From an uncultured Bermanella sp. (GTDB lineage: Bacteria > Pseudomonadota > Gammaproteobacteria > Pseudomonadales > Oceanobacteraceae), in contig CAJXRF010000019.1 in the NCBI GenBank assembly GCA_913058575.1, positions 1-64,000 of the forward strand: a DNA stretch of 64,000 nucleotides, given 5' to 3'. The notes under the pieces are model-generated. The model did no database searches and was not told the DNA's origin. It saw only the letters and a program-made list of their open reading frames with translations. Both the position numbers and the translations under genes were made by a program. Shown here piece after piece: positions 1 to 64,000 of this stretch (within the stretch, counting starts at the first letter, position 1; each line of letters starts with the position of its first letter).

Positions 1-1
1 T

Positions 2-61
2 ATTGCACAATTGCCTAAAGATGCTGAAGTAGAAATGGATGGTGTTTTAGAGCTGCCATAA
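2..61 (+). CDS. C-terminal end of an unidentified protein (partial)
   Basis: An open plus-strand frame enters from the left edge and ends with TAA at 59-61. Only about 19 residues are visible, ending in VLELP. They are acidic and hydrophobic and do not let me name a family. The frame converges on argH, and a strong bidirectional terminator lies between the two, which supports a real gene ending here. The start and the identity lie outside the window. Confidence 0.5.
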   Translation: MAQLPKDAEVEMDGVLELP

Positions 62-106
62 AAATCTGCCTTTAAAATACGCTAATAAAACAGGTATTCT
101 TGGCCA

Positions 107-157
107 TAAAAAGCCGAAGCGACTCTTAATCATTTTTAAGAGACGCTTCGGCTTTTT
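107..157. terminator. Bidirectional intrinsic terminator
   Basis: A long stem has arms AAAAGCCGAAGCG and CGCTTCGGCTTTT, continued after one A-A mismatch by CTCTTAA/TTAAGAG around a six-base loop. There is a run of A on the left and a run of T on the right, so it can stop transcription from both sides. It lies between the left-edge gene and argH, which converge on it. Confidence 0.9.
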
Positions 158-188
158 TGTACCCACACATAAGGTGGGCAATCAAACA

Positions 189-1583
189 TTAACGTTGTGC
201 AAGTTTCTCGGTTGCGCGCTTAGCGGCGGCACGTACTTGGTTAGGGGCGGTGCCACCAATATGGTCACGAGCACTAACTGAGCCTTCTAATGTTAATACA
301 TCAAATACGTCTTCAGTAATCATGCTTCCAAATTGCTGAAGCTCTTCTAGCGTCATCTCTGCCAAGTCTTTACCGGTTTTCACACCATAGCCCACTGCGC
401 TGCCAACCACTTCATGGCTGTCACGGAAGGCCACACCTTTACGCACAAGGTAATCGGCAAGGTCGGTGGCGGTACTGAAACCACGCAGGGCGGCTTCACG
501 CATCACCTCTTTTTTAGGCGATACACTGGGCATCATGTCAGCGAAAGCACGTAAGCTACCGGCTAATGTATCAATGGTGTCAAACAAGGGCTCTTTGTCT
601 TCTTGATTGTCCTTGTTGTAAGCCAATGGCTGGCTTTTCATAAGCGTTAGTAAACTAAACAAGTGACCAAACACACGGCCAGATTTACCACGCACAAGCT
701 CAGGCACATCTGGGTTTTTCTTCTGCGGCATGATGGAAGAACCTGTGCAGAAGCGATCAGGTAGCTCAATAAAGTTGAACTGAGCGCTGGCCCATAACAC
801 AAGCTCTTCAGAGAAGCGGCTTAAGTGCATCATGATGATGGCGGCATCGGCATTAAACTCAATGGCAAAGTCACGATCTGAAACACTGTCCAGTGAGTTT
901 TCAGTGGGCGCGTCAAAACCCAATAGCTCGGCTGTGTAATGACGATCAATAGGGTAGGTCGTACCGGCTAGGGCAGCGGCACCTAATGGCAATACGTTTA
1001 CACGCTTACGGCAATCTTGAAGGCGGGCATAGTCACGCTCTAACATTTCGTTCCATGCTAATAAATGGTGGCCAAATGTCACAGGCTGAGCCGTTTGCAA
1101 GTGAGTGAAGCCCGGCATAATTGTGTCAGCTTGCGCGGCGGCCAGGTTAATTAGGCCTTCTTGTAAGCGCGTTAACTCAAGGCTTAATGCGTCAATTTCA
1201 GAGCGTAGGTATAAACGGATGTCAGTGGCTACCTGGTCATTTCGGCTACGACCGGTGTGTAATTTTTTACCTGTAATGCCTATTTTCTTAGTAAGCGCCG
1301 CTTCAATGTTCATGTGTACATCTTCAAGGGCAATAGACCACTCAAAGTTACCAGCTTCAATATCGGCTTTTATTTCCCCTAAGCCTTTAATTATATCGTC
1401 ACGCTCCCCTTCAGTTAATACACCGACTTTAGCCAGCATGGTGGCGTGAGCAACTGAGCCTTCAATGTCCTGAGCATACATGCGCTGGTCAAATTCAACC
1501 GAGGCGGTAAAGCGTTGTACAAAGGCATCAGTGGCTTCTGAAAAGCGCCCGCCCCAGGCAGAATTGGTTTTATCGTTGCTCAT
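189..1583 (-). CDS. argH: Argininosuccinate lyase
   Basis: This is cytosolic argininosuccinate lyase, which splits argininosuccinate into arginine and fumarate in the last step of arginine synthesis. The fumarase/aspartase superfamily signature [11 protein letters not shown] is present at about residue 280, and the N-terminal WGGRF and mid-protein TGRSRNDQ motifs are typical of ArgH. The length is 464 residues, as expected for the family. I chose the ATG at 1583, giving [14 protein letters not shown], over an in-frame GTG four codons upstream; GGATAAG precedes the ATG. It is divergent from algZ across a repeat-bearing spacer, the same neighbour relation I recall from Pseudomonas. The gene looks intact. 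Confidence 0.97.
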
Positions 1584-1640
1584 ATTCTTATCCACAAGCC
1601 TAAAAAGACTTTAATTAATCGTTTAATTGCGCGCATTATA

Positions 1641-1804
1641 CAGATTGTAGCCTTTGTATGCAGTTCTAGAGGGTCAAGTTAGTTAGGGAGTCATACAGAT
1701 ATGAGCCTTTGTATGCGGGCCTAGAAAATCAAGTTAATTGCGGTGTCATACAGATATGAGTGTTTGTATGGGGGCTAGAGAATTAAGTTAATTTCGGCAC
1801 CCTT
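1641..1804. repeat. Three tandem 55-bp repeats in the argH-algZ spacer
   Basis: The 389-bp spacer 1596-1984 contains three head-to-tail units: 1641-1695, 1696-1750 and 1751-about 1804. Each begins CAGAT(T/A)TGAG or close to it, then (C/T)(C/G)TTTGTATG, a CTAGA block, and (T)CAAGTTAATT near position 40. The first two units are exactly 55 bp, and the third is slightly shorter and diverged. There is no convincing reading frame. The remaining spacer, 1805-1984, holds the algZ leader; a weak -35/-10 pair (TTGAGA at 1890, CAGTAT at 1913, 17-bp spacing) is possible but not strong. Confidence 0.85.
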
Positions 1805-1984
1805 GGCTCTGAGCCCCATAGTTGGTCAATAAATTAATGGATGGGATTAGCCGCTTATCAGTCTTTTAGATGGGCTTAAGTAAAGGCGCTTGAGACTCGC
1901 TGGTAGATTTGCCAGTATGCTGTGAAAAACATCTATATTTAATCCGTTGATGCTCAAACGATTTGTCCAAGGATCACCATTTTA

Positions 1985-3064
1985 ATGCCACAAAGCCTTC
2001 CCGCGGTAAGCGCCAGCGATCTTATACCCGACTTATGTCAGGTGCGGGCTGTGATGTGGCTGATATTATTTAGCGAAGCCTTGGTGGTGGTGCTTATATT
2101 GCTATCTAATGGTGGCTTGAATTTTAGCTGGGAAGGCTTTGGTACCTTATCTTTTTATGTGCAGTGGGTGGTGCTATTAAGCGCCGCTTGTTTATGTAGG
2201 GTGCGTTTACATGTGGGCTTATTAAACTTAAACCAATTATTGCTACTGAGTTTATGCATTATATTAATGGTTAACTTTTTAGTTAGTTTATTGGCCATGT
2301 GGGGTTTAAATTATTTTTTATTTTCTGATTACGGATGGGACTGGTTAATTCGGAATCAATTCATAGCGGCGATTCTGGCGAGTCTTCTACTACATTACTT
2401 TTATGTGCAATTACAAAATCGCTTGCGCGCTCGCAGTGAAGTGCAAGCAAGACTGCAAGCTTTGCAAAGCCGAATACGGCCTCACTTTTTGTTTAATAGT
2501 ATGAACATCATTGCCAGCCTTATTCATGTAGACCCAGATAAGGCAGAGCGTGCGGTAGAAGATTTATCTGAATTATTTAGGGCCAGCTTAAAAGAAGCGG
2601 GTGTTGAAGTAACGTTGCAGCAAGAATTAGAGCTGTGTGAAAAATACATTCATATTGAAACACTAAGGCTTAATGAGCGTTTACAAGTTAAATGGAAAAT
2701 TGAGGCGCCGTTGGATGTAAAAATCCCCATGCTCACATTACAACCTCTTATTGAAAACGCTATTTACCATGGCATTCAGCCTTGTTTAACAGGGGGCATT
2801 ATAGAAGTAGCCATTAGCCATTTATTTAACCGCGTAAATATAATGGTAAGCAACCCTATTCCTAAGCAGGCTTTGTCAGAGCGTAATGAAAAGGGCAACC
2901 AAATGGCTCTTGAAAACATACGTCACAGATTAAACGTTTTATATGGCGAAGACGTGAAGATGGACACAAGGGTTAAAGAGCAACAGTTTATCATGCAGAT
3001 AAATTACCCTTATGCCTTACCTAACAATAATAAAGGGCAGGATGCTGTAGGAAAAAGCACATGA
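1985..3064 (+). CDS. algZ: LytS/YehU-type sensor histidine kinase AlgZ (FimS)
   Basis: This is a membrane sensor kinase of the LytS family (His_kinase, PF06580), partner of the LytTR regulator encoded next. Residues about 20-140 contain several hydrophobic membrane segments. The H-box IRPHFLFNSMN follows, with the histidine near residue 167, and then a nucleotide-binding region with the N-box LQPLIENAIYHG. The length is 359 residues, close to Pseudomonas AlgZ. The stop overlaps the algR start (ATGA), so the two are translationally coupled. The sequence does not show which stimulus it senses. In Pseudomonas the pair controls alginate, type IV pili and virulence; whether that applies here is unknown, because no alginate or pilus genes are in the window. 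Confidence 0.92.
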   Translation: MPQSLPAVSASDLIPDLCQVRAVMWLILFSEALVVVLILLSNGGLNFSWEGFGTLSFYVQWVVLLSAACLCRVRLHVGLLNLNQLLLLSLCIILMVNFLVSLLAMWGLNYFLFSDYGWDWLIRNQFIAAILASLLLHYFYVQLQNRLRARSEVQARLQALQSRIRPHFLFNSMNIIASLIHVDPDKAERAVEDLSELFRASLKEAGVEVTLQQELELCEKYIHIETLRLNERLQVKWKIEAPLDVKIPMLTLQPLIENAIYHGIQPCLTGGIIEVAISHLFNRVNIMVSNPIPKQALSERNEKGNQMALENIRHRLNVLYGEDVKMDTRVKEQQFIMQINYPYALPNNNKGQDAVGKST

Positions 3065-3783
3065 ATATTTTATTAGTAGACGATGAAAATCTTGCTCGTA
3101 GTCGTATGCGCAGAATCATTGAAAATGCTGAGCTAGGTCACATCATTGCCGAGGCCGATAACGGCGTGAACGCTCTTGAGTTAATTGAAAAATTAGCTCC
3201 TGATGTGGTGCTAATGGACATTCAAATGCCCGTGATGGATGGATTAGAAACAGCAAGACATTTAGCCAGTTGGGAAACACCTCCGGCTGTCATTTTTTGT
3301 ACTGCTTATGATGAATATGCCATTGAAGCATTTAATGTTTCTGCGGTGGGTTATTTATTAAAGCCTGTGCGCTTGGAAGATTTAAAAGAAGCGTTAGGGA
3401 AGCTTAAAAAAGTCAATAAAGTGCAAGCCTTAAGTCTTAATAATCAACACGCTCGCTCTCATATTAGTGTTAAGACTTATACCGGTATGGAGCTTGTACC
3501 CATTGAGAACATTCATTTATTTCGTGCCGACCAAAAATACGTATCTGTATTTCACCGAAATGGCGAATTATTAATTGATGAATCGTTAAAAGAGCTAGAA
3601 GAAGAATTCAGTGAGTGGTTTGTGCGAGTACATCGCAATGCCTTGGTGAATATTAAAAGCATTGCAGGGTTAGAGAAGCAAACCGATGGCAGTGTCTCTT
3701 TGCGTTTAAATGAATTGGAAGAATTGGTGCCCATTAGTCGCCGACATGTGGCGGCCATTAGGAAGTTGTTGAAGGGTTTGTAG
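3061..3783 (+). CDS. algR: LytTR response regulator AlgR
   Basis: This is a 240-residue response regulator. The receiver domain (residues 1-about 115) has acidic residues DD at 7-8, the phospho-acceptor aspartate at about 53 in VLMDIQMP, and the conserved lysine in YLLKPV. The C-terminal LytTR DNA-binding domain (about 135-238) contains FVRVHRNALVN and ISRRH. It overlaps algZ by four bases and is followed by a terminator, so the two form a bicistronic unit. In Pseudomonas hemC and hemD directly follow algR; here his genes on the opposite strand follow, and hemCD sit about 30 kb away. Confidence 0.93.
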   Translation: MNILLVDDENLARSRMRRIIENAELGHIIAEADNGVNALELIEKLAPDVVLMDIQMPVMDGLETARHLASWETPPAVIFCTAYDEYAIEAFNVSAVGYLLKPVRLEDLKEALGKLKKVNKVQALSLNNQHARSHISVKTYTGMELVPIENIHLFRADQKYVSVFHRNGELLIDESLKELEEEFSEWFVRVHRNALVNIKSIAGLEKQTDGSVSLRLNELEELVPISRRHVAAIRKLLKGL

Positions 3784-3819
3784 TTCGTCTTAATGAGCTT
3801 AGATGCTATGGCTAAAAGT

Positions 3820-3850
3820 AAAAAGGCGAACTGAATAGTTCGCCTTTTTT
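3820..3850. terminator. Bidirectional terminator between algR and hisF
   Basis: A perfect hairpin has arms AAAAAGGCGAACT and AGTTCGCCTTTTT with a GAAT loop, and ends in a T run. It separates the convergent algR and hisF transcripts and can serve both. Confidence 0.92.
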
Positions 3851-3871
3851 ATTGCTAAGCCGCAGGTTAAG

Positions 3872-4645
3872 TTAAAGCCTAACTTCAATCCCTTCTTTTT
3901 GCATATGCTCTTTAGCTTCTTGTACCGTGTGCTCACCAAAGTGAAAGATACTGGCAGCCAAAACCGCATCCGCTTTTCCAAGGGTTACGCCATCGGCCAA
4001 GTGTTGCAGATTGCCCACACCACCTGATGCTATCACTGGTACGCTTACCGCTTCGCTCACAGCGCGTGTCAGCTCAATATCAAAACCACTTTTCACGCCG
4101 TCTTGATCCATGCTGGTTAATAGCACTTCGCCGGCACCGTAGTGGGTCATTTTAATGGCCCATTCTACAACGTCTATGCCGGTGGGTTTGCGGCCGCCGT
4201 GGGTAAAGATTTCCCATTTTCCAGGCTCGTTTTCTTTGCTTACTTTTTTAGCATCAATGGCAATGACGATACATTGGCTACCAAATTTTTCAGCGGCTTC
4301 TCGTACAAATTCTGGGTTGGTGATAGCAGCGCTGTTAATGGCGGTTTTATCGGCACCGGCATTTAACATGTTACGAATGTCTTCTATGGTGCGAATTCCA
4401 CCACCCACTGTCAGTGGAATAAATACCTGTTCGGCAATGGCTTCTACAGTATGAATGGTGGTGGCGCGATCGTCAGAGCTGGCGGTGATATCCAAAAAGG
4501 TAATTTCGTCGGCACCTTGTTCGTCGTAGCGCTTGGCTACTTCAACAGGGTCGCCAGCGTCGCGAATATCAACAAACTGAACCCCTTTAACCACACGGCC
4601 ATTGTCCACGTCTAAGCAAGGGATAATGCGTTTTGCTAAAGCCAT
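3872..4645 (-). CDS. hisF: Imidazole glycerol phosphate synthase cyclase subunit
   Basis: This is the (beta/alpha)8-barrel cyclase subunit HisF, 257 residues. With HisH it converts PRFAR and ammonia into imidazole glycerol phosphate and AICAR in histidine synthesis. The catalytic aspartate is in [15 protein letters not shown] near residue 12, the second in VIAIDAKK near 131, and the phosphate-binding loop is in [10 protein letters not shown]. It is the last gene of a minus-strand hisB-hisH-hisF run, but 165 bp of non-coding sequence separates it from hisH where hisA usually lies. The start ATG at 4645 has only a weak ribosome site, so translation may depend on its own leader. Confidence 0.97.
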
Positions 4646-4810
4646 AATAAAATCTCATATAAAAATGCAGGTGAAAAACTACCTACGTTGCCAAATCGTC
4701 GTTAAAAAACATTTAAGCGTCCTCACTTACTAAAGTAAGCTGCGGGCCTTAAATGTTTTTCGCCTCGCCTTGACTGCCTCGCAAACGTTTTATGGGTTTA
4801 CGCTGGGGCT
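4646..4810. repeat. Non-coding hairpin element between hisH and hisF
   Basis: This 165-bp gap interrupts the his operon. It contains an imperfect inverted repeat with outer arms AAAAACATTTAAG (4705-4717) and CTTAAATGTTTTT (4748-4760), an inner CTTAC-TAAA-GTAAG hairpin, and flanks AACGACGATTTGGCAACG and GCGAGGCAGTCAAGGCGAGG on the minus strand. The layout (long hairpin, short conserved-looking flanks, no reading frame) resembles dispersed intergenic repeats of gammaproteobacteria. I cannot confirm other copies, since none is evident elsewhere in this window. Confidence 0.65.
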
Positions 4811-5470
4811 CTAATCTTGCCCATCCCAATTAAGAAAGTTTTCTAACAACTGCAGTCCAGCTGTATGACTTTTCTCAGGGTGGAATTGCACGGCGAACAC
4901 ATTGTCTTGGGATATTGCGGCAGCAAAATCTTTGCCGTAATGGCCAAAGCCTTTAACTTGGCTTTTGTTTTTGGCATCCACATAAAAGCTGTGCACAAAA
5001 TAAAAGCGCGAGTCGTCTTCAATTTTATTCCACAATGGGTGAGTCACCTGTTTAACTTGGTTCCAGCCCATGTGAGGCACTTTTAGCTTTTGATCTGCCT
5101 CAATACCTTGCGTGCCAATTAACGGCTCACCAAAGAATTTCACTTCACCATCAAAGTGACCAAGGCAATTAACCCCGTTATTTTCTTCGCTGTGATTCAT
5201 GAGTGCTTGCATGCCAACACAAATCCCTAATAAGGGTTTTGTTTTTGCCACTTCTGCCACTACTTGGTCCACTTCTAGGCGTAGAATTTCGCCCATGCAA
5301 TCACGCATGGCCCCTACACCTGGTAGTACCACATGATCTGCTTTTAAGATGAGATCTGGATCTGAAGTTACCAACACCTTTGTGTTGTTACTAACATGTT
5401 CCAGCGCTTTAGACGCGCTGTGTAAATTGCCCATGCCGTAATCGATAACGGCACAAATTTTACTGCTCAT
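4811..5470 (-). CDS. hisH: Imidazole glycerol phosphate synthase glutaminase subunit
   Basis: This is a class I glutamine amidotransferase subunit that hydrolyses glutamine and channels ammonia to HisF. The nucleophile cysteine lies in LLGICVGMQ, and the His-Glu pair in VQFHPEKSH, completing the catalytic triad. I chose the ATG at 5470 ([12 protein letters not shown], 219 residues), which is preceded by AAGG, over an upstream in-frame start that adds eight residues unlike the family. The hisB stop is about 67 bp upstream. The gene expected next in related genomes, hisA, is absent. Confidence 0.95.
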
Positions 5471-5537
5471 TATTTTAGCCTTAGGGGATAACACTGAGTC
5501 AGTGGTTAGTGCCCCTTAAGAAAGACAACCGGTTAAG

Positions 5538-6131
5538 TTATAAAGAGCCTTTAGTAGAAGGAATCATGCCTTCCATTCTAGGGTCTACTTCCAATGCCAT
5601 ACGTAATGCACGACCAAACGCTTTAAATACCGTTTCGGCTTGATGGTGAGCGTTACGACCTTTTAAATTGTCGATGTGCAAAGTCACATTGGCGTGGTTG
5701 GTGAAACCTTGAAAGAACTCATAAAACAGTTCGGTATCAAAGCCGCCAACGGCACCGCGCGTAAACGGGATGCTGTATTCAAGGCCTGGACGACCCGAAA
5801 AGTCGATGACCACGCGAGATAAGGCTTCATCTAACGGTACATAAGCATGGCCATAACGGCGCAGGCCTTTTTTGTCTCCCACGGCTTTGGCAAAGGCTTG
5901 GCCTAAGGTGATTCCGGTATCTTCGGCGCTGTGGTGATCATCGATATGGTTATCGCCTTTACAGACTATATTCATATCAATTAGGCCATGGCGGCCAATT
6001 TGATCCAGCATATGCTCAAGAAAAGGCATGCCAGTATCAAAACTGGTTTTGCCGGTTCCATCTAAATTCACGTCGACCTTAATTTTGGTCTCGAGAGTAT
6101 TGCGTTCTACTGACGCTGTACGCTCCGTCAT
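5538..6131 (-). CDS. hisB: Imidazoleglycerol-phosphate dehydratase
   Basis: This is the monofunctional HisB dehydratase, a manganese enzyme that converts imidazole glycerol phosphate to imidazole acetol phosphate. The paired metal motifs DDHHSAED (about residue 70) and NAHHQAE (near the C-terminus) are intact, as is FLEHMLDQI. Choosing the ATG at 6131 ([12 protein letters not shown]) gives 197 residues, the usual length of the Pseudomonas-type enzyme. A longer frame to 6227 adds 32 residues of no family resemblance. It is first in the hisB-hisH-hisF run and divergent from the acetyltransferase gene, so 6132-6302 should hold promoters for both. Confidence 0.97.
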
Positions 6132-6302
6132 GGCTATCTCCGCGCTGACGATAAAATCAGCATTGTACCGTAAAGGATCACTTAGTGCCTTAATCCTGTT
6201 GGGTAGGATAGAATAGCGCGCGAACAAACTGGCAAGAGCTGTTTTTATGAGAAAGCCTTGCTTTGTTAGCCTGATTAAAAGGCATTATGTAAGCTAGAGG
6301 AA

Positions 6303-6731
6303 GTGACTTTGCCTGTACATATTGAGTGGATAGAGTCTCCATCGGAACAAGACTGGTTAGATTTAGAAAAGCTCTATAACGATGCCCCCAATCAATGGTT
6401 TGAAGGGTTATCTGGCCACACGGCGCTAGCCTATATAGCCGCTAAAAAGCAGCAAGACTATAAAGTGGTGGCCGGGCGCTTTAACGACAGGTTAATCGTC
6501 GCTGCAACTCTTAAGGCTCAGCAAGGTCAGAGCAGCTATCTATTAGAAGAGTTATGCGTGCGCAGTGCAACGCGCAAGCGTGGCGTGGCCAGGCAAATGC
6601 TGGTACGACTTTGTCAGTGGAGCAGTGAGCAAAAGTGCACTTTGCTAGTGACAGATGAAAGTGCCGAATTTAAAACCTTGTTAGAGTACGGTTTTGTACA
6701 CTCACAGGGAATATGGAAGCGCCAAGGCTAA
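6303..6731 (+). CDS. GNAT acetyltransferase, PanZ/PanM-like
   Basis: A 142-residue single-domain GNAT protein. The acetyl-CoA binding segment VRSATRKRGVARQML matches the family's R/QxxGxG/A pattern, and the middle AGRFNDRLIVAATLK strongly resembles E. coli PanZ (ARFNERLLAAVRV). PanZ is the acetyl-CoA sensor that promotes PanD self-cleavage and controls pantothenate synthesis. The PanZ assignment is from remembered similarity, and no pan gene is nearby. The start is GTG at 6303, with TAGAGGAA just upstream. Another small GNAT role remains possible. Confidence 0.7.
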   Translation: MTLPVHIEWIESPSEQDWLDLEKLYNDAPNQWFEGLSGHTALAYIAAKKQQDYKVVAGRFNDRLIVAATLKAQQGQSSYLLEELCVRSATRKRGVARQMLVRLCQWSSEQKCTLLVTDESAEFKTLLEYGFVHSQGIWKRQG

Positions 6732-6827
6732 TATTGTCTAACTGGTGAAACAATAAATTAGCCATTGCCGTCTTTATGTTCAAGATTGGCGGTATTAAAC
6801 TAGGCTAAGAATTAAAGGAGAAAGAAA

Positions 6828-7427
6828 ATGGCTAGACTACTTACAGTGTTAACCTTACTGGCGGCATTCATTATGCCCGCACAGGCTCAGCAAGATGACC
6901 CTCAAAAGCTTGTAAAAAGCATTTCAGATGCGGTGCTCTCTGAAATATTGACCAATAAAGACAAGTTAGAATCCACTCCCGATTTCATTCCTAATCTGGT
7001 TGAAGCCCATATAATTCCAATTATAGATCAGCAGCGTATGGCTAAAATGGCCGTGGGCAAACATTGGAAGAGCTTTTCAAATGAGCAAAAATCAGAATTT
7101 GTCAGCGGCTTCAAAAAGCTGCTAATTAAGACCTATGCTGGTGCCTTTAAAGCGTATACGGGTCAGGACGTGACCTATGGTGAAACTAAATTTAAGAAAT
7201 CTAAAAAAGGGGTGAATACCGCTAAAGTTAAGTCGGATATTCATTTGGCTGGGGGCAGCCCAGTACGCTTAATTTACAGCATGTATAAGTCAAAGAAAGA
7301 TAAGTGGCTAGTGTACGATGCCAATATCGCTGGTCTTGGCTTGGTGAAAACTTATCGCGCCCAGTTCTCTGAACAAATACAGCGTGACGGCATAGAAAAA
7401 ACCATCGCCAGCCTAGTGACTCCTTAA
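6828..7427 (+). CDS. MlaC-family periplasmic phospholipid-binding protein
   Basis: A 199-residue secreted protein of the MlaC/Ttg2D family (PF05494). It has an N-terminal signal peptide ending in AQAQ at about residue 21, then the mixed alpha/beta lipid-binding fold with RMAKMAVGKHWKSFS and FKKLLIKTYAGAF. MlaC carries phospholipids between the outer-membrane MlaA complex and the inner-membrane MlaFEDB transporter. Here it stands alone: the neighbours are an acetyltransferase and a YfiR protein, with no mlaFEDB or mlaA in the window. A good ribosome site (AAAGGAGAAAG) precedes the ATG. It could be the only MlaC, separated from its operon, or a paralogue. Confidence 0.85.
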   Translation: MARLLTVLTLLAAFIMPAQAQQDDPQKLVKSISDAVLSEILTNKDKLESTPDFIPNLVEAHIIPIIDQQRMAKMAVGKHWKSFSNEQKSEFVSGFKKLLIKTYAGAFKAYTGQDVTYGETKFKKSKKGVNTAKVKSDIHLAGGSPVRLIYSMYKSKKDKWLVYDANIAGLGLVKTYRAQFSEQIQRDGIEKTIASLVTP

Positions 7428-7576
7428 CGGTAAAGCTGCGCCATTTCATTCAAAAGTCTAGTAGTTACAAGGGTTAGAAGCATTCTGGCCCTTGTTTGCT
7501 TTACCCTGTATTCCATCCTAATCTTTAGTAGATAGTGCCTGTGGTACTGCATTTTTATGCTTGGGATTGTGAATTT

Positions 7577-8122
7577 ATGGCCAAGGGGTGGCAGCAAGGG
7601 TGGGTTGTGCCATGCATGGCAGTGCTACTCATGTGCTGCCAGACGCATGTGAGCCATGCTGAGCTGAAAACACATCAAATTAAAGCGGCCTACCTTTATC
7701 AAATCAGCAAGTTTGTATTTTGGCCTGAAGCGCGCAAGCAGGTAGACCAATTTCAAGTCTGCCAGCTGGGGCCCGATACCTATGCTGGTAATTTGCAAAA
7801 AATGACTGGCAGATCGGTTTTCAACAAGCCGGTTAGTATTCGTTCAGTTAAGTCTTTGTCTCAAGCGCAAGATTGTCATTTATTAATTCTGTCTACCCCT
7901 AAAGAAATCCCCCCCAAATCTTTACGTAAATGGCTAAGTCAAAACAGCGTCCTCACCGTAGTAGATGGAGAGGAATACTGGCAAAGAGGTATGGTCTCCT
8001 TTGTCCTAGAAAAGCAGCGAGTACGGCTTCATATTAATTTAGAGTTAGCGGAAATTTCTGGGTTAACGTTTGCTGCTAATTTATTGGAAGTGGCCAGTGA
8101 AATTCACAGTGGTAAGAATTAA
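7577..8122 (+). CDS. YfiR-family periplasmic protein (DUF4154)
   Basis: A 181-residue secreted protein with the family signature HQIKAAYLYQISKFVFWP near the mature N-terminus. In Pseudomonas, YfiR sits in the periplasm and represses the diguanylate cyclase YfiN (TpbB). I chose the ATG at 7577 because it puts the hydrophobic signal sequence (WVVPCMAVLLMCC) near the N-terminus; an in-frame GTG at 7535 would add 14 residues. Cysteines in the mature part (VCQLG, QDCHLL) recall the disulfide-regulated YfiR. It lies 58 bp upstream of a membrane c-di-GMP enzyme in the same orientation, so the two probably form an operon. No YfiB-like lipoprotein gene follows. Confidence 0.82.
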   Translation: MAKGWQQGWVVPCMAVLLMCCQTHVSHAELKTHQIKAAYLYQISKFVFWPEARKQVDQFQVCQLGPDTYAGNLQKMTGRSVFNKPVSIRSVKSLSQAQDCHLLILSTPKEIPPKSLRKWLSQNSVLTVVDGEEYWQRGMVSFVLEKQRVRLHINLELAEISGLTFAANLLEVASEIHSGKN

Positions 8123-8180
8123 TGGCTGCCCGTTACTGTGTTGTGATGGAAGGCTGTTGCCGAATGCGCGGTGGTGATGT

Positions 8181-10565
8181 GTGGTGAATGTATTTGCGCT
8201 CCTTCATCTGAAAACGAAATTGCTGGCCAGTATTGTGATTACCAGTGTCTTTGCTGTGGTAATGACCAGTGCTGCGCTGCTTAGTTATGACCGCTATTTA
8301 GAAATCGAAAACGTATCTGAAGATATGCAAATACTGGCTGGTATTGTGGCCAACCGCACTACGGCAGCTTTAGTGTTTGCCGATGTTCACCAAGCAGAAG
8401 CCAATATTAAAGCGCTAGGTGAAAACCCTAATGTGGTTATGGCTTGTATCTATGATAGTGGCCAAGAGATCTTTGCATTTCATCATTTTACCATGCTGGA
8501 TCAGATTCCCTGCCCCGTACACCCGACACAATCGCGTTTAAGCATAAGTGACAGCATGGAAATTTATGCCCCTATCGAACTTGATGGCCTTCAAGTGGGT
8601 ACCTTATATATGAACCTAAGTTTGCACTGGCTTGAAGAGCGCTGGCAGCAGCAACTTATTTTTATTTTTATCGTGGCGCTGTTTACCATATTTATTGCCT
8701 TTTTTATCGCCAAGTATCTGCAAAAAGTGTTGATTAAACCCATTCAAAAGGTCACTTCAACCGCGCGTGATATCAGTGAGCAACAGGACTATAGCCTGCG
8801 AGCTGAACGAGGTGTCCGAGATGAGTTAGGCGATATGGTGGATGTTTTTAACGATATGTTAAATAAAGTAGAGCAAGAGAATGACCGTCTTACCGCCAGT
8901 GAAGAAAAATTCAGACAACTCTCGGCCGTCTCTCCTGTGGGAATTTTCCAAATAAACTTAGAGCATCAAATTACCTACGTAAACAGTCGTTGGGAAGAGA
9001 TCACAGGGATAGATGAGCCGTTGACGAATCTGGAGCAGTGGCTTTCGCGCATTCGCATTGAAGATCGCAGGCGCACTTTAAAGGCATGGTCTGCTCTTAT
9101 GCAGCATCACCAAGATTTTGTGGTAGAAGTAGGCTTTGAAAAAAATGAAGACGTTACCTGGGCCATCATTGAGGCCAGTGTTTTGCACGATGGCAAGGGT
9201 GAAATTAATGGTTACATGGGCGCCATTAGCGATATTACCGACTTAAAAAATGCCCAACTAAAGATGGAAACCTTGGCATTTTTTGACCCGCTTACTGGGT
9301 TGTCTAATCGGCGTTTATTTAAAAATCGCTTAGAAAAAGCCGTGGCCGACAGCAAGCGTCGCGGCACATTTGTGGCGTTATTGTTTTTAGACTTAGATCA
9401 GTTTAAGCGCATCAATGACAGCCTTGGCCATGAGGCTGGTGATCAATTGCTGGTGGAAATTGCCCGTCGCTTAGAGGGCAGTATTCGCGAAAGCGATACT
9501 GTGTCGCGCATAGGGGGTGACGAGTTTACAGTACTGCTAAGCGATATCGACTCGAGTAATGGCGTGCGTTACATCGCTGACAAAATACTTAAACGTTTGT
9601 GCGAACCTATGATGCTGAATAACCAAGAAGTCAGCAACACCGTGAGTATTGGCATTACCATTGGCCCAAGTGATGGTGACGATGCGTCCACCTTAATGCG
9701 TAATGCCGATATGGCCATGTACCAAGCTAAGGCCATGGGTCGAAATAATTATCAGTTTTTCTCTGAAGCCATGAATAAGGAGATGATGAATTATTTAGAA
9801 ATTGAAAAAGACCTGCGTAACTCCATCGCCTGTGATGATGAATTTATTATTTATTACCAACCGAAGTTAGACTTAACCAATGATCATTTTATAGGAGCGG
9901 AAGCGTTAATACGCTGGAAGCCAAAGGGTAAGGACATGATTGGCCCTGACCGGTTTATTCCCATTGCAGAAGAAAGTGGCTTGATTGTGCCCATAGGTAA
10001 ATACGTGTTGCATCATGCTTGTGCACAGGTGAAAGAGCTTATCGATATAGGCTCGTGGCCAGAAGGCGCTAAGGTGGCGGTTAATTTATCGGCCCGCCAG
10101 TTCAGTGACCCAAATTTAATTCATAGCTTAAAAGAAACTCTTGAAATAACAGGCTGCCCGCTGCATGCCTTGGAATTGGAAATCACGGAAAGTACCTTAA
10201 TGGGCGATGTGGAAATTGCCATCTTAACCATGCGCCATATTAAAGAAATGGGCATCTCCATTGCCATAGATGATTTTGGAACCGGTTATTCATCCCTAAG
10301 CTATTTAAAGCGTTTTCCTATCGACATATTAAAAGTAGATCGCTCGTTCGTAAAAGATATTCCCGATGATTTAAATGACATGGAAATTACCGCCGCGGTG
10401 ATCGCTATGGCTCATAAGCTGCAGTTGAAGGTCGTAGCGGAAGGCATAGAAACCCAACAACAACTGGAGTTTCTAAAGGCCAATGATTGTGAATATGGCC
10501 AAGGTTATTTAATTGCTAAACCCATGCCCGCCAAAGATCTGAAAGAGTACATTAAGGCCTTATAA
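8181..10565 (+). CDS. Membrane c-di-GMP enzyme: CHASE8-like, HAMP, PAS, GGDEF, EAL
   Basis: A 794-residue inner-membrane signalling protein. In order: TM1 (about 12-32), a periplasmic CHASE8-like sensor (about 35-150), TM2 (about 155-178), HAMP (about 180-232), PAS (about 240-355), GGDEF (about 365-525) and EAL (about 540-790). The cyclase site is intact (IGGDEF) and has the RESD inhibitory site five residues before it. The phosphodiesterase site is intact (EALIRW, DDFGTGYSSL, AEGIET). It could therefore make and break c-di-GMP. The CHASE8-HAMP front end is like YfiN, and the gene just upstream encodes YfiR, which suggests that YfiR restrains it. The start is GTG at 8181, with another GTG directly after. 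Confidence 0.93.
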   Translation: MVNVFALLHLKTKLLASIVITSVFAVVMTSAALLSYDRYLEIENVSEDMQILAGIVANRTTAALVFADVHQAEANIKALGENPNVVMACIYDSGQEIFAFHHFTMLDQIPCPVHPTQSRLSISDSMEIYAPIELDGLQVGTLYMNLSLHWLEERWQQQLIFIFIVALFTIFIAFFIAKYLQKVLIKPIQKVTSTARDISEQQDYSLRAERGVRDELGDMVDVFNDMLNKVEQENDRLTASEEKFRQLSAVSPVGIFQINLEHQITYVNSRWEEITGIDEPLTNLEQWLSRIRIEDRRRTLKAWSALMQHHQDFVVEVGFEKNEDVTWAIIEASVLHDGKGEINGYMGAISDITDLKNAQLKMETLAFFDPLTGLSNRRLFKNRLEKAVADSKRRGTFVALLFLDLDQFKRINDSLGHEAGDQLLVEIARRLEGSIRESDTVSRIGGDEFTVLLSDIDSSNGVRYIADKILKRLCEPMMLNNQEVSNTVSIGITIGPSDGDDASTLMRNADMAMYQAKAMGRNNYQFFSEAMNKEMMNYLEIEKDLRNSIACDDEFIIYYQPKLDLTNDHFIGAEALIRWKPKGKDMIGPDRFIPIAEESGLIVPIGKYVLHHACAQVKELIDIGSWPEGAKVAVNLSARQFSDPNLIHSLKETLEITGCPLHALELEITESTLMGDVEIAILTMRHIKEMGISIAIDDFGTGYSSLSYLKRFPIDILKVDRSFVKDIPDDLNDMEITAAVIAMAHKLQLKVVAEGIETQQQLEFLKANDCEYGQGYLIAKPMPAKDLKEYIKAL

Positions 10566-10650
10566 AAGCCTGTGCTGGCGCCTTGCTTGCTCGCATCCAT
10601 CGGTTCATTCAGGTAGTCTTGCTTTCCTTATATCCCCGTAGTTTGCTGTG

Positions 10651-11688
10651 ATGAATACTTCCTCTTTATTTAGTCAGGCTGTGCTGAATTGGTTTGACGA
10701 GCATGGGCGTCACGATTTGCCGTGGCAAAAAAATAAAACCCCATATCGCGTATGGGTGTCTGAAATCATGTTGCAGCAAACGCAAGTGACTACAGTTATT
10801 CCTTATTATCAAAAATTTATGAAGTCTTTCCCCACTGTAAAAGCATTGGCGGCGGCTCCTATTGATGAAGTGCTGCATCATTGGACGGGCTTAGGTTATT
10901 ACGCGCGGGCTCGTAATTTACATAAGTGTGCACAAATGGTCATGAGCGAACATAAAGGGCGCTTCCCTAAAGACATCGATCAGCTTATTGCCTTGCCTGG
11001 AATTGGCCGCAGTACCGCAGGGGCAATTGGTAGCATTAGCATGGGCCTGGCCAGCAGTATTTTAGATGGCAATGTAAAGCGGGTATTAGCACGCTTCCAT
11101 GCCATAGAGGGTTGGCCTGGAGCCAAAAAAGTCATGGACGATATGTGGCTGGTGGCTGAACGTTACACCCCTACAGAGCGCACCGGTGATTACACGCAAG
11201 CCATGATGGATCTAGGGGCGACCCTTTGTTCTCGCAGTAAGCCTAAATGTGAAATTTGCCCATTGGTGGCCCAGTGCGAAGCGTATGAATTAGGTCGTGT
11301 GAAAGACTTTCCGTTTAGTAAGCCCAAAAAAGATAAACCTGTGAAAAGTACGCGCATGATCATTATTGAGCATGAAGGTGAGATTTTGCTGCGCCAACAA
11401 CCGAGCACTGGTTTATGGGGGGGCTTATGGATTTTCCCTCAGCAAGACTTACTAGATGATGTACTGACACACCCACAATTGCAAAATTGCCAAGTTAAGA
11501 GCGTACAGCCCAGTGATGCCTTCCGTCATACTTTTAGCCATTACCATCTAGATATTCATCCGGTTAGGGTGACTGTGAAGAAAAAAATTGACCAAATAGG
11601 GGAAGCCTCAATCCTTTGGTATAACCTTAAGCAACCAGCCAGTGTTGGCTTGGCTGCACCTGTAAAAAAATTGTTGGAAGCCTTATAG
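10651..11688 (+). CDS. mutY: A/G-specific adenine DNA glycosylase
   Basis: This is MutY, which removes adenine mispaired with 8-oxoguanine in the GO repair system. It is 345 residues. The helix-hairpin-helix LPGIGRSTAGAI is followed by the catalytic aspartate in ILDGNVKRV. The 4Fe-4S cluster motif C-X6-C-X2-C-X5-C is complete (CSRSKPKCEICPLVAQC), and a NUDIX-like C-terminal domain follows. ATG at 10651 is preferred over the adjoining GTG at 10648. The yggX gene begins two bases after the mutY stop, the conserved mutY-yggX pairing that links oxidative DNA repair to iron protection. Confidence 0.97.
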   Translation: MNTSSLFSQAVLNWFDEHGRHDLPWQKNKTPYRVWVSEIMLQQTQVTTVIPYYQKFMKSFPTVKALAAAPIDEVLHHWTGLGYYARARNLHKCAQMVMSEHKGRFPKDIDQLIALPGIGRSTAGAIGSISMGLASSILDGNVKRVLARFHAIEGWPGAKKVMDDMWLVAERYTPTERTGDYTQAMMDLGATLCSRSKPKCEICPLVAQCEAYELGRVKDFPFSKPKKDKPVKSTRMIIIEHEGEILLRQQPSTGLWGGLWIFPQQDLLDDVLTHPQLQNCQVKSVQPSDAFRHTFSHYHLDIHPVRVTVKKKIDQIGEASILWYNLKQPASVGLAAPVKKLLEAL

Positions 11689-11690
11689 GT

Positions 11691-11987
11691 ATGAATGATA
11701 TGACTGATAACACTGAACGCTTAGTATTTTGCCGTCGCTACCAAGCTGAATTAGAAGGGCTGGCAAAAGCCCCTTTTCCTGGGCCAAAAGGCCAAGATGT
11801 ATACGACAACATCAGCAAGAAGGCATGGCAGGAATGGATAGAGCATCAAACCCGAATTATTAATGAGCAGCATCTAAATATGATGGATATGACCAGCCGT
11901 AAATACTTGCAGGAACAAATGGCTAAATTTTTAGCGGGCGAAGCGGTGGATCAAGCTGACGGTTACGTGCCTCCGGTTACAAAATAA
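11691..11987 (+). CDS. yggX: Fe(2+)-trafficking protein YggX
   Basis: A small cytosolic protein of 98 residues, or 95 if the second ATG at 11700 is used. Family motifs include LVFCRRYQAELEGL at the N-terminus with the conserved cysteine, then WQEWIEHQTRIINEQHLNMM. YggX protects Fe-S enzymes and DNA from oxidative damage and is usually co-transcribed with mutY, as the two-base spacing here indicates. The gene is intact. Confidence 0.96.
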   Translation: MNDMTDNTERLVFCRRYQAELEGLAKAPFPGPKGQDVYDNISKKAWQEWIEHQTRIINEQHLNMMDMTSRKYLQEQMAKFLAGEAVDQADGYVPPVTK

Positions 11988-12037
11988 CCAAAAGTTGTAT
12001 GTTGCTGAATTATAACAGTAATTAAATAAAAACTGGC

Positions 12038-12066
12038 TTGACACAAAAAGCGAATACGGGTTTAAT
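12038..12066 (+). promoter_or_regulatory. Sigma-70 promoter of the tRNA-Phe gene
   Basis: A perfect -35 TTGACA (12038-12043) and a -10 TTTAAT (12061-12066) are separated by 17 bp. The mature tRNA begins 33 bp after the -10, which leaves a short 5' leader for RNase P to remove. The match to consensus fits a highly expressed stable RNA. Confidence 0.88.
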
Positions 12067-12098
12067 ACGGCACCTCAACGAGCGACAGCTTGTTTGAT

Positions 12099-12174
12099 GC
12101 CCAGATAGCTCAGTCGGTAGAGCAGAGGATTGAAAATCCTCGTGTCCGTGGTTCGATTCCGCGTCTGGGCACCA
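12099..12174 (+). tRNA. tRNA-Phe (GAA)
   Basis: A 76-nt cloverleaf including an encoded CCA end (12172-12174). The acceptor arms GCCCAGA/TCTGGGC, D arm GCTC..GAGC, anticodon stem GAGGA/TCCTC and T arm with GTTCGATTC are all present. The anticodon GAA is at 12132-12134. The sequence is nearly identical to E. coli tRNA-Phe. It has its own promoter and an intrinsic terminator directly downstream. Confidence 0.98.
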
Positions 12175-12183
12175 TTTATTCCT

Positions 12184-12213
12184 AAAAACCAGCTTACTTA
12201 AGCTGGTTTTTTT
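12184..12213 (+). terminator. Intrinsic terminator after tRNA-Phe
   Basis: The hairpin arms AAAACCAGCTT and AAGCTGGTTTT surround a short loop and end in a T7 run, beginning ten bases after the tRNA CCA end. It isolates the tRNA gene from the lipoprotein gene. Confidence 0.92.
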
Positions 12214-12258
12214 ATGCCTGTTGCATTCCTAAGAGATTATTTTAAAAAGGACTTTGAA

Positions 12259-12783
12259 ATGAAGCTTATTTCTATTCTACTAACATTAAGTTTACTTACC
12301 GCCTGTGGTGGAGGTGGATCAGACCATAGTACTACCTCAAACACGATCACTGGTAATCTTGCTTTGCCCAGCAATGGGGCCAAGGTGACGGCTAGCTATG
12401 ATGAAAACAGTGCCGCTTCTGTAACCGATGGTGATAGTACAACTTCTTTATATTGGGCCGGTAATATTGCAGATGATGCGGTGACGGTTAACTTTACTTC
12501 ATTGGCCGAAGTAACTGAGTTAAGTATTTATCTTAATGATTTGTCTCTTGATACCTCCGATCCAAATAAATACATTGAGATTTCAAAAGACGGTGAAGCT
12601 TGGAGTGCCACAGCCCAATTTTCTGGTGGTGAGCCTTGCTCTAGTTTTTCTTTAGGCGAAGGAAAAATAAATTGTAAATTTTCTCCAGTACAGGAAATTC
12701 AATATGTAAGAGTTCGAGTTGCCAATGGGCAGATCAACATTTATGAGATTGAAGCCATGGGGAGTCGCAATCGAGTTTTATAA
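12259..12783 (+). CDS. Lipoprotein with a discoidin (F5/8 type C)-like domain
   Basis: A 174-residue predicted lipoprotein. ATG at 12259 gives a typical type II signal peptide with lipobox LTAC and a following GGGG linker; a longer frame starts inside the tRNA terminator and is unlikely. The rest (about 35-170) reads as a galactose-binding-like beta sandwich: SVTDGDSTTSLYWAG, then EVTELSIYLND, then YIEISKDGEAW, and finally YVRVRVANGQINIYEIEAMG. This is the order of motifs in F5/8 type C or CBM32-like modules, which bind glycans. The substrate is unknown. A cysteine pair (EPCSSF, KINCKF) could form a disulfide. The gene stands alone. Confidence 0.72.
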   Translation: MKLISILLTLSLLTACGGGGSDHSTTSNTITGNLALPSNGAKVTASYDENSAASVTDGDSTTSLYWAGNIADDAVTVNFTSLAEVTELSIYLNDLSLDTSDPNKYIEISKDGEAWSATAQFSGGEPCSSFSLGEGKINCKFSPVQEIQYVRVRVANGQINIYEIEAMGSRNRVL

Positions 12784-12865
12784 TACGAGATTTTAAAATG
12801 TATTATGCAAAGCCAGCCATTCAGTTATTTTAATGGCTGGAATTCATAGTTTATTGATCTCGTGG

Positions 12866-13507
12866 CTATAGCTGCAGCACTTGCAAGTGCTCTAAAACCG
12901 TTTCTGGCTCTAGACGCTTACGGTAATCACTGTGTACAAATTTAAATTCCACACAGCCACTTTTTGAAATGATGTAGGTGGCCGGTAATGGCAGTTCCCA
13001 TTTATCGGTATGGTTCAATTTGGCTAAATCTACCCCCCAACGGCTAAACAACTCTTTTTGATTTTGTTCTACCTCATAAACAATGCCAAACTTTTTGGCG
13101 ATACGATTATCCATATCGGTAATTTGAAAATAATGATCGGCTGCTTGTGGCTGTTTTTCTTTAGGGGTGTTCGGTGATATTGCCAAATAATGGCAGTTCA
13201 ATTCTTTAAGTGCCCCAAGCATGCCTTGGTAGGCTTCTAATTCTGCCTGACAATAGTTGCACCAGAAGCCACGAAAGAAATTAATCACCACCGGCCCGCT
13301 CCTCAAGAATGAGGAAAGCGTGATTGAATTGCCATATTGGTCATTCATTGAAAAATCTGGCGCGCTTTCACCTACTTGTAAGCATTGTTCGGTGATGCCA
13401 CTTTTTCGTAACGTAGCCGAGGCCCGTTGCAGTATCGCCACCTCTTGGGCGGGTAATTCGTGGCAGGCCTGTGTATTTAGCTCGGCCAAACGCTGATCTA
13501 GGGCCAT
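12866..13507 (-). CDS. Peroxiredoxin-like AhpC/TSA family protein
   Basis: A 213-residue thioredoxin-fold protein. The active segment VVINFFRGFWCNYCQAEL (about residues 75-92) carries a CxxC in the place of the peroxidatic cysteine of AhpC/TSA proteins (PF00578). The preceding APDFSMNDQYGNSITLSSF is the classic N-terminal motif. A preface of about 45 helical residues is typical of this subgroup. The protein probably reduces peroxides or thiols in the cytosol; the electron donor is unknown. It is divergent from a LysR regulator with a T-N11-A palindrome between them, which suggests LysR control. Confidence 0.85.
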   Translation of the reverse strand: MALDQRLAELNTQACHELPAQEVAILQRASATLRKSGITEQCLQVGESAPDFSMNDQYGNSITLSSFLRSGPVVINFFRGFWCNYCQAELEAYQGMLGALKELNCHYLAISPNTPKEKQPQAADHYFQITDMDNRIAKKFGIVYEVEQNQKELFSRWGVDLAKLNHTDKWELPLPATYIISKSGCVEFKFVHSDYRKRLEPETVLEHLQVLQL

Positions 13508-13582
13508 TTAAAAGGGCTCATGTGTAATATTCATAAGCTCATCATATATCTATTCCTAAACTCGTGAAAAGTAGCTTTAATT

Positions 13583-13605
13583 GAATATAATTCATTCCAA
13601 TATTC
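13583..13605. promoter_or_regulatory. Candidate LysR-type operator
   Basis: GAATAT (13583-13588) and ATATTC (13600-13605) are perfect inverted half-sites. The inner T-N11-A spacing is the LTTR box pattern. The site lies 45 bp upstream of the LysR start and 76 bp upstream of the divergent peroxiredoxin start, where autoregulation and target control would act. Confidence 0.6.
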
Positions 13606-13649
13606 TATTAATGAGGGTGGCTCTAGTTGCCTGCCCAGAAGAGGTCAGC

Positions 13650-14552
13650 ATGGATCGAATTGCCGCCATGAATATGTTTGTTCGGGTTGTGGAGTCGGGC
13701 AGTTTTTCTGCGGTGGCTCGTGAATTAAAAACCACACAACCGACTATCAGCAAAAATATTGCCGAGCTGGAATCTTGGTTAGGGGCAAAATTACTCAGTC
13801 GCAGTACCCGCAAGTTGCACCTCACTGAAGTGGGAGCCGACTATTACGAGCGCTGCATAACCATTTTACAAGATATTGAAGAAGCCGAACAAAACGTTGG
13901 GCACCTGCAAACACAACCCAAAGGCACTTTACGCATCAATACCGTCGTGGCGTTTGGCCGTTTGCACATCATTCCTTTATTGGGGGAATTCTTTCAGCGC
14001 TATCCTGACATTAAAATCGAGCTTTCACTTAATGACAGGGTGGTGGATATGGTGGCAGAAGGGTTAGATTTAGCCATTCGCATGGGCAATTTAAGTGACT
14101 CTTCTTTATTGGCTAAAAAAATTGCCTGCACACCATTTGTCACAGTGGCGTCTAAAAGCTATTTACAAAAACATGGGCGACCCCATCATCCAAGCGAGTT
14201 AAAAAATCATGAGATGATTGTGTATACCGGCCGTGATAATTACCAACAGTTAGAATTTTTTGATCAGGGGAAGCCATTCGTGGTGAGCGTAGATGGCCGC
14301 TTACTGACCAATAATACAGAGGCGTCGCGGGAGGCCTTACTAAATGGTTACGGTATCGCGACAGTGCCCAAATGGTTGGTGGGGGATGTGATTCGCAATG
14401 GAAAGTTAGAATGTTTATTAGAAGATTATCAAAGAGAGGCCATTGATATTTATGCGGTCTACCCAAGTGGTCGCCATCTTGCCAATAAAACTCGCTTATT
14501 TATTGATTTCCTTGTGGAGCATTTAGGCACTAGCGCATCTCTTATTCTCTAA
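13650..14552 (+). CDS. LysR-family transcriptional regulator
   Basis: A 300-residue regulator. The N-terminal winged helix-turn-helix is clear: MDRIAAMNMFVRVVESGSF, then AVARELKTTQPTISKNIAEL. A LysR substrate-binding domain follows (about 90-295, starting PKGTLRINTVVAFGR). ATG at 13650 is chosen because the HTH begins right after it and AGAGG precedes it. The pattern belongs to the DsdC/PA0133-like subgroup often annotated as controlling a divergent redox gene. The likely target is the divergent peroxiredoxin-like gene. The effector is unknown. Confidence 0.92.
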   Translation: MDRIAAMNMFVRVVESGSFSAVARELKTTQPTISKNIAELESWLGAKLLSRSTRKLHLTEVGADYYERCITILQDIEEAEQNVGHLQTQPKGTLRINTVVAFGRLHIIPLLGEFFQRYPDIKIELSLNDRVVDMVAEGLDLAIRMGNLSDSSLLAKKIACTPFVTVASKSYLQKHGRPHHPSELKNHEMIVYTGRDNYQQLEFFDQGKPFVVSVDGRLLTNNTEASREALLNGYGIATVPKWLVGDVIRNGKLECLLEDYQREAIDIYAVYPSGRHLANKTRLFIDFLVEHLGTSASLIL

Positions 14553-14622
14553 TGGAGAATTTAAAAAATCCCCGGGCCTAAAGCGCAGGGAAAAGAGGGA
14601 GTAATTTATTGGGTATCTCTAT

Positions 14623-15606
14623 TCAAATAGCCACCGTAACGCTGCCATGAAAGGCAATATCTGGGCTGTTGTAGAGGTGGAATAAGTTCTCAGTAATGGC
14701 AAATTCCGCTTTTACGGTTTGCCAATATCTTTGATAACCCAAAGACATTTCGTGATTTACTTTCTTTAATTCACCCGCCCCATCGGCGGCCCCTTCATTC
14801 ACTAAATACTGTAAAACCCAAGAGTCACTTTTACTTTGATGCCACTGAAAACTACCAGAGCCATGGTAAAGGCTGCTGCGCATGGGTAAGCCTAAAAAAT
14901 TATCTTGTTCAAACCAGGTATAGGCAAACGAGCCATGTAAACTGAAGTGTCGTAAACGCTTTGATGCATCTAATTGCAAACTGGTATCCATACTGCCTTG
15001 CTGGGTCCAGCTGGTGGATGCCGTTTCCACCTGAGCTTGTGCGGTCATGGCAATCGCTAAGTTTTGTTTGTGATAAACCTGTTTGGAAACACCAGCGATG
15101 ACGGGGCGAGAAAAGCTTTCGTTGTTAAAATCTGTCACCAAAACACCGTATTCTGGAATCGCGATTAATGTGCGATGTTTTTCCACATCACGACGGCCAT
15201 CCTGACCCAGACCCAAGGCATTGTGAAAATTGATGGTGGGTTGATCTAAATGGGCATTAATAATACGTCGTTCACCAATGGAGCCACGTAACGTCCAACC
15301 GTTTCCTAAGCCATGGTCTAAATCTATGCGGGTGTCGGTCATATTAAAGTCCATTACAAAATCGTTACCGTTGGCCCAGATGGAGCTTACATCCGTGGCA
15401 GCTGTAATTCGTGTCTCGCCTTCTTTAAGTACGTGGGCGCCCAGAGGTGTTGGCGTATAGCGAAGTCCATGTACAGGAGATTGAGAACGGATATGCAATG
15501 GCTCTGCATTTTCACTGCTACTAGAGGTCATTCCGTAAACGCTGGTGACGACTAAAAGAGTGCTTAACAAAAGGGCTGTAATGAGACTTCTAAGGTAACT
15601 GGCCAT
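14623..15606 (-). CDS. Outer-membrane beta-barrel-like protein, probable DUF3187 family
   Basis: A 327-residue secreted protein. An N-terminal hydrophobic signal (SLITALLLSTLLVVTSVYG) is followed by RSQSPVHGLRYTPTPLGAHV and then alternating polar/hydrophobic strands rich in aromatic residues. The C-terminus, NSPDIAFHGSVTVAI, looks like a barrel's terminal strand. I place it in DUF3187 from remembered motif order, not from a search. The substrate or role is unknown. It is transcribed away from the SDR gene; the 283-bp region between them contains an inverted repeat (15680-15713, arms CATACATTT/AAATGTATG). Confidence 0.6.
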   Translation of the reverse strand: MASYLRSLITALLLSTLLVVTSVYGMTSSSSENAEPLHIRSQSPVHGLRYTPTPLGAHVLKEGETRITAATDVSSIWANGNDFVMDFNMTDTRIDLDHGLGNGWTLRGSIGERRIINAHLDQPTINFHNALGLGQDGRRDVEKHRTLIAIPEYGVLVTDFNNESFSRPVIAGVSKQVYHKQNLAIAMTAQAQVETASTSWTQQGSMDTSLQLDASKRLRHFSLHGSFAYTWFEQDNFLGLPMRSSLYHGSGSFQWHQSKSDSWVLQYLVNEGAADGAGELKKVNHEMSLGYQRYWQTVKAEFAITENLFHLYNSPDIAFHGSVTVAI

Positions 15607-15889
15607 GTTCTGTGCATCGGTTAATTTTGATGTGGCTAGATTAAGTATTCTTAAGATTGTTGATAAGAGGCATTATTGGCATACATTTCATTCCAAATTA
15701 GAATAAATGTATGGTTATTGTTCCAGTTTTAATATCAGTATTTAAAAATCGATCTATATTGTTAAAAATATTTAGATCTGTAGCAACTGGCCTTTTTAGG
15801 AAAAGTGAGGGTAACTGACTGTTGCTTGCAGGATGAATGGCTTTACCAGATAGTATTGGGGAATTTTAATAACAATAAAAAGGTGATGT

Positions 15890-16678
15890 ATGGCAGTAGT
15901 GTGGATAACAGGCGCGTCCAGCGGCATTGGTGAGGCACTGGCTAAACAATATGTAAAACAAGGTGCCCAGTTGGTGTTGTCATCTCGGCGGGTCACTGAA
16001 TTAGAGCGTGTAAAACAAGCCTGTTTAGCAGCTGGTGCGATGGATAGTGATGTACTGGTATTGCCATTGGATGTGTTAGAAGTGGATTCAATGCTTGATA
16101 AAGTAAACACGGTGCTTAAGCACTTTAATCGCATTGATGTGTTAATTAACAATGCGGGCATATCACAACGTTCCTTATGCCTAGAAACCAGCTTAAGTAC
16201 GTATCGCACGTTATTAGACGTAGATGTATTAGGGCAGATTGCATTAACCAAGGCAGTGCTGCCGCATATGGTGTCACAGGGCAGTGGCCATATTGCCGTG
16301 ACATCAAGCGTAGCCGGTAAGGTGGGCGTAAAACTGCGCACAGGTTACTGTGCGGCTAAGCATGCAGTGATGGGCTTCTTTGATGCCTTACGGGCAGAGG
16401 TTACTCAACACGGTATTAGTGTAAGCACCATTACACCAGGCTTTATCAAAACCGACGTTTCTAAAAATGCCGTGGTGGGTGATGGCAGTGATTTTGGTAT
16501 AGATGACGATGATATTGCTGCGGGCATGGATGTGGATAAATGTGCCCAAGTGATTGTTGCGAAGATGAATAAGGGCGTAAAAGAGATTGCTGTGGGGGAA
16601 GGAATATCCATGGCGGCTTTATGGATTAAACGCTTGGCGCCGAATTTATTGTTTTCGATGATGGCTAAAAAAGCGTAA
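15890..16678 (+). CDS. Short-chain dehydrogenase/reductase
   Basis: A 262-residue classical SDR with a Rossmann fold. The cofactor loop TGASSGIG is near residue 7, NNAG near 88, the catalytic serine in VTSSVAG, and YCAAK supplies the Tyr-Lys pair. An arginine pair after beta-2 (SSRRVTEL) suggests NADP(H). The C-terminal extension with WIKRLAPNLLFSMMAKK is amphipathic and resembles DHRS7-like membrane-associated SDRs. The substrate is unknown. It stands alone, with AGGTG before the ATG. Confidence 0.9.
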   Translation: MAVVWITGASSGIGEALAKQYVKQGAQLVLSSRRVTELERVKQACLAAGAMDSDVLVLPLDVLEVDSMLDKVNTVLKHFNRIDVLINNAGISQRSLCLETSLSTYRTLLDVDVLGQIALTKAVLPHMVSQGSGHIAVTSSVAGKVGVKLRTGYCAAKHAVMGFFDALRAEVTQHGISVSTITPGFIKTDVSKNAVVGDGSDFGIDDDDIAAGMDVDKCAQVIVAKMNKGVKEIAVGEGISMAALWIKRLAPNLLFSMMAKKA

Positions 16679-16687
16679 GGCAATAAA

Positions 16688-16713
16688 AAAGGGCTTTGCA
16701 TACAAAGCCCTTT
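16688..16713 (-). terminator. Terminator between the SDR and ferredoxin-reductase genes
   Basis: The stem AAAGGGCTTTG/CAAAGCCCTTT has a CATA loop. On the minus strand it is followed by T6, so it best serves the reductase gene that ends at 16725. Read on the plus strand it follows the SDR stop, with a shorter T run. Confidence 0.85.
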
Positions 16714-16724
16714 CCTGCCACTGA

Positions 16725-17729
16725 TTACTCAGGTCTTGGCGCGTAAGCAAATACATCACTTTGCATTTGGGTTTGCTTCAAGCCCTTATCCTCTAAACCA
16801 TCTAGTACGCTATAAACAAATTTTGGGCCGCCGCAGGCCACCACTTGAATCGAGCTAATGTCATTTATTTCATTGGCAATTTTGTCTTGTACGGTTTGCT
16901 TTGAAAAGAATTCGCAGTCACTGCAATCGCTAGTCATGGGGTGGTAATTGATTAGCCCTTTGTCAGCCCATTGTTTAGGAAGATCGCTGTATAAGCTATG
17001 AGCCTCACGATTGACCCAGTACAAAGATAGGGCGCTGTGCTGATGCTTAAACTGCTCTTCAATCATGGCTTTCGCTTGAGCGAAACCAGTACCTGCCACA
17101 ATAAAAACCAGCGGGTCGTGTAAGTTTAATTGGTTGAGCTCGGGCTTTAACCAAACGTCACCTTTGGGTAAGCGTGCCCGTACTGTAGGGTTACTTTGTA
17201 AATATTTTAATATTTGCAGGCTAGAGGCATTCTCTGGGTCTACACCTAGGTGCAGTTCTAGCTCTCTTTTACCGGGTGCGCTGGCAATGGTAAATGGAAA
17301 CTCGCCACCGTCAATTAACAGTTCGAGATATTGGCCTGCGTGGTAGTCGGCAAGCTTGCCCGCTGGCGCCAGTAGGTCTACTTGATAAACGTGCTCGCTT
17401 AATGGCGTGACACCTTGCACTTGAAAAGCAATATGTTGCAAAGGAATTTCTCCAGGGGCCAGCACCTTGTCTAGCTCCAAAATTAAGTCGCTTTGTGCGC
17501 GGCTAACACACGGCAAAAGCGGGTTTACATCAGGGTGAGTAGCGTCAAATCGGCCTTCAGGGGTATTCACAACTCCTGCTACTAGCTTGGCTTTACAAAT
17601 CTCACAGTTGCCATTGGCGCAGCTTTTACGAATGCGAATACCCGCTCGAGCCGCTGCGCTAATTAAATCTTCATCAGGTTGCGCTTCAAAGCGCAGCCCT
17701 TTTGGTTGTATGAGAATTTGGTGTGTCAT
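16725..17729 (-). CDS. 2Fe-2S ferredoxin/FNR-type flavin oxidoreductase
   Basis: A 334-residue fusion of an N-terminal plant-type ferredoxin (about 1-90) and a ferredoxin-NADP reductase module. The cluster cysteines are CANGNCEIC near residue 37 plus a fourth in PLLPC. FAD binding is suggested by YLELLIDGGEFPFTIAS, and NAD(P) binding by VFIVAGTGFAQAKAM. Such genes are often labelled CDP-6-deoxy-delta-3,4-glucoseen reductase, but here it follows ubiD by 21 bp on the same strand. This recalls the E. coli ubiD-fre pairing and suggests supply of reduced flavin for the prenyl-FMN cofactor of UbiD; that role is an inference. Confidence 0.88.
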   Translation of the reverse strand: MTHQILIQPKGLRFEAQPDEDLISAAARAGIRIRKSCANGNCEICKAKLVAGVVNTPEGRFDATHPDVNPLLPCVSRAQSDLILELDKVLAPGEIPLQHIAFQVQGVTPLSEHVYQVDLLAPAGKLADYHAGQYLELLIDGGEFPFTIASAPGKRELELHLGVDPENASSLQILKYLQSNPTVRARLPKGDVWLKPELNQLNLHDPLVFIVAGTGFAQAKAMIEEQFKHQHSALSLYWVNREAHSLYSDLPKQWADKGLINYHPMTSDCSDCEFFSKQTVQDKIANEINDISSIQVVACGGPKFVYSVLDGLEDKGLKQTQMQSDVFAYAPRPE

Positions 17730-17750
17730 AGCTATTAGTTTAGTTGTTAT

Positions 17751-19247
17751 CTACTTGGCCGTGGGCTCGTCAGTTAAAGCATCTAAAATGCCTAAATCTT
17801 GCCATTTTTGGTCCACTTGATCCTTAATGGTTTGGTCCATTACGATGGGTTCTCCCCATTCTCGGTCAGTTTCCCCTGGCCATTTATTAGTAGCGTCTAA
17901 CCCCATCTTGCTGCCTAACCCTGAAACTGGTGAGGCAAAATCTAAGTAATCAATGGGTGTGTTGTCTATTAATGTTGTATCTCGCGTTGGATCCATGCGA
18001 GTTGTAATAGCCCAAATGACATCATTCCAGTCTCGGGCATTTACGTCGTCGTCGGTGACAATCACAAACTTGGTGTACATGAATTGTCGTAAGAAAGACC
18101 ATACTCCCAGCATTACGCGCTTTGCGTGGCCGGGATATTGTTTCTTCATGGTCACGATCGCCATCCGGTAACTGCAGCCTTCAGGGGGCAGATAAAAATC
18201 GCTAATCTCAGGAAATTGTTTTTGCAAAATAGGCACAAACACTTCGTTTAAGGCAACGCCCAAAACCGCCGGCTCATCCGGTGGTCGGCCAGTGTAAGTG
18301 CTGTGATAAATAGGGTCTTTTCTATGGGTGATGCGTTCCACGGTAAATACTGGGAAGCTATCTACTTCATTATAATAACCAGTGTGATCGCCAAACGGGC
18401 CTTCATCGGCCATTTCATCTGGATAGATGAAACCCTCTAATACAATTTCGGCGCTAGCAGGCACTTGCAAGTCACTGCCTATGCAATTGGCTAGTTCGGT
18501 TTTACTGCCACGTAATAATCCTGCAAAGGCATATTCCGATAAGGTGTCAGGAACGGGCGTGACGGCCCCTAAAATAGTGGCAGGGTCGGCCCCTAATGCC
18601 ACAGCAACTGGATAAGGTTTGCCGGGATTTTTTTGTTGGAATTCACGAAAGTCTAATGCGCCACCTCGATGGCTCAACCAGCGCATGATCACTTTATTTT
18701 TAGCGATGACTTGTTGGCGATAAATACCGAGATTCTGACGATCTTTATTGGGGCCGCGGGTAATGACCAAAGGCCAAGTAATGAGAGGCCCTGCATCTCC
18801 TGGCCAGCAGGTTTGGATAGGAATTGTTGACAGATCAACATCACCCCCTTCAATGACCACTTGCTGACACGGTGCTTTTTTAATGATTTTCGGCCCCATG
18901 TTCAAAACTTGTTTGAAAATAGGTAATTTTTCCCAGGCATCTTTTAAGCCTTTTGGTGGCTCGGGCTCTTTTAAATAAGCCAGTAACTCACCAATTTCAC
19001 GAAGGGCCGATACATCGGATTTACCCATGCCCATGGCAACACGCTCGGGGGTGCCAAATAAATTAGCCAATACCGGCATGGTATGACCCACGGGGTTTTC
19101 AAATAACAACGCCGGGCCACCCGCACGCAAAGTACGGTCGCAGATTTCAGTCATTTCAAGCTTGGGGTCAACCGGCTGAGTAATACGCTTTAGCTGACCT
19201 TGCTTTTCAAGCTGAGCTATAAAATCGCGTAAATCCTTATATTTCAT
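17751..19247 (-). CDS. ubiD: 4-hydroxy-3-polyprenylbenzoate decarboxylase
   Basis: This is UbiD, the prenyl-FMN-dependent decarboxylase of ubiquinone synthesis, 498 residues. Family signatures include [21 protein letters not shown] near the N-terminus, [33 protein letters not shown] and [17 protein letters not shown] at 19247 ([10 protein letters not shown]) is preferred because the nine-residue extension to 19274 would run into the rho terminator. It is downstream of rho and co-oriented with the ferredoxin reductase. The cofactor-making ubiX is not in the window. Confidence 0.97.
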
Positions 19248-19270
19248 CAGGGTTATCTTTTCTGAATAAA

Positions 19271-19296
19271 ACAAAAGCAGCCGAAGCTGCTTTTGT
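19271..19296 (-). terminator. Terminator of rho, with a UUCG loop
   Basis: On the minus strand a perfect 11-bp stem (ACAAAAGCAGC/GCTGCTTTTGT) closes on a C-UUCG-G tetraloop and is followed by a T-rich tract. It lies about 40 bp after the rho stop and just before ubiD. Confidence 0.92.
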
Positions 19297-19338
19297 TGGG
19301 TGAAACATTATTTGATTAGCGCATCATTAACAGAATGA

Positions 19339-20595
19339 TTAGCCTTTCATGGTTAAGAAAAATTCATCATTGGTCTTGGTGTTTTTAAGGCGATCCACCA
19401 TGAACTGAATGGCTTGAATGTCTTCTTGATCGGCCATGATTTTACGCAAGATCCACAAACGCTGAAGTTCAGCTTCTGGCATTAACAAGTCTTCACGACG
19501 AGTACCTGACTTACGAATATTCATGGCTGGGTAAATACGCTTCTCGGCGGCTTTACGGTCAAGGTGTAATTCTTGGTTACCGGTACCTTTAAATTCTTCG
19601 TAAATAACTTCGTCCATCTTAGAGCCGGTATCAACCAAGGCGGTGGCGATAATGGTTAAGCTGCCACCTTCTTCAACATTACGTGCGGCACCAAAGAAGC
19701 GTTTCGGCTTTTCTAGAGCGTGTGCATCAACACCACCAGTTAGTACCTTGCCAGAGGAAGGGATTACGGTGTTGTAAGCACGAGCCAAACGGGTAATAGA
19801 GTCAAGCAGGATTACCACATCACGTTTATGTTCAACTAGGCGCTTGGCTTTTTCGATGACCATTTCAGCTACTTGAACGTGACGAGCAGGTGGCTCATCA
19901 AAGGTAGAGGCAACCACTTCGCCGCGCACGCTGCGCTTCATTTCGGTTACTTCTTCAGGGCGCTCATCTATTAGCAATACGATGAGTTCAACTTCTGGAT
20001 TGTTGTGGGTAATAGACTGGGCAACCGTTTGCAACAGCATGGTTTTACCCGCTTTAGGCGGTGCCACGATAAGTCCACGCTGACCTTTACCAATTGGGGC
20101 AATCAGGTCAATGATGCGGTTACTGATGTCTTCAGTACTGCCGCTGCCTTGTTCAAGGGTAAAGCGCTCGTTTGGAAACAAAGGTGTTAGGTTTTCAAAC
20201 AAGATTTTGTTTTTGGATTTCTCTGGGGCTTCGCCGTTTACGTCATTTACTTTTAGAAGTGCAAAATAACGCTCGCCATCTTTAGGTGGGCGAATTTTAC
20301 CGGCAACACAGTCACCTTTACGCATGTTAAAGCGACGAATTTGACTTGGGCTAACATAAATATCATCAGGCCCTGCAAGGTAAGAGGCATCAGATGAACG
20401 CAAGAAACCGAAGCCGTCTTGTAAGATCTCAAGCACGCCGTCGCCGTATATGTCTTCACCGCCACGGGCATGACGTTTTAAAATGGTAAAAATAAGGTCT
20501 TGTTTACGTGAACGACTAACGTTCTCCATGCCCATTTCTTCAGCGAGTCGAAGGAGCTCGGCAACGGATTTTTTCTTAAGTTCGGTAAGGTTCAT
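19339..20595 (-). CDS. rho: Transcription termination factor Rho
   Basis: A hexameric RNA helicase of 418 residues, one shorter than E. coli Rho. The N-terminal helical bundle begins [15 protein letters not shown]. The primary RNA-binding cold-shock fold contains [19 protein letters not shown], the Walker A is APPKAGKT, the Walker B is [10 protein letters not shown], and the secondary RNA site is TGGVDAHAL. It lies downstream of trxA, as in other gammaproteobacteria. The 260-bp region upstream could be an untranslated leader, which would allow the autogenous termination known for rho; I see no definite element in it. Confidence 0.98.
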
Positions 20596-20829
20596 ATTAG
20601 ATTGGGTGCTTGCAGGTTGGCCAGAAGGGTTTGGTGTTGCTTGAGTGAGCGGGACGCTCTGTATAAAGTTATTATGGATTCACTATAGACGCTTTTATTT
20701 TTCTAGTCCACCAACAGGTTAAAAAAGCTGCTATTGCTGGTACAGAATTGATCATGATTTTGCCAAAATACTACTTTTTTGTCACTTCCTTGTGAGCCAA
20801 ATGCTGCTGGAGTTTTACAATGACTCCAT

Positions 20830-20848
20830 TGCCACCTTGAAGGTGGCA
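20830..20848 (-). terminator. Hairpin after trxA, possible weak terminator
   Basis: The seven-base arms TGCCACC/GGTGGCA around TTGAA begin seven bases after the trxA stop. No T run follows on the minus strand, so it may be a weak terminator or an RNA-stabilising hairpin rather than a classical terminator. Confidence 0.4.
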
Positions 20849-20855
20849 CCTTTGC

Positions 20856-21182
20856 TTAGATCGTGCTGTCGATGAAGGCAGTCAATTGAGACTTAGACAA
20901 CGCGCCTACTTTAGTGCCTTCAACGTTGCCGCCTTTGAAGATCATTAGAGTTGGGATGCCACGTACGCTGAACTTAGGTGGCGTCGCTTCGTTTTGATCA
21001 ATGTTCAGTTTGGCAACTTTTAGTTTGCCTTCGTATTCTTCAGCGATCTCTTCCAGTACAGGGGCGATCATTTTGCAGGGACCACACCATTCGGCCCAGT
21101 AATCTACCAGTACAGGAATATCAGAATTGATCACGTCAGCTTCAAAGGAAGCATCGGTAAGTGCTAGGATTTTTTCGCTCAT
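20856..21182 (-). CDS. trxA: Thioredoxin 1
   Basis: A 108-residue cytosolic thioredoxin with the active site WCGPC in [14 protein letters not shown], the conserved aspartate in DASFEADV, and the cis-proline in [10 protein letters not shown]. It is the general disulfide reductase and donor for many reductases. It is upstream of rho on the same strand and divergent from ppx, an arrangement I also recall from Pseudomonas. Confidence 0.98.
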
Positions 21183-21402
21183 GTTGATTGCTACTCTATT
21201 GGTTCCGCAGGGTTAAGTTCGCAGGCAAATCTGCGAGATTGCGATGGGCTAATCATAGCATCTGGCGTAATTAGGTAAAGCATTCAATGTGGCCTTTAAA
21301 GATGTCTGCATCTGTGAATACCTCTAATGGGTGCTCTGTTTTGCTGGCATATTGGCTTGTAGCATGCAAAATAGGGGCACTTCACATAGGGCATCCTTGT
21401 TA

Positions 21403-22905
21403 ATGGAACACAGTGTTCAAAGTCAGCAAATGTTGGCGGCTATCGATCTTGGTTCAAACAGCTTTCATTTAGTACTGGCTCGTTTGATTAATGGCCAGGT
21501 GCAAATCATCGAAAAACGCGGTGAAAAGGTTCAGCTAGCAGCAGGACTTGACCCCATTTCAGGCATTGCCCCAGATGCACAAGAGCGTGCCCTAGCTTGC
21601 TTAAAACGCTTTGGGCAAAGTCTGTCTGCACTTGATAAAAGCCAAGTGGTGATACTGGGCACCAACACCCTAAGGGCCGCCAGTAATAGCCATGTATTTA
21701 TGGCTCAAGCGGAACAAGCCTTGGGCTTTCCCATTGAAGTGATCTCTGGAATTGAAGAGGCGCGCCTTGTGTACTTGGGCGTGGCTCACACCCAGAGTGA
21801 CGATGATGGTAAGCGTTTGGTGATCGACATTGGCGGTGGCAGTACCGAATTTGTGATTGGCGAGCGTTTTAAACCTATTCGCTTAGAAAGTTTGCACATG
21901 GGGTGTGTCAGTTACAGTGATCGCTATTTTCCTGATGGCAAACTAAATGAAGGCAACTTTAACCGCGCCATTTCCAGTGCCTTAGGTGAGCTTTCTGCTA
22001 TTCGTTTTCAATATCAAAGGTTAGGCTGGCATAACGTAGTGGGTAGCTCTGGCACCATGCGGGCAGTTAATCGAGTATTAGAAGCGTACGAATTAACGGA
22101 CTCTGGCATTAACCTAAAAGCTTTGCTGGAATTAAAAAAAATCATCATTCAGCATAAACATGTGGATGACCTGAGCATTAAAGGTGTTAAAGATCAGCGC
22201 CTTCAAGTGTTCCCAGCAGGGGTTGCCATTCTTATCGCTATATTCCAAAGCTTAGAAATTAAAACCTTAAAGTACAGTGATGGCGCTCTGCGTGAGGGTG
22301 CTTTGTATGATTTATTGGGCCGGGTGAAGCACGAAGATGTGCGAGAGCTCACTGTAAAAGCCATGCAGGAAAGATTTTTAGTGGACATTCCTCACGCTAA
22401 TAATGTGAAAAATACTGCTATAAATTTGTATTATCAGGTGCGCCATAACTGGAAATTAGACGAAACAGAATACGAAGACTATTTGCGTTGGAGCAGTGAT
22501 TTACACGAGATGGGCTTGGCCATTGCTCATAACCAGTATCACAAACATGGCGCTTATCTGGTGCAATACAGTGATATGCCTGGTTTTAGTAAGCCTACTC
22601 AAGAAATTTTGGCTATTTTATTGCGCAGCCATAGACGTAAATTTTCTTCTCAAGAATTTCCCAGTTTATCCAAAGGGCGCCGTAATGCTTTAAGGCGCTT
22701 AACCGTTATTTTGCGTTTGGCGGTTTTACTGCATCATAACCGAGACGTGGAAGCCGTTATTGAACCTGAGTTTGCAGTGGATAAAGCCGAAATAGATTTA
22801 ATTTTCCCTGAAGGTTATTTAGAGAGCCATGCCATGACAGAGCGAGACTTGCAGAGTGAGCAGAAGATATTAACCGAAGCCAAGTTTGATTTACGCTTTA
22901 AATAA
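21403..22905 (+). CDS. ppx: Exopolyphosphatase
   Basis: This is a Ppx/GppA phosphatase of the ASKHA fold, which releases phosphate from the ends of polyphosphate chains. The phosphate-binding motifs AIDLGSNSFHLVLA (about residue 12) and VIDIGGGSTEFVIG (about 140) are intact, and the C-terminal part (about 310-500) is the HD-like helical domain. ATG at 21403 gives 500 residues, close to the family's 500-513; an upstream in-frame start adds 24 dissimilar residues. It converges with ppk, so the making and the breaking of polyphosphate are encoded tail to tail. Confidence 0.95.
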   Translation: MEHSVQSQQMLAAIDLGSNSFHLVLARLINGQVQIIEKRGEKVQLAAGLDPISGIAPDAQERALACLKRFGQSLSALDKSQVVILGTNTLRAASNSHVFMAQAEQALGFPIEVISGIEEARLVYLGVAHTQSDDDGKRLVIDIGGGSTEFVIGERFKPIRLESLHMGCVSYSDRYFPDGKLNEGNFNRAISSALGELSAIRFQYQRLGWHNVVGSSGTMRAVNRVLEAYELTDSGINLKALLELKKIIIQHKHVDDLSIKGVKDQRLQVFPAGVAILIAIFQSLEIKTLKYSDGALREGALYDLLGRVKHEDVRELTVKAMQERFLVDIPHANNVKNTAINLYYQVRHNWKLDETEYEDYLRWSSDLHEMGLAIAHNQYHKHGAYLVQYSDMPGFSKPTQEILAILLRSHRRKFSSQEFPSLSKGRRNALRRLTVILRLAVLLHHNRDVEAVIEPEFAVDKAEIDLIFPEGYLESHAMTERDLQSEQKILTEAKFDLRFK

Positions 22906-22914
22906 AAGGGCGTT

Positions 22915-22937
22915 TCATGCGCTCGCTGAGCGCATGA
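22915..22937. terminator. Hairpin between convergent ppx and ppk
   Basis: The ten-base perfect arms TCATGCGCTC/GAGCGCATGA with a GCT loop lie in the 36-bp gap between the two stop codons. A clear T run is lacking on either strand, though both sides are AT-rich. The position suggests shared transcript-end formation. Confidence 0.65.
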
Positions 22938-22941
22938 ATGT

Positions 22942-25044
22942 TTAAATAGAGAATTTCTCCATTAATATTTTTTGCGCATTGCAATCTTCGTCTTCTTCAT
23001 TTTTTACAATTTTTACGTAACTGCCATCACGTTGTAAAAGCCAGCTTTGGCAATTGTCTTGTAAATATAAGTTTAATTCTTCTGTGACCCGCCTAACCCA
23101 TTTTTCATTTTCTATGGGAAAGCAGACCTCAACGCGATTTAAAAGGTTGCGCTCCATCCAATCGGCACTAGAGCCAAAGATACGTGTCTCGCCATTGTTG
23201 CCAAAATAATACACTCGGGTGTGCTCAAGGTAGCGGCCAATATTACTGCGTACCTGAATGTTTTCACTGACCCCTGGTATACCGGGCACTATTCGGCAAG
23301 TACCCCGTACGATGCAATCTATTTTTACGCCCGCCTGGCTGGCTTTGTATAGGGCTTGAATTATTTTGGGCTCGGTCAATGAGTTAACCTTGACGATAAT
23401 TCGGCCCTCTTTACCGCTCTTTGCAAACTCTGCTTCAGCAGAAATGAGCGAAAACAATCCTTTGTGTAACGTAAACGGTGCATGGAAGAGCTTCTTAATA
23501 CTTAAGGTTTTACCCATGCCGGTTAGCTGCTGAAATACTTTGTGAACATCTTCAGTGATGTCTTTATCGCAGGTAATCAGGCTGTAGTCTGTGTACAAAC
23601 GGGCATTGCCTGCATGGTAATTGCCGGTGCCAAGGTGTGCATAGCGACGTAGTTTTTTGTTTTCACGGCGCACAATAAGCATCATCTTGGCATGAGTTTT
23701 ATACCCCACCACCCCGTACACCACCACGGCGCCTGCTTCTTGTAAGCGGTTGGCAAGACGTAAGTTTTCTTCTTCGTCAAATCGAGCCCGTAGCTCTATT
23801 ACCACAGTGACCTCTTTGCTTTTACGGGCAGCCTCCACAAGAGCATCCACAATTTCTGATTTAGCACCGGTGCGATACAGGGTTTGCTTAATGGCCAGTA
23901 CATCAGGGTCTTTTGCGGCTGTGCGAATAAGATCGACTACGGGTGTGAAGCTTTGAAAGGGATGCAATAAAAGCTGATCACTTTTTTTAATGGCTTCAAA
24001 GAAATCTTTTTTACCTTTTAAGCCCTTAGGGATACTGGGTGTGAAAATTGGGTAGCGCAGTTCAGGGCGCTTGGCTTCTGCCGCCACAGCCATTAAGCGG
24101 TGTAAATTGACAGGGCCATTTACGCGATATAAATCTTGTTCGGTTAAATTGAATTTCACCAACAAAAATTGCCATAATTCATCTGGGCAGTTATCGGCTA
24201 CTTCTAAGCGAACGGCATCGCCATAATGGCGGGCATGTAATTCATCTTGCAGGGCACTGGCTAAATCGGTGGCATCTTCTTTATCGAAGGTTAAATCGGC
24301 ATTTCGTGTTAAACGAAATTGATAACAGCCCTTTACCTTCATGCCAGGGAACAGGTCATCTGCAAATTGGTGGATCATGCTGGATAAGAAAACATAATTA
24401 TCTCCACCATCACAAAACTCATCTGGAATACGGTTAAGCCTTGGTAATGAACGAGGAGCAGGTATTAAAGCCAAACCAGTATTTCGCCCAAAAGCGTCTT
24501 TACCTTCTAGGTCTACAATAAAATTAAGAGATTTATTTACCAAGCGTGGGAAGGGGTGAGAAGGATCCAATCCTATGGGGCTAATAACCGGTTGAATTTC
24601 TTCTTCAAAATACTTTTTAACCCACTTCTTTTGAGCAGCATTCCAGTCTCCACGACGAATAAAGCGAATATTTTCTTTGGCCAGCTCTGGAAATAAATGG
24701 TCGTTTAAAACCTTATATTGATGTTCTACCGTTTGCACCGTGAGGTGGTGTACTTGCTCAAGCACTTCAGAAGGAGGGGTGCCGTCTGGCCCTGGGATTT
24801 CCCGGCTGAATGCCATTTGCTTTTTAAGACTGGCCACACGCACTTCAAAAAATTCATCTAGGTTGCTAGAGAATATACATAAAAACATTAAACGGTTTAG
24901 CAGCGGATGACTTTTGTCGAGAGCTTGCTCAAGCACACGCTTGTTAAATTGCATGTGGCTAAGTTCACGATTGAAATAAAATTCAGGAGAGTTTAAATCA
25001 ATGCTGGGTTTCTCTGTTATGTCCTGGCTGCTACTGGTGCTCAT
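22942..25044 (-). CDS. ppk1: Polyphosphate kinase 1
   Basis: This is PPK1, which polymerises ATP gamma-phosphate into polyphosphate. It is 700 residues, with the N-terminal domain ([18 protein letters not shown]), the head domain, and the two phospholipase D-like catalytic domains. The autophosphorylated histidine lies in [16 protein letters not shown], and the second active-site histidine region is [18 protein letters not shown]. The C-terminal [18 protein letters not shown] is also typical. It lies downstream of hemB on the same strand with a 145-bp gap, so it may have its own promoter. Confidence 0.98.
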
Positions 25045-25189
25045 GCTTATCGTATGTCCGTGTTTTTATTATGTATCTCAAGCTTGTGGGTGTGCCATAT
25101 GAGTGGCGATGTTATTTATTATAGTGTGTAAATGCTTGGCTTTTTTACGGTCACTGAAAATAACATCAGATGCCTATTAAATGATGCTG

Positions 25190-26332
<1,143 letters not shown>

Positions 26333-26453
26333 TTATGCAAACAATCACCGGCTATTAGCTGATTCAAAAATGTTAGATAGTTGTTATAAAAACGTTAGAA
26401 ACAATATTTGGCTATGCTTGTCATAGAGTTAATCTTTAAAACTGGGAATTATA

Positions 26454-28577
26454 ATGAAAAAAATAATCATTGTGCTGCTATTGGCGTTAGCCGTTAGTGC
26501 GCTTTTTGTATTCGATGCGCAGCAGTATTTAAGCCCAGAGTTTTATCAACAACGCTTTAGCGAGCAGCCCATTTTCACCGGTTTATTATTTTTTGCGATT
26601 TACGTGGTGATGACTGCCTTATCAGTACCTGGCGCGGCGATCATGACACTAATAGGTGGTGCCATTTTCGGGTTTGGTTGGGGACTGCTACTGATTAGTT
26701 TTGCATCCACCATGGGGGCCACCTTGGCTTTTGTTATCTCGCGCTTATTGTTTAAAGACTGGGTGCAAGATAAGTTTGCTGATTATTTAAAAACCATTAA
26801 TGCAGGTATTGAAAAAGACGGCGCCTTTTATCTGTTTACATTGCGCCTTATTCCTATCGTTCCGTTCTTTGTTATTAATCTTGTGATGGGTTTAATGCCC
26901 ATACGGACCATTACGTTTTATTGGGTCTCTCAGTTAGGCATGTTGGCCGGCACAGCTGTATACGTCAATGCAGGGGCACAACTGGGTCAGCTAGATGATT
27001 TATCCTTAAGCGGCATATTAACGCCGGGTATCTTTGGATCATTCATTTTGTTGGCTATATTTCCTTGGATGACGCGCACTGTTTTAGCGGGAATAAAAAA
27101 ACGCACCCTATTAAAAGGCTTTAACCGTCCTAAGTCGTTTGATGACAATTTGCTGGTGATTGGTGCTGGTGCGGGTGGCTTGGTGAGTGCTTATATTGCC
27201 GCAGCCACGAAAGCTAAAGTGACATTAATTGAAAAGCATAAGATGGGGGGGGATTGTTTAAATACCGGTTGTGTTCCCTCTAAGGCGCTTATTCATGCCG
27301 CTGCCTTGGCCCATGATATGAAAGAGGCTAAAAAAGTAGGCATACACGCAACAGATGTAAAGGTGAATTTTAGTGAAGTAATGCAGTCGGTTCATGATGG
27401 TATTAAAGAAGTGGAGCCTCATGACAGCATTGAGCGCTACACAGACTTGGGTGTGAATTGCATTACTGGTCAAGCTACCATTATTGATCCTTGGACAGTG
27501 GAGATTAAAACAGAACAGGGAGTCGAGCGCCGTACTGCTCGCAATCTTATTATTGCAGCCGGTGGGCGGCCAAAAGTATTTCCTGTGAAAGGACTAGAGG
27601 AGGTGGGCTATTACACCTCAGATACGTTATGGGAAATTAAGGAGCAGCCTAGATCATTATTGGTGGTGGGGGCTGGTCCCATAGGTTGTGAGTTAGCCCA
27701 AAGCTTTCACCGATTAGGCAGTCAGGTGACCATGGTAGACCCAGCGCCACAAATTTTAGGGCGTGAAGACAGTGATGTGGTAAAGGCCGTTACCGAGCAA
27801 TTTGAGCGTGAAAACATCCAGCTATTGCTCAATACATTACCCGAAGCGTACAAAATTGAAGATGGCAAAAAAATAGCCATTTTGAAAACACCAAACGGCT
27901 TGCAAGAAATTCAGTTTGACGCCTTGATCATAGCAGTAGGCCGTGAAGCTAATACCAAGGGTTATGGTTTAGAGAATCTAAATATTCAATTAGATGAGCG
28001 CGGTAATATTGCGGTGGATGAAAACTTGCAAACCAGTATGCCGGGTGTGTTTGCGGTAGGTGATGTGATTGGGGGCTATCAATTTACCCATGTATCTGCT
28101 CATGAGGCATGGTATGCAAGTGTAAATGCGCTTTTTGGTCATTTCAAAAAATTCAAAGTGGATTACTCTGTTATTCCTTGGGCCACGTATACCGCGCCAC
28201 AAGTGGGCAGGGTGGGCTTGAACGAAGAAACGGCTAAAGCGCAAGGTATTGCATTTGAAGTGACCCGCTTTGATTTAGGGGAATTAGACAGGGCAATTGT
28301 AGACAAAGCGGCTTCGGGGTTTGTAAAAGTGCTAACGGTGCCAGGAAAAGACAAGATCCTGGGCGCCACGATTGTGGGGGCAATGGCTGGCGAACTAATT
28401 GCCGAATTTGTTTTTGCCATGAAAAACGGTTTAGGGCTTAACAAAATACTGGGCACTATCCATGCTTACCCTACTATGATGGAAGCCAATAAATATGTGG
28501 CCGGTGAGTGGAAGCGCAATCATGCGCCACAAAAGCTGTTGAAGTGGGTAGAAAAACTACACGATAGACGCCGTTAA
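26454..28577 (+). CDS. DedA/TVP38-like membrane domain fused to an FAD disulfide reductase
   Basis: A 707-residue fusion. Residues 1-about 225 hold several membrane segments and a SNARE-associated/VTT domain (PF09335): VPGAAIMTLIGGAIFGFGWG, and the family's RLIPIVPFFVINLVMG. From about 232 follows a complete pyridine nucleotide-disulfide reductase: FAD loop GAGAGGLVSAY, redox cysteines GGDCLNTGCVPSKAL (about 266), NAD loop GAGPIGCELAQ (about 405), second FAD motif GVFAVGDVIGG, and dimer interface with HAYPTMME. The reductase resembles MerA and lipoamide dehydrogenase, but the MerA C-terminal cysteine pair is absent. A membrane-tethered electron-transfer role is likely; the substrate is unknown. 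Confidence 0.9.
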   Translation: MKKIIIVLLLALAVSALFVFDAQQYLSPEFYQQRFSEQPIFTGLLFFAIYVVMTALSVPGAAIMTLIGGAIFGFGWGLLLISFASTMGATLAFVISRLLFKDWVQDKFADYLKTINAGIEKDGAFYLFTLRLIPIVPFFVINLVMGLMPIRTITFYWVSQLGMLAGTAVYVNAGAQLGQLDDLSLSGILTPGIFGSFILLAIFPWMTRTVLAGIKKRTLLKGFNRPKSFDDNLLVIGAGAGGLVSAYIAAATKAKVTLIEKHKMGGDCLNTGCVPSKALIHAAALAHDMKEAKKVGIHATDVKVNFSEVMQSVHDGIKEVEPHDSIERYTDLGVNCITGQATIIDPWTVEIKTEQGVERRTARNLIIAAGGRPKVFPVKGLEEVGYYTSDTLWEIKEQPRSLLVVGAGPIGCELAQSFHRLGSQVTMVDPAPQILGREDSDVVKAVTEQFERENIQLLLNTLPEAYKIEDGKKIAILKTPNGLQEIQFDALIIAVGREANTKGYGLENLNIQLDERGNIAVDENLQTSMPGVFAVGDVIGGYQFTHVSAHEAWYASVNALFGHFKKFKVDYSVIPWATYTAPQVGRVGLNEETAKAQGIAFEVTRFDLGELDRAIVDKAASGFVKVLTVPGKDKILGATIVGAMAGELIAEFVFAMKNGLGLNKILGTIHAYPTMMEANKYVAGEWKRNHAPQKLLKWVEKLHDRRR

Positions 28578-28649
28578 ATAAACGGCTGTGAATAAACGTG
28601 AATCTATACAAGCCATGTCTACGACATTAGCTTAACAAGCTGCCTCTTT

Positions 28650-28679
28650 ACCATCCCACAATAAACTTGTGGGATGGTC
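28650..28679 (+). terminator. Terminator after the DedA-reductase gene
   Basis: The perfect arms ACCATCCCACA/TGTGGGATGGT enclose an eight-base loop, followed by a T-rich tract (CTCATTATTTT). It lies 72 bp after the reductase stop and ahead of the thioesterase start. Confidence 0.8.
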
Positions 28680-28760
28680 TCATTATTTTCAATTAAGTTT
28701 TTAAATAACAATAAAATATCAGGTGACATTAACCTGAATCGATATATTTACAGGTGCACT

Positions 28761-29222
28761 ATGCAAACAGTTTTCAAAAAGACAGAGCTAAAGATGGCGC
28801 TGGATTTCATGCAGCAAATTCCGTTTAACCGCCATGTGGGTTTAGAAGTTCATAGCTTTACGGATGCTGAAGTCATTTTTAAAATGAAAATGCGTGACGA
28901 ATTAGTTGGCAATTGGATGCAAGGTATTTTACATGGCGGGGTTATTTCTAGTGCTTTAGATGTGGCAGGTGGCGCAGCAGCCTTAGTGGGCAGTTACGCC
29001 CGCATGGGAGACCTTCCCATAGAAGAAAAAATGAAAACCCTCTCTAAACTGGGCACCATAGACATGCGCGTGGATTTTTTGCGACCCGGTAAAGGGGAAG
29101 AGTTTTTTGCTCATGCCAGTATTTTACGAATTGGCAATAAAGTGGCGGTGACGCGCATGGAATTTAAAAATCAGCTTGATGATTTAATTGCGGTGGGTAC
29201 TGGTACTTATTTGTGTGGCTAG
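28761..29222 (+). CDS. Hotdog-fold thioesterase, PaaI/YigI-like
   Basis: A 153-residue single hotdog-domain protein of the 4HBT group. The signature HGGVISSALDVAGGAAAL follows GNWMQGIL, and the strand IDMRVDFLRPG leads into the second half. It is probably an acyl-CoA thioesterase in the cytosol; the acyl substrate cannot be read from the sequence. ATG at 28761 is preferred because a longer in-frame start (28674) falls within the upstream terminator hairpin. No operon partner is evident. Confidence 0.85.
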   Translation: MQTVFKKTELKMALDFMQQIPFNRHVGLEVHSFTDAEVIFKMKMRDELVGNWMQGILHGGVISSALDVAGGAAALVGSYARMGDLPIEEKMKTLSKLGTIDMRVDFLRPGKGEEFFAHASILRIGNKVAVTRMEFKNQLDDLIAVGTGTYLCG

Positions 29223-29312
29223 TAAAGGTATTAAGAGAGGGCCAAGCTTCATTATAATTATCAAATATGAAGCTTTGCCCTAGTCGATGACTGAAGGATC
29301 TAAATAATTAAA

Positions 29313-30761
29313 TTAGTTATTTAGATCTAGGTATTCATCAATGTGATCACAGATAGTCGTGGCAATACCTGCATCACAACTCATTTGCATATCAGAGTCA
29401 GCTTCGCCTATATCGGCTACCCACTTACCTGACGTTAATTGATAATTAAGCCAAATGTTTTCACTGCTCAATGCTGCTTCACTGCGCACGCTATTAAGCT
29501 CTTGAAGTTCCATGGCATTTCTTGGGGTAGCAAAGAAATAGTCACCGCTGTTTTCTTGAAGGCAAAGAGTATCGGCATTAGCTAAGGTGGTTTTTTGCGT
29601 GGTGATGGCCCAGCTGTTAATGGCACGACTGCCGTCGCTTTCGACAAGTTTACGACAGGCAGCGTAAAATTCACCACTGCAGCTGGTATCTACAAATCGA
29701 TCATCGCTTGAAGAAAGCTGAGCACAGCTGCCCGTGCCATTGGGTTCGTAACTGCTTTCAGACCAGCTCCAAACCATATCTTCTGGGCCTACAGGATACT
29801 CACCATTTACTTTCCAGCTAGAGCCTGACGCGCCATAGCCGTATAATTCAAATATGTTTAATCCAGCTAACATATAGTCATGAACATCACTTGGGTGCAT
29901 GTTGGCGCTGCTACTGCCTAGTTGACCATCTCTTGTGGTGCCATCTTTGTTTCGTGAGAAAACTGTATTTTTCTTTTCTGTTGACCACCCTTTAAAATCA
30001 GAAACGCTGTTTTCTACATCGATATTATCACCACCGTAAAATGACATGTCATTGAAACCGTTGTCGCCGATGCAATTTTCAGTGTTGAATATGATGATGT
30101 TTTTACCAGCATTAAGTACTTTAGACTTTGTAAGGGTTGCGCTTTCTAGCTCGGTGCAACCGTCTTTGCCATAATCACCATGTGTGTCGGTGAGTTCTGT
30201 GCGGTACACATAGTCGTATATCTTTCCGTCGATCTTTTTCTCTACTTTGTTAATATTGTTTTTAGCATCGCTGGCCAGTTCAAGTTTTAACAAAATAACT
30301 TGGTCATCATTGCCATCTTTTATCCAGTCTCTAATATCTTCTAGGCCCTTATAAAATTTCCGGTTCCCCGTAATACCGTCAATGCACTCGCCGAAAGAAG
30401 TTACGTTGTTATGGCACATGCGAATGGCGGAGCTGTCGTAGTGTAAGTCAAATACCAGCTCTCTAACTCCTTGCTCCATTTGCTCTTTTAAAGAGGACGA
30501 CTGATTGAAATCCATTAAGTTATCGTCGTCGGCATTGGCAAATGAGTTATGGCTTCCTACCCAAGTTGATTGGGCTAAGGGGGCATCATTGTCTAATGAG
30601 TTCTGAATCGAAAGGGCGCGTTCGGCCCATTCAACTTGCGATTCAGCCACTGCATTACCACATAATAAGGCCAGTAATCCTGTGCCTATGATGTGTCTTA
30701 TGGGAGATGTTGAAATATTTAAAAGGGGTGTGTTAGGAGAACTGGATGATTGAGATGTCAT
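29313..30761 (-). CDS. Secreted PLC-like phosphodiesterase with a C-type lectin-like tail
   Basis: A 482-residue exported protein. After a cytosolic preface of about 20 residues there is a hydrophobic signal (HIIGTGLLALLCGNAVA). Residues about 60-320 look like a PI-PLC X-type TIM barrel: the STWVGSHNSF and RELVFDLHYD motifs place the catalytic histidine and barrel acids, and RMCHNNV follows. Residues about 335-455 look like a C-type lectin-like domain, with many cysteines and segments such as TLCLQENSGDYFFATPRNAM and IWLNYQLTSGKW. The combination suggests a secreted phosphodiesterase that binds glycan or surface material. Substrate and lectin specificity are unknown. AAGG precedes the ATG. 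Confidence 0.62.
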   Translation of the reverse strand: MTSQSSSSPNTPLLNISTSPIRHIIGTGLLALLCGNAVAESQVEWAERALSIQNSLDNDAPLAQSTWVGSHNSFANADDDNLMDFNQSSSLKEQMEQGVRELVFDLHYDSSAIRMCHNNVTSFGECIDGITGNRKFYKGLEDIRDWIKDGNDDQVILLKLELASDAKNNINKVEKKIDGKIYDYVYRTELTDTHGDYGKDGCTELESATLTKSKVLNAGKNIIIFNTENCIGDNGFNDMSFYGGDNIDVENSVSDFKGWSTEKKNTVFSRNKDGTTRDGQLGSSSANMHPSDVHDYMLAGLNIFELYGYGASGSSWKVNGEYPVGPEDMVWSWSESSYEPNGTGSCAQLSSSDDRFVDTSCSGEFYAACRKLVESDGSRAINSWAITTQKTTLANADTLCLQENSGDYFFATPRNAMELQELNSVRSEAALSSENIWLNYQLTSGKWVADIGEADSDMQMSCDAGIATTICDHIDEYLDLNN

Positions 30762-30922
30762 GGCCTTACCTATTTATTGTTATTTTTTAATTTTACGCAA
30801 TTAACAATATAGAGGGGTAAGGCTGAGTCTTTTATGATTTCGTGCCAGTGTCCGCAATGGTGATATTTTGTCTTAAAAAAGGCCTAAAGGTGATTAAGGT
30901 TTTTTATTTAAAAGCCTTCCCC

Positions 30923-32161
30923 TTAACTTGGCAGAGGGGCGTTAGGCAAGGGCAATTTCGGCAATATAGGCCCTAAACCTAATTTTACCATTTCCAATGC
31001 TTTCACTGTGTCATGATTGGCCATATATAAACGACTCAATTCATTACGCGTTTCGAAATGGCTTTCTTGATGTAAGCTGGATTCAAAATAAAATAAGGCT
31101 TCATCGAAATCCTCATTTAATAAAGACAAACGCCCCAGTGTTAGTAATAACATGGCATCGTTGGGACGTTGCTTTAATTGATCTTTTGCAAAAAGTAATT
31201 GGCGTTTGCTATCTTTTCCCTGCAGACATCCATATTGACGAATAAGCTCTTCGTTCCAATGAATGGATAGGAACTGACGTAATGCCATCTCCCCTTGATG
31301 ATGATCATTTAAGGTAATTATGTGAGCAAAAAAATTCTGAGCAATAGGCACAAAATCAAGCTGCTTTAAAATGCGTTTAGGAACCTTATCCCACATTTCG
31401 AACATAACCTTAGGATCTTTACTACTGGCGTTACGTGAGTTTACGAGATTGGTGATAAGTTCGTCATAAGCTTTAATTTCAAGTTTAATGGTTTCTTTAT
31501 TGGGCAATAATTTGTATTTATTAAAGGCAGGTAATAATGCCAATACCGATTGCCAGTCTTCAAGTTTCGTGTAGGTTTTTAATAATAAATTATTAACATA
31601 CTGATGCTTAGGAAACGTTTTTTTCAAACGTAAACAGGTTGCAAGGCTTTGTTCGTATTGCTTTCGTTCAATTTGAAACTGAGCCTGCTGAAGGCCCACA
31701 GCAAGTTCTGCACCATTGGTGCTTTTGTTGGCTTCAATTAATAATTCGTCGCTATGTGGGTAATTTCCGGCTTGATGGGCAGCTCGTGCGGCGGCTAAAT
31801 AATTGATGATTTTCCCATTGCCTTTGGCACCAGCCAGTAATAGCTTCTCGCTTTGCTTCCAATTTCCTTCTGCTAAAGAAATAAGGCCTTTCACTGTTTT
31901 AGAAATGGCGTGTTTAAGTCCGCGCTCAGAACGCCAGTTACGATAACTGGTTCGGCTTCTTATTAGGCTCATCATCAATTGAATAAAAACATAACCAGAA
32001 ACTAACGTGGCGGTTATTAAAGCAATAAACACCCATAGGCTGGTTTCAAATACCCAGTTATGAAAACTAATTAATATGTAGCCACTGTCTTGGAGTAATA
32101 AATTCCCAACGAAGGAGCCTAATACTAATGTGGCGATAAAAATGAGTAAGCGAAAGTTCAT
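30923..32161 (-). CDS. hemY: HemY, inner-membrane TPR protein of the haem operon
   Basis: A 412-residue protein with two N-terminal membrane helices (about 5-25 and 40-62), the HemY_N domain, then TPR-like helical repeats to the end. It is the gammaproteobacterial HemY, not the oxygen-dependent protoporphyrinogen oxidase of the same name in Bacillus; its biochemical role is unsettled. The hemX stop and the hemY start share one base (TAATG). It is the last gene of hemC-hemD-hemX-hemY. Confidence 0.93.
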   Translation of the reverse strand: MNFRLLIFIATLVLGSFVGNLLLQDSGYILISFHNWVFETSLWVFIALITATLVSGYVFIQLMMSLIRSRTSYRNWRSERGLKHAISKTVKGLISLAEGNWKQSEKLLLAGAKGNGKIINYLAAARAAHQAGNYPHSDELLIEANKSTNGAELAVGLQQAQFQIERKQYEQSLATCLRLKKTFPKHQYVNNLLLKTYTKLEDWQSVLALLPAFNKYKLLPNKETIKLEIKAYDELITNLVNSRNASSKDPKVMFEMWDKVPKRILKQLDFVPIAQNFFAHIITLNDHHQGEMALRQFLSIHWNEELIRQYGCLQGKDSKRQLLFAKDQLKQRPNDAMLLLTLGRLSLLNEDFDEALFYFESSLHQESHFETRNELSRLYMANHDTVKALEMVKLGLGPILPKLPLPNAPLPS

Positions 32162-33306
32162 TAGGCTTGCTCCGCTGTCTTCTTAACAATGGGTTTCATG
32201 GTAGGCGTAATAGGTTGGGTAACAGCCTCATTTTTCTCACTGTTTATGTCGCTCGGCCTATGGGTTCTATCTGACAACAGCTGACGCAATAAACGCAGTG
32301 ACTGACTAACATCGGGAATGTTTATTTGAATGTTTTGGGCTTTAAGCTGTTTAATACTTTCACTTAGGCTCGCCGCCTTATGATGGCGAAGCTTGCTGTC
32401 TATCCACTGATTAGCATTTGTGAGGCTGGCTTCATATAAGGTTTGATCGGCTTTTAATAACGCCCATTGAGCCTGTTCAAGCATAAGACGTAAGCTGTGT
32501 TCCAGGAGTTGGTATTGCTGAGTATTAAGCGGTGCATCAAATGGTTTGTCTGATTTTTTAAGGCTTACTAAGGATTTAAGTTGGGCCATTAAACTGATAC
32601 TGCCTTCATTAACTGCATTACTTTGGGCATCAACATTATTAAGTGCCTGATTTGTAAAGCTGGTTGGAGGCTGAATGTCTTGGTGAATGCTGGCCTTTAG
32701 CGCTTGGATTTGTGTATAGATACCTTGGCGATCTATTTTTTTATCTTGGCCTAGCAATAACATTTCTTCGGCAATTTTTTCACGAACTATGAGTAAACCG
32801 GGGTCATCTAAACTGGCCAAAATTTGGTTGCTGGCATCAAATAGGGCCCATGCTGCGCTGAGCTCTTGTTGTAAATTAACCCTTTGATTGCCCAGTCTTA
32901 ACAAATACTCCACTTCGGCCAGTTTCCAGTCGTCCATTTTGGCCCCTGGAATTTGATTGATGGTTTGTTGCATGGAACCTAATTGTTTGTCCATGCTGGC
33001 TAGTTGCTTAAGCTGTAGTCCTTGTTCGGCGCTTTTAGTGAGTTGATCTTTCGTTTGGGCTTTAAAGTCACGATCTAATAGTTGGATATGGCTTTCAAGG
33101 GCGCTGTTTTGCTTAATAAGCGTCTCAACTCGGTATTGAAAAAAGCCCACGGCCAATACAAAAACAAGGGCAATAACGGCCCACAAAATCCAAGGTGATT
33201 TTTTGATTTGCTTTTGTTGTGGTTTATTTTTCGCGCTTTGAGCTTTTTCAGGCTTGTTGGTAGGTGATGATGGCTTACCAGGGATAGGTGTCTTGTTCTC
33301 GCTCAC
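32161..33306 (-). CDS. hemX: HemX, membrane protein of the haem operon
   Basis: A 381-residue HemX-family protein (PF04375), often mis-annotated as uroporphyrinogen-III C-methyltransferase. It has a Pro/Lys-rich cytosolic N-terminus (about 1-38), one membrane helix (WILWAVIALVFVLAVGFF), a coiled coil, and a helical periplasmic domain with DDWKLAEVEYLLRLGNQRV. There is no methyltransferase fold. It lies 63 bp after hemD and abuts hemY. Confidence 0.94.
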   Translation of the reverse strand: MSENKTPIPGKPSSPTNKPEKAQSAKNKPQQKQIKKSPWILWAVIALVFVLAVGFFQYRVETLIKQNSALESHIQLLDRDFKAQTKDQLTKSAEQGLQLKQLASMDKQLGSMQQTINQIPGAKMDDWKLAEVEYLLRLGNQRVNLQQELSAAWALFDASNQILASLDDPGLLIVREKIAEEMLLLGQDKKIDRQGIYTQIQALKASIHQDIQPPTSFTNQALNNVDAQSNAVNEGSISLMAQLKSLVSLKKSDKPFDAPLNTQQYQLLEHSLRLMLEQAQWALLKADQTLYEASLTNANQWIDSKLRHHKAASLSESIKQLKAQNIQINIPDVSQSLRLLRQLLSDRTHRPSDINSEKNEAVTQPITPTMKPIVKKTAEQA

Positions 33307-33369
33307 GGTGTATTCCCTTTTATAAATAATATAAACAAATAAATGTTGGTCATAACAGGGCTTGGCCCA

Positions 33370-34146
33370 TTAACGAACTGAAATGCTATCTAAGCTAGCC
33401 AATAGGTTTTCAGCTTTTAAATGCCCACAAACGTGTACTTTTTCAAAGCCAAGTGTCGTGGCTATTTTGGCGATGCGCTCACTGGGTACAATTAAATACA
33501 GATTTAAGCCCGCACTAAGTGGCGTTAGTTCATGAGCCAGTTGTTGAGCCATTTCAGCACTGGTGATTAAAGCATAATGTATTTGCCTTTGGCTGAGTAG
33601 CTTTGCAAGTTCACCATCTGAAAAGCGCAGCGGAACTCGTTCATATAGCTGAGCATATTGAACACTGGCCCCTCGGGATTTTAAGGTGTCAGCTAATAAC
33701 TCACGGCCTCCTTTGCCCCTTAAAATTAAGACTTTTTTGTGGGTCATATCTTGAAGGCCATCTAGCAACAACAGACCTTCACTATGATTTTTAGCAGGGA
33801 CGATGAACTCTATGCCAAGCTTTTTAAAGGGTAATGCACTACTGGGGCCTACCGCATACCAATGAATGCCTTCTGGTATTTGTGGCCAGTATTGATCAAT
33901 CCAGTCTACCGCGAGGGTAGAGGCATTGCTGCTGACACTGATCACCACATCAAAATCACACAAATTGAGAATATGCTGTTTGATGGCAAGAAATTCGGTA
34001 TGCGAATCAGTTTGGAAGGGCTGAATTTCTAGTAATGGCTGGCGAATACAATGCCAGCCATGATCTTCAAGCGCCGTCACGAGTTCTTCACCTTGGCCCA
34101 GGGGACGAGTGAAAAGCACAGAGCCCTTATGGGTAGGCTGAAGCAT
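33370..34146 (-). CDS. hemD: Uroporphyrinogen-III synthase
   Basis: A 258-residue HemD that cyclises hydroxymethylbilane to uroporphyrinogen III. The sequence is poorly conserved, as is normal for HemD, but the two-domain layout is visible, with VLFTRPLGQGEELVTALE at the start and VLILRGKGGRELLADTLKSRG in the middle. Its ATG follows the hemC TAA without any gap, so translation is probably coupled. Confidence 0.95.
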   Translation of the reverse strand: MLQPTHKGSVLFTRPLGQGEELVTALEDHGWHCIRQPLLEIQPFQTDSHTEFLAIKQHILNLCDFDVVISVSSNASTLAVDWIDQYWPQIPEGIHWYAVGPSSALPFKKLGIEFIVPAKNHSEGLLLLDGLQDMTHKKVLILRGKGGRELLADTLKSRGASVQYAQLYERVPLRFSDGELAKLLSQRQIHYALITSAEMAQQLAHELTPLSAGLNLYLIVPSERIAKIATTLGFEKVHVCGHLKAENLLASLDSISVR

Positions 34147-35079
34147 TTAGTCTACCTTGTGACCATAAACATCACTGAGTATACGCGCGGCACCTTGTGC
34201 TAATAAATCTTCAGCGGCTTGAATGCCAATTTGTTCAGCTTGGGAGACATTACCAGTAACCTGGCTGCGAATGATCTCTTGACCGTCTTCGCTGCCCACC
34301 AAGCCCCGTAAGAAAAGTTCATCGCCATTAAGTGTGGCATAACAAGCGATAGGCACTTGGCATCCGCCTTGTAAACGTTTATTCATGGCGCGCTCACTCA
34401 TAACGCGGGCAGCGGTAGGCGCATGGTTTAGTGGCGCCAATAAGGCTTTTGTTATGTCGTCATCTACACGACATTCAATGCCCACGGCACCTTGACCACC
34501 GGCTGGCAAACTAATGCCATCGCTCATGGCTTGAGCAATACGATCTTGTAGTTCAAGGCGAAGAAGGCCGGCGGTGGCAAGGATGATGGCATCGTAATCG
34601 CCTGCATCTAATTTGCCCAAACGGGTTTGCACGTTGCCCCTTAGGCTGGTTATTTTCAGGTCGGGGCGGGCTGCCAATAACTGGCACTGCCGGCGTAAGC
34701 TTGAGGTGCCCACATGAGCGCCCTGCGGTAAATCTTCAAAGCTTTTATAATTATTTGATACAAAAGCATCGGTGGGGTTTTCTCGCTCGCAAATGACCGA
34801 CAACCCTAAGCCTTCTGGAAATTCCATGGGGACATCTTTCATGCTATGAACCGCGATGTCGGCGCGGCCATCTAACATGGCCACTTCTAATTCTTTAACA
34901 AACAGCCCCTTACCGCCAATTTTGGCCAAGGGAGTATCAAGGATTTTGTCTCCTTGAGTGGTAAAGGTGACTAGCTCAACCTCTAATTGAGGGTGTAACT
35001 TTTGTAGTTCAGCCTTAACAAATTCGGCTTGCCATAAAGCCAATTTACTTTTGCGCGTGGCGATGCGTAATACAGACAT
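34147..35079 (-). CDS. hemC: Porphobilinogen deaminase (hydroxymethylbilane synthase)
   Basis: A 310-residue enzyme that links four porphobilinogens into hydroxymethylbilane. The signature segments [40 protein letters not shown] and [14 protein letters not shown] are present. The cofactor-binding cysteine lies in [14 protein letters not shown] chose the ATG at 35079 ([11 protein letters not shown]), preceded by AAGGGC; a longer frame adds 43 residues foreign to the family. It heads the hemCDXY operon and is divergent from an enoyl-CoA hydratase gene. Confidence 0.97.
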
Positions 35080-35253
35080 AAATAAGCCCTTGGATTCACA
35101 CAAATATAAGATTGGGGCATGATACGGCAGATTTAGACAAGTTTCAGGGCCTAAATCATCCATAGGCTGATAAACTGCGTTTTTTAATGGGCTCTCATTG
35201 CTCGTCAATTACCACGATCTTCTTTATTAACCTTCCTTTATAAGGGTAAGTTC

Positions 35254-36012
35254 ATGATTAGCACCTCGTTAGAGAATCGAATTTTAAGCATTATTTTTGA
35301 CCGCAGTGATAAGAAGAATGCCATCACCAATGAGATGTATCTAGCAGCAGAAAAAGCAATTTTAGACGCTGGAAAAAATAGCGAAGTGCGCGTGGTGCTG
35401 TTCAAGGGCGAAGGCGGTAATTTCACAAGCGGCAATGATTTAGTAGATTTCCTTAAAAACCCTCCAGCAGGTGATGAGCCTCCGGTTTTAAAATTCTTAT
35501 TGGCATTGGCCCGCTGCCCTAAACCTGTAGTGGCTGGTGTAACCGGTTTAGCCGTAGGCATTGGCACCACTATGTTAGCCCATTGCGATTATGTGGTGGC
35601 CGCAAGCGATGCTCGCTTTAAATTGCCTTTTGTGGATTTAGGGGTGTGGCCTGAAGGGGGCTCTAGTTTGTTGTTTCCCAACTTAATGGGACACAGCCAA
35701 GCGGCGGAGCTTTTAATGCTGGCAGATGTATTTGGCAGTGAAAAAGCCGATAAAGTAGGTTTGTTGAATGCAGTGGTGGCAAGCGAAGAAGTATTGCCAG
35801 CCGCTCTTAAAGTGGCCACTAAGCTGGCTAATAAAGCGCCTAACGCTTTAGCAAAAACCAAAGCCTTAATTAAGCAAACCTACCTTGCTGAATTGGAAAC
35901 TCGAATGACCCAAGAGATTCATGGCTTTGCAGAATTGCTAAATGGTCCTGAAGCTAAAGAAGCGTTAGGGGCGTTTATGGAAAAACGTGCGCCGGATTTT
36001 TCTAAATTCTAA
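35254..36012 (+). CDS. Enoyl-CoA hydratase/isomerase family protein
   Basis: A 252-residue crotonase-fold enzyme. The oxyanion-hole segments are EGGNFTSGNDLVDF (about residue 53) and GVTGLAVGIGTTMLAHCDYVV (about 95-115). The acid residue in VDLGVWPEGGSS sits at the position of the isomerase-type glutamate, while the first hydratase glutamate is not evident. An isomerase-like activity on unsaturated acyl-CoAs is thus more likely than hydration, but the substrate is unknown. It is monocistronic, with AAGGGTAAG before the ATG. Confidence 0.88.
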   Translation: MISTSLENRILSIIFDRSDKKNAITNEMYLAAEKAILDAGKNSEVRVVLFKGEGGNFTSGNDLVDFLKNPPAGDEPPVLKFLLALARCPKPVVAGVTGLAVGIGTTMLAHCDYVVAASDARFKLPFVDLGVWPEGGSSLLFPNLMGHSQAAELLMLADVFGSEKADKVGLLNAVVASEEVLPAALKVATKLANKAPNALAKTKALIKQTYLAELETRMTQEIHGFAELLNGPEAKEALGAFMEKRAPDFSKF

Positions 36013-36067
36013 TGGTTTTTTAGGCGACCGCTTATGGTCGTCTAAGAAGGTTGGGTTAGCTGCATTG

Positions 36068-36345
36068 AGTTCTGCACAAATTCTGTGGATAACCTACGGG
36101 AAAACTAAAGGACAGATGTCCCTTAGTCCCAGCTGCTGCCCTATGCCGTCAAATTGGTTAAAATCACGGCATTTTAAAATCATAAAAAAGATTGATTTTT
36201 AAATTTTTATTTTATTTTTTTGTAAAATAAATTCAGAAGGAAAAAGTTCTGCACAAATTCTGTGGATAACTTCCTGCATAACTTAGGGACATTTACGCTT
36301 AGGCCACGGCTTTAGTATCTCTCTTTTAAATTGGTTAAAAACACG
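36068..36345. repeat. Imperfect 177-bp-period duplication with two DnaA boxes
   Basis: This lies in the 336-bp gene-free stretch 36013-36348. A 26-bp block ending CTGTGGATAAC occurs identically at 36068-36093 and 36245-36270. A second block, AAATTGGTTAAAA followed by CACG, occurs at 36151 and 36328, the same 177-bp offset, while the sequence between them is about half identical. Each copy contains TGTGGATAA (36084-36092, 36261-36269), whose complement TTATCCACA is a perfect DnaA box. An AT-rich stretch (about 36165-36240) lies between the copies. The second copy abuts the lrgA start. Confidence 0.85.
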
Positions 36346-36348
36346 TCT

Positions 36349-36693
36349 ATGTTAAACGGTTTTATTATCTTGCTTATTTTTTTCCTAATAGGGGAGTTCA
36401 TTGCCAACTTATTTGCTTGGCCTATTCCTGGCTCAGTCATGGGGATGCTGGTGTTGTTTATTTTTTTAATTGCTCGCTCGGGGATTCCAAAATCCATTAA
36501 GCACTCCAGCGAAACACTATTGCCCTACCTGCCTTTGTTTATTGTGCCGGCTTCTGTGGGAATCGTGGGGCATTTATACCTGCTACAGCAAGATGGGTTA
36601 ATTATTGTATTGGCTATGATCGCAAGCTTGGTGGTGGGCATACCTCTTTGCGGCTGGTTAATGCAGAAAATATTAGCGTGGCAGGCAAAATAA
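36349..36693 (+). CDS. LrgA/CidA-family holin-like membrane protein
   Basis: A 114-residue membrane protein with four predicted helices. The family motif PIPGSVMGMLVLFI lies near residue 24 and LPYLPLFIVPASVGI near 65 (PF03788). LrgA/CidA proteins act with LrgB/CidB in control of murein hydrolase export, lysis or metabolite transport; the exact activity is debated. ATG at 36349 is taken as the start, since an upstream TTG at 36331 lies in the duplicated spacer; no strong ribosome site is visible for either. The lrgB partner follows after 54 bp. Confidence 0.9.
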   Translation: MLNGFIILLIFFLIGEFIANLFAWPIPGSVMGMLVLFIFLIARSGIPKSIKHSSETLLPYLPLFIVPASVGIVGHLYLLQQDGLIIVLAMIASLVVGIPLCGWLMQKILAWQAK

Positions 36694-36747
36694 TGTTTAT
36701 CCATTTTTTTTATTGTTAGTTAAACCCAATTTAGTAAGGCAGGTGAA

Positions 36748-37455
36748 ATGATGCATTGGCAAGCGGCATTATCTGGAATTTGGCAAAGTCCTTACTTGGG
36801 GTTGCTGCTTACCTTAATGAGTTTTCAAGCTGGGCTAGTACTTTTTAAACGCTCAGGTTCGAAACCTTGGTTACACCCTGTGCTGGTTAGTGCGGCAAGT
36901 TTGTGTGCGATTATTTTGCTTACCGACCTAAGCTATGAGCGGTACTTTGAAAGCGCGAATTTTTTAAATCAAATTTTAGGGCCGGTTATCGTGGCCTTGG
37001 CGATACCTCTTTATGAAAATATTAATTTATTAAAGCGTTACTGGTTTGCCTTTGTGGTTAGCAATGTAGTTGGCGGTGGCGTGACCATTTTCATGGCAGT
37101 AGCCATCGTGTATTTAGGGCAGGGCAGCGATGTGAGTGTTAATACCATGTGGACAAAGTCTATCACCACAGCCATTGCCATTGATCTGGCGCCTGGCATT
37201 GGTGGTGTGGCCGCTTTGGCTGCTGCATTGGTAATGTTTACTGGCGTGTTTGGGGCCATGATCGCGCCTTCTTTGCTGAGATTGTTTCGAATTAATCATG
37301 CGGCTGCGCAAGGCACTGCTCTGGGTGTGTGTGCTCATGCGGTAGGAACGGCTCGAGCCCTTGAAATGGGCAGTGTACAAGGCGCTTTTGCTGCATTAAG
37401 TATGTGTTTCATGGCATTGCTATGCGCTTTGCTTTTGCCGTTTATGTTGTCTTAG
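36748..37455 (+). CDS. LrgB/CidB-family membrane protein
   Basis: A 235-residue multi-helix protein of PF04172. Typical segments are GPVIVALAIPLYEN (about 77), KSITTAIAIDLAPGIGGVAAL (about 132-153) and GTALGVCAHAVGTARALE (about 190). It pairs with the LrgA-like protein encoded just upstream. AAGGCAGGTG precedes a double ATG, so the first residue could be one codon later. The regulator usually found with lrgAB (LytSR or a LysR) is not adjacent, although the algZ-algR pair elsewhere in the window belongs to the LytSR family. Confidence 0.93.
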   Translation: MMHWQAALSGIWQSPYLGLLLTLMSFQAGLVLFKRSGSKPWLHPVLVSAASLCAIILLTDLSYERYFESANFLNQILGPVIVALAIPLYENINLLKRYWFAFVVSNVVGGGVTIFMAVAIVYLGQGSDVSVNTMWTKSITTAIAIDLAPGIGGVAALAAALVMFTGVFGAMIAPSLLRLFRINHAAAQGTALGVCAHAVGTARALEMGSVQGAFAALSMCFMALLCALLLPFMLS

Positions 37456-37534
37456 CCTAACCCATCCACGGTGCGACACCAGTATTGATAAACAGGTCTA
37501 TACTTAAATCGCACCGACTGGCCAAGGACAGGCA

Positions 37535-38647
37535 ATGCACCAGCGTTTAATGCTTCTCAATATATTGCTACCCATCACATGCCTTGTGTTATTGGGTTTT
37601 TTGCCGCCAGATGTTTTTCTACTTCCTGACTTTGTGGTTTTGGCTTTGGTTATTATTACCTTGGGTCGAGCCTATTTATTGATGCAGCAGCAGGTGGTGT
37701 TTTCTGTGTTGCCCGCTGTATTGTTGTCGATATCGGATGAGTGGCAACTGGGCTTGGATATATTTGCGCCCTTTGCGACCCTATGCTTTTTGTTTTACAT
37801 GTGGTTTGTGAATTTACAGTGGAATAAAAAGCCTTGGTTTCACTGGTTGCATATATTGAATTTATGCATCTTAGTTTTGTTTGTGGCATTAGCCATGCGT
37901 TTTATACCCATTCCAGATTGGCTTCTTAATTACAATGCTTGGCCAATTGAATGGCTGACAGTTTTCTTTGCGATTACCCCATTATTTTTTGTGACTAAGT
38001 GGCATGGCACGGGTAGGTGGGCAAGCTACTGGCCATTGCTAATGGTGGTGGGTTTCATTTTTGAGTGGAGCTCGGATAGCTATTTATATTTATGGGCTGC
38101 TCTCATGCCGCTTTTCTCACTAACGTTAGATGCTTATATATTGGCTTACGTAGATGAACTCACCGGTATTTTAGGGCGCCGCGCGTTAATGTTTAAACTC
38201 AATACGCTGGGCAAGCATTACACTGTGGTGATGGTCGATGTGGACCATTTTAAATTGTTTAATGACAAGTATGGTCATCAAGTGGGTGATGATGTTTTAA
38301 AGGTGGTGGCCAAGTTAATTGGTGAAACATCAGGTGCTGTGGCGTATCGGTATGGTGGGGAAGAGTTCATTTTGCTCTTTGCGAAGGGGAAATCTGTGGA
38401 GTTGGCGCCCCATGTTGAAGCCACTCGTGAACGCCTAGCTAATTATGAGTTATTTCCCAAAAGTATAAAGCGTGAAAAGAAGCAGCGAGGTAAATCTAAA
38501 GCGCGTAAGCCTTTGCATATCACCGCTAGCTTTGGCATGGCCTGCCACAAAACAGGGGAGTCTATCGACAGTGTTATTGAGCGGGCCGATCAGGCTTTGT
38601 ATAAGGCAAAAGATAGCGGCCGAAATTGCTTAGAAATTGCCAAATGA
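37535..38647 (+). CDS. Membrane diguanylate cyclase (GGDEF)
   Basis: A 370-residue protein. About six membrane helices (residues 5-205) are followed by a GGDEF domain (about 208-369) that starts at DELTGILGRRAL. The catalytic motif is GGEEF, with the metal-site aspartate in VMVDVDHFKLFNDKYGH. No RxxD inhibitory site precedes GGEEF, so product inhibition at the usual site is not expected. A basic insert rich in lysine (about 310-330) is unusual within the domain. There is no EAL domain. AAGGACA precedes the ATG. It sits 61 bp before a CheY-like gene, possibly co-transcribed. Confidence 0.93.
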   Translation: MHQRLMLLNILLPITCLVLLGFLPPDVFLLPDFVVLALVIITLGRAYLLMQQQVVFSVLPAVLLSISDEWQLGLDIFAPFATLCFLFYMWFVNLQWNKKPWFHWLHILNLCILVLFVALAMRFIPIPDWLLNYNAWPIEWLTVFFAITPLFFVTKWHGTGRWASYWPLLMVVGFIFEWSSDSYLYLWAALMPLFSLTLDAYILAYVDELTGILGRRALMFKLNTLGKHYTVVMVDVDHFKLFNDKYGHQVGDDVLKVVAKLIGETSGAVAYRYGGEEFILLFAKGKSVELAPHVEATRERLANYELFPKSIKREKKQRGKSKARKPLHITASFGMACHKTGESIDSVIERADQALYKAKDSGRNCLEIAK

Positions 38648-38708
38648 GCCTTTTCATTGGCCATATTGTTCTATGCTTAACAAAACCTGAGTTATTTAAG
38701 GATTGATG

Positions 38709-39071
38709 ATGGCAAATATATTGGCGGTTGATGATAGTCAGGCCATTCGCACTTTAATGAAAGTGGTGCTTGAGGCGGAAGGCCACAATGTTTTTGTTAA
38801 GGAAAATGGCCGAGAAGCCTTAGAGTTTGCCCGTGGCCATACAGTTGACTTGGTCATCACCGATTTAAATATGCCTGAAATGGGTGGCATGAGTTTAGTG
38901 GGGCATTTACGAAGACTAGACGAATATAAGCGCAAACCCATTTTAGTGATTACGACCGAAACCGCGGATTACAAGAAACAAAAAGCCAAATCGGTAGGCG
39001 CTACAGGTTGGATAGCCAAGCCAGTTGATAAAGATCGCCTTATTACAGCTGTGGCAAAAACGGTGGGATAG
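38709..39071 (+). CDS. Stand-alone CheY-like response regulator
   Basis: A 120-residue receiver domain with no output domain. The acidic pair is in LAVDDSQAIR, the phospho-acceptor in LVITDLNMPEMGG near residue 52, the switch threonine in LVITTETADYKKQ, and the lysine in GWIAKPV. This fits CheY-type proteins that act by protein contact. Its location after a diguanylate cyclase gene suggests joint signalling, but no kinase is nearby. Two ATGs are possible (38706, 38709); AAGGA spacing favours the second. Confidence 0.93.
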   Translation: MANILAVDDSQAIRTLMKVVLEAEGHNVFVKENGREALEFARGHTVDLVITDLNMPEMGGMSLVGHLRRLDEYKRKPILVITTETADYKKQKAKSVGATGWIAKPVDKDRLITAVAKTVG

Positions 39072-39235
39072 CCCTGCGTCATTAAGAAATAGGCCAAGAT
39101 TAGTTGTTTATAAAATATTTATTGGGCGCATAAATAATAGAGTTACGCCCTTTTAAGGTAATTGACTTTAACACTGGTTATTTATGGCACTTATGCGCTT
39201 CGATCAGTCATACTTTTTACTTCAAACCGCCCGTA

Positions 39236-39442
39236 TTAATTCATCTCTTTTAAAGTGGGAATGGGTTGTTGTCTTTGTAATAGCCCTACAAGGTCCTGCC
39301 GGGCCCGAATCATTTCGCGGTAACTTTGTAATATGGCTGGATTGGTGGCCCCCATTCTGCGTTGTGCGTTGGCCATATGACGCATGAGGCTATGAATTTC
39401 GTGTTGTAAGCGATAAACCTTGGGGTGAACTTGATACATCAT
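39236..39442 (-). CDS. Small helical protein of unknown function
   Basis: A 68-residue frame starting MMYQVHPKVYRLQHEIHSL. It is rich in Arg, Gln, His and Met and should be mostly alpha-helical, with a basic middle (ANAQRRMGATNPA). AGGA lies about 11 bases before the chosen ATG, and an alternative ATG four codons upstream is possible. It looks more protein-like than the opposite frame over the same bases, which is Trp/Phe/Pro-rich. I do not recognise the family and propose no function. It sits between the CheY-like gene and cysQ, converging with the former. Confidence 0.55.
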   Translation of the reverse strand: MMYQVHPKVYRLQHEIHSLMRHMANAQRRMGATNPAILQSYREMIRARQDLVGLLQRQQPIPTLKEMN

Positions 39443-39636
39443 TTTAATAATCATCCTGACCGTTCACCCTTAATAATAGTTAAGCTTTGCAGGCAAGGTA
39501 TTGGAGTTTTTGGATGAATTTAAGATTAAAAAAATTCTTGTATTAAAGGATTGTAATTAGTGACTTTAGTGACATTTTAAATGCAGGGAATAGGTCGCTC
39601 ATTCGGACGTTTACGCTTCTAGGAAAGTCAGAATAG

Positions 39637-39662
39637 CCGCGCCTTTAAGAGCAAAGGTGCGG
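39637..39662 (-). terminator. Hairpin after cysQ
   Basis: The arms CCGCGCCTTT and AAAGGTGCGG (one G-T or mismatch) surround AAGAGC, 19 bp after the cysQ stop. No clear T run follows on the minus strand, so a terminator function is only probable from its position. Confidence 0.45.
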
Positions 39663-39681
39663 TTTCAAAAAGAAGATGGCT

Positions 39682-40497
39682 CTAGGTCAGTAGCAGTGGA
39701 CGCCAATCAAAGTCGATATAGGCCACCGCTAAAAAGCCCGGCACGATCATAGTGGGTTTGCGGCCATAGTGAATCGCTTCGTATTGTAGGCTTAAAATGT
39801 CGCCCCCAACGCAGCGTAAAATGGCATGGCCTGCAGCAATATCCCATTCAGAAACATTACCAAAGCGTGCATAAATGTCGCCTTTTCCTGCCGCCAAATA
39901 GGCTAGTTTTAAAGCGCTGCCCACCGGATAGCGCTCCACTGGCGCCATTTTATCTTCTAAGCGATTACACAAATGCTGGAGCTGATCCGTGGCGTGGCGA
40001 CGACTAGAAAATACTCTGATGCAGCCATGTTCACGAATTTGGCTATTGGGGTTAATGGTTTTAAGCATTGAGGCTGGCTCTTCCCCTTGTTTAAGGAAGG
40101 CTTTGCCATCGCCACCGTAATAACACTCATCGGTGACGGGTACATAAATCAGCCCAAATATGGGCTCACCTTTTTCAATGATGGATATATTAATGGTGAA
40201 TTCATCATTGCGATCAATAAATTCCTTAGTGCCATCAAGTGGGTCTATTAGCCAAAACCGCTCCCACTGGGTACGCTCTTGCTGGCTGGGAATGTCCGTT
40301 TCTTCGCTAATGACGGGCATGTCCATAATTTTACTGAGGCCATCACTAAGGATTTTATTGGCGGCAATATCCGCTTCTGTGAGTGGACTGCTGTCGGTTT
40401 TTTCAACGACAGTATAATCACTGCGCCGATAAACTTCCAAAATGGCGCGACCTGCTTTTCTTGCCAAATCAATGACGTCGGCATAGTTGGGTTGCAT
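39682..40497 (-). CDS. cysQ: 3'(2'),5'-bisphosphate nucleotidase CysQ
   Basis: A 271-residue Mg-dependent, lithium-sensitive phosphatase of the inositol monophosphatase superfamily. The metal motif WLIDPLDGTKEFI (about 88) and the second motif EWDIAAGHAIL (about 220) are intact, with the glutamates of VISEETD upstream. CysQ removes 3'-phosphoadenosine phosphate formed during sulfate assimilation. It is 32 bp downstream of nudE on the same strand, and the two likely form an operon for nucleotide clean-up. Confidence 0.95.
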   Translation of the reverse strand: MQPNYADVIDLARKAGRAILEVYRRSDYTVVEKTDSSPLTEADIAANKILSDGLSKIMDMPVISEETDIPSQQERTQWERFWLIDPLDGTKEFIDRNDEFTINISIIEKGEPIFGLIYVPVTDECYYGGDGKAFLKQGEEPASMLKTINPNSQIREHGCIRVFSSRRHATDQLQHLCNRLEDKMAPVERYPVGSALKLAYLAAGKGDIYARFGNVSEWDIAAGHAILRCVGGDILSLQYEAIHYGRKPTMIVPGFLAVAYIDFDWRPLLLT

Positions 40498-40529
40498 AGA
40501 TTATCCTTTTATTTGTCGCTGGGCGCTGT

Positions 40530-41135
40530 TCAGCCCGCTTTCCCTTGATCACTTTCTAGCCATGCTTTTGCCATATATAAAGCGGCGATGGCTCGGCCTT
40601 CTGTCATGTCGGCTTGGTTGACCAATTCGTCTAATTTACTCAGTGGCCATGGGACCACTTCTAGGGGCTCAGGTTCATCCCCTTGTAACGATTCTTCATA
40701 TAAATTCTGGGCAACAAAGATATCAATGCTGCTTTTCATATAACTTGGAGAAAGGCTCATGCTCTTTAAATAGTGCAAGTCATGAGCGCCGCGACCGATC
40801 TCTTCTTTGAGCTCTCGGTTAGCCGCTTGTTCAATGGTTTCCCCTAAGTCCACGGCCCCTTTGGGCAGAGTTAGGGTGTAATCTTCAATGCCCACACCAT
40901 ACTCGCGTATCAGCAGTACTTGGTCATTTTCATCTATAGGCACCATCATTACTGCGCCATGACCACCCGAGGCTAAACGCTCATAAGTGCGTTTAACGCC
41001 ATTTGAGAATTCCATTTCAAGGGATTCTACGGTGAATAAGTGACTGCGGGCCACCACATGCTGCGCCTGTATGACGGGTTTGGGGTGATTATTGTTTTCA
41101 CCATGTGGCCCAGAGTGCTTAGGATGTTCAGTCAT
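40530..41135 (-). CDS. nudE: ADP compounds hydrolase NudE
   Basis: A 201-residue Nudix hydrolase. The Nudix box is exact: GAVDLGETIEQAANRELKEE with the trailing IG, matching GX5EX7REUXEEXGU. NudE splits ADP-ribose, NADH and related compounds to AMP. The preceding region (VLLIREYGVGIEDYTLTLPK) is typical of the NudE/NudF group. It is divergent from yrfG, as in E. coli, where nudE, yrfG, hslR and hslO are neighbours. Confidence 0.92.
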   Translation of the reverse strand: MTEHPKHSGPHGENNNHPKPVIQAQHVVARSHLFTVESLEMEFSNGVKRTYERLASGGHGAVMMVPIDENDQVLLIREYGVGIEDYTLTLPKGAVDLGETIEQAANRELKEEIGRGAHDLHYLKSMSLSPSYMKSSIDIFVAQNLYEESLQGDEPEPLEVVPWPLSKLDELVNQADMTEGRAIAALYMAKAWLESDQGKAG

Positions 41136-41291
41136 AGTTACTATAATTAAATCAATAGCCGCCTAGTATGAACTTATTGCCCCATGACTTGAAGTCTGTA
41201 TCTGTGCCCTCATCTATAGAACCATAAGAAATGCGTTTAGATGGGCATAATAAGCAGGCAGGGTGTTAGAAATAACCATGAGAATTTTTAA

Positions 41292-41972
41292 ATGATAGCG
41301 TGGGACAACATAGACACAGTGCTGCTGGACATGGACGGCACTTTGTTAGATTTACACTTCGATAACTACTTCTGGGTGCAGCATTTGCCTGTGAAGTTTG
41401 CGCAGTTTCACGATATGGAGCAAGCCCATGCCTTGGATCATCTGAATCAGCATATGCAAGATAAGGTGGGGCAACTTGAATGGTATTGCTTGGATTATTG
41501 GAGCGATTTAACAGGTTTGCCAATTGCTAAGTTAAAAGAGGACATTGCTCATAAAATTCAATTTCGGCCTCACGTGCAGGACTTCCTACAGGCTTTAAAA
41601 AAGGCCGGTAAGCAATCCATAATTGTCACCAATGCTCATCGCGATAGTGTTAATTTGAAAATGAAGCATACGGGTTTAAATAAATTGGTGGATACGATCA
41701 TTAGCTCCCATGATTATGCCTACCCGAAAGAAGAGCAAAATTTTTGGCATGCGCTTATGGAAAACTCCCCTTTTGACCTGCAGCGGACGGTACTTATCGA
41801 TGACAGTTTGCCTGTGCTAGAATCCGCGCGAAAATATGGCTTTGAGCACTTACTGTGTATTTGTCAGCCCGATAGCCAAAAGCCAAAACGGGATATTTCA
41901 CAATTTAGGGCGGTAGATCAGTTCAGCGATATCATGCCCATTAGCCACTCCAGTGATAAAAAACATGACTGA
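41292..41972 (+). CDS. yrfG: HAD-family GMP/IMP nucleotidase YrfG
   Basis: A 226-residue HAD hydrolase. The nucleophile motif VLLDMDGTLLDLHFDNYFW is at residues 10-28, motif II in SIIVTNAHRDS, and motif IV in VLIDDSLPVLESARKYG. E. coli YrfG dephosphorylates GMP and IMP. The YrfG assignment comes from the N-terminal sequence and its position before hslR. It overlaps hslR by eight bases, so translation is likely coupled. Confidence 0.92.
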   Translation: MIAWDNIDTVLLDMDGTLLDLHFDNYFWVQHLPVKFAQFHDMEQAHALDHLNQHMQDKVGQLEWYCLDYWSDLTGLPIAKLKEDIAHKIQFRPHVQDFLQALKKAGKQSIIVTNAHRDSVNLKMKHTGLNKLVDTIISSHDYAYPKEEQNFWHALMENSPFDLQRTVLIDDSLPVLESARKYGFEHLLCICQPDSQKPKRDISQFRAVDQFSDIMPISHSSDKKHD

Positions 41973-42372
41973 ACCTGAAAAGAAAATACGCTTAGATAAA
42001 TGGCTATGGGCGGCGCGGTTTTATAAAACTCGGGCCACTGCTAAAAGCGCCATTGAAGGCGGTAAAGTGCAGTACAACGATCAACGCTGCAAAGTCAGTA
42101 AGCTGGTGGAGTTGGGGGCAACCCTAAAAATTCGCCAAGGCTTTGATGATAAAGTTGTCGAAGTGAAAGCGCTCAGCGAGCAGCGTCGCGGGGCACCCGA
42201 AGCTGCACTTTTATATGAAGAAACGGCTGCCAGCATTAAACGGCGCATGGATGAAACAGAGCGTAGGCGTAAGTTTAAACACGCAAACCCTATATTCGAT
42301 CATAAGCCCAACAAAAAAGAGCGTCGCCAAATTCATCATTTTAATGAAGTGAATAGCGAGTCTGGGGAGTAA
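41965..42372 (+). CDS. hslR: Heat shock protein 15, ribosome-recycling factor
   Basis: A 135-residue S4-domain RNA-binding protein. The S4 core is IRLDKWLWAARFYKTRATAK and then AIEGGKVQYN near the N-terminus; a basic, charged tail follows (RRRKFKHANPI). Hsp15 binds 50S subunits that carry stalled nascent chains. ATG at 41965 is favoured over an in-frame GTG four codons earlier. It is in a run with yrfG and hslO; a sigma-32 site is not evident. Confidence 0.95.
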   Translation: MTEPEKKIRLDKWLWAARFYKTRATAKSAIEGGKVQYNDQRCKVSKLVELGATLKIRQGFDDKVVEVKALSEQRRGAPEAALLYEETAASIKRRMDETERRRKFKHANPIFDHKPNKKERRQIHHFNEVNSESGE

Positions 42373-42420
42373 CGTAATGCTTTCTCTCAATACTAATTTT
42401 TAACTTACAAAGGCCCAGTT

Positions 42421-43311
42421 ATGGCGACCGCAGATTCCCTTCAAAGATTTACGTTTGATAAAAGCCATGTTCGTGGTGAACTGGTGTGTTTGAAAAAAAC
42501 CCTTGGCGATATATTAGAGCGCCAGTCTTACCCCGAGCCTGTTAATGCTTTATTGGGGCAGTTATTAGCAGCCGCTGCGCTGTTAAGCGCAACGGTTAAA
42601 ATCAGTGGTTTGTTAACTTTACAAGTTCAAGGCAATGGCCCTGTGCAATTGCTACAAGCTGAAACCACGCATGATGGCAAGCTACGAGGGATTGCCCGCA
42701 TAGACTCAGAAAAAACCCTAACACAGGGCAATATACTGGGTGAAGACGGCCGTTTGATTATCACCATTGACCCTGATGAAGGCCGCCGTTACCAAGGTAT
42801 TGTGGCTCTTGAGGGCGATAACTTAGCCACGTCCTTAGAGGGCTATTTTAGGCAATCGGAACAATTAGCCACTCGTTTATGGCTCAGTTGTGAACAAGGT
42901 GTGGCGGCGGGACTTTTACTTCAAGAATTGCCGAAACTAGGCGAACTTCAGGAAGAAATGGAAGTAGATGAGGATGCTTGGACACGACTAACGCATTTGG
43001 CCAGTACAGTGCGAGATGATGAGTTATTGCATTTGGATAACGAGCAACTACTGCATCGTTTATATCACGAAGAAGTAGTACGTACTTATGACTTAGAGCC
43101 TCTTAAATTCAGCTGCAGTTGCTCTAAAGAACGCTTAGCAGTGGCAATGGAGCAGATGGGTTATGAAGAGTGCCAAGAAATTCTAGATGAACAGAAAAAA
43201 ATTCGGGCAGATTGCCAGTTTTGTGGCCAACATTATAGCTTTGATCAGAGCGATATTAATGGATTGTTCCCATTACAGTCCGCTAAGAATCAAGTTAATA
43301 AACTGCACTAA
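42421..43311 (+). CDS. hslO: Redox-regulated chaperone Hsp33
   Basis: A 296-residue chaperone activated by oxidation and unfolding. The C-terminal zinc centre is intact, with CxC in KFSCSCSKERL and CxxC in RADCQFCGQHY. The N-terminal domain shows QLLQAETTHDGKLRGIAR. It follows hslR by 48 bp and belongs to the yrfG-hslR-hslO unit; together they form a heat and oxidative stress module for translation and protein folding. Confidence 0.97.
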   Translation: MATADSLQRFTFDKSHVRGELVCLKKTLGDILERQSYPEPVNALLGQLLAAAALLSATVKISGLLTLQVQGNGPVQLLQAETTHDGKLRGIARIDSEKTLTQGNILGEDGRLIITIDPDEGRRYQGIVALEGDNLATSLEGYFRQSEQLATRLWLSCEQGVAAGLLLQELPKLGELQEEMEVDEDAWTRLTHLASTVRDDELLHLDNEQLLHRLYHEEVVRTYDLEPLKFSCSCSKERLAVAMEQMGYEECQEILDEQKKIRADCQFCGQHYSFDQSDINGLFPLQSAKNQVNKLH

Positions 43312-43348
43312 AAGCACCAGATTTAGCAGGTAATAAACAATAATAAAC

Positions 43349-43382
43349 TGCATTTATAGTAATAATAATCGCTATAAATGCA
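43349..43382. promoter_or_regulatory. Perfect 11-bp inverted repeat in the hslO-pckA spacer
   Basis: The arms TGCATTTATAG and CTATAAATGCA are separated by 12 bp. No T run follows, so it may be an operator or an RNA hairpin rather than a terminator. It is 38 bp after the hslO stop. The rest of the 301-bp spacer holds a second small hairpin just before pckA (43571-43587, TCTGGC/GCCAGA) and no plausible gene. Confidence 0.5.
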
Positions 43383-43612
43383 CTGTATACCCCTGATTCC
43401 CAAAGGGATACGCGCCAGTTTGTTGCATAATCATGACAATACAGGCCAAGCGTGCCTCTTTTTGAGACTCGCCTATTCGCCTGAAGTATATTTTCTGGCA
43501 TAATCGCCTCCCTAAAATTTTATAATTCGCTGCACGGTACCTCCGTTTCTAGCGGTAATGTTTTCAGTTTTCTGGCCACAAGCCAGATAACCAATTAATG
43601 GATTGGCCACAC

Positions 43613-45148
43613 ATGACCACCGTATACACTGACCTTTCTTCTGCACTACTCGTGGAAAAAGCACTTGCCAATGGCGAAGGCCGTTTACAAGACAATGGTG
43701 CTTTAGTTGTTGAGACTGGCAAGCGTACAGGCCGTTCTCCAATGGATCGTTACATCGTTCAAGAGCCAAGTACTTCAGATGCCATCGATTGGGGCAATGT
43801 TAACCGTCCTTTCGATGGAGCCAAATTCGATGCCTTGTGGGACCGCGTTGAAGCCTATTTAGATCAGCATGATCAATATGTATCTATGGTGCATGTGGGC
43901 GCAGATTCAAACCACTATCTTCCTGTTAAAATGACTACGCAAACTGCTTGGCAGAACTTGTTTGGCCGTAATCTATTTATTCGCCCTGACACATTTAACC
44001 CAAGCGACAAAGAAGAATGGCAGATCCTTAACGTTGCCAACTTCGAATGTGTACCTGAGCGCGATGGCACTAACTCTGACGGTGCAGTTATTATTAACTT
44101 TGCTGCTCGTAAAGTATTATTGGCTGGTATGCGTTACGCCGGCGAAATGAAAAAAGCCATGTTCTCTGTACAAAATTTCCTATTGCCTGAAAAAGACGTG
44201 CTACCTATGCACTGCTCTGCCAACGTAGGCGAAGAAGGCGATACTTGCTTGTTTTTCGGTTTATCTGGTACGGGTAAAACCACTTTGTCTGCTGACCAAA
44301 GTCGCTACCTTATTGGCGATGACGAACACGGTTGGGGCAAGGGCACCGTATTTAATATTGAAGGCGGTTGCTACGCTAAGACCATCGATCTTTCTCAAAA
44401 GAACGAGCCCGTTATCTGGGATGCCATTAAGTTTGGCGCCATCGTAGAAAACGTAGTGATGAACAGCGACACTCGTCAAGCTGATTACAATGACGTAAGC
44501 CTGACTGAAAATGGTCGTTGTGCTTACCCACTTGATCACATTGAAAAGCGTGTTCTTGAGAACCAAGCGGGCGAGCCTAAAGCGGTTATTTTCTTAACAT
44601 GCGACATGACCGGTGTATTGCCTCCAGTTTCTATTCTTACTAAAGAGCAAGCGGCCTACCACTTTCTAAGCGGTTACACAGCGCTTGTTGGTTCAACTGA
44701 AATGGGTGGATCTAAAGGTCTTAAGTCTACTTTCTCTACTTGTTTTGGCGCGCCTTTCTTCCCACGTCCTGCAGGTGAATACGCTGAATTGCTAATGAAG
44801 CGTGTTACTGAATTTGATTCTCAGGTGTACCTTGTGAACACAGGTTGGACCGGCGGTCCAAATGGCGCAGGCGGCGAACGCTTTTCTATCCCAACGACCC
44901 GTGCAGTAATTGCAGCAGTTCAGTCTGGTGCCTTACGTGATTGTGAAACAGAAACCATTCCAGTATTTGGTTTGCAAGTGCCTAAGTCAGTTGAAGGTGT
45001 TGATAGCCAGCTACTTAATCCTCGTGGTGCTTGGAGCGATCAATCTAAGTACGATGAAGTGGCTGCTGGTTTGGCACAGCAATTTGTTGATAACTTCACT
45101 AAATATGACGTATCTGATGCCATTCGTGATGCGGGTCCTAAAGCTTAA
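43613..45148 (+). CDS. pckA: Phosphoenolpyruvate carboxykinase (ATP)
   Basis: This enzyme converts oxaloacetate and ATP to phosphoenolpyruvate and CO2, the entry to gluconeogenesis. Visible motifs are [15 protein letters not shown] (about 28), the P-loop [11 protein letters not shown], the metal-binding [14 protein letters not shown] region, and [22 protein letters not shown] at 43613 ([10 protein letters not shown]) gives 511 residues, which fits the Pseudomonas-type protein. An in-frame ATG at 43598 adds MDWPH; neither start has a strong ribosome site. Codon use is more biased than in neighbours, as for a highly expressed gene. A strong terminator follows. Confidence 0.96.
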
Positions 45149-45242
45149 CTTAAGGATCATTGCATAAAATTTTATGAAGCAGGATGCTGAGATAAGTTTT
45201 ATGTAAAATTAAAAAATTCACCTCACCCTAGGTGTTTTTAAG

Positions 45243-45267
45243 AACCCGAGCTCGCTCGGGTTTTTTT
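45243..45267 (+). terminator. Terminator of pckA
   Basis: The stem AACCCGAG/CTCGGGTT with a CTCG loop is followed by T7. It lies 95 bp after the pckA stop. Confidence 0.93.
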
Positions 45268-45288
45268 ATGGCCAAGGACGGCCTGTAT

Positions 45289-45535
45289 CCTAAAATTGCA
45301 GGAGTAATATTTTAGGGTATGTACAGGATGTACGGTCAGAATTTATATTCCAGACAAATTCTAAGTACTCACATCCATGTGAGCAATGACGCGGGCGCAT
45401 GGATGGGCAGGAGCGGCGTGTTCCAGCTACTAAATTGTTGCTTTAAAGCAACATGCGCAGGAGCAACATTTTAGGGTATGACAAAGCTAGCCTGCATGAC
45501 GCGAGGCCATAGATGTCATCTAGCTTATAAGTACT
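45289..45535. repeat. Chain of palindromes with an internal 159-bp direct repeat
   Basis: This lies in the 407-bp gene-free stretch after pckA. At least four hairpins occur in series: CCTAAAAT/ATTTTAGG (45289-45316), CTCACAT/ATGTGAG (45368-45383), the perfect 18-bp palindrome TGTTGCTTTAAAGCAACA (45436-45453), and AAGCTAG...CTAGCTT with an inner ATGAC/GTCAT (45484-45526). The block GCAGGAG(T/C)AA(T/C)ATTTTAGG plus GTATG occurs at 45298 and 45457. TAAGTACTC occurs at 45362 and 45528. Several loops contain CATGGATG or a variant. No reading frame of note crosses it. Confidence 0.8.
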
Positions 45536-45555
45536 CTAAGGCAATTAAATGAAAA

Positions 45556-46416
45556 TCAGTCCTTAGCCTTAAGTATCCTGCGTTTAAATTCTTTCTTAAA
45601 TACGCCGACCAAGTAAGGATCTAAATAAGCTTCATAAGCCTTGCTGTAATCTTTATCTCTATGGGCATCAATAAGAGCCAAATTAATTTGGTTAACCATG
45701 TCTCGTCCCCATTTATTTTTTGGGCAAGCTGCATAAGCTAAGCTCATTTCACCGGCCTCTTGCAATATAACAGAGGTGACGTTTCCTTTAACCTTGGTCA
45801 GCTTCAACCCATAATGTCCTTCTGGGGGCCAATCTAAAATGAAATCTATGCGCTTTAATAGCAACATCTTGTATAGGTTTTTAGAGATGGATTTAGTGGC
45901 ATTTATAATGATGTTATCGGCAAAGCGTTTCTCTTTAATTAAGTTATTTACCGCATCGCTATATACCACCCCAGGGGTGACCGCGAGTTTTCCTGTATTT
46001 GCAGTGAGCAAAGTTTCAAGAGAAACCTGTTTAGGCTTATTCAAGGCCTGATAGGTTTCTTCACGCATGAATATTTGAATTGGGAAGTACAGTTCAGATG
46101 GTTCACTAAAATGCATATAACCTTGGCGCTCTGCACTTTTACTAATACCAAAAGTACATACTTTATCCTGCTGTTTAAACTTGGAATGGCGTCGCTTGTA
46201 ATTGCTTATTTGAAAGCTATGTTGGTGTTGTGGCAGGTATTTAAGCACTACTCTTAATGTATCCAATGAGTACCCTAGATACTCATCACCCTCCTGATAC
46301 TGGTAAGGGGGCCAGTCTGAAACGAGCCACTTAACATCATCCGCAAGGCTTTGGCTGCTCATAAATAAAGCAACAAGAAAACTCAATAATGGCCATTTAA
46401 AAAATGAGCAGCACAT
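45556..46416 (-). CDS. Periplasmic solute-binding protein, family 3-like
   Basis: A 286-residue exported protein. The signal peptide (PLLSFLVALFMSSQSLA) is followed by VKWLVSDWPPYQY, the N-terminal pattern of the TIGR02285-type family 3 binding proteins. The second lobe carries SLETLLTANTGKLAVTPGVV. The charged C-terminus is unusual. No permease or ATPase gene is adjacent, so it may sense or bind a ligand rather than serve a transporter. The ligand is unknown. It is divergent from tex. Confidence 0.75.
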   Translation of the reverse strand: MCCSFFKWPLLSFLVALFMSSQSLADDVKWLVSDWPPYQYQEGDEYLGYSLDTLRVVLKYLPQHQHSFQISNYKRRHSKFKQQDKVCTFGISKSAERQGYMHFSEPSELYFPIQIFMREETYQALNKPKQVSLETLLTANTGKLAVTPGVVYSDAVNNLIKEKRFADNIIINATKSISKNLYKMLLLKRIDFILDWPPEGHYGLKLTKVKGNVTSVILQEAGEMSLAYAACPKNKWGRDMVNQINLALIDAHRDKDYSKAYEAYLDPYLVGVFKKEFKRRILKAKD

Positions 46417-46699
46417 AAATGTATCCCTTATAACATGCTAATAAGCATAGCTTAGAATGCACAATTTCCATTGTGCAAAGGGTTAATCTGCTCCAAACAG
46501 AAATCTTCTTCTATGGGCTTCTTAATTTAATATCATTGAGGAATATGAAAGAAATGAAGATAAACAATTTGCTATAAAGTGCTCATTTTTGCCTCTTAAT
46601 GAGGCTGTACACAATGGCCGAGTCCTTTATACTGAGCCAGCCTAATTTCCAGCTAGGCCGTGGCAGAGTCATTAATAATAAAGAGTGTATGAGTTGTAT

Positions 46700-49036
46700 A
46701 TGGACCGTATTTCACAAGTTATCGCACAAGAATTAAATGTACAAAATCAACAAGTTTTAGCCGCGGTGGCGTTATTGGATGAAGGCGCCACAGTGCCCTT
46801 TATTGCCCGCTATCGTAAAGAAGTAACCGGTGAGCTAGATGATGGGCAGTTGCGTCAATTAGAAGAGCGCCTGCGTTACTTACGCGAGCTTGAATTACGT
46901 CGTACCGCCATTTTAAAAAGCATTGAAGAGCAGGGTAAATTAACCCCTGAATTACAAGCGGATATTGTTAAAGCCGATACTAAGAACCGCCTTGAAGACT
47001 TGTATTTACCCTATAAACAAAAGCGCCGCACTAAGGGCCAAATTGCCATTGAGGCAGGTCTTGAGCCGTTGGCCAATGCCCTTTATGAAGACCCTACTTT
47101 AGATCCCCAAGCGCATGGCCAAAGTTTTATCGACGCTGATAAAGGCGTAGCAGACATTAAAGCTGCCCTAGACGGTGCCAAATTTATTTTGATGGAACGT
47201 TTTGCTGAAAATGCCAATTTGCTGCAGCAACTAAGAAGCTTTTTGTGGGATGAAGGCACGCTAAGTGTGCGCATTATGGCCGGTAAAGAAAGCGAAGGGG
47301 CTAAGTTCCAAGATTATTTTGAGCACGATGAAGCCCTTAAAAAAGTACCGAGTCACCGCGCCTTGGCCATTTTACGTGGTCGTAACGAAGGAATTTTATC
47401 GGCCAACTTAATTGTGGGTGACCCAAATGATCGTTTAGCACCCAGTCCTTGCGAAGGCATTGTGGCGGGATTTTATGATATTGAAAATAAAGGCCGGGCA
47501 AGCGATAAATGGTTGGCAGAAGTCGTTAAATGGACATGGCGCGTTAAATTACTGACTCACTTAGAGACCGAACTGGTGGGTAATGTTCGCGAGAGTGCTG
47601 AAGACGAAGCCATTAAAGTGTTCGCCACCAACCTTAAAGATTTATTATTGGCCGCTCCCGCTGGCCATAAGGTCACAATAGGGTTAGACCCAGGCATGCG
47701 CAGTGGTTGTAAAGTAGCGGTGGTAGATGCCACTGGTAAAGTGCTAGATCACGGTGTGATTTACCCAACGCCTCCGCAAAATCAAGTGGCCAAAAGTAAA
47801 GCGGTTTTAAAAGCCTTGTGTGCTAAATACGATGTTAGCTTAATTGCCATTGGTAATGGTACCGGTAGCCGCGAAACCGACAAAATTGTTGGGGACTTCT
47901 TAAAAGAAAATACCGAGCTTAAATCAGTACAAAAAATTATTGTCAGTGAAGCAGGGGCATCTGTTTACAGTGCATCTGAATTGGCGGCAAAAGAATTTCC
48001 CGATTTAGATGTGACCATTCGTGGCGCTATTTCCATTGCGCGCCGTTTACAAGACCCACTAGCAGAGCTGGTGAAGATAGAGCCAAAAGCCATTGGTGTT
48101 GGCCAGTACCAGCATGATGTAAGCCAGCCTGCGCTTGCTCGTTCTTTGGATGCGGTGGTGGAAGATTGCGTAAATGCCGTGGGCGTCGACTTGAATACGG
48201 CATCCGTGCCTTTGCTAACAAAAGTTTCGGGTTTAAATACCACCATCGCGTCTAATATCGTTGCCTTTCGCGAAGAGAACGGCGCTTATAAGAGCCGTGC
48301 CCAATTAAAGAAAGTGCCTCGCTTAGGCGCTAAAACGTTCGAGCAAGCGGCAGGCTTCTTAAAAATTAGCAATGCTGCGAACCCATTGGATGCCAGTTCG
48401 GTTCACCCAGAATCTTATGCGGTCGTGAAGCAAATCAGTGAAAAAGCCCAGCGTGATGTGAAGTCGATCATGGGCGACAGCGCTTTTCTAAAAGCTGTGA
48501 ATGCCAGTGAATTTATCAGTGATGATGTGGGCTTATTAACGGTTAAAGATATTCTTAATGAGCTTGAAAAGCCGGGCCGTGATCCGCGTCCTGAATTTGT
48601 CACCGCCGCTTTTAAAGAAGGCGTAGAAGAAATAAAAGATTTACGCGATGACATGATCCTTGAAGGGGTGGCCACTAACGTTACCGCCTTTGGGGCATTT
48701 ATTGACATTGGTGTGCATCAAGATGGATTGGTCCATATCAGTATGATGAGCGATAAATTTATCGATGACCCTCGTGAAGTTGTGAAAGCAGGTGATGTGG
48801 TAAAAGTAAAAGTAATGGAAGTGGATGCACCGCGTAAACGCATTGCGTTATCTATGCGCATGAATGACACCGCGGAAGATTACCAAGCTGAAAAAGCCAC
48901 TCCAAGGGGCGAGCGTAAACCAAAAGGACGAGCTCCACAGCGAACTCATAGCGCGCCTCCTGCCAGTGAAACCAATGGCGGGGGTATGGCGGCTTTGTTT
49001 GCGCAAGCACAGAAGAAAAAAGGTAATCGTTTGTAA
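46700..49036 (+). CDS. tex: Tex-family transcription accessory protein
   Basis: A 778-residue RNA-binding protein of the Tex/Spt6 family. The N-terminal helical region has [20 protein letters not shown] (about 33-52). Then come a YqgF-like RNase H fold ([21 protein letters not shown]), a helix-hairpin-helix region ([20 protein letters not shown]), and a C-terminal S1 domain ([19 protein letters not shown]). The tail is basic. ATG at 46700 ([11 protein letters not shown]) is chosen over an in-frame GTG five codons earlier. The 283-bp upstream gap contains no clear gene. Confidence 0.96.
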
Positions 49037-49067
49037 GTAGTAAAAATATTTACAAGTCTTTTAAAAA

Positions 49068-49090
49068 AGAGCCACTGCTTTAGTGGCTCT
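49068..49090. terminator. Hairpin after tex
   Basis: The nine-base arms AGAGCCACT/AGTGGCTCT lie 32 bp after the tex stop. The plus-strand T run is missing; a T-rich stretch follows on the minus strand instead. The remainder of the 337-bp gene-free stretch 49037-49373 shows no reading frame of note; its only other clear element is the gshA-proximal palindrome at 49330. Confidence 0.55.
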
Positions 49091-49329
49091 ACTGTAAACA
49101 ATTGACCGCAAGCTATTGCTTGAATTCACTAAACATAGTTGTTTTTTTATCGATTACGCCACTGGGGCTATATGGAATATTGAAGATAAAGTGATGGCTT
49201 CGATGTAATCTTCTCAAAGCTGTAAGACTGCTTTAAATTCGGTTTTACTAATCGAGCTTACTTTGAAATAGCATTTAGAAAGTAAATAAGACAATCCGTT
49301 CCCTTCTCGGTGCTTTCCCTTAAGACTGA

Positions 49330-49347
49330 GCCAGCTATAATGCTGGC
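49330..49347 (+). promoter_or_regulatory. Palindrome centred on a TATAAT box before gshA
   Basis: GCCAGC-TATAAT-GCTGGC: a perfect -10 hexamer (49336-49341) is framed by six-base inverted arms. The -35 region is weak. Transcription from it would start close to 49348, which would favour the TTG at 49374 over the TTG at 49350 as the gshA start. The arms could also bind a repressor. Confidence 0.5.
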
Positions 49348-49373
49348 AATTGTACCTTTTGGATTATTGTCCT

Positions 49374-50936
49374 TTGTATCAGTCCATATCTTTCACACAA
49401 ACTCTAAAAGCCCTTGAACAGGCCGATAAAGCCTCTTTAACGTTTTACCGCGGCATTGAAAAAGAGGGTCTTAGGGTCAAGACTGACACCCGTATCAGCC
49501 AAATACCTCACCAAGCTTCATTGGGCAGTGCGCTGACTCACCCTTATATCACCACAGATTACAGCGAAGCTCTGTTAGAGTTCATCACCCCGGTGCGCGA
49601 CAGTGCTTCTAAAGTTCTCGATTTTCTGCAGACTGCTCATAGCTACACTTATCAGCATTTAGGGGAAGAGCTTATTTGGCCTGCTTCTATGCCTGGAGTG
49701 ATTGATGAAGAGCTAGATGTGCCGATTGCACAATTTGGCGAGTCTAACGTGGGCCAACTAAAGCATGTTTATCGCCATGGGTTGTGGCACCGCTATGGTC
49801 GTAAAATGCAGTGCATTGCTGGACTGCATTATAATTTTTCAGTGGCTGATGAGTTATGGAGCGACTTGGCTAAGATACAGAATAAGCCACTTGAGCAAAA
49901 CTTCATTAGCGAAGGGTACTTTTCATTAATTCGTAATTTCCGTCGTAATTCTTGGTTATTACTGTACCTATTTGGTGCCAGCCCCACCCTAGATAAAAGC
50001 TTTGTAAAAGGAAAAGAGCACCCTTTACAGACGCTAGATGACGAATCTTTATACTTGCCTTATGCCACCAGTTTGCGCATGAGTGGCTTGGGCTATCAGA
50101 ATAATGCCCAAGATGGTTTGTTTGTTTGTTTCAATGGCCTATCCAGCTATACCAATACTTTGCAGCAAGCCATGAAACAGTCGATTCCTGCTTATGAAGA
50201 GTTAGGGGTTAAAAAAGCAGGCACCTACTTCCAGCTAAACACCAATTTGCTGCAAATAGAAAATGAATACTATTCTGATGTTCGTCCCAAGCGTAATAGT
50301 AAACAGGGTGAGAAGCCTTTAACGGCGCTTAATGAGCATGGTGTTGAATACATTGAAGTGCGCTGTTTAGATTTAAACCCTTTTATGGCGCTAGGAATTG
50401 ATGAGCCTCAAATTCACTTCATGGATCTTTTCTTATCTTATTGCTTACTAAGCGCTAGCCCTGTTTTAGAAGAGGCCGAGTGTAAAGAGGTAGCGGAAAA
50501 CCAACATAACGTCGTGCTAGATGGCCGTAACCCGGCATTCACGTTAATGCGCAAAGGCATTAAAACGCCACTTAAAAAATGGGCATTAGAAGTACTGCAA
50601 GACATGAAAGCGTTGGCTGAATTATTAGATGCCAAGCAGGGAAGTCATCAATATCAAAGCGCCTTAACTTTAATGCTTGAGCGTGTGGAAAACCCAGAGC
50701 TAACCCCAAGTGCTAAAGTATTGGCTGATATGAAGGCTAAAGAAATTCCCTTTAAGGAATTTGCTTTACAGCAAGCAAAGCTTCACAGCGTTCAACATCA
50801 GCAGTCATTAGAGGCGAAAAAAGCTGGTGAATGGCGTGAGATTGCCCAAAAATCCCTGAAAAAACAGCAAGATATCGAAACAAGTGATGAAGTAAATTTT
50901 GATCAATATTTGGCTGACTACCTAAATAAATTGTGA
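49374..50936 (+). CDS. gshA: Glutamate-cysteine ligase
   Basis: This is gamma-glutamylcysteine synthetase, the first step of glutathione synthesis, 520 residues from the chosen start. Clear family segments are YRGIEKEGLRVKTDTRIS (about 26), LTHPYITTDYSEALLEFITP, GLHYNFSV, FGASPTLDKSF and GVEYIEVRCLDLNPF. No ATG fits the N-terminus; TTG at 49374 (YQSISFTQTLKALEQ follows) or TTG at 49350 are the options. E. coli gshA also starts at TTG. The gene is intact and probably monocistronic. Confidence 0.93.
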   Translation: MYQSISFTQTLKALEQADKASLTFYRGIEKEGLRVKTDTRISQIPHQASLGSALTHPYITTDYSEALLEFITPVRDSASKVLDFLQTAHSYTYQHLGEELIWPASMPGVIDEELDVPIAQFGESNVGQLKHVYRHGLWHRYGRKMQCIAGLHYNFSVADELWSDLAKIQNKPLEQNFISEGYFSLIRNFRRNSWLLLYLFGASPTLDKSFVKGKEHPLQTLDDESLYLPYATSLRMSGLGYQNNAQDGLFVCFNGLSSYTNTLQQAMKQSIPAYEELGVKKAGTYFQLNTNLLQIENEYYSDVRPKRNSKQGEKPLTALNEHGVEYIEVRCLDLNPFMALGIDEPQIHFMDLFLSYCLLSASPVLEEAECKEVAENQHNVVLDGRNPAFTLMRKGIKTPLKKWALEVLQDMKALAELLDAKQGSHQYQSALTLMLERVENPELTPSAKVLADMKAKEIPFKEFALQQAKLHSVQHQQSLEAKKAGEWREIAQKSLKKQQDIETSDEVNFDQYLADYLNKL

Positions 50937-50993
50937 TGCAGTTCACATAAGTGGGTGTAATACATCAGGATGGCGTAATAAGTCTTATGCTGG

Positions 50994-51009
50994 GCTTGAT
51001 TAATCAAGC
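50994..51009. promoter_or_regulatory. Perfect 16-bp palindrome upstream of the RMF-like gene
   Basis: GCTTGATTAATCAAGC is a full inverted repeat with no loop. It is 39 bp upstream of the RMF-like start and 57 bp after the gshA stop. It reads more like a protein-binding site than a terminator, because no T run follows. The factor is unknown. Confidence 0.5.
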
Positions 51010-51048
51010 TCCTGATATAGATTTAAAAAAAAGCCAAGAGTGTGCACT

Positions 51049-51252
51049 ATGGAGTTGGTGGAAAGTCATTGGGACGTGGAAAGCTTAGAAAAAGCTTACC
51101 GTCATGGCTTTATGGCAGGAATGATTGGAAAACTTTCCACAGACTGCCCTTTTAAAGCTGAAGTGATAGCTAATGCTTGGGAAGCAGGCTGGCAGGACGG
51201 AAAAGAACAATTCGATATAAAGCAAGCAAAGCAACTTAAGGAAACCCTATAA
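51049..51252 (+). CDS. Ribosome modulation factor-like protein
   Basis: A 67-residue protein whose core LEKAYRHGFMAGMIGK, then CPF and WEAGWQDGKEQ, follows the RMF pattern (E. coli: LERAHQRGYQAGIAGR, CPY, WLGGWREA). RMF dimerises 70S ribosomes into inactive 100S particles in stationary phase. Compared with classical RMF it has an acidic N-terminus and a longer tail, so it is a divergent member. ATG at 51049, with CAAGAG eight bases upstream, is chosen over an in-frame GTG at 51040. It may have its own promoter next to the palindrome. Confidence 0.75.
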   Translation: MELVESHWDVESLEKAYRHGFMAGMIGKLSTDCPFKAEVIANAWEAGWQDGKEQFDIKQAKQLKETL

Positions 51253-51281
51253 GTGCTTTGCTTCAAGCGCTGAACGGGCGT

Positions 51282-51674
51282 TTAATTCTGCGCGACAAAA
51301 TTCTGGAAATACAAATCTTCAATATAAGGCTGGCCTTCAAGTTCTGACATGAGAGCTCGAACTTCTTCTAATGCCACTTGTCTTAACTGCTCACGACCTT
51401 GGGCGTTATTTACAGTTTTATCATCTTGCTGACTCAGCAAGAGCACCATTTGGTTACGAATATAGGCTTGGTGGTGATTCACTTTGCCCGCCGCTTCAGC
51501 ACCCACGACTCGCAGAGCCACATCGGTACGGATGTATTTCATGCGACCTTTGGTGTTATTACCGTAGTTGAGCACAAAAGCGGGTTGCAGATGGACATAT
51601 TGCGCGCCAGAATCAACGGCTAGCACTGTAAATGCCATAAAAATACTAATTACTAAGATGATTAAACGAGCCAT
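51282..51674 (-). CDS. Stand-alone FliL-like protein
   Basis: A 130-residue protein with an N-terminal hydrophobic anchor or signal (LIILVISIFMAFTVLAV), then the FliL fold: YIRTDVALRVVGAEAAGKVN, then HQAYIRNQMVLLLSQQ, then QLRQVALEEVRALM, and a C-terminal YIEDLYFQNFVAQ (PF03748). FliL normally supports the flagellar stator. Here no flagellar gene is near, so it may belong to the non-flagellar FliL-like subgroup. AAGGA precedes the ATG. It converges with the RMF-like gene. Confidence 0.82.
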   Translation of the reverse strand: MARLIILVISIFMAFTVLAVDSGAQYVHLQPAFVLNYGNNTKGRMKYIRTDVALRVVGAEAAGKVNHHQAYIRNQMVLLLSQQDDKTVNNAQGREQLRQVALEEVRALMSELEGQPYIEDLYFQNFVAQN

Positions 51675-51798
51675 GTTAAATCCTTTTTGTTTTTTCTGTT
51701 TTTAGCATAGTCCAGCTGTTGGAGATTGATGGCTGTGATTGCGGTTGTTTTTAGGTTTGTGGAATTGCTCTAATAACTTTTAAAAGTAAGGCATTGAT

Positions 51799-52302
51799 AT
51801 GGTAAAGATATCGAATCAAAACATGTTTTTGGCTACATTTGTTGCATGCGCTTCGCTACTGGCGGCCGCTTACTATTTTGAATACGTATTATTCTTAGAC
51901 CCTTGCCCGCTGTGCATCATGCAGCGAATTGCAGTTTTGATGGTGGGTCTTGTGGGTCTTTCAGGCTTTATATTGGCTAAAAGCTCTTTTAGTCAAAAGC
52001 TTCATAGTGTGCTTATGTCACTAAGCGCTTTATTTGGAATTGCCGTAGCGGGCCGCCATGTGTGGATTCAAAATTTACCGGCCGACCAAATTCCCACATG
52101 TGGGCCAAGTTTGGAGTACATGGTGGATACCTTGCCGTGGGCGGAAGTGTTGACGGTTATGTTGAGAGGGAACGGTAACTGCGCTGATGCACAGTGGGCA
52201 TTTATGGGGCTATCTATGCCCTTATGGGTATTGTTGTGGTTTGTAGGTTTTTTGATTTTAGCGGCTGGATTATTTTATCGAGCCCATAAAAGCCTTAGAT
52301 AA
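51799..52302 (+). CDS. dsbB: Disulfide bond formation protein DsbB
   Basis: A 167-residue inner-membrane protein with four helices that reoxidises DsbA and passes electrons to quinone. The first cysteine pair is CPLC in FLDPCPLCIMQRIAVL (about 38). The second pair is in PTCGPSLEYM and GNGNCADAQW. The quinone-site arginine follows CIMQR. It lies upstream of rsd, as in the Pseudomonas dsbH-algQ neighbourhood. dsbA is not in the window. Confidence 0.94.
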   Translation: MVKISNQNMFLATFVACASLLAAAYYFEYVLFLDPCPLCIMQRIAVLMVGLVGLSGFILAKSSFSQKLHSVLMSLSALFGIAVAGRHVWIQNLPADQIPTCGPSLEYMVDTLPWAEVLTVMLRGNGNCADAQWAFMGLSMPLWVLLWFVGFLILAAGLFYRAHKSLR

Positions 52303-52376
52303 TCGTTTTAAGATTGTTCATAGTTTGGCCAATCAACTGCGCTAGTAGCGATCATATTTGAAATAATGCCGATACT

Positions 52377-52409
52377 CAAGCGATAAAATTATCACTATTT
52401 TATCGCTTG
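52377..52409. promoter_or_regulatory. Perfect 13-bp inverted repeat between dsbB and rsd
   Basis: CAAGCGATAAAAT and ATTTTATCGCTTG surround a seven-base loop (TATCACT). It lies 75 bp after the dsbB stop and 75 bp before the rsd start. No T run follows on the plus strand. It could end the dsbB transcript or act as an operator or leader structure for rsd. Confidence 0.55.
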
Positions 52410-52483
52410 CAGCGACCAATTCATGGGCCTATATTTGATTAAACAAGGGGATGGATCAATAAGTATAACTACGAGGACGTGTC

Positions 52484-52960
52484 ATGTTAGAAAGTTGTAA
52501 GACTGCAAAAGAGCGTTGGGGAGGCGTCCACGGTTTAATTGATCGTTGGCTGAATGAACGTCAGGAATTGCTGGTTTTGTACTGTGCTATTAAAGGCTTG
52601 AAGCCTTACAGTCCTCGAGAAACGCCATTGTCTATAAAAGTGCAGGCATTTTGTCAGGTGATGATGGATTATTGCAGTGCTGGTCATTTTGAAGTGTATG
52701 AACAGCTTACCCTAGAGGCTCAAGAATTTAACGATGGTGGCTTAGACTTAGCTAAAAAGCATTATCCAAGATTGGAGGCCATTACAGAGAAATGCGTAGA
52801 GTTTAACGACAATTATGACACTGCAGAACATTGCCTAGAAAAAATGACCGACTTAAATAACGACCTATCTAAATTGGGTGAATTATTAGAAGAGCGCTTT
52901 TTACTAGAAGATGAATTGATAGAAACATTGCATAATGCTCATAAGGAAATTGTGGCGTAA
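52484..52960 (+). CDS. rsd: Anti-sigma-70 factor Rsd/AlgQ
   Basis: A 158-residue helical protein of the Rsd/AlgQ family (PF04353). The N-terminal ERWGGVHGLIDRWLNERQELL and FCQVMMDYCSAGHFEVYEQL are characteristic. Rsd binds sigma-70 region 4 and shifts RNA polymerase to other sigma factors in stationary phase. In Pseudomonas the homologue AlgQ also affects alginate. GAGGACG precedes the ATG. It is monocistronic, with a strong terminator. Confidence 0.94.
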   Translation: MLESCKTAKERWGGVHGLIDRWLNERQELLVLYCAIKGLKPYSPRETPLSIKVQAFCQVMMDYCSAGHFEVYEQLTLEAQEFNDGGLDLAKKHYPRLEAITEKCVEFNDNYDTAEHCLEKMTDLNNDLSKLGELLEERFLLEDELIETLHNAHKEIVA

Positions 52961-52987
52961 TTAATACATTGTAATTCAACCATAATC

Positions 52988-53012
52988 AAAAACCCGCTTC
53001 TGCGGGTTTTTT
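52988..53012 (+). terminator. Terminator of rsd
   Basis: The stem AAAAACCCGC/GCGGGTTTTT with a TTCT loop and T6 lies 28 bp after the rsd stop. Confidence 0.95.
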
Positions 53013-53149
53013 GGTTTCTACAGATACCCATTTTCATCAATCTTACTCGAGCTCAATTCCCTTTCTTAAGCGAAACTTCATTCTATATTTTAAAAAAACG
53101 GCTTAAATTATTTGGTCTAAACTAAGTTGAGGACAATAGGATGTCGCAT

Positions 53150-54097
53150 ATGAAAGTTTATCTGCTTGTATTAAGTGTGTTGTTTTTAATGGCTTGTAGC
53201 CGAGGTGCGCCACCTGAAAAACAATGGGAGATGGCAGCTCGAGGAGCTTATTCGGCAAGCCTTTCTGTAGATGGAAAATTCTTACTATTGGGCTCCGTTC
53301 ATCATGGAGGGAGCTACTGGCAAATTGATGAATTTGAGCGCCTATATAATTGGAACCATGAAGCCAATAAGCTTTCAGGAATTGTCGCCAGTGCCATAAG
53401 TGATAATGGCAAATTTGCAACGACCTCAGACCATAGAAAAATAGTGCTATGGAATGCTAAAACCGGCGAAGCATTTTGGTTATGGGAAGCCCCCGCTGAC
53501 ATTAGAGCAATGGATTTAAGCAACGATGGGCAATTTGCGTTGTTGGGACTAGAGAGCTACGAAGCGGTTCTATTTGATATTAAAAACGGTGGGGTTGAAT
53601 TAAGACTCACCCATGAGGGTATTGTGCAAACTGTGGACATGAGTACAGATATGAGTATTGCCATGTCTGGTGGAGATGACTCTTGGGTAAAAGTCTGGGA
53701 CTTACAAAGCGGTAAAGAATTATTTAGCTGGCAGTTACTGAATCAAATAAAAGTGGTGGCCATTAGTCAAGACGGTCGATACGGTTTTGCTTCAAGTCAC
53801 CGAGGCGAAAGCAATATTTGGGACTTAACGACTGGCAACCTTATCACGCAGCTGCCTAAAGTGGGTGGGCACTTCCAAAGTGCTCGGTTTAATAAGTCGG
53901 GGAAAAAACTATTAACAGGAACCTCAAGTGGCCAGGTTCATTTATGGGATGTGGCCACGGGTGAAATGAAAGAGTATTGGCAATTGGCGCCGCGCAATTC
54001 CTGGGTGAGCAAGAATACTCAAGTATTGGATGTGGCGTTTAATGAAAAGCAGTACAAGGCGGTTGGTGCAAATGGCATTACATATTTATTGAAATAA
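53150..54097 (+). CDS. WD40-repeat lipoprotein
   Basis: A 315-residue predicted lipoprotein. The signal KVYLLVLSVLFLMAC has lipobox LMAC and is followed by SRG. The rest is made of WD40-type blades of about 42 residues, each with a variant of 'SxDGxxxxxxxxxxxxxxWDxxxG': examples are IVLWNAKTGEA, VKVWDLQSGKE, SNIWDLTTGNL and VHLWDVATGEM. Six to seven blades fit a full propeller. The function is probably scaffold-like in the periplasm or at the outer membrane, but is unknown. ATG at 53150 is favoured because AGG lies directly against the alternative ATG at 53141. Confidence 0.85.
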   Translation: MKVYLLVLSVLFLMACSRGAPPEKQWEMAARGAYSASLSVDGKFLLLGSVHHGGSYWQIDEFERLYNWNHEANKLSGIVASAISDNGKFATTSDHRKIVLWNAKTGEAFWLWEAPADIRAMDLSNDGQFALLGLESYEAVLFDIKNGGVELRLTHEGIVQTVDMSTDMSIAMSGGDDSWVKVWDLQSGKELFSWQLLNQIKVVAISQDGRYGFASSHRGESNIWDLTTGNLITQLPKVGGHFQSARFNKSGKKLLTGTSSGQVHLWDVATGEMKEYWQLAPRNSWVSKNTQVLDVAFNEKQYKAVGANGITYLLK

Positions 54098-54175
54098 AGA
54101 GTATGAATTGAAAAATGAATAGCGGGGCAATGAATAAATCAGGTGTCCATTAAGAACACCTTGCTGGCATTGAAA

Positions 54176-54640
54176 TTAACGAGTCGCCGCGTCAATTTCT
54201 CCTTGTCTGGCATCGAATTTTTTCTGAATGCCTTCAATGTTTTCCAACATATTAGGCACTTCAGTTAAGGGGGCGGTTGTTGGAAGACTTAAGCCGGAAC
54301 TTTGAGCCGCTTGGTTTTCAGGTTCAGCTTTTTTAGGCTGATAGCCCTCAGGCAGTTCGATGGTTTTCATGGAGTTGATTGTGGTTTTAACTGCAATTTT
54401 TTCCCCTTGGCCATTTTCGGGAGGGGTATCCGTATATTGCCAATGCCCTTTAGCATCTTTCCAACGGTAAAGTTGTGTATCCGATTTAGCGGAGGATTTT
54501 ATTTTATTGAGAATATCTTTACTGCCAGGCATAAACTGCTCCCATGTCATAAATGGGGTGCCGTCTGGTTTTTTCATTATGAAGGGGGCTGCTAGCGCTA
54601 GAATTAACCCTAAAATGATTAATTTATAGAACATGGACAT
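54176..54640 (-). CDS. DUF4124 domain protein
   Basis: A 154-residue protein with an N-terminal membrane segment (YKLIILGLILALAAPFIM). The DUF4124 motif LYRWKDAKGHWQYTDTPPE (about 57-75) follows, then a Pro/Gln-rich linker and a helical tail. DUF4124 proteins are envelope proteins of unknown role. It is divergent from the ParA-like gene and converges with the WD40 lipoprotein gene. Confidence 0.85.
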   Translation of the reverse strand: MSMFYKLIILGLILALAAPFIMKKPDGTPFMTWEQFMPGSKDILNKIKSSAKSDTQLYRWKDAKGHWQYTDTPPENGQGEKIAVKTTINSMKTIELPEGYQPKKAEPENQAAQSSGLSLPTTAPLTEVPNMLENIEGIQKKFDARQGEIDAATR

Positions 54641-54770
54641 ATTTTTTGTGGCTCCTGCCGATATTTCTCAAGGTGGCACATATTAGACCATTTTCAATAA
54701 TTCAGCCCATTAAAAAAGAAAATTAGAGGCATTATGCACAAGGATAGGCATAAAAATTTTGGAAGGATCT

Positions 54771-55490
54771 ATGACTCGTAAAATTGCAGATCCCATTGAT
54801 TCGCATCCAGCACGCATAATTGAGCGTACTCAGCCCAAGCGTGTATTAATCGCGAATGCCAAAGGGGGTTGTGGAAAAACCACATTGGCCACGAATGTAG
54901 CGGCATATTTAGCGGTAAATGAAAATATCGTCGCACTGATTGATCATGACCCACAAGGGTCAAGTACCCAATGGTTGTCTGTTCGCAATGAAAAGTTACC
55001 CGCTATTTATTCGGTATCTGCTTTTCGCCGTTGTGATGTGAATACTACGCGTAGTTTTCAATTGGGCGTTCCGAGCAATACCACGCATATTGTGATTGAT
55101 ACGCCCGCGGGGCTAGGCGGAAATTTACTATCTGATCATTTACACCACTGTGACATGCTACTTATTCCTGTTGTGCCTTCTGCTATTGATATTCGTGCCG
55201 CCACATCTTTTATTAAAGATGTTTTGCTTAGCCCTGGTTTTCGACTTCAACCAAAACCCATTGCTGTGATCGCAAATAGGGTTAGGCACAACACCGTAGG
55301 CTATAAAAAATTACAAATTTTTTTACACAGTTTGAACATTCCGTTCATCAGTACCTTCCGTGATACGCAACATTATGTGCGGGCAGCAGAGTTTGGAATG
55401 GGCATTTATGATTTTTCACAACCCCATGAAAAAGACATGGAAGAGTGGAAACCATTAATAACTTGGTTGAAAATTCAATTTAGTCGATGA
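54771..55490 (+). CDS. ParA-family ATPase without a ParB partner
   Basis: A 239-residue deviant Walker ATPase. The Walker A is KGGCGKTTLATNVA (about 27-40), the A' motif DHDPQGSSTQW (about 60), and the Walker B-like region HIVIDTPAGLGGNLL. The C-terminal part is shorter than in chromosomal ParA/Soj. No parB or DNA-binding partner is adjacent; the next gene codes for the lysine-rich AlgP-like protein. A role in positioning some cellular cargo is possible. ATG at 54771 with GGAAGGA is chosen over a TTG four codons upstream. Confidence 0.85.
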   Translation: MTRKIADPIDSHPARIIERTQPKRVLIANAKGGCGKTTLATNVAAYLAVNENIVALIDHDPQGSSTQWLSVRNEKLPAIYSVSAFRRCDVNTTRSFQLGVPSNTTHIVIDTPAGLGGNLLSDHLHHCDMLLIPVVPSAIDIRAATSFIKDVLLSPGFRLQPKPIAVIANRVRHNTVGYKKLQIFLHSLNIPFISTFRDTQHYVRAAEFGMGIYDFSQPHEKDMEEWKPLITWLKIQFSR

Positions 55491-55559
55491 AATCACCCTT
55501 CTTTTGTTAGAAAGTTACAAAAAACATTCAATACTTATAGAAAATCATTTTTTGCTTTG

Positions 55560-55565
55560 TATAAT
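55560..55565 (+). promoter_or_regulatory. Candidate -10 box of algP
   Basis: A perfect TATAAT lies 43 bp before the algP start codon. The -35 region is weak (TTATAG at 55535, 19-bp spacing). The 5' untranslated region would be about 37 nt, with AGAGG as the ribosome site. Confidence 0.45.
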
Positions 55566-55608
55566 TGCGGCTCAATACCTACTCCACCGTCCACACAGAG
55601 GTCCAACC

Positions 55609-56415
55609 ATGGCTGCAAGTAAAAAAGCTGTAACTAAGAAAGCTGCTCCTAAAAAAGTCGCTCCTAAAAAAGCCGCTCCTAAAAAAGCGCCAGCCAAGAA
55701 AGTTGCTGCTAAAAAAGCACCTGCTAAGAAAGTTGTAGCGGCAAAAGCAGTTAGCCCAATCGCCCAGATTGAAAGCGATATTGCTAAACTAAATGCTCAA
55801 CTAGTTAAAGCTCGCGCTAAAGTAGAAGCTGATGCAGCTAAAACTTTGGCTTCAGCTGAAAAAGCAGCTGAAAAAGCTTCTGCTGCTGAGAAAAAAGCAA
55901 AAGATGCTCAAAATAAAGTAGCTAGCAAAGTTAAAGCTAAGAAGACTCCTGCTGGCGTTAAGCAATTGGCTGCTGCTAAAGCAAAATCTGCCGATGCTAA
56001 AGCTGCATTAGTTGCTGCTAAATCAGTATTGTCTGCTGCTAAGAGCGAAGCTGAAACAGTTAAAGCTGCTAATCAAAACGCTGCCAAGCTTGAAAAAGCT
56101 CGTGTAGCTGCTGAATCTGCTATTGCTAAAAAGCAAGCTGCTAGCGACAAAGCTGCTGCTAAGAAGCAAGCCGCTGCTACTAAAGCTGCTGCTAAGAAAG
56201 AAAAAGCCAAAGCTAAAGCCGCTGCTGAAAAAGCTAAAGCTAAGTTGAAAGCTAAGAAAGAAGCTGCAAAAGCTAAAAAAGAAGCTGTTAAGGCTGCAAA
56301 AGCTGCTAAAAAAGCCGCTAAAGCGCCAAAAGCCGCTAAAGCTGTTAAAACTGAAGAAGCACCAGCTGAAGTTCCTGCAACTCCAGTTCGTAGCTTGTTC
56401 AACGAAGATGCCTAA
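55609..56415 (+). CDS. algP: AlgP-like lysine/alanine-rich histone H1-like protein
   Basis: A 268-residue, strongly basic, low-complexity protein. The N-terminus has KKAAPKK/KKAPAKK repeats like histone H1 tails (residues about 3-45). A helical, heptad-like middle (about 50-190, QIESDIAKLNAQLVKARAKV) follows, then a second Lys/Ala-rich tail (about 190-250) and the ending VRSLFNEDA. It probably binds DNA non-specifically and compacts or regulates it, as proposed for Pseudomonas AlgP. In Pseudomonas AlgP the long repeats are C-terminal, while here both ends are lysine-rich. ATG at 55609 is supported by AGAGG. Codons GCT and AAA dominate. Confidence 0.8.
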   Translation: MAASKKAVTKKAAPKKVAPKKAAPKKAPAKKVAAKKAPAKKVVAAKAVSPIAQIESDIAKLNAQLVKARAKVEADAAKTLASAEKAAEKASAAEKKAKDAQNKVASKVKAKKTPAGVKQLAAAKAKSADAKAALVAAKSVLSAAKSEAETVKAANQNAAKLEKARVAAESAIAKKQAASDKAAAKKQAAATKAAAKKEKAKAKAAAEKAKAKLKAKKEAAKAKKEAVKAAKAAKKAAKAPKAAKAVKTEEAPAEVPATPVRSLFNEDA

Positions 56416-56433
56416 TTGTTAATTAACAACTAG

Positions 56434-56922
56434 TCACCTTGGCTGCAAATGCTCAGTGAGTGTTTGCAGCCAATGCTTATCCATTGTTTGCCTCAAATCT
56501 TTAAAATATTCTCCACACCCCTCTTGTATAAACTTGCTAAACGCCCAATTTTGTTTCGCCATTTGATTTGTTAATTGGTACAGCTTTACCTGTTCTTGAT
56601 ATTCCGCTTCTAATTCTAAGTTTTTCATATGTTGATAAAAATCCACTACATTGAGCTTTTTCACCCTCTTTCTTAATTCTCTAATGGGGAAAACAACTCT
56701 TAATTGCCAGTCAAAAACTCCAGATGCTCTTAAAGGGGGCAATTGAAAGCCTTTATTGTTACTAGCCAACCAGCCAATAAAAAGCAAAATATTAATATCC
56801 AAACGATATTGCTGCTGAGCGGCGAGTAAAAATTCACGACAAGGTGCAGATGAATACTGTTTAGTAGAATAGATCCATAATGGGTTATTACTGTGATTTG
56901 TGGCATTATGCGCAGCGTCCAC
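56434..56922 (-). CDS. TIGR02444 (DUF2390) family protein
   Basis: A 162-residue protein of unknown function. The family's N-terminal pattern NPLWIYSTKQYSSAPCREFL and the following LDINILLFIGWLA are present. The N-terminal segment is near the lectin-free alpha-helical domain described only as TIGR02444. The start is GTG at 56922, with AAGGGG six bases upstream. It is divergent from yheS and converges with algP; I recall algP, this family and the ABC-F gene together in Pseudomonas. A hairpin (GGCTGCAAA/TTTGCAGCC, 56441-56471) lies within its last codons. Confidence 0.85.
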   Translation of the reverse strand: MDAAHNATNHSNNPLWIYSTKQYSSAPCREFLLAAQQQYRLDINILLFIGWLASNNKGFQLPPLRASGVFDWQLRVVFPIRELRKRVKKLNVVDFYQHMKNLELEAEYQEQVKLYQLTNQMAKQNWAFSKFIQEGCGEYFKDLRQTMDKHWLQTLTEHLQPR

Positions 56923-56957
56923 GTTTACCCCTTATTTGTTAATTGTGAAGTACCCAC

Positions 56958-58868
56958 ATGATACGTCTCACACAGGTTAATCTGAACCTAGGCTCTAAAG
57001 AAATATTAAAGCAGGCTGACTTAACGGTTCACGATGGCCATAAGCTAGCGGTTGTGGGAGCTAATGGTGCAGGTAAGTCCACCTTATTTAAACTTATTTT
57101 AGGCCAGCTTCCCCTCGACCAAGGGGACCTAAGCATGCCTAGGAATTGGCGTTTGGCCTACATGGCTCAGGAAGTAGCCGCCTCAGAACAAACTGCTTTA
57201 GATTATGTGCTTGATGGACATCAGGATTTTCGTGAAATACAAAACTTGATGACAAAAGCCGAACAAGAAAAAGATGATTTAAAATTAGCGTCGCTTCATG
57301 GTGAATTTGAATTAATACACGGCTATGAGGTACCTCAATTAGGGAAAACCATGTTGGCAGGTTTGGGATTTAAACCCCAGCAAATGGAAGATCCCGTTAG
57401 TGCCTTTAGTGGTGGCTGGCGCATGCGTTTAAATTTAGCCAAAGCGCTTATTATGCCTAGTGACCTTTTGTTACTAGATGAACCCACTAACCACCTTGAT
57501 TTAGACGCAGCATTTTGGCTAGAGTCTTTTTTGCTGCGCTATCGCGGTACCTTATTACTAATTAGTCACGATAGGGATTTTATCGATAGCGTGAGTAACG
57601 GCATTATTCATATTCACCAGTCTCAATTAAATTTATACGCTGGAAACTATGGTGACTTTGAACGCCGTCGCGCAGAGCGATTAGCGCAACAGCAGTCCAT
57701 GTACGAACAACAACAAGCACAAATAAAGCACATAGAAAGTTTTATTACGCGCTTTAGAGCAAAGGCCACAAAGGCCAAGCAAGCCCAGAGCCGTATTAAA
57801 AGTTTAGAGCGAATGGAAATGATTTCGGCCGCTCATATTGACAGTGAATTTCAGTTTCAATTCCCTAATGCTGAAAAATTCAGTGACCCCTTATTAACCT
57901 TACGAGATGCAGATATCGGCTATGAAGGTCAGGTGCATTTACAAAATGTTAAATTAAGTCTGCATCCTGGTGACAGAATTGGCTTGCTAGGTGCAAATGG
58001 CGCCGGTAAATCTACGCTAATTAAAGGCATTATTAATGAATTACCGCTTATTAATGGTACCTACCAGGCGGGCGAGTTCATGGCCATTGGCTATTTTGCT
58101 CAACATCAGGTGGATGAGTTAGCGCTTGATATAACCCCCATGCAGCATCTGCAGCGCTTAAAAGAAAATGCCACAGACCAACAAATTCGAAACTTCTTAG
58201 GAAGCTTTGGTTTCAATGGAGATATGGCCCTTGAAACCTGTGAAAGTTTTTCAGGGGGCGAATTAGCACGGTTAGCGTTAGCGCGTATCGCTTGGCTAAA
58301 GCCTAATTTATTGATACTTGATGAACCGACTAACCACTTAGATTTAGACATGCGCCATGCGCTGACCTTAGCCTTACAAAACTATGAGGGGGCTATTCTA
58401 GTGGTGAGCCATGATCGCTATTTATTATCCAATACGGTTGATCAATTTTGGTTGGTTCACGATGGTGTCTTATCTGAGTTTGATGGAGACCTTGAAGATT
58501 ATCACCAGTTTATCAAACGCTCCCAACAAGAGGATGATTCCTCAAATGAGCGAGCGGTAACACAGAACAGTGCTGAAGCTAAAAAAGAGAAGAAACGGCG
58601 TGAAGCTGAAATTAGAAAGTTAATGAGCCCGTTGAAAAAGTCGGTTGATAAGCTGGAAGCACAAGTGGAAAAAATTCAAACCAGCCTTGAAGACATAGAA
58701 GAGAAACTTGCAGATACCGAGCTTTATGAAGCTAAGAATAAAGACAGCTTGCAAACTATTCTAGCTGAGCAGGCTTCTCAAACACAGCAACTTCAGGAAG
58801 TGGAAGAAAGCTGGATGGAAAAACTAGAAGAACTTGAAGACATGACCGAGCAGCTAAACAATAGCTAG
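56958..58868 (+). CDS. yheS: ABC-F family ATPase YheS
   Basis: A 636-residue cytosolic ABC-F protein with two ATPase cassettes and no membrane segment. The first Walker A is GANGAGKSTLFKL, with signature AFSGGWRMRLNLAKAL and Walker B LLLLDEPTNHLDLD. The second has GANGAGKSTLIKG, SFSGGELARLALARI and LLILDEPTNHLDLD. The linker (about 230-300) holds FRAKATKAKQAQSRIKSLER, and the C-terminal coiled coil (about 535-636) is typical of YheS/Uup. It acts on ribosomes. Confidence 0.95.
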   Translation: MIRLTQVNLNLGSKEILKQADLTVHDGHKLAVVGANGAGKSTLFKLILGQLPLDQGDLSMPRNWRLAYMAQEVAASEQTALDYVLDGHQDFREIQNLMTKAEQEKDDLKLASLHGEFELIHGYEVPQLGKTMLAGLGFKPQQMEDPVSAFSGGWRMRLNLAKALIMPSDLLLLDEPTNHLDLDAAFWLESFLLRYRGTLLLISHDRDFIDSVSNGIIHIHQSQLNLYAGNYGDFERRRAERLAQQQSMYEQQQAQIKHIESFITRFRAKATKAKQAQSRIKSLERMEMISAAHIDSEFQFQFPNAEKFSDPLLTLRDADIGYEGQVHLQNVKLSLHPGDRIGLLGANGAGKSTLIKGIINELPLINGTYQAGEFMAIGYFAQHQVDELALDITPMQHLQRLKENATDQQIRNFLGSFGFNGDMALETCESFSGGELARLALARIAWLKPNLLILDEPTNHLDLDMRHALTLALQNYEGAILVVSHDRYLLSNTVDQFWLVHDGVLSEFDGDLEDYHQFIKRSQQEDDSSNERAVTQNSAEAKKEKKRREAEIRKLMSPLKKSVDKLEAQVEKIQTSLEDIEEKLADTELYEAKNKDSLQTILAEQASQTQQLQEVEESWMEKLEELEDMTEQLNNS

Positions 58869-58895
58869 GGTTTGTCTTTCTCGCAGCCCCTCAAG

Positions 58896-59021
58896 CTACC
58901 CTAGGTTGAGGGGCCACTCATTAAAATGATCTTTCAATACTTCCCCATTTTGTACGGTATACACCGCTTTATCGCTGAGTCTCAAACGCGAGATAATGCC
59001 TAACAGAGGAGTGTGTTCACT
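58896..59021 (-). pseudogene. Degenerate 3' remnant of an unidentified gene
   Basis: A 41-codon open frame on the minus strand ends in TAG at 58896-58898 and contains the protein-like stretch LSDKAVYTVQNGEVLKDHF. The codon before it is TAA, and it has no start codon or ribosome site. It lies in the 294-bp gap between yheS and yibQ. The amino-acid composition looks like genuine coding sequence, not noise, which suggests the tail of a lost gene. The family is unrecognised. An inverted repeat (CCCCTCAA/TTGAGGGG, 58887-58913) covers its end. Confidence 0.4.
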
Positions 59022-59131
59022 TTACGAGCTCAATCAAATTGTGCACTTCATATAAGTGTCAGGTCTAAGTTTGCTAAATTAGATATGACGCTCGTTCGTT
59101 TTTAGCTCTTAATTTTCCTTAATGATTAAAC

Positions 59132-59156
59132 TAGCCCTGAGTTTGATCAGGGGCTA
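59132..59156 (-). terminator. Hairpin after yibQ
   Basis: The arms TAGCCC-TGA and TCA-GGGG-CTA (one bulged base) enclose a six-base loop. It lies seven bases after the yibQ stop in the minus-strand direction, and only a weak T-rich tract follows. Confidence 0.45.
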
Positions 59157-59162
59157 ACAAAT

Positions 59163-60002
59163 TCATAAAGCAGTAAGATGGCGGTTCGCTTGGCTAAGGT
59201 GCTTAATGAGGTTATCTAGTTCCTCATGGGGTAAGGGCTTTCTTTCTCTTGAGCTGGCGGGTCTGGGTTTAATGCCAAAATTAAGTAAGTCACTTACGCT
59301 GTGCAAGGTGACGTTACTGCCCTCTAATTGAGGTAATACGTTCTCTAGGTAAAACAATGTACTTTTATGTGGGTGGCCAATAGCAATGGCACTGCCATAG
59401 GTTTGGGCAATGGCTAAGGCTTTCTTAAATTGAACATGGATATGATCAATATCTAGCTGGTGGTCTAAAAAAATATCTCGCTGGGCGCTATTTAAGCCAT
59501 GCTTTAAGGCAATGGCATAGCCCTTACTTTGTGCGCTGGTGCGGCTGTCTACAAAAAATAAATCCTTATCTTTTAATACTTCCATTACCCAAGTCATGGC
59601 TTGAGACTGGGTGGTGAGTAAACTGCCCATGTGATTATTCACCCCTCTGATATAGGGGGTGTTGTAGATGGCAAAGGTTAGCCTGTCTTTAAATTGTTTT
59701 TCATTGAGTTTTTCATGTAAAGCGCCAGGACCCAAGTTCCTTTGGGTTATGGTGCTCATGGGGGCGTGCAGCAACACTTCTTTACCTAATCGCCCAGCAC
59801 GCCTAGCCAATTTGGTACTGAACTTTCGGTGGGGCATGACGGCAAACGTAATGTTGCCAGGCAGGGCAATGGCGTCTAAGCCTTGGCTTAAGCTGTTGCC
59901 TAAATCGTCAATGATAATGGCAAGCCGAGCACTTGGGAGTGGCTCGGCATGGCAATTATAGAAACAAAAATTAAGAACCAGTAGGCTCAGTAATAACTTC
60001 AT
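59163..60002 (-). CDS. yibQ: Divergent polysaccharide deacetylase YibQ
   Basis: A 279-residue exported protein of PF04748. The signal LLLSLLVLNFCFYNCHA is followed by ARLAIIIDDLGNSLSQG, the family's first motif, and later by FAVMPHRKFS, LLHAPMST, NNHMGSLLTT and FVDSRTSAQS. It is related to polysaccharide deacetylases, and E. coli YibQ is found with gpmI and envC. The substrate is presumed to be envelope glycan, but is unknown. ATG at 60002 is chosen over one five codons upstream; the gene overlaps the end of ctpA by 32 bp. Confidence 0.9.
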   Translation of the reverse strand: MKLLLSLLVLNFCFYNCHAEPLPSARLAIIIDDLGNSLSQGLDAIALPGNITFAVMPHRKFSTKLARRAGRLGKEVLLHAPMSTITQRNLGPGALHEKLNEKQFKDRLTFAIYNTPYIRGVNNHMGSLLTTQSQAMTWVMEVLKDKDLFFVDSRTSAQSKGYAIALKHGLNSAQRDIFLDHQLDIDHIHVQFKKALAIAQTYGSAIAIGHPHKSTLFYLENVLPQLEGSNVTLHSVSDLLNFGIKPRPASSRERKPLPHEELDNLIKHLSQANRHLTAL

Positions 60003-61344
60003 TTTTATGCGCTGCATTAGGAATAGGAGTAGCAGCGACTGGAAGAGTTTTAACGGCTAGCACCTTCATACCTTTTAGCATAATAAGCGCTTGTTGAAGC
60101 TGATAATCTTTAGCCAGAATTCGCTGAATTTCATCTTTGTGTTCATCTGTCTTAGCGTTATCGGCTTCTTTGCCATTTTCTAAATGACCTTTTAAGTCAG
60201 CTTCCTTATAAAAACGTGAATCTTTGGTTGGGGTAAATGTACCAGGGGAGACCACAATGTCAGGGCTAATACCTTGCGCCTGAATAGAACGGCCATTAGG
60301 TGTGAAGTAACGGGCTGTGGTGAGCTTTAATGCATGGTCACCATTTAATGGTAAGACAGTTTGTACTGAACCCTTGCCGAAGCTTTGCGTGCCTAAAATG
60401 AGTGCTCTGCCATGATCTTGTAAGGCACCGGCGACAATTTCAGAAGCAGAAGCACTGCCGCCGTTAATTAATACAATAAGCGGTACATCTGGGGCCAGTG
60501 TATCCACAGTGGCTTCATAGCGTACATCAGCGTTGGCTACCCGTCCTTGTGTATAAACGATGAGTCCTTGTTCAATAAAGGTATCGCTCACCGAAACCGA
60601 AGCGTCTAATACGCCGCCGGGGTTGTTACGTAAATCTAGAATCAAGCCGCTTAACGGGGTTTGATTGGTATCCATTAATGTTTGCAGTGCTTTGTTGATA
60701 TCGGCACCGGTGTTCTCTTGAAATTGGGTGATGCGTAAATAGCCGTAATCGTCTTCTAATAGTTTGTGTTTCACACTGGTAATGTTGATTTGCGCGCGCT
60801 TCAGGGTGAATACCAAGGGCTGGCTTTCACCTTCTCTTAAAATGGTAATGACAATTTCACTGCCCGCTTCGCCGCGCATTTTTTCAACTGCATCGTTTAG
60901 GCCTATGCCTTTGACGGGCATGTCATCTAATTTAATGATTAAGTCACCGGCTTTAATACCGGCTTTTTGTGCTGGGGTATCGTCTATGGGGCTCACCACT
61001 TTAATGAAACCGTCTTCTAGGCCCACTTCAATGCCTAAGCCGCCAAATTTTCCACTGGTGCTGGATTTCAGGTCGTTAAAATCATCAGGGCCTAAATAAG
61101 ATGAGTGAGGATCAAGGCCCCCTAACATGCCATGAATGGCATTCTCTAATAGGGTTTTATCGTCTACCCCTTCCACATAGCTTGAACGAATGCGCTCAAA
61201 AATTTCAGCAAAGGTTCTTAACTCTTCTAATGGTAAACGAGAAGGAGCGACCTTGGCCTCTCCTTCGATAATGTCCTGAGCTTGGACGGGGGCTTGCGTA
61301 CTGAGAATCAGTAAGGCAAGAAAAAATGAGCGCAACATGGACAT
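59971..61344 (-). CDS. ctpA: S41-family carboxyl-terminal processing protease
   Basis: A 457-residue periplasmic protease. The signal peptide (SFFLALLILSTQAPVQAQ) is followed by a PDZ domain (about 90-170, GKFGGLGIEVGLEDGFIKVV) and a catalytic S41 core. The nucleophile serine is in INGGSASASEIVAGALQ and the lysine in GTQSFGKGSVQTV. In Pseudomonas CtpA cleaves murein hydrolases with a lipoprotein partner. It lies between yibQ and the downstream SBP gene, and envC is nearby, which fits a cell-wall remodelling function. The 221-bp upstream gap has a small hairpin at 61417-61440. Confidence 0.95.
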   Translation of the reverse strand: MSMLRSFFLALLILSTQAPVQAQDIIEGEAKVAPSRLPLEELRTFAEIFERIRSSYVEGVDDKTLLENAIHGMLGGLDPHSSYLGPDDFNDLKSSTSGKFGGLGIEVGLEDGFIKVVSPIDDTPAQKAGIKAGDLIIKLDDMPVKGIGLNDAVEKMRGEAGSEIVITILREGESQPLVFTLKRAQINITSVKHKLLEDDYGYLRITQFQENTGADINKALQTLMDTNQTPLSGLILDLRNNPGGVLDASVSVSDTFIEQGLIVYTQGRVANADVRYEATVDTLAPDVPLIVLINGGSASASEIVAGALQDHGRALILGTQSFGKGSVQTVLPLNGDHALKLTTARYFTPNGRSIQAQGISPDIVVSPGTFTPTKDSRFYKEADLKGHLENGKEADNAKTDEHKDEIQRILAKDYQLQQALIMLKGMKVLAVKTLPVAATPIPNAAHKNEVITEPTGS

Positions 61345-61565
61345 CTCGTATGATTAACTTGAAAAATAAAAAGGCCTCACATTTAGTTATAACAGATTGT
61401 TATGAAATTTGAAGTTTATCCCTTAAAAGGGCGATAAATATTGGGTTTTAAACGGTTTTTTGCCAACTACGCAGGAATAATGGCTTCTAGAAATAGCGAA
61501 AATATTCTGTGAATCATGGTCTATAGTCATTAGACCAGATTGCATAAAGCCCGTGGGAGGCACCT

Positions 61566-62303
61566 ATGTTGCGCATTTTATTAATCATGGCTCTAGGTCT
61601 AGTGGCAACGCTTGCTAGCGCTGAGAAAATCACGCTAGCCAATGGTGACTGGGCACCTTATATGTCTAAAGACCTTAAGATGCATGGCTATATGTCTCAC
61701 ATCGTTAAAGAGGCCTTTGCCAGTGAAGGGGTTGAAGTGAATTACGTCTTTTTACCTTGGAAGCGTGGCTTTGAAGACGCTAAGGCGGGTAAGTATCAGG
61801 GTTCTTTAATTTGGGGTTTTAATGAAGAGCGCGCTAAAGACTTTTTATTCAGTGAGCCTGTTGCGCAATTAGGTACCTCCTTGTTTCACCTTAAAAGTAA
61901 ATCGTTTGATTGGAATGAACCTGTAGATTTAAAAGGCATGAAACTCGGCGGCGTTGTGGGTTATGCCTATGGTGTTGAAGACCTAGAAAACAAAGGCGTG
62001 CTTAAAATCCTGCGCATCAGCAGTGCAGAGGCAAATTATCGTAAATTATCCTCTGGCAGAATAGATATTGTATTGGAAGACACCGAAGTGGGTCATGGAA
62101 TGGTTTCCAAGTTGGGGTTATCTGACAGTGTCACCGCGCACCCTAAAACATTAAAGCCCAGAAAATACTCGGTGATTATCTCTAAAAAAATAGCCAATGC
62201 TCAGCACCTGCTGGAGGCTTTTAACAAGGGTTTAAAAACCATTAAGGATGACGGGCGTTATCAGAAGTTTGTAGAAGCTTCTAGAAGAGGGGAATACAAA
62301 TAA
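61566..62303 (+). CDS. Periplasmic solute-binding protein, family 3
   Basis: A 245-residue exported protein. The signal LLIMALGLVATLASA is followed by ITLANGDWAPYMS, the binding-protein N-terminus, and then the family 3 core with FLPWKRGFEDAKAGKYQG, LKGMKLGGVVGYAYG and IDIVLEDTEVG. No permease or ATPase gene is adjacent. It sits plus-strand between minus-strand ctpA and envC, interrupting what is otherwise a conserved gpmI-envC-ctpA run. The ligand is unknown. Confidence 0.85.
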   Translation: MLRILLIMALGLVATLASAEKITLANGDWAPYMSKDLKMHGYMSHIVKEAFASEGVEVNYVFLPWKRGFEDAKAGKYQGSLIWGFNEERAKDFLFSEPVAQLGTSLFHLKSKSFDWNEPVDLKGMKLGGVVGYAYGVEDLENKGVLKILRISSAEANYRKLSSGRIDIVLEDTEVGHGMVSKLGLSDSVTAHPKTLKPRKYSVIISKKIANAQHLLEAFNKGLKTIKDDGRYQKFVEASRRGEYK

Positions 62304-62356
62304 CCTTTTCCTAATGAGTTCTAAAAAATCAGAAGAGAACTTAGCGTTTGTAAATG

Positions 62357-63529
62357 CTAACCCTTAAGCCAGCGTTTGGGGTTTTGAGGGTGGCCTTTAT
62401 GGCGAATTTCAAAATACAAAGCGTCTTTGTCGTACCCACCACTGCGTCCTAATTTGGCAATGACTTCACCTGTCTCTACCCAATCCCCAACAGACTTCAG
62501 CAACGCTTGATTACGTGCGTATAAGCTCATGTAGCCCTGACCATGATCCACTATGGTTAATAGGCCAAAGCCTCTTAGCCAATCACTAAAGACCACTCGG
62601 CCATGGTGAATGGCTTTAATATGACTGCCAGCACTGCCTGGGTAGGTCCAGCCTAACCATTTCTGTTTTCCATTTTCATGCCATTGACCAAATAAACGCT
62701 TAGGTTTTTTGTGAATAGGGCTGGGTAACTTACCTTTTAATGATTTAAATGGCCGGCTCTCTTGGGTGCGCTCGTAGCTTAAAAATACCTCTTCTACGCG
62801 CCCTAATACTTCAATTAATTGTTGTCGATCTTGTTGTAGGCGCGCTAATTTCACATCGCTGTTTTTAATTTTCTTATTAAGGGCTGAGGCATTTTTTTGC
62901 TGCTGGCGTTGCTTACTTTTAAGTTGCTGGTGGCTTTGTTTTAATAAGGCTAGCTTGTCTTTAAGGCTGTCTTGTTGTTTTTGCACTTCACTGGAAAGCG
63001 TATCCACTTCACTGAGCGTTTGGCGATACTGAGCTATTTGCTTTTGGTGGGCACTATTAAAATGCTGCAAATAACTTAAGTTGCGAGACAGTAATTTCGC
63101 ATCCTGTTGGTTAAGTAGCATTTTCAGTTTAGGTTCTTGGCCCATTTTGTAACTGGCCAAGATAATATTCTTAAGGGTCGTTTGTTGTGTCTGTTGTTGT
63201 TTGCCCAACACCCGACGTTGGGCTTTGAGCTTTTTTAGGCGTGCTCGCTCCTCATTGAGTGCTTTACGTAAAGTTTCCACCTGTTTACTGACTTTAGCCA
63301 CTTCTTGGTCGGACTTACGTAGGCTTTGTACCAAGCCTTTATGGTCATCTTGTACGGCTTTAAGGTAGGCTTGAAGTTCATTAATGTCGTTACGCAGCTT
63401 TTCTAAATGCTGCTCGCTAAGGGCTTTTTTATTTGTTTTTGTTTCAGAAAATGCCTGCCCACTGGAGAACCCAGTAGGCAGTAAAACAAATAATAAGTTA
63501 ACGACAAGCGCAAACCTCAAGGCCGCCAT
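62357..63529 (-). CDS. envC: EnvC-type murein hydrolase activator
   Basis: A 390-residue exported protein. The signal (LVVNLLFVLLPTGFS) is followed by a long coiled coil (about 30-235, rich in Leu, Gln and Lys) and a C-terminal LytM/M23 domain (about 285-388). The zinc-binding H-xxx-D motif is replaced by AGSHIKAIHHG, while VDHGQGYMSLYARNQAL is retained. Thus it should be a non-catalytic activator of amidases in septal splitting, as for EnvC. Its ATG follows the gpmI TAA directly, so the two are translated together. Confidence 0.94.
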   Translation of the reverse strand: MAALRFALVVNLLFVLLPTGFSSGQAFSETKTNKKALSEQHLEKLRNDINELQAYLKAVQDDHKGLVQSLRKSDQEVAKVSKQVETLRKALNEERARLKKLKAQRRVLGKQQQTQQTTLKNIILASYKMGQEPKLKMLLNQQDAKLLSRNLSYLQHFNSAHQKQIAQYRQTLSEVDTLSSEVQKQQDSLKDKLALLKQSHQQLKSKQRQQQKNASALNKKIKNSDVKLARLQQDRQQLIEVLGRVEEVFLSYERTQESRPFKSLKGKLPSPIHKKPKRLFGQWHENGKQKWLGWTYPGSAGSHIKAIHHGRVVFSDWLRGFGLLTIVDHGQGYMSLYARNQALLKSVGDWVETGEVIAKLGRSGGYDKDALYFEIRHKGHPQNPKRWLKG

Positions 63530-64000
63530 TTAATTTTGCTCAATCAAAATTTTGCCTGTCATTTCACCTGGCTGTTCTTCACCCATCATGCTTAGCAAGG
63601 TTGGGGCAAGATCGCACAGTGAGCCGTTTTCTTTAAGCTTGGTGGCATGTCCTTGTGGGCTGACGTGAAGCAAGGGTACCGGGCCTGTGGTGTGTTGAGT
63701 CATGGGGCCGCCATTAGGATCAAGCATTTGCTCGCAATTACCATGATCGGCGGTAATCAAACATTCGCCACCCACTTTAAGTAAGGCATCGGTTACGCGT
63801 TTAAGGCATTCGTCCAACGCTTCTACGGCTTTCACGGCAGCACTGAATACACCCGTATGACCCACCATGTCGCCGTTGGCGTAGTTACAAACAATTAAGT
63901 CGTATGTTTGGTTTTCAATGGCTTCAACCAATTTATCGGTGACTTCTGGTGCGCTCATTTCAGGCTGTAAATCATACGTTGCCACATCTGGGCTATTAAT
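63530..64000 (-). CDS. gpmI: Phosphoglycerate mutase, cofactor-independent (C-terminal part)
   Basis: The 3' portion of GpmI, the Mn-dependent mutase of glycolysis. The frame runs to the right edge with [17 protein letters not shown], matching the family's conserved segment, so the 5' part lies outside. The metal site is visible in [12 protein letters not shown], with NGDMVGHTG upstream. In-frame GTG and ATG codons inside the segment are not the start. It is the first gene of gpmI-envC, and ctpA/yibQ follow in the same orientation after one opposed gene. Confidence 0.96.

What the first reader, a model, noticed from the sequence alone, without database searches (positions are those of the whole stretch)
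36068..36345. Tandem duplication with two perfect DnaA boxes before lrgA
Two copies of a segment offset by exactly 177 bp each keep an identical 26-bp core with TTATCCACA on the complementary strand, while the rest has diverged to about half identity. Retention of the core suggests selection. An AT-rich tract lies between. It might be a DnaA-titration site, a DnaA-regulated promoter of lrgAB, or a replication-related locus.
Basis: partly seen in the sequence, partly recalled or inferred. Interest (0 to 1): 0.58.

Follow-up and report, generated by a model that had tools for sequence, protein, structure and literature searches.

The report
Paired DnaA-recharging sites before lrgA
Next to an unrelated gene lie two copies of a short DNA element that looks like the E. 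coli sites which recharge the replication-starting protein DnaA, and the same element turns up, often in several copies, in most of the related bacteria that were searched.

Summary
In detail: a 26-bp core is identical at 36068-36093 and 36245-36270, offset 177 bp. Each copy belongs to a ~100-bp module: DnaA box I, 5 bp, inverted perfect box II, 3 bp, weak box III, then a RATTGG motif whose ATTGG starts 60 bp beyond box II. Between the copies, boxes I-II are 93% and the distal motif 94% identical; the rest is 31-68%. The nine searched genomes of the genus carry 1-3 modules beside lrgA. Of 22 lrgA loci in seven other genera of the family none has one; those genomes have modules elsewhere. It is not oriC. 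A model trained without E. coli ranks E. coli DARS1 first and the DARS2 core second in 262 kb that includes oriC, datA, polA and nrdA; RATTGG sits at the same distance in DARS1. So this is most likely a tandem DARS1-type DnaA-reactivating sequence, not an lrgAB promoter element. Modules match in 335 of 370 class genomes, many with Fis-like and IHF-like sites at fixed positions that the lrgA copies lack. Function is inferred, not shown; box III is weak here.

The parts
36069..36164 (+). DARS1-type module, copy 1 (model R2 positions 2-97)
   Evidence: 59.4 bits, E 1.7e-16 over 707,504 bp. The copy belongs to the set used to train R2, so the score itself is by construction.
36070..36078 (+). DnaA box I of copy 1 (TTCTGCACA, 2 mismatches to TTATCCACA)
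36084..36092 (-). DnaA box II of copy 1 (perfect TTATCCACA), head-to-head with box I, 5 bp apart
36096..36104 (-). DnaA box III position of copy 1, degenerate (ACGGGAAAA, 4 mismatches to TGTGGATAA), 3 bp from box II
   Evidence: weak
36151..36163 (+). distal motif of copy 1 (AAATTGGTTAAAA), RATTGG at +68 from box II start
   Evidence: 94% identical to copy 2 over 36151-36167; same offset as in E. coli DARS1
36180..36240 (.). AT-rich linker (87% AT), with one reverse IHF-like match (1 mismatch) at +101 of copy 1
   Evidence: partly shared in the genus
36246..36341 (+). DARS1-type module, copy 2 (model R2 positions 2-97)
   Evidence: 66.6 bits, E 9.9e-19; in the training set
36247..36255 (+). 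DnaA box I of copy 2 (TTCTGCACA)
36261..36269 (-). DnaA box II of copy 2 (perfect TTATCCACA)
36273..36281 (-). DnaA box III position of copy 2, degenerate (CCTGCATAA, 3 mismatches to TGTGGATAA)
   Evidence: weak
36328..36340 (+). distal motif of copy 2 (AAATTGGTTAAAA), ending about 8 bp before the lrgA ATG
36349..36693 (+). lrgA (neighbour, not thought to be part of the element)
   Evidence: PF03788, 78.1 bits
35254..36012 (+). enoyl-CoA hydratase/isomerase gene (upstream neighbour)
   Evidence: PF00378, 164.1 bits

Best explanation
The two copies are a tandem pair of DARS1-type DnaA-reactivating sequences. Shown by sequence: in each copy a strong DnaA box (II) stands head-to-head with box I at the DARS spacing, with a weak box III in the DARS position and a distal RATTGG motif at the same place as in E. 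coli DARS1. Inferred: ADP-DnaA binds box I and box II head-to-head, this loosens ADP, and the freed DnaA takes up ATP and can start replication again; having two modules would raise the local dose. The lrgA copies lack the Fis-like and IHF-like sites that many other modules carry, so they are expected to work without those proteins, as DARS1 does.
For: Model R2, built from 59 modules without any E. coli sequence, ranks DARS1 first (33.9 bits, E 5.6e-9, positions 1-91, no gap) and the DARS2 core second (20.5 bits, E 8.7e-5, positions 3-54) in 262,508 bp of E. coli DNA that also holds oriC, datA, and the polA, nrdA, purH and nrdD DnaA sites; the next scores are 16.0 (second DnaA cluster of DARS2), polA 15.9, nrdD 14.7, oriC 14.5, purH 13.7, nrdA 13.6 and datA 11.2. 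ATTGG follows box II by 60 bp in DARS1, and by 60 bp in 96 and 59 bp in 15 of 114 modules (these were picked with a model that contains the motif). An independent pattern free of boxes I and III (TGTGGATAA, 45-75 bp, ATTGGTTA) gave 24 matches in 370 class genomes: 11 at gap 60 (two of them the window copies), 5 at gap 59, 8 over the other 29 gaps; the backward control gave 9. The two copies keep exactly these blocks. Modules lie beside lrgA in 9 of 9 searched genomes of the genus. Published DARS definition: boxes I-III with the same spacing in both DARS, box I opposite to II and III, and a ~50-bp stimulatory flank in DARS1 (PMC5742627, passages).
Against: Box III is poor in both window copies (3-4 mismatches). 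In G004 the lrgA locus lies at 0.09 of the half-chromosome from oriC, against 0.66 for DARS1 and 0.41 for DARS2, and nearer to the 0.20 of datA. No biochemistry or binding data were found for this organism, whose name is not known to me. A lone head-to-head box pair could also serve titration or transcription control.
Confidence: 0.66

Rival explanations
1. A DnaA-titration or DnaA-inactivating site (datA-like): the boxes near oriC soak up DnaA or promote ATP hydrolysis after initiation.
For: Position near oriC (0.09 of the half-chromosome in G004; datA is 0.20). Several strong boxes at one locus. E. coli titration by boxes near oriC is reported (PMC12371093, passages).
Against: datA scores only 11.2 bits, on one box region. 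Minimal datA holds an IHF site (PMC5742627, passages); the window copies have no forward IHF consensus and only one reverse match with 1 mismatch, in copy 1. Titration alone does not explain the fixed box I-II spacing or the distal motif.
Confidence: 0.15
2. A DnaA-controlled promoter of lrgAB, coupling this membrane system to replication.
For: In the nine searched genomes of the genus the array lies next to lrgA and the last distal motif ends about 8 bp before the ATG in the window.
Against: 0 of 22 lrgA loci in 21 genomes of seven other genera of the family have a module (R2, E up to 10, default filters) or a perfect box within 3.3 kb; in those genera modules lie beside other genes, such as between a pseudouridine-synthase gene and a dsbC-like gene. 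Caveat: those lrgA proteins are only 30-48% identical to the window's, so some may be paralogues.
Confidence: 0.12
3. A replication origin or a relic of one.
For: Paired DnaA boxes and an AT-rich tract.
Against: GC-skew minimum of G004 at C1:62,001 (over the 400 kb joined) and the rpmH-dnaA gap at about C1:64,200-64,640, about 159 kb from the lrgA modules if the contig is circular; in G005 dnaA and the modules are 130 kb apart on one contig. The window's own skew is positive in 30 of 32 bins, with no switch at the locus. The same module occurs at several loci per genome.
Confidence: 0.02
4. An ordinary tandem duplication with chance-kept DnaA boxes.
For: Only two copies here, 51% identical overall.
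Against: The kept blocks coincide with the module found in 335 of 370 class genomes; a reversed-model control gives 0 hits of 15 bits or more in 1.37 Mb, against 298 (that DNA is enriched for matching loci).
Confidence: 0.02

Closest known systems
Escherichia coli DARS1 (bioD-uvrB gap, NC_000913.3 about 813,105-813,200)
   Same: box I (+), 5 bp, box II (-), 3 bp, box III (-); intergenic; ATTGG 60 bp after box II; no IHF consensus within 1 mismatch from +20 to +240; reported not to need IHF, and active without added factors in vitro (PMC4245941 and PMC5742627, passages)
   Different: single module in E. coli, two or three in tandem in eight of the nine searched genomes of this genus (one found in G006); box III better in DARS1; DARS1 has 2 extra bases inside the distal motif; different neighbours and a different distance from oriC
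Escherichia coli DARS2 (between rppH and mutH)
   Same: same core arrangement (20.5 bits); a second weaker core 316 bp on, comparable with the 298-340-bp tandem pairs at the pseudouridine-synthase/dsbC-like locus of other genera
   Different: DARS2 has IHF-like words at +79 and +95 and an exact Fis consensus at +131; the lrgA copies lack these (apart from one reverse IHF-like word in copy 1), and many other modules have a Fis-like site at +72 and an IHF-like site at +106, i.e. the opposite order
Escherichia coli datA
   Same: DnaA-box locus near oriC
   Different: no match to the module beyond one box region, 11.2 bits

Membership tests
DARS (DnaA-reactivating sequence) | DnaA boxes I and II head-to-head at the DARS spacing (5 bp) | tested here: met
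   both window copies and DARS1
DARS (DnaA-reactivating sequence) | DnaA box III, same direction as box II, 3 bp away | tested here: inconclusive
   right place, but 4 and 3 mismatches in the window copies; in the 13 genus modules the columns of GnATAA are invariant or nearly so
DARS (DnaA-reactivating sequence) | flanking stimulatory region beyond box III (DARS1 type) | tested here: met
   distal RATTGG at +68 as in DARS1. That this motif is the functional part of the DARS1 flank was not stated in the passages I saw.
DARS (DnaA-reactivating sequence) | intergenic, non-coding | tested here: met
   between ech (ends 36012) and lrgA ATG 36349
DARS (DnaA-reactivating sequence) | promotes ADP dissociation from ADP-DnaA | not testable with these tools
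   needs purified DnaA
DARS (DnaA-reactivating sequence) | DnaA bound in vivo | not testable with these tools
   needs ChIP
DARS2 subtype | IHF and Fis binding sites that activate it | tested here: not met
   within 1 mismatch no Fis consensus at +72 or +131 and no forward IHF consensus in the two window copies; one reverse IHF-like word at +101 of copy 1
datA | its DnaA-box cluster around an IHF site | tested here: not met
   (11.2 bits)
oriC | GC-skew switch, next to dnaA | tested here: not met
   in G004; in the window

The most novel reading that the evidence does not exclude
DnaA reactivation is a class-wide mechanism run by a compact ~150-bp element (DnaA boxes I-II-III, a Fis-like palindrome at +72, an IHF-like site at +106) that is present in several copies per chromosome and at some loci in tandem arrays; E. 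coli DARS1 is a stripped descendant that keeps only boxes and RATTGG. The lrgA array would be a DARS1-like, Fis/IHF-independent dose of it close to oriC.
Probability: 0.4. Interest if true: 0.75.

Novelty: new variant of a known kind. Interest (0 to 1): 0.6.

Why it matters
The DARS papers I saw treat E. coli and its near relatives. A review states that DARS1/DARS2-like sequences occur in many proteobacteria (PMC10380432, passage; its reference 91 is the 2009 DARS paper, not held here), so their wide existence is not new. What I did not find in the passages read is the fixed distal motif, the Fis-then-IHF order, the several copies per genome and the tandem arrays. If they hold, one model locates candidate DARS loci in about nine of ten sampled genomes of the class, and it becomes testable whether recharging of DnaA is a general part of the cell cycle and what the DARS1 flank does.

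Tried and rejected
Helical phasing of the tandem modules: spacings of 135-340 bp show no 10.5-bp periodicity (R=0.09, 16 distinct spacings). oriC and datA readings: rejected as above. lrgAB promoter: demoted. An exact match to the 24-mer in Lautropia dentalis looked like chance at first; it lies in an array of weaker modules upstream of priA.

Counting caveats. In '86 loci, 32 with tandem modules' was incompletely deduplicated: three Lautropia entries are one place, and other overlapping entries may remain. These loci were also chosen as best matches, so 32 of 86 is not a rate. The place lists are capped, so statements about full-length matches rest on the places listed. In one search I split the tally by hand: 108 of 114 genomes of the class and 111 of 185 outside it; 60 of the 80 misses were not printed, and I inferred from the sort order that they lie outside the class. 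Many matches outside the class cover only model positions 1-44, i.e. the boxes. In one search (35 of the 36 loci L137-L172, and 77 family/order modules) the left half of the Fis-like site lies inside model R2, so only its right half and the IHF-like site are independent of how the loci were chosen. Before I dropped matches under 25 bits, those that did not span model positions 20 to 85, those with fewer than 7 of 9 letters of box II, and those without enough flank. The first position count (31 of 32 loci within 0.70) used 12 genomes; with the 7 others it is 41 of 43, with approximate lengths for those 7. The exceptions are G656 (0.87) and G298 (0.90). Outside the family only matches listed in capped tables were used. 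E-values are rough (short calibration). No reversed-model control was run class-wide; it was run only on the held DNA. In checking I corrected an earlier belief that the AT-rich linker is private to the window: one search shows AT-rich linkers in G001 and G003 too.

Full report
What is there. The window holds two copies of a segment 177 bp apart between an enoyl-CoA hydratase gene (35254-36012) and lrgA (ATG at 36349). The 26-bp core is identical. Block by block the identity is: boxes I-II 93%, box III with the following GGGACA stretch 68%, middle 33%, distal motif 94%, linker 31%, and 51% over all 177 bp. So two separated blocks are kept, not one. The 24-mer core occurs nowhere else in the genome within 3 mismatches.

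Relatives in the genus. A search of 35 genomes (own one included) with the 24-mer, up to 3 mismatches, gave matches in 12: the own genome, four of eight others of the genus, and seven more distant ones. In the four of the genus the match lies in the same gap between ech and lrgA, with two or three modules each. Thirteen modules aligned over 102 columns without gaps. A sequence model (R1) of these found modules in 44 of 44 genomes of the family, the window's own included. The nine genomes of the genus (G000-G008) have them beside lrgA; in G002 the contig ends before ech. Eight have two or three modules there; in G006 (72% complete) one was found.

Not tied to lrgA. Other genera of the family carry modules elsewhere. 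A tandem pair 298-340 bp apart lies between a pseudouridine-synthase gene (PF00849) and a dsbC-like gene in several genera; L111 shows only the synthase side within its locus. LrgA-family genes are present in 21 of 21 genomes of seven other genera. Their 22 matches above the family cut-off were scanned and none had a module or a perfect DnaA box. Seven further matches are below the cut-off; the two I tested are LrgB, and these seven were not scanned. In the window's own genome further modules lie on contig C134 beside an alpha/beta-hydrolase gene, on C71 beside a gene without a Pfam match, and on C52 between MATE and aminotransferase genes and beside a lipase-like gene; one on C38 was not fetched.

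Not the origin. In G004 (main contig 3.506 Mb) the cumulative skew is lowest at C1:62,001 and dnaA starts at 64,671; the gap before dnaA, behind a gene that reads like rpmH, is rich in DnaA-box-like words by eye. The lrgA modules are at 3,411,610-3,411,855, about 159 kb away if the contig is circular. In G005 the distance is 130 kb on one contig.

The match to DARS. E. coli DARS1 has box I TTATCCACT, 5 bp, TGTGGATAA, 3 bp, TGTGTATTA, and RATTGG at +68 from the start of box II, the same offset as in both window copies. With model R2, trained on 59 modules without E. coli (all but two from the family), DARS1 is the best and the DARS2 core the second-best match in 262,508 bp of E. coli DNA chosen to hold other known DnaA sites. 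The published definition is three DnaA boxes with equal spacing in DARS1 and DARS2, box I opposite to II and III, plus a ~50-bp DARS1 flank that raises activity (PMC5742627, passages); another paper says that 42 bp flanking the last box is needed for full activity in vitro (PMC4585315, passages). Reported mechanism: ADP-DnaA on boxes I and II meets head-to-head, loses ADP, and the freed protein binds ATP (PMC8682772, passages).

Spread. R2 matched 335 of 370 genomes of the class at E up to 0.01 (own genome included), with 1-11 matches per matching genome; the places listed are mostly full length. In the phylum sample it matched 219 of 299. A pattern that ignores boxes I and III shows the fixed distance of the distal motif: 16 of 24 matches fall in two of 31 allowed gaps, or 14 of 22 without the window's own two.

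Two flavours. In 35 class loci an exact Fis consensus sits at +72 in 14, and an IHF consensus with at most 1 mismatch gives 21 matches at +106 or +107; shuffles expect 0.03-0.04 per position. Both occur together in 14 of 35. In the 77 family/order modules the exact Fis consensus sits at +72 in 16, and Fis plus IHF occur together in 11. The window copies have neither at these places, apart from one reverse IHF-like word with 1 mismatch at +101 in copy 1; other modules of the same genome do have the exact Fis word at +72 (L174, L175, L176), and L174 also an IHF-like word at +107. This parallels E. coli, where DARS2 needs IHF and Fis and DARS1 does not need them for its activity in vitro (PMC4245941 and PMC5742627, passages). 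In E. coli DARS2 the order is core, IHF, Fis (IHF-like at +79 and +95, Fis at +131); in the class module it is core, Fis-like, IHF-like. That Fis and IHF bind there is inferred from consensus words only; fis and ihf genes were not searched for.

Position. In 19 genomes 41 of 43 module loci lie within 0.70 of the half-chromosome from dnaA; the exceptions are G656 (0.87) and G298 (0.90) (lengths approximate for 7 genomes, matches partly from capped lists). The lrgA array (0.09 in G004) is closer to oriC than either E. coli DARS (0.66 and 0.41), which counts against a simple equation with DARS1.

What is shown and what is not. Shown: the anatomy, the conservation, the match to DARS1, the independence from lrgA across the family sample, and that this is not oriC. 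Inferred: DnaA binding, ADP release, the role of the distal motif, and any effect on the cell cycle. The organism's name is not known to me.

Literature. The listings of searches, and the passages read, showed no report of tandem DARS arrays or of the distal motif; only listings, abstract openings and passages of the named papers were seen. The 2009 paper that defined DARS and a 2019 mechanism paper are not held, so I cannot say what their alignments show.

Noticed in passing
window 36020-36045: An inverted repeat (TTAGGCGACC / GGTCGTCTAA, 6-nt loop) just after the ech stop codon, without a T run; it could shield the array from ech transcription. Read by eye.
   Followed up: no
window 36328-36349: The distal motif of copy 2 sits where a ribosome-binding site of lrgA would be expected; no clear Shine-Dalgarno sequence is seen by eye.
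   Followed up: no
L013 and L014 (genomes G029, G033): DnaA-box pairs lie near dUTPase_2 genes (PF08761) in two families of the order; possibly DnaA control of nucleotide supply.
   Followed up: partly
L003 2290-4360 and G057:C6:402293-408188 (Lautropia dentalis): Eight minus-strand module matches at E up to 0.05 over about 6 kb upstream of and into priA, one of them with the exact 24-mer of the window.
   Followed up: partly
L097 1636 and 1951 (E. coli DARS2): DARS2 holds a second, weaker core 316 bp from the first; with the 298-340-bp tandem pairs of other genera this hints that DARS2 may descend from a two-module locus.
   Followed up: partly
G106: A 1.9-Mb genome with one DnaA-family match only, so no Hda-like second match, yet with three module matches.
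   Followed up: no
L142, L149: Two class modules lie near a polA-like gene; E. coli DnaA also binds upstream of polA (PMC11317965, passages).
   Followed up: no
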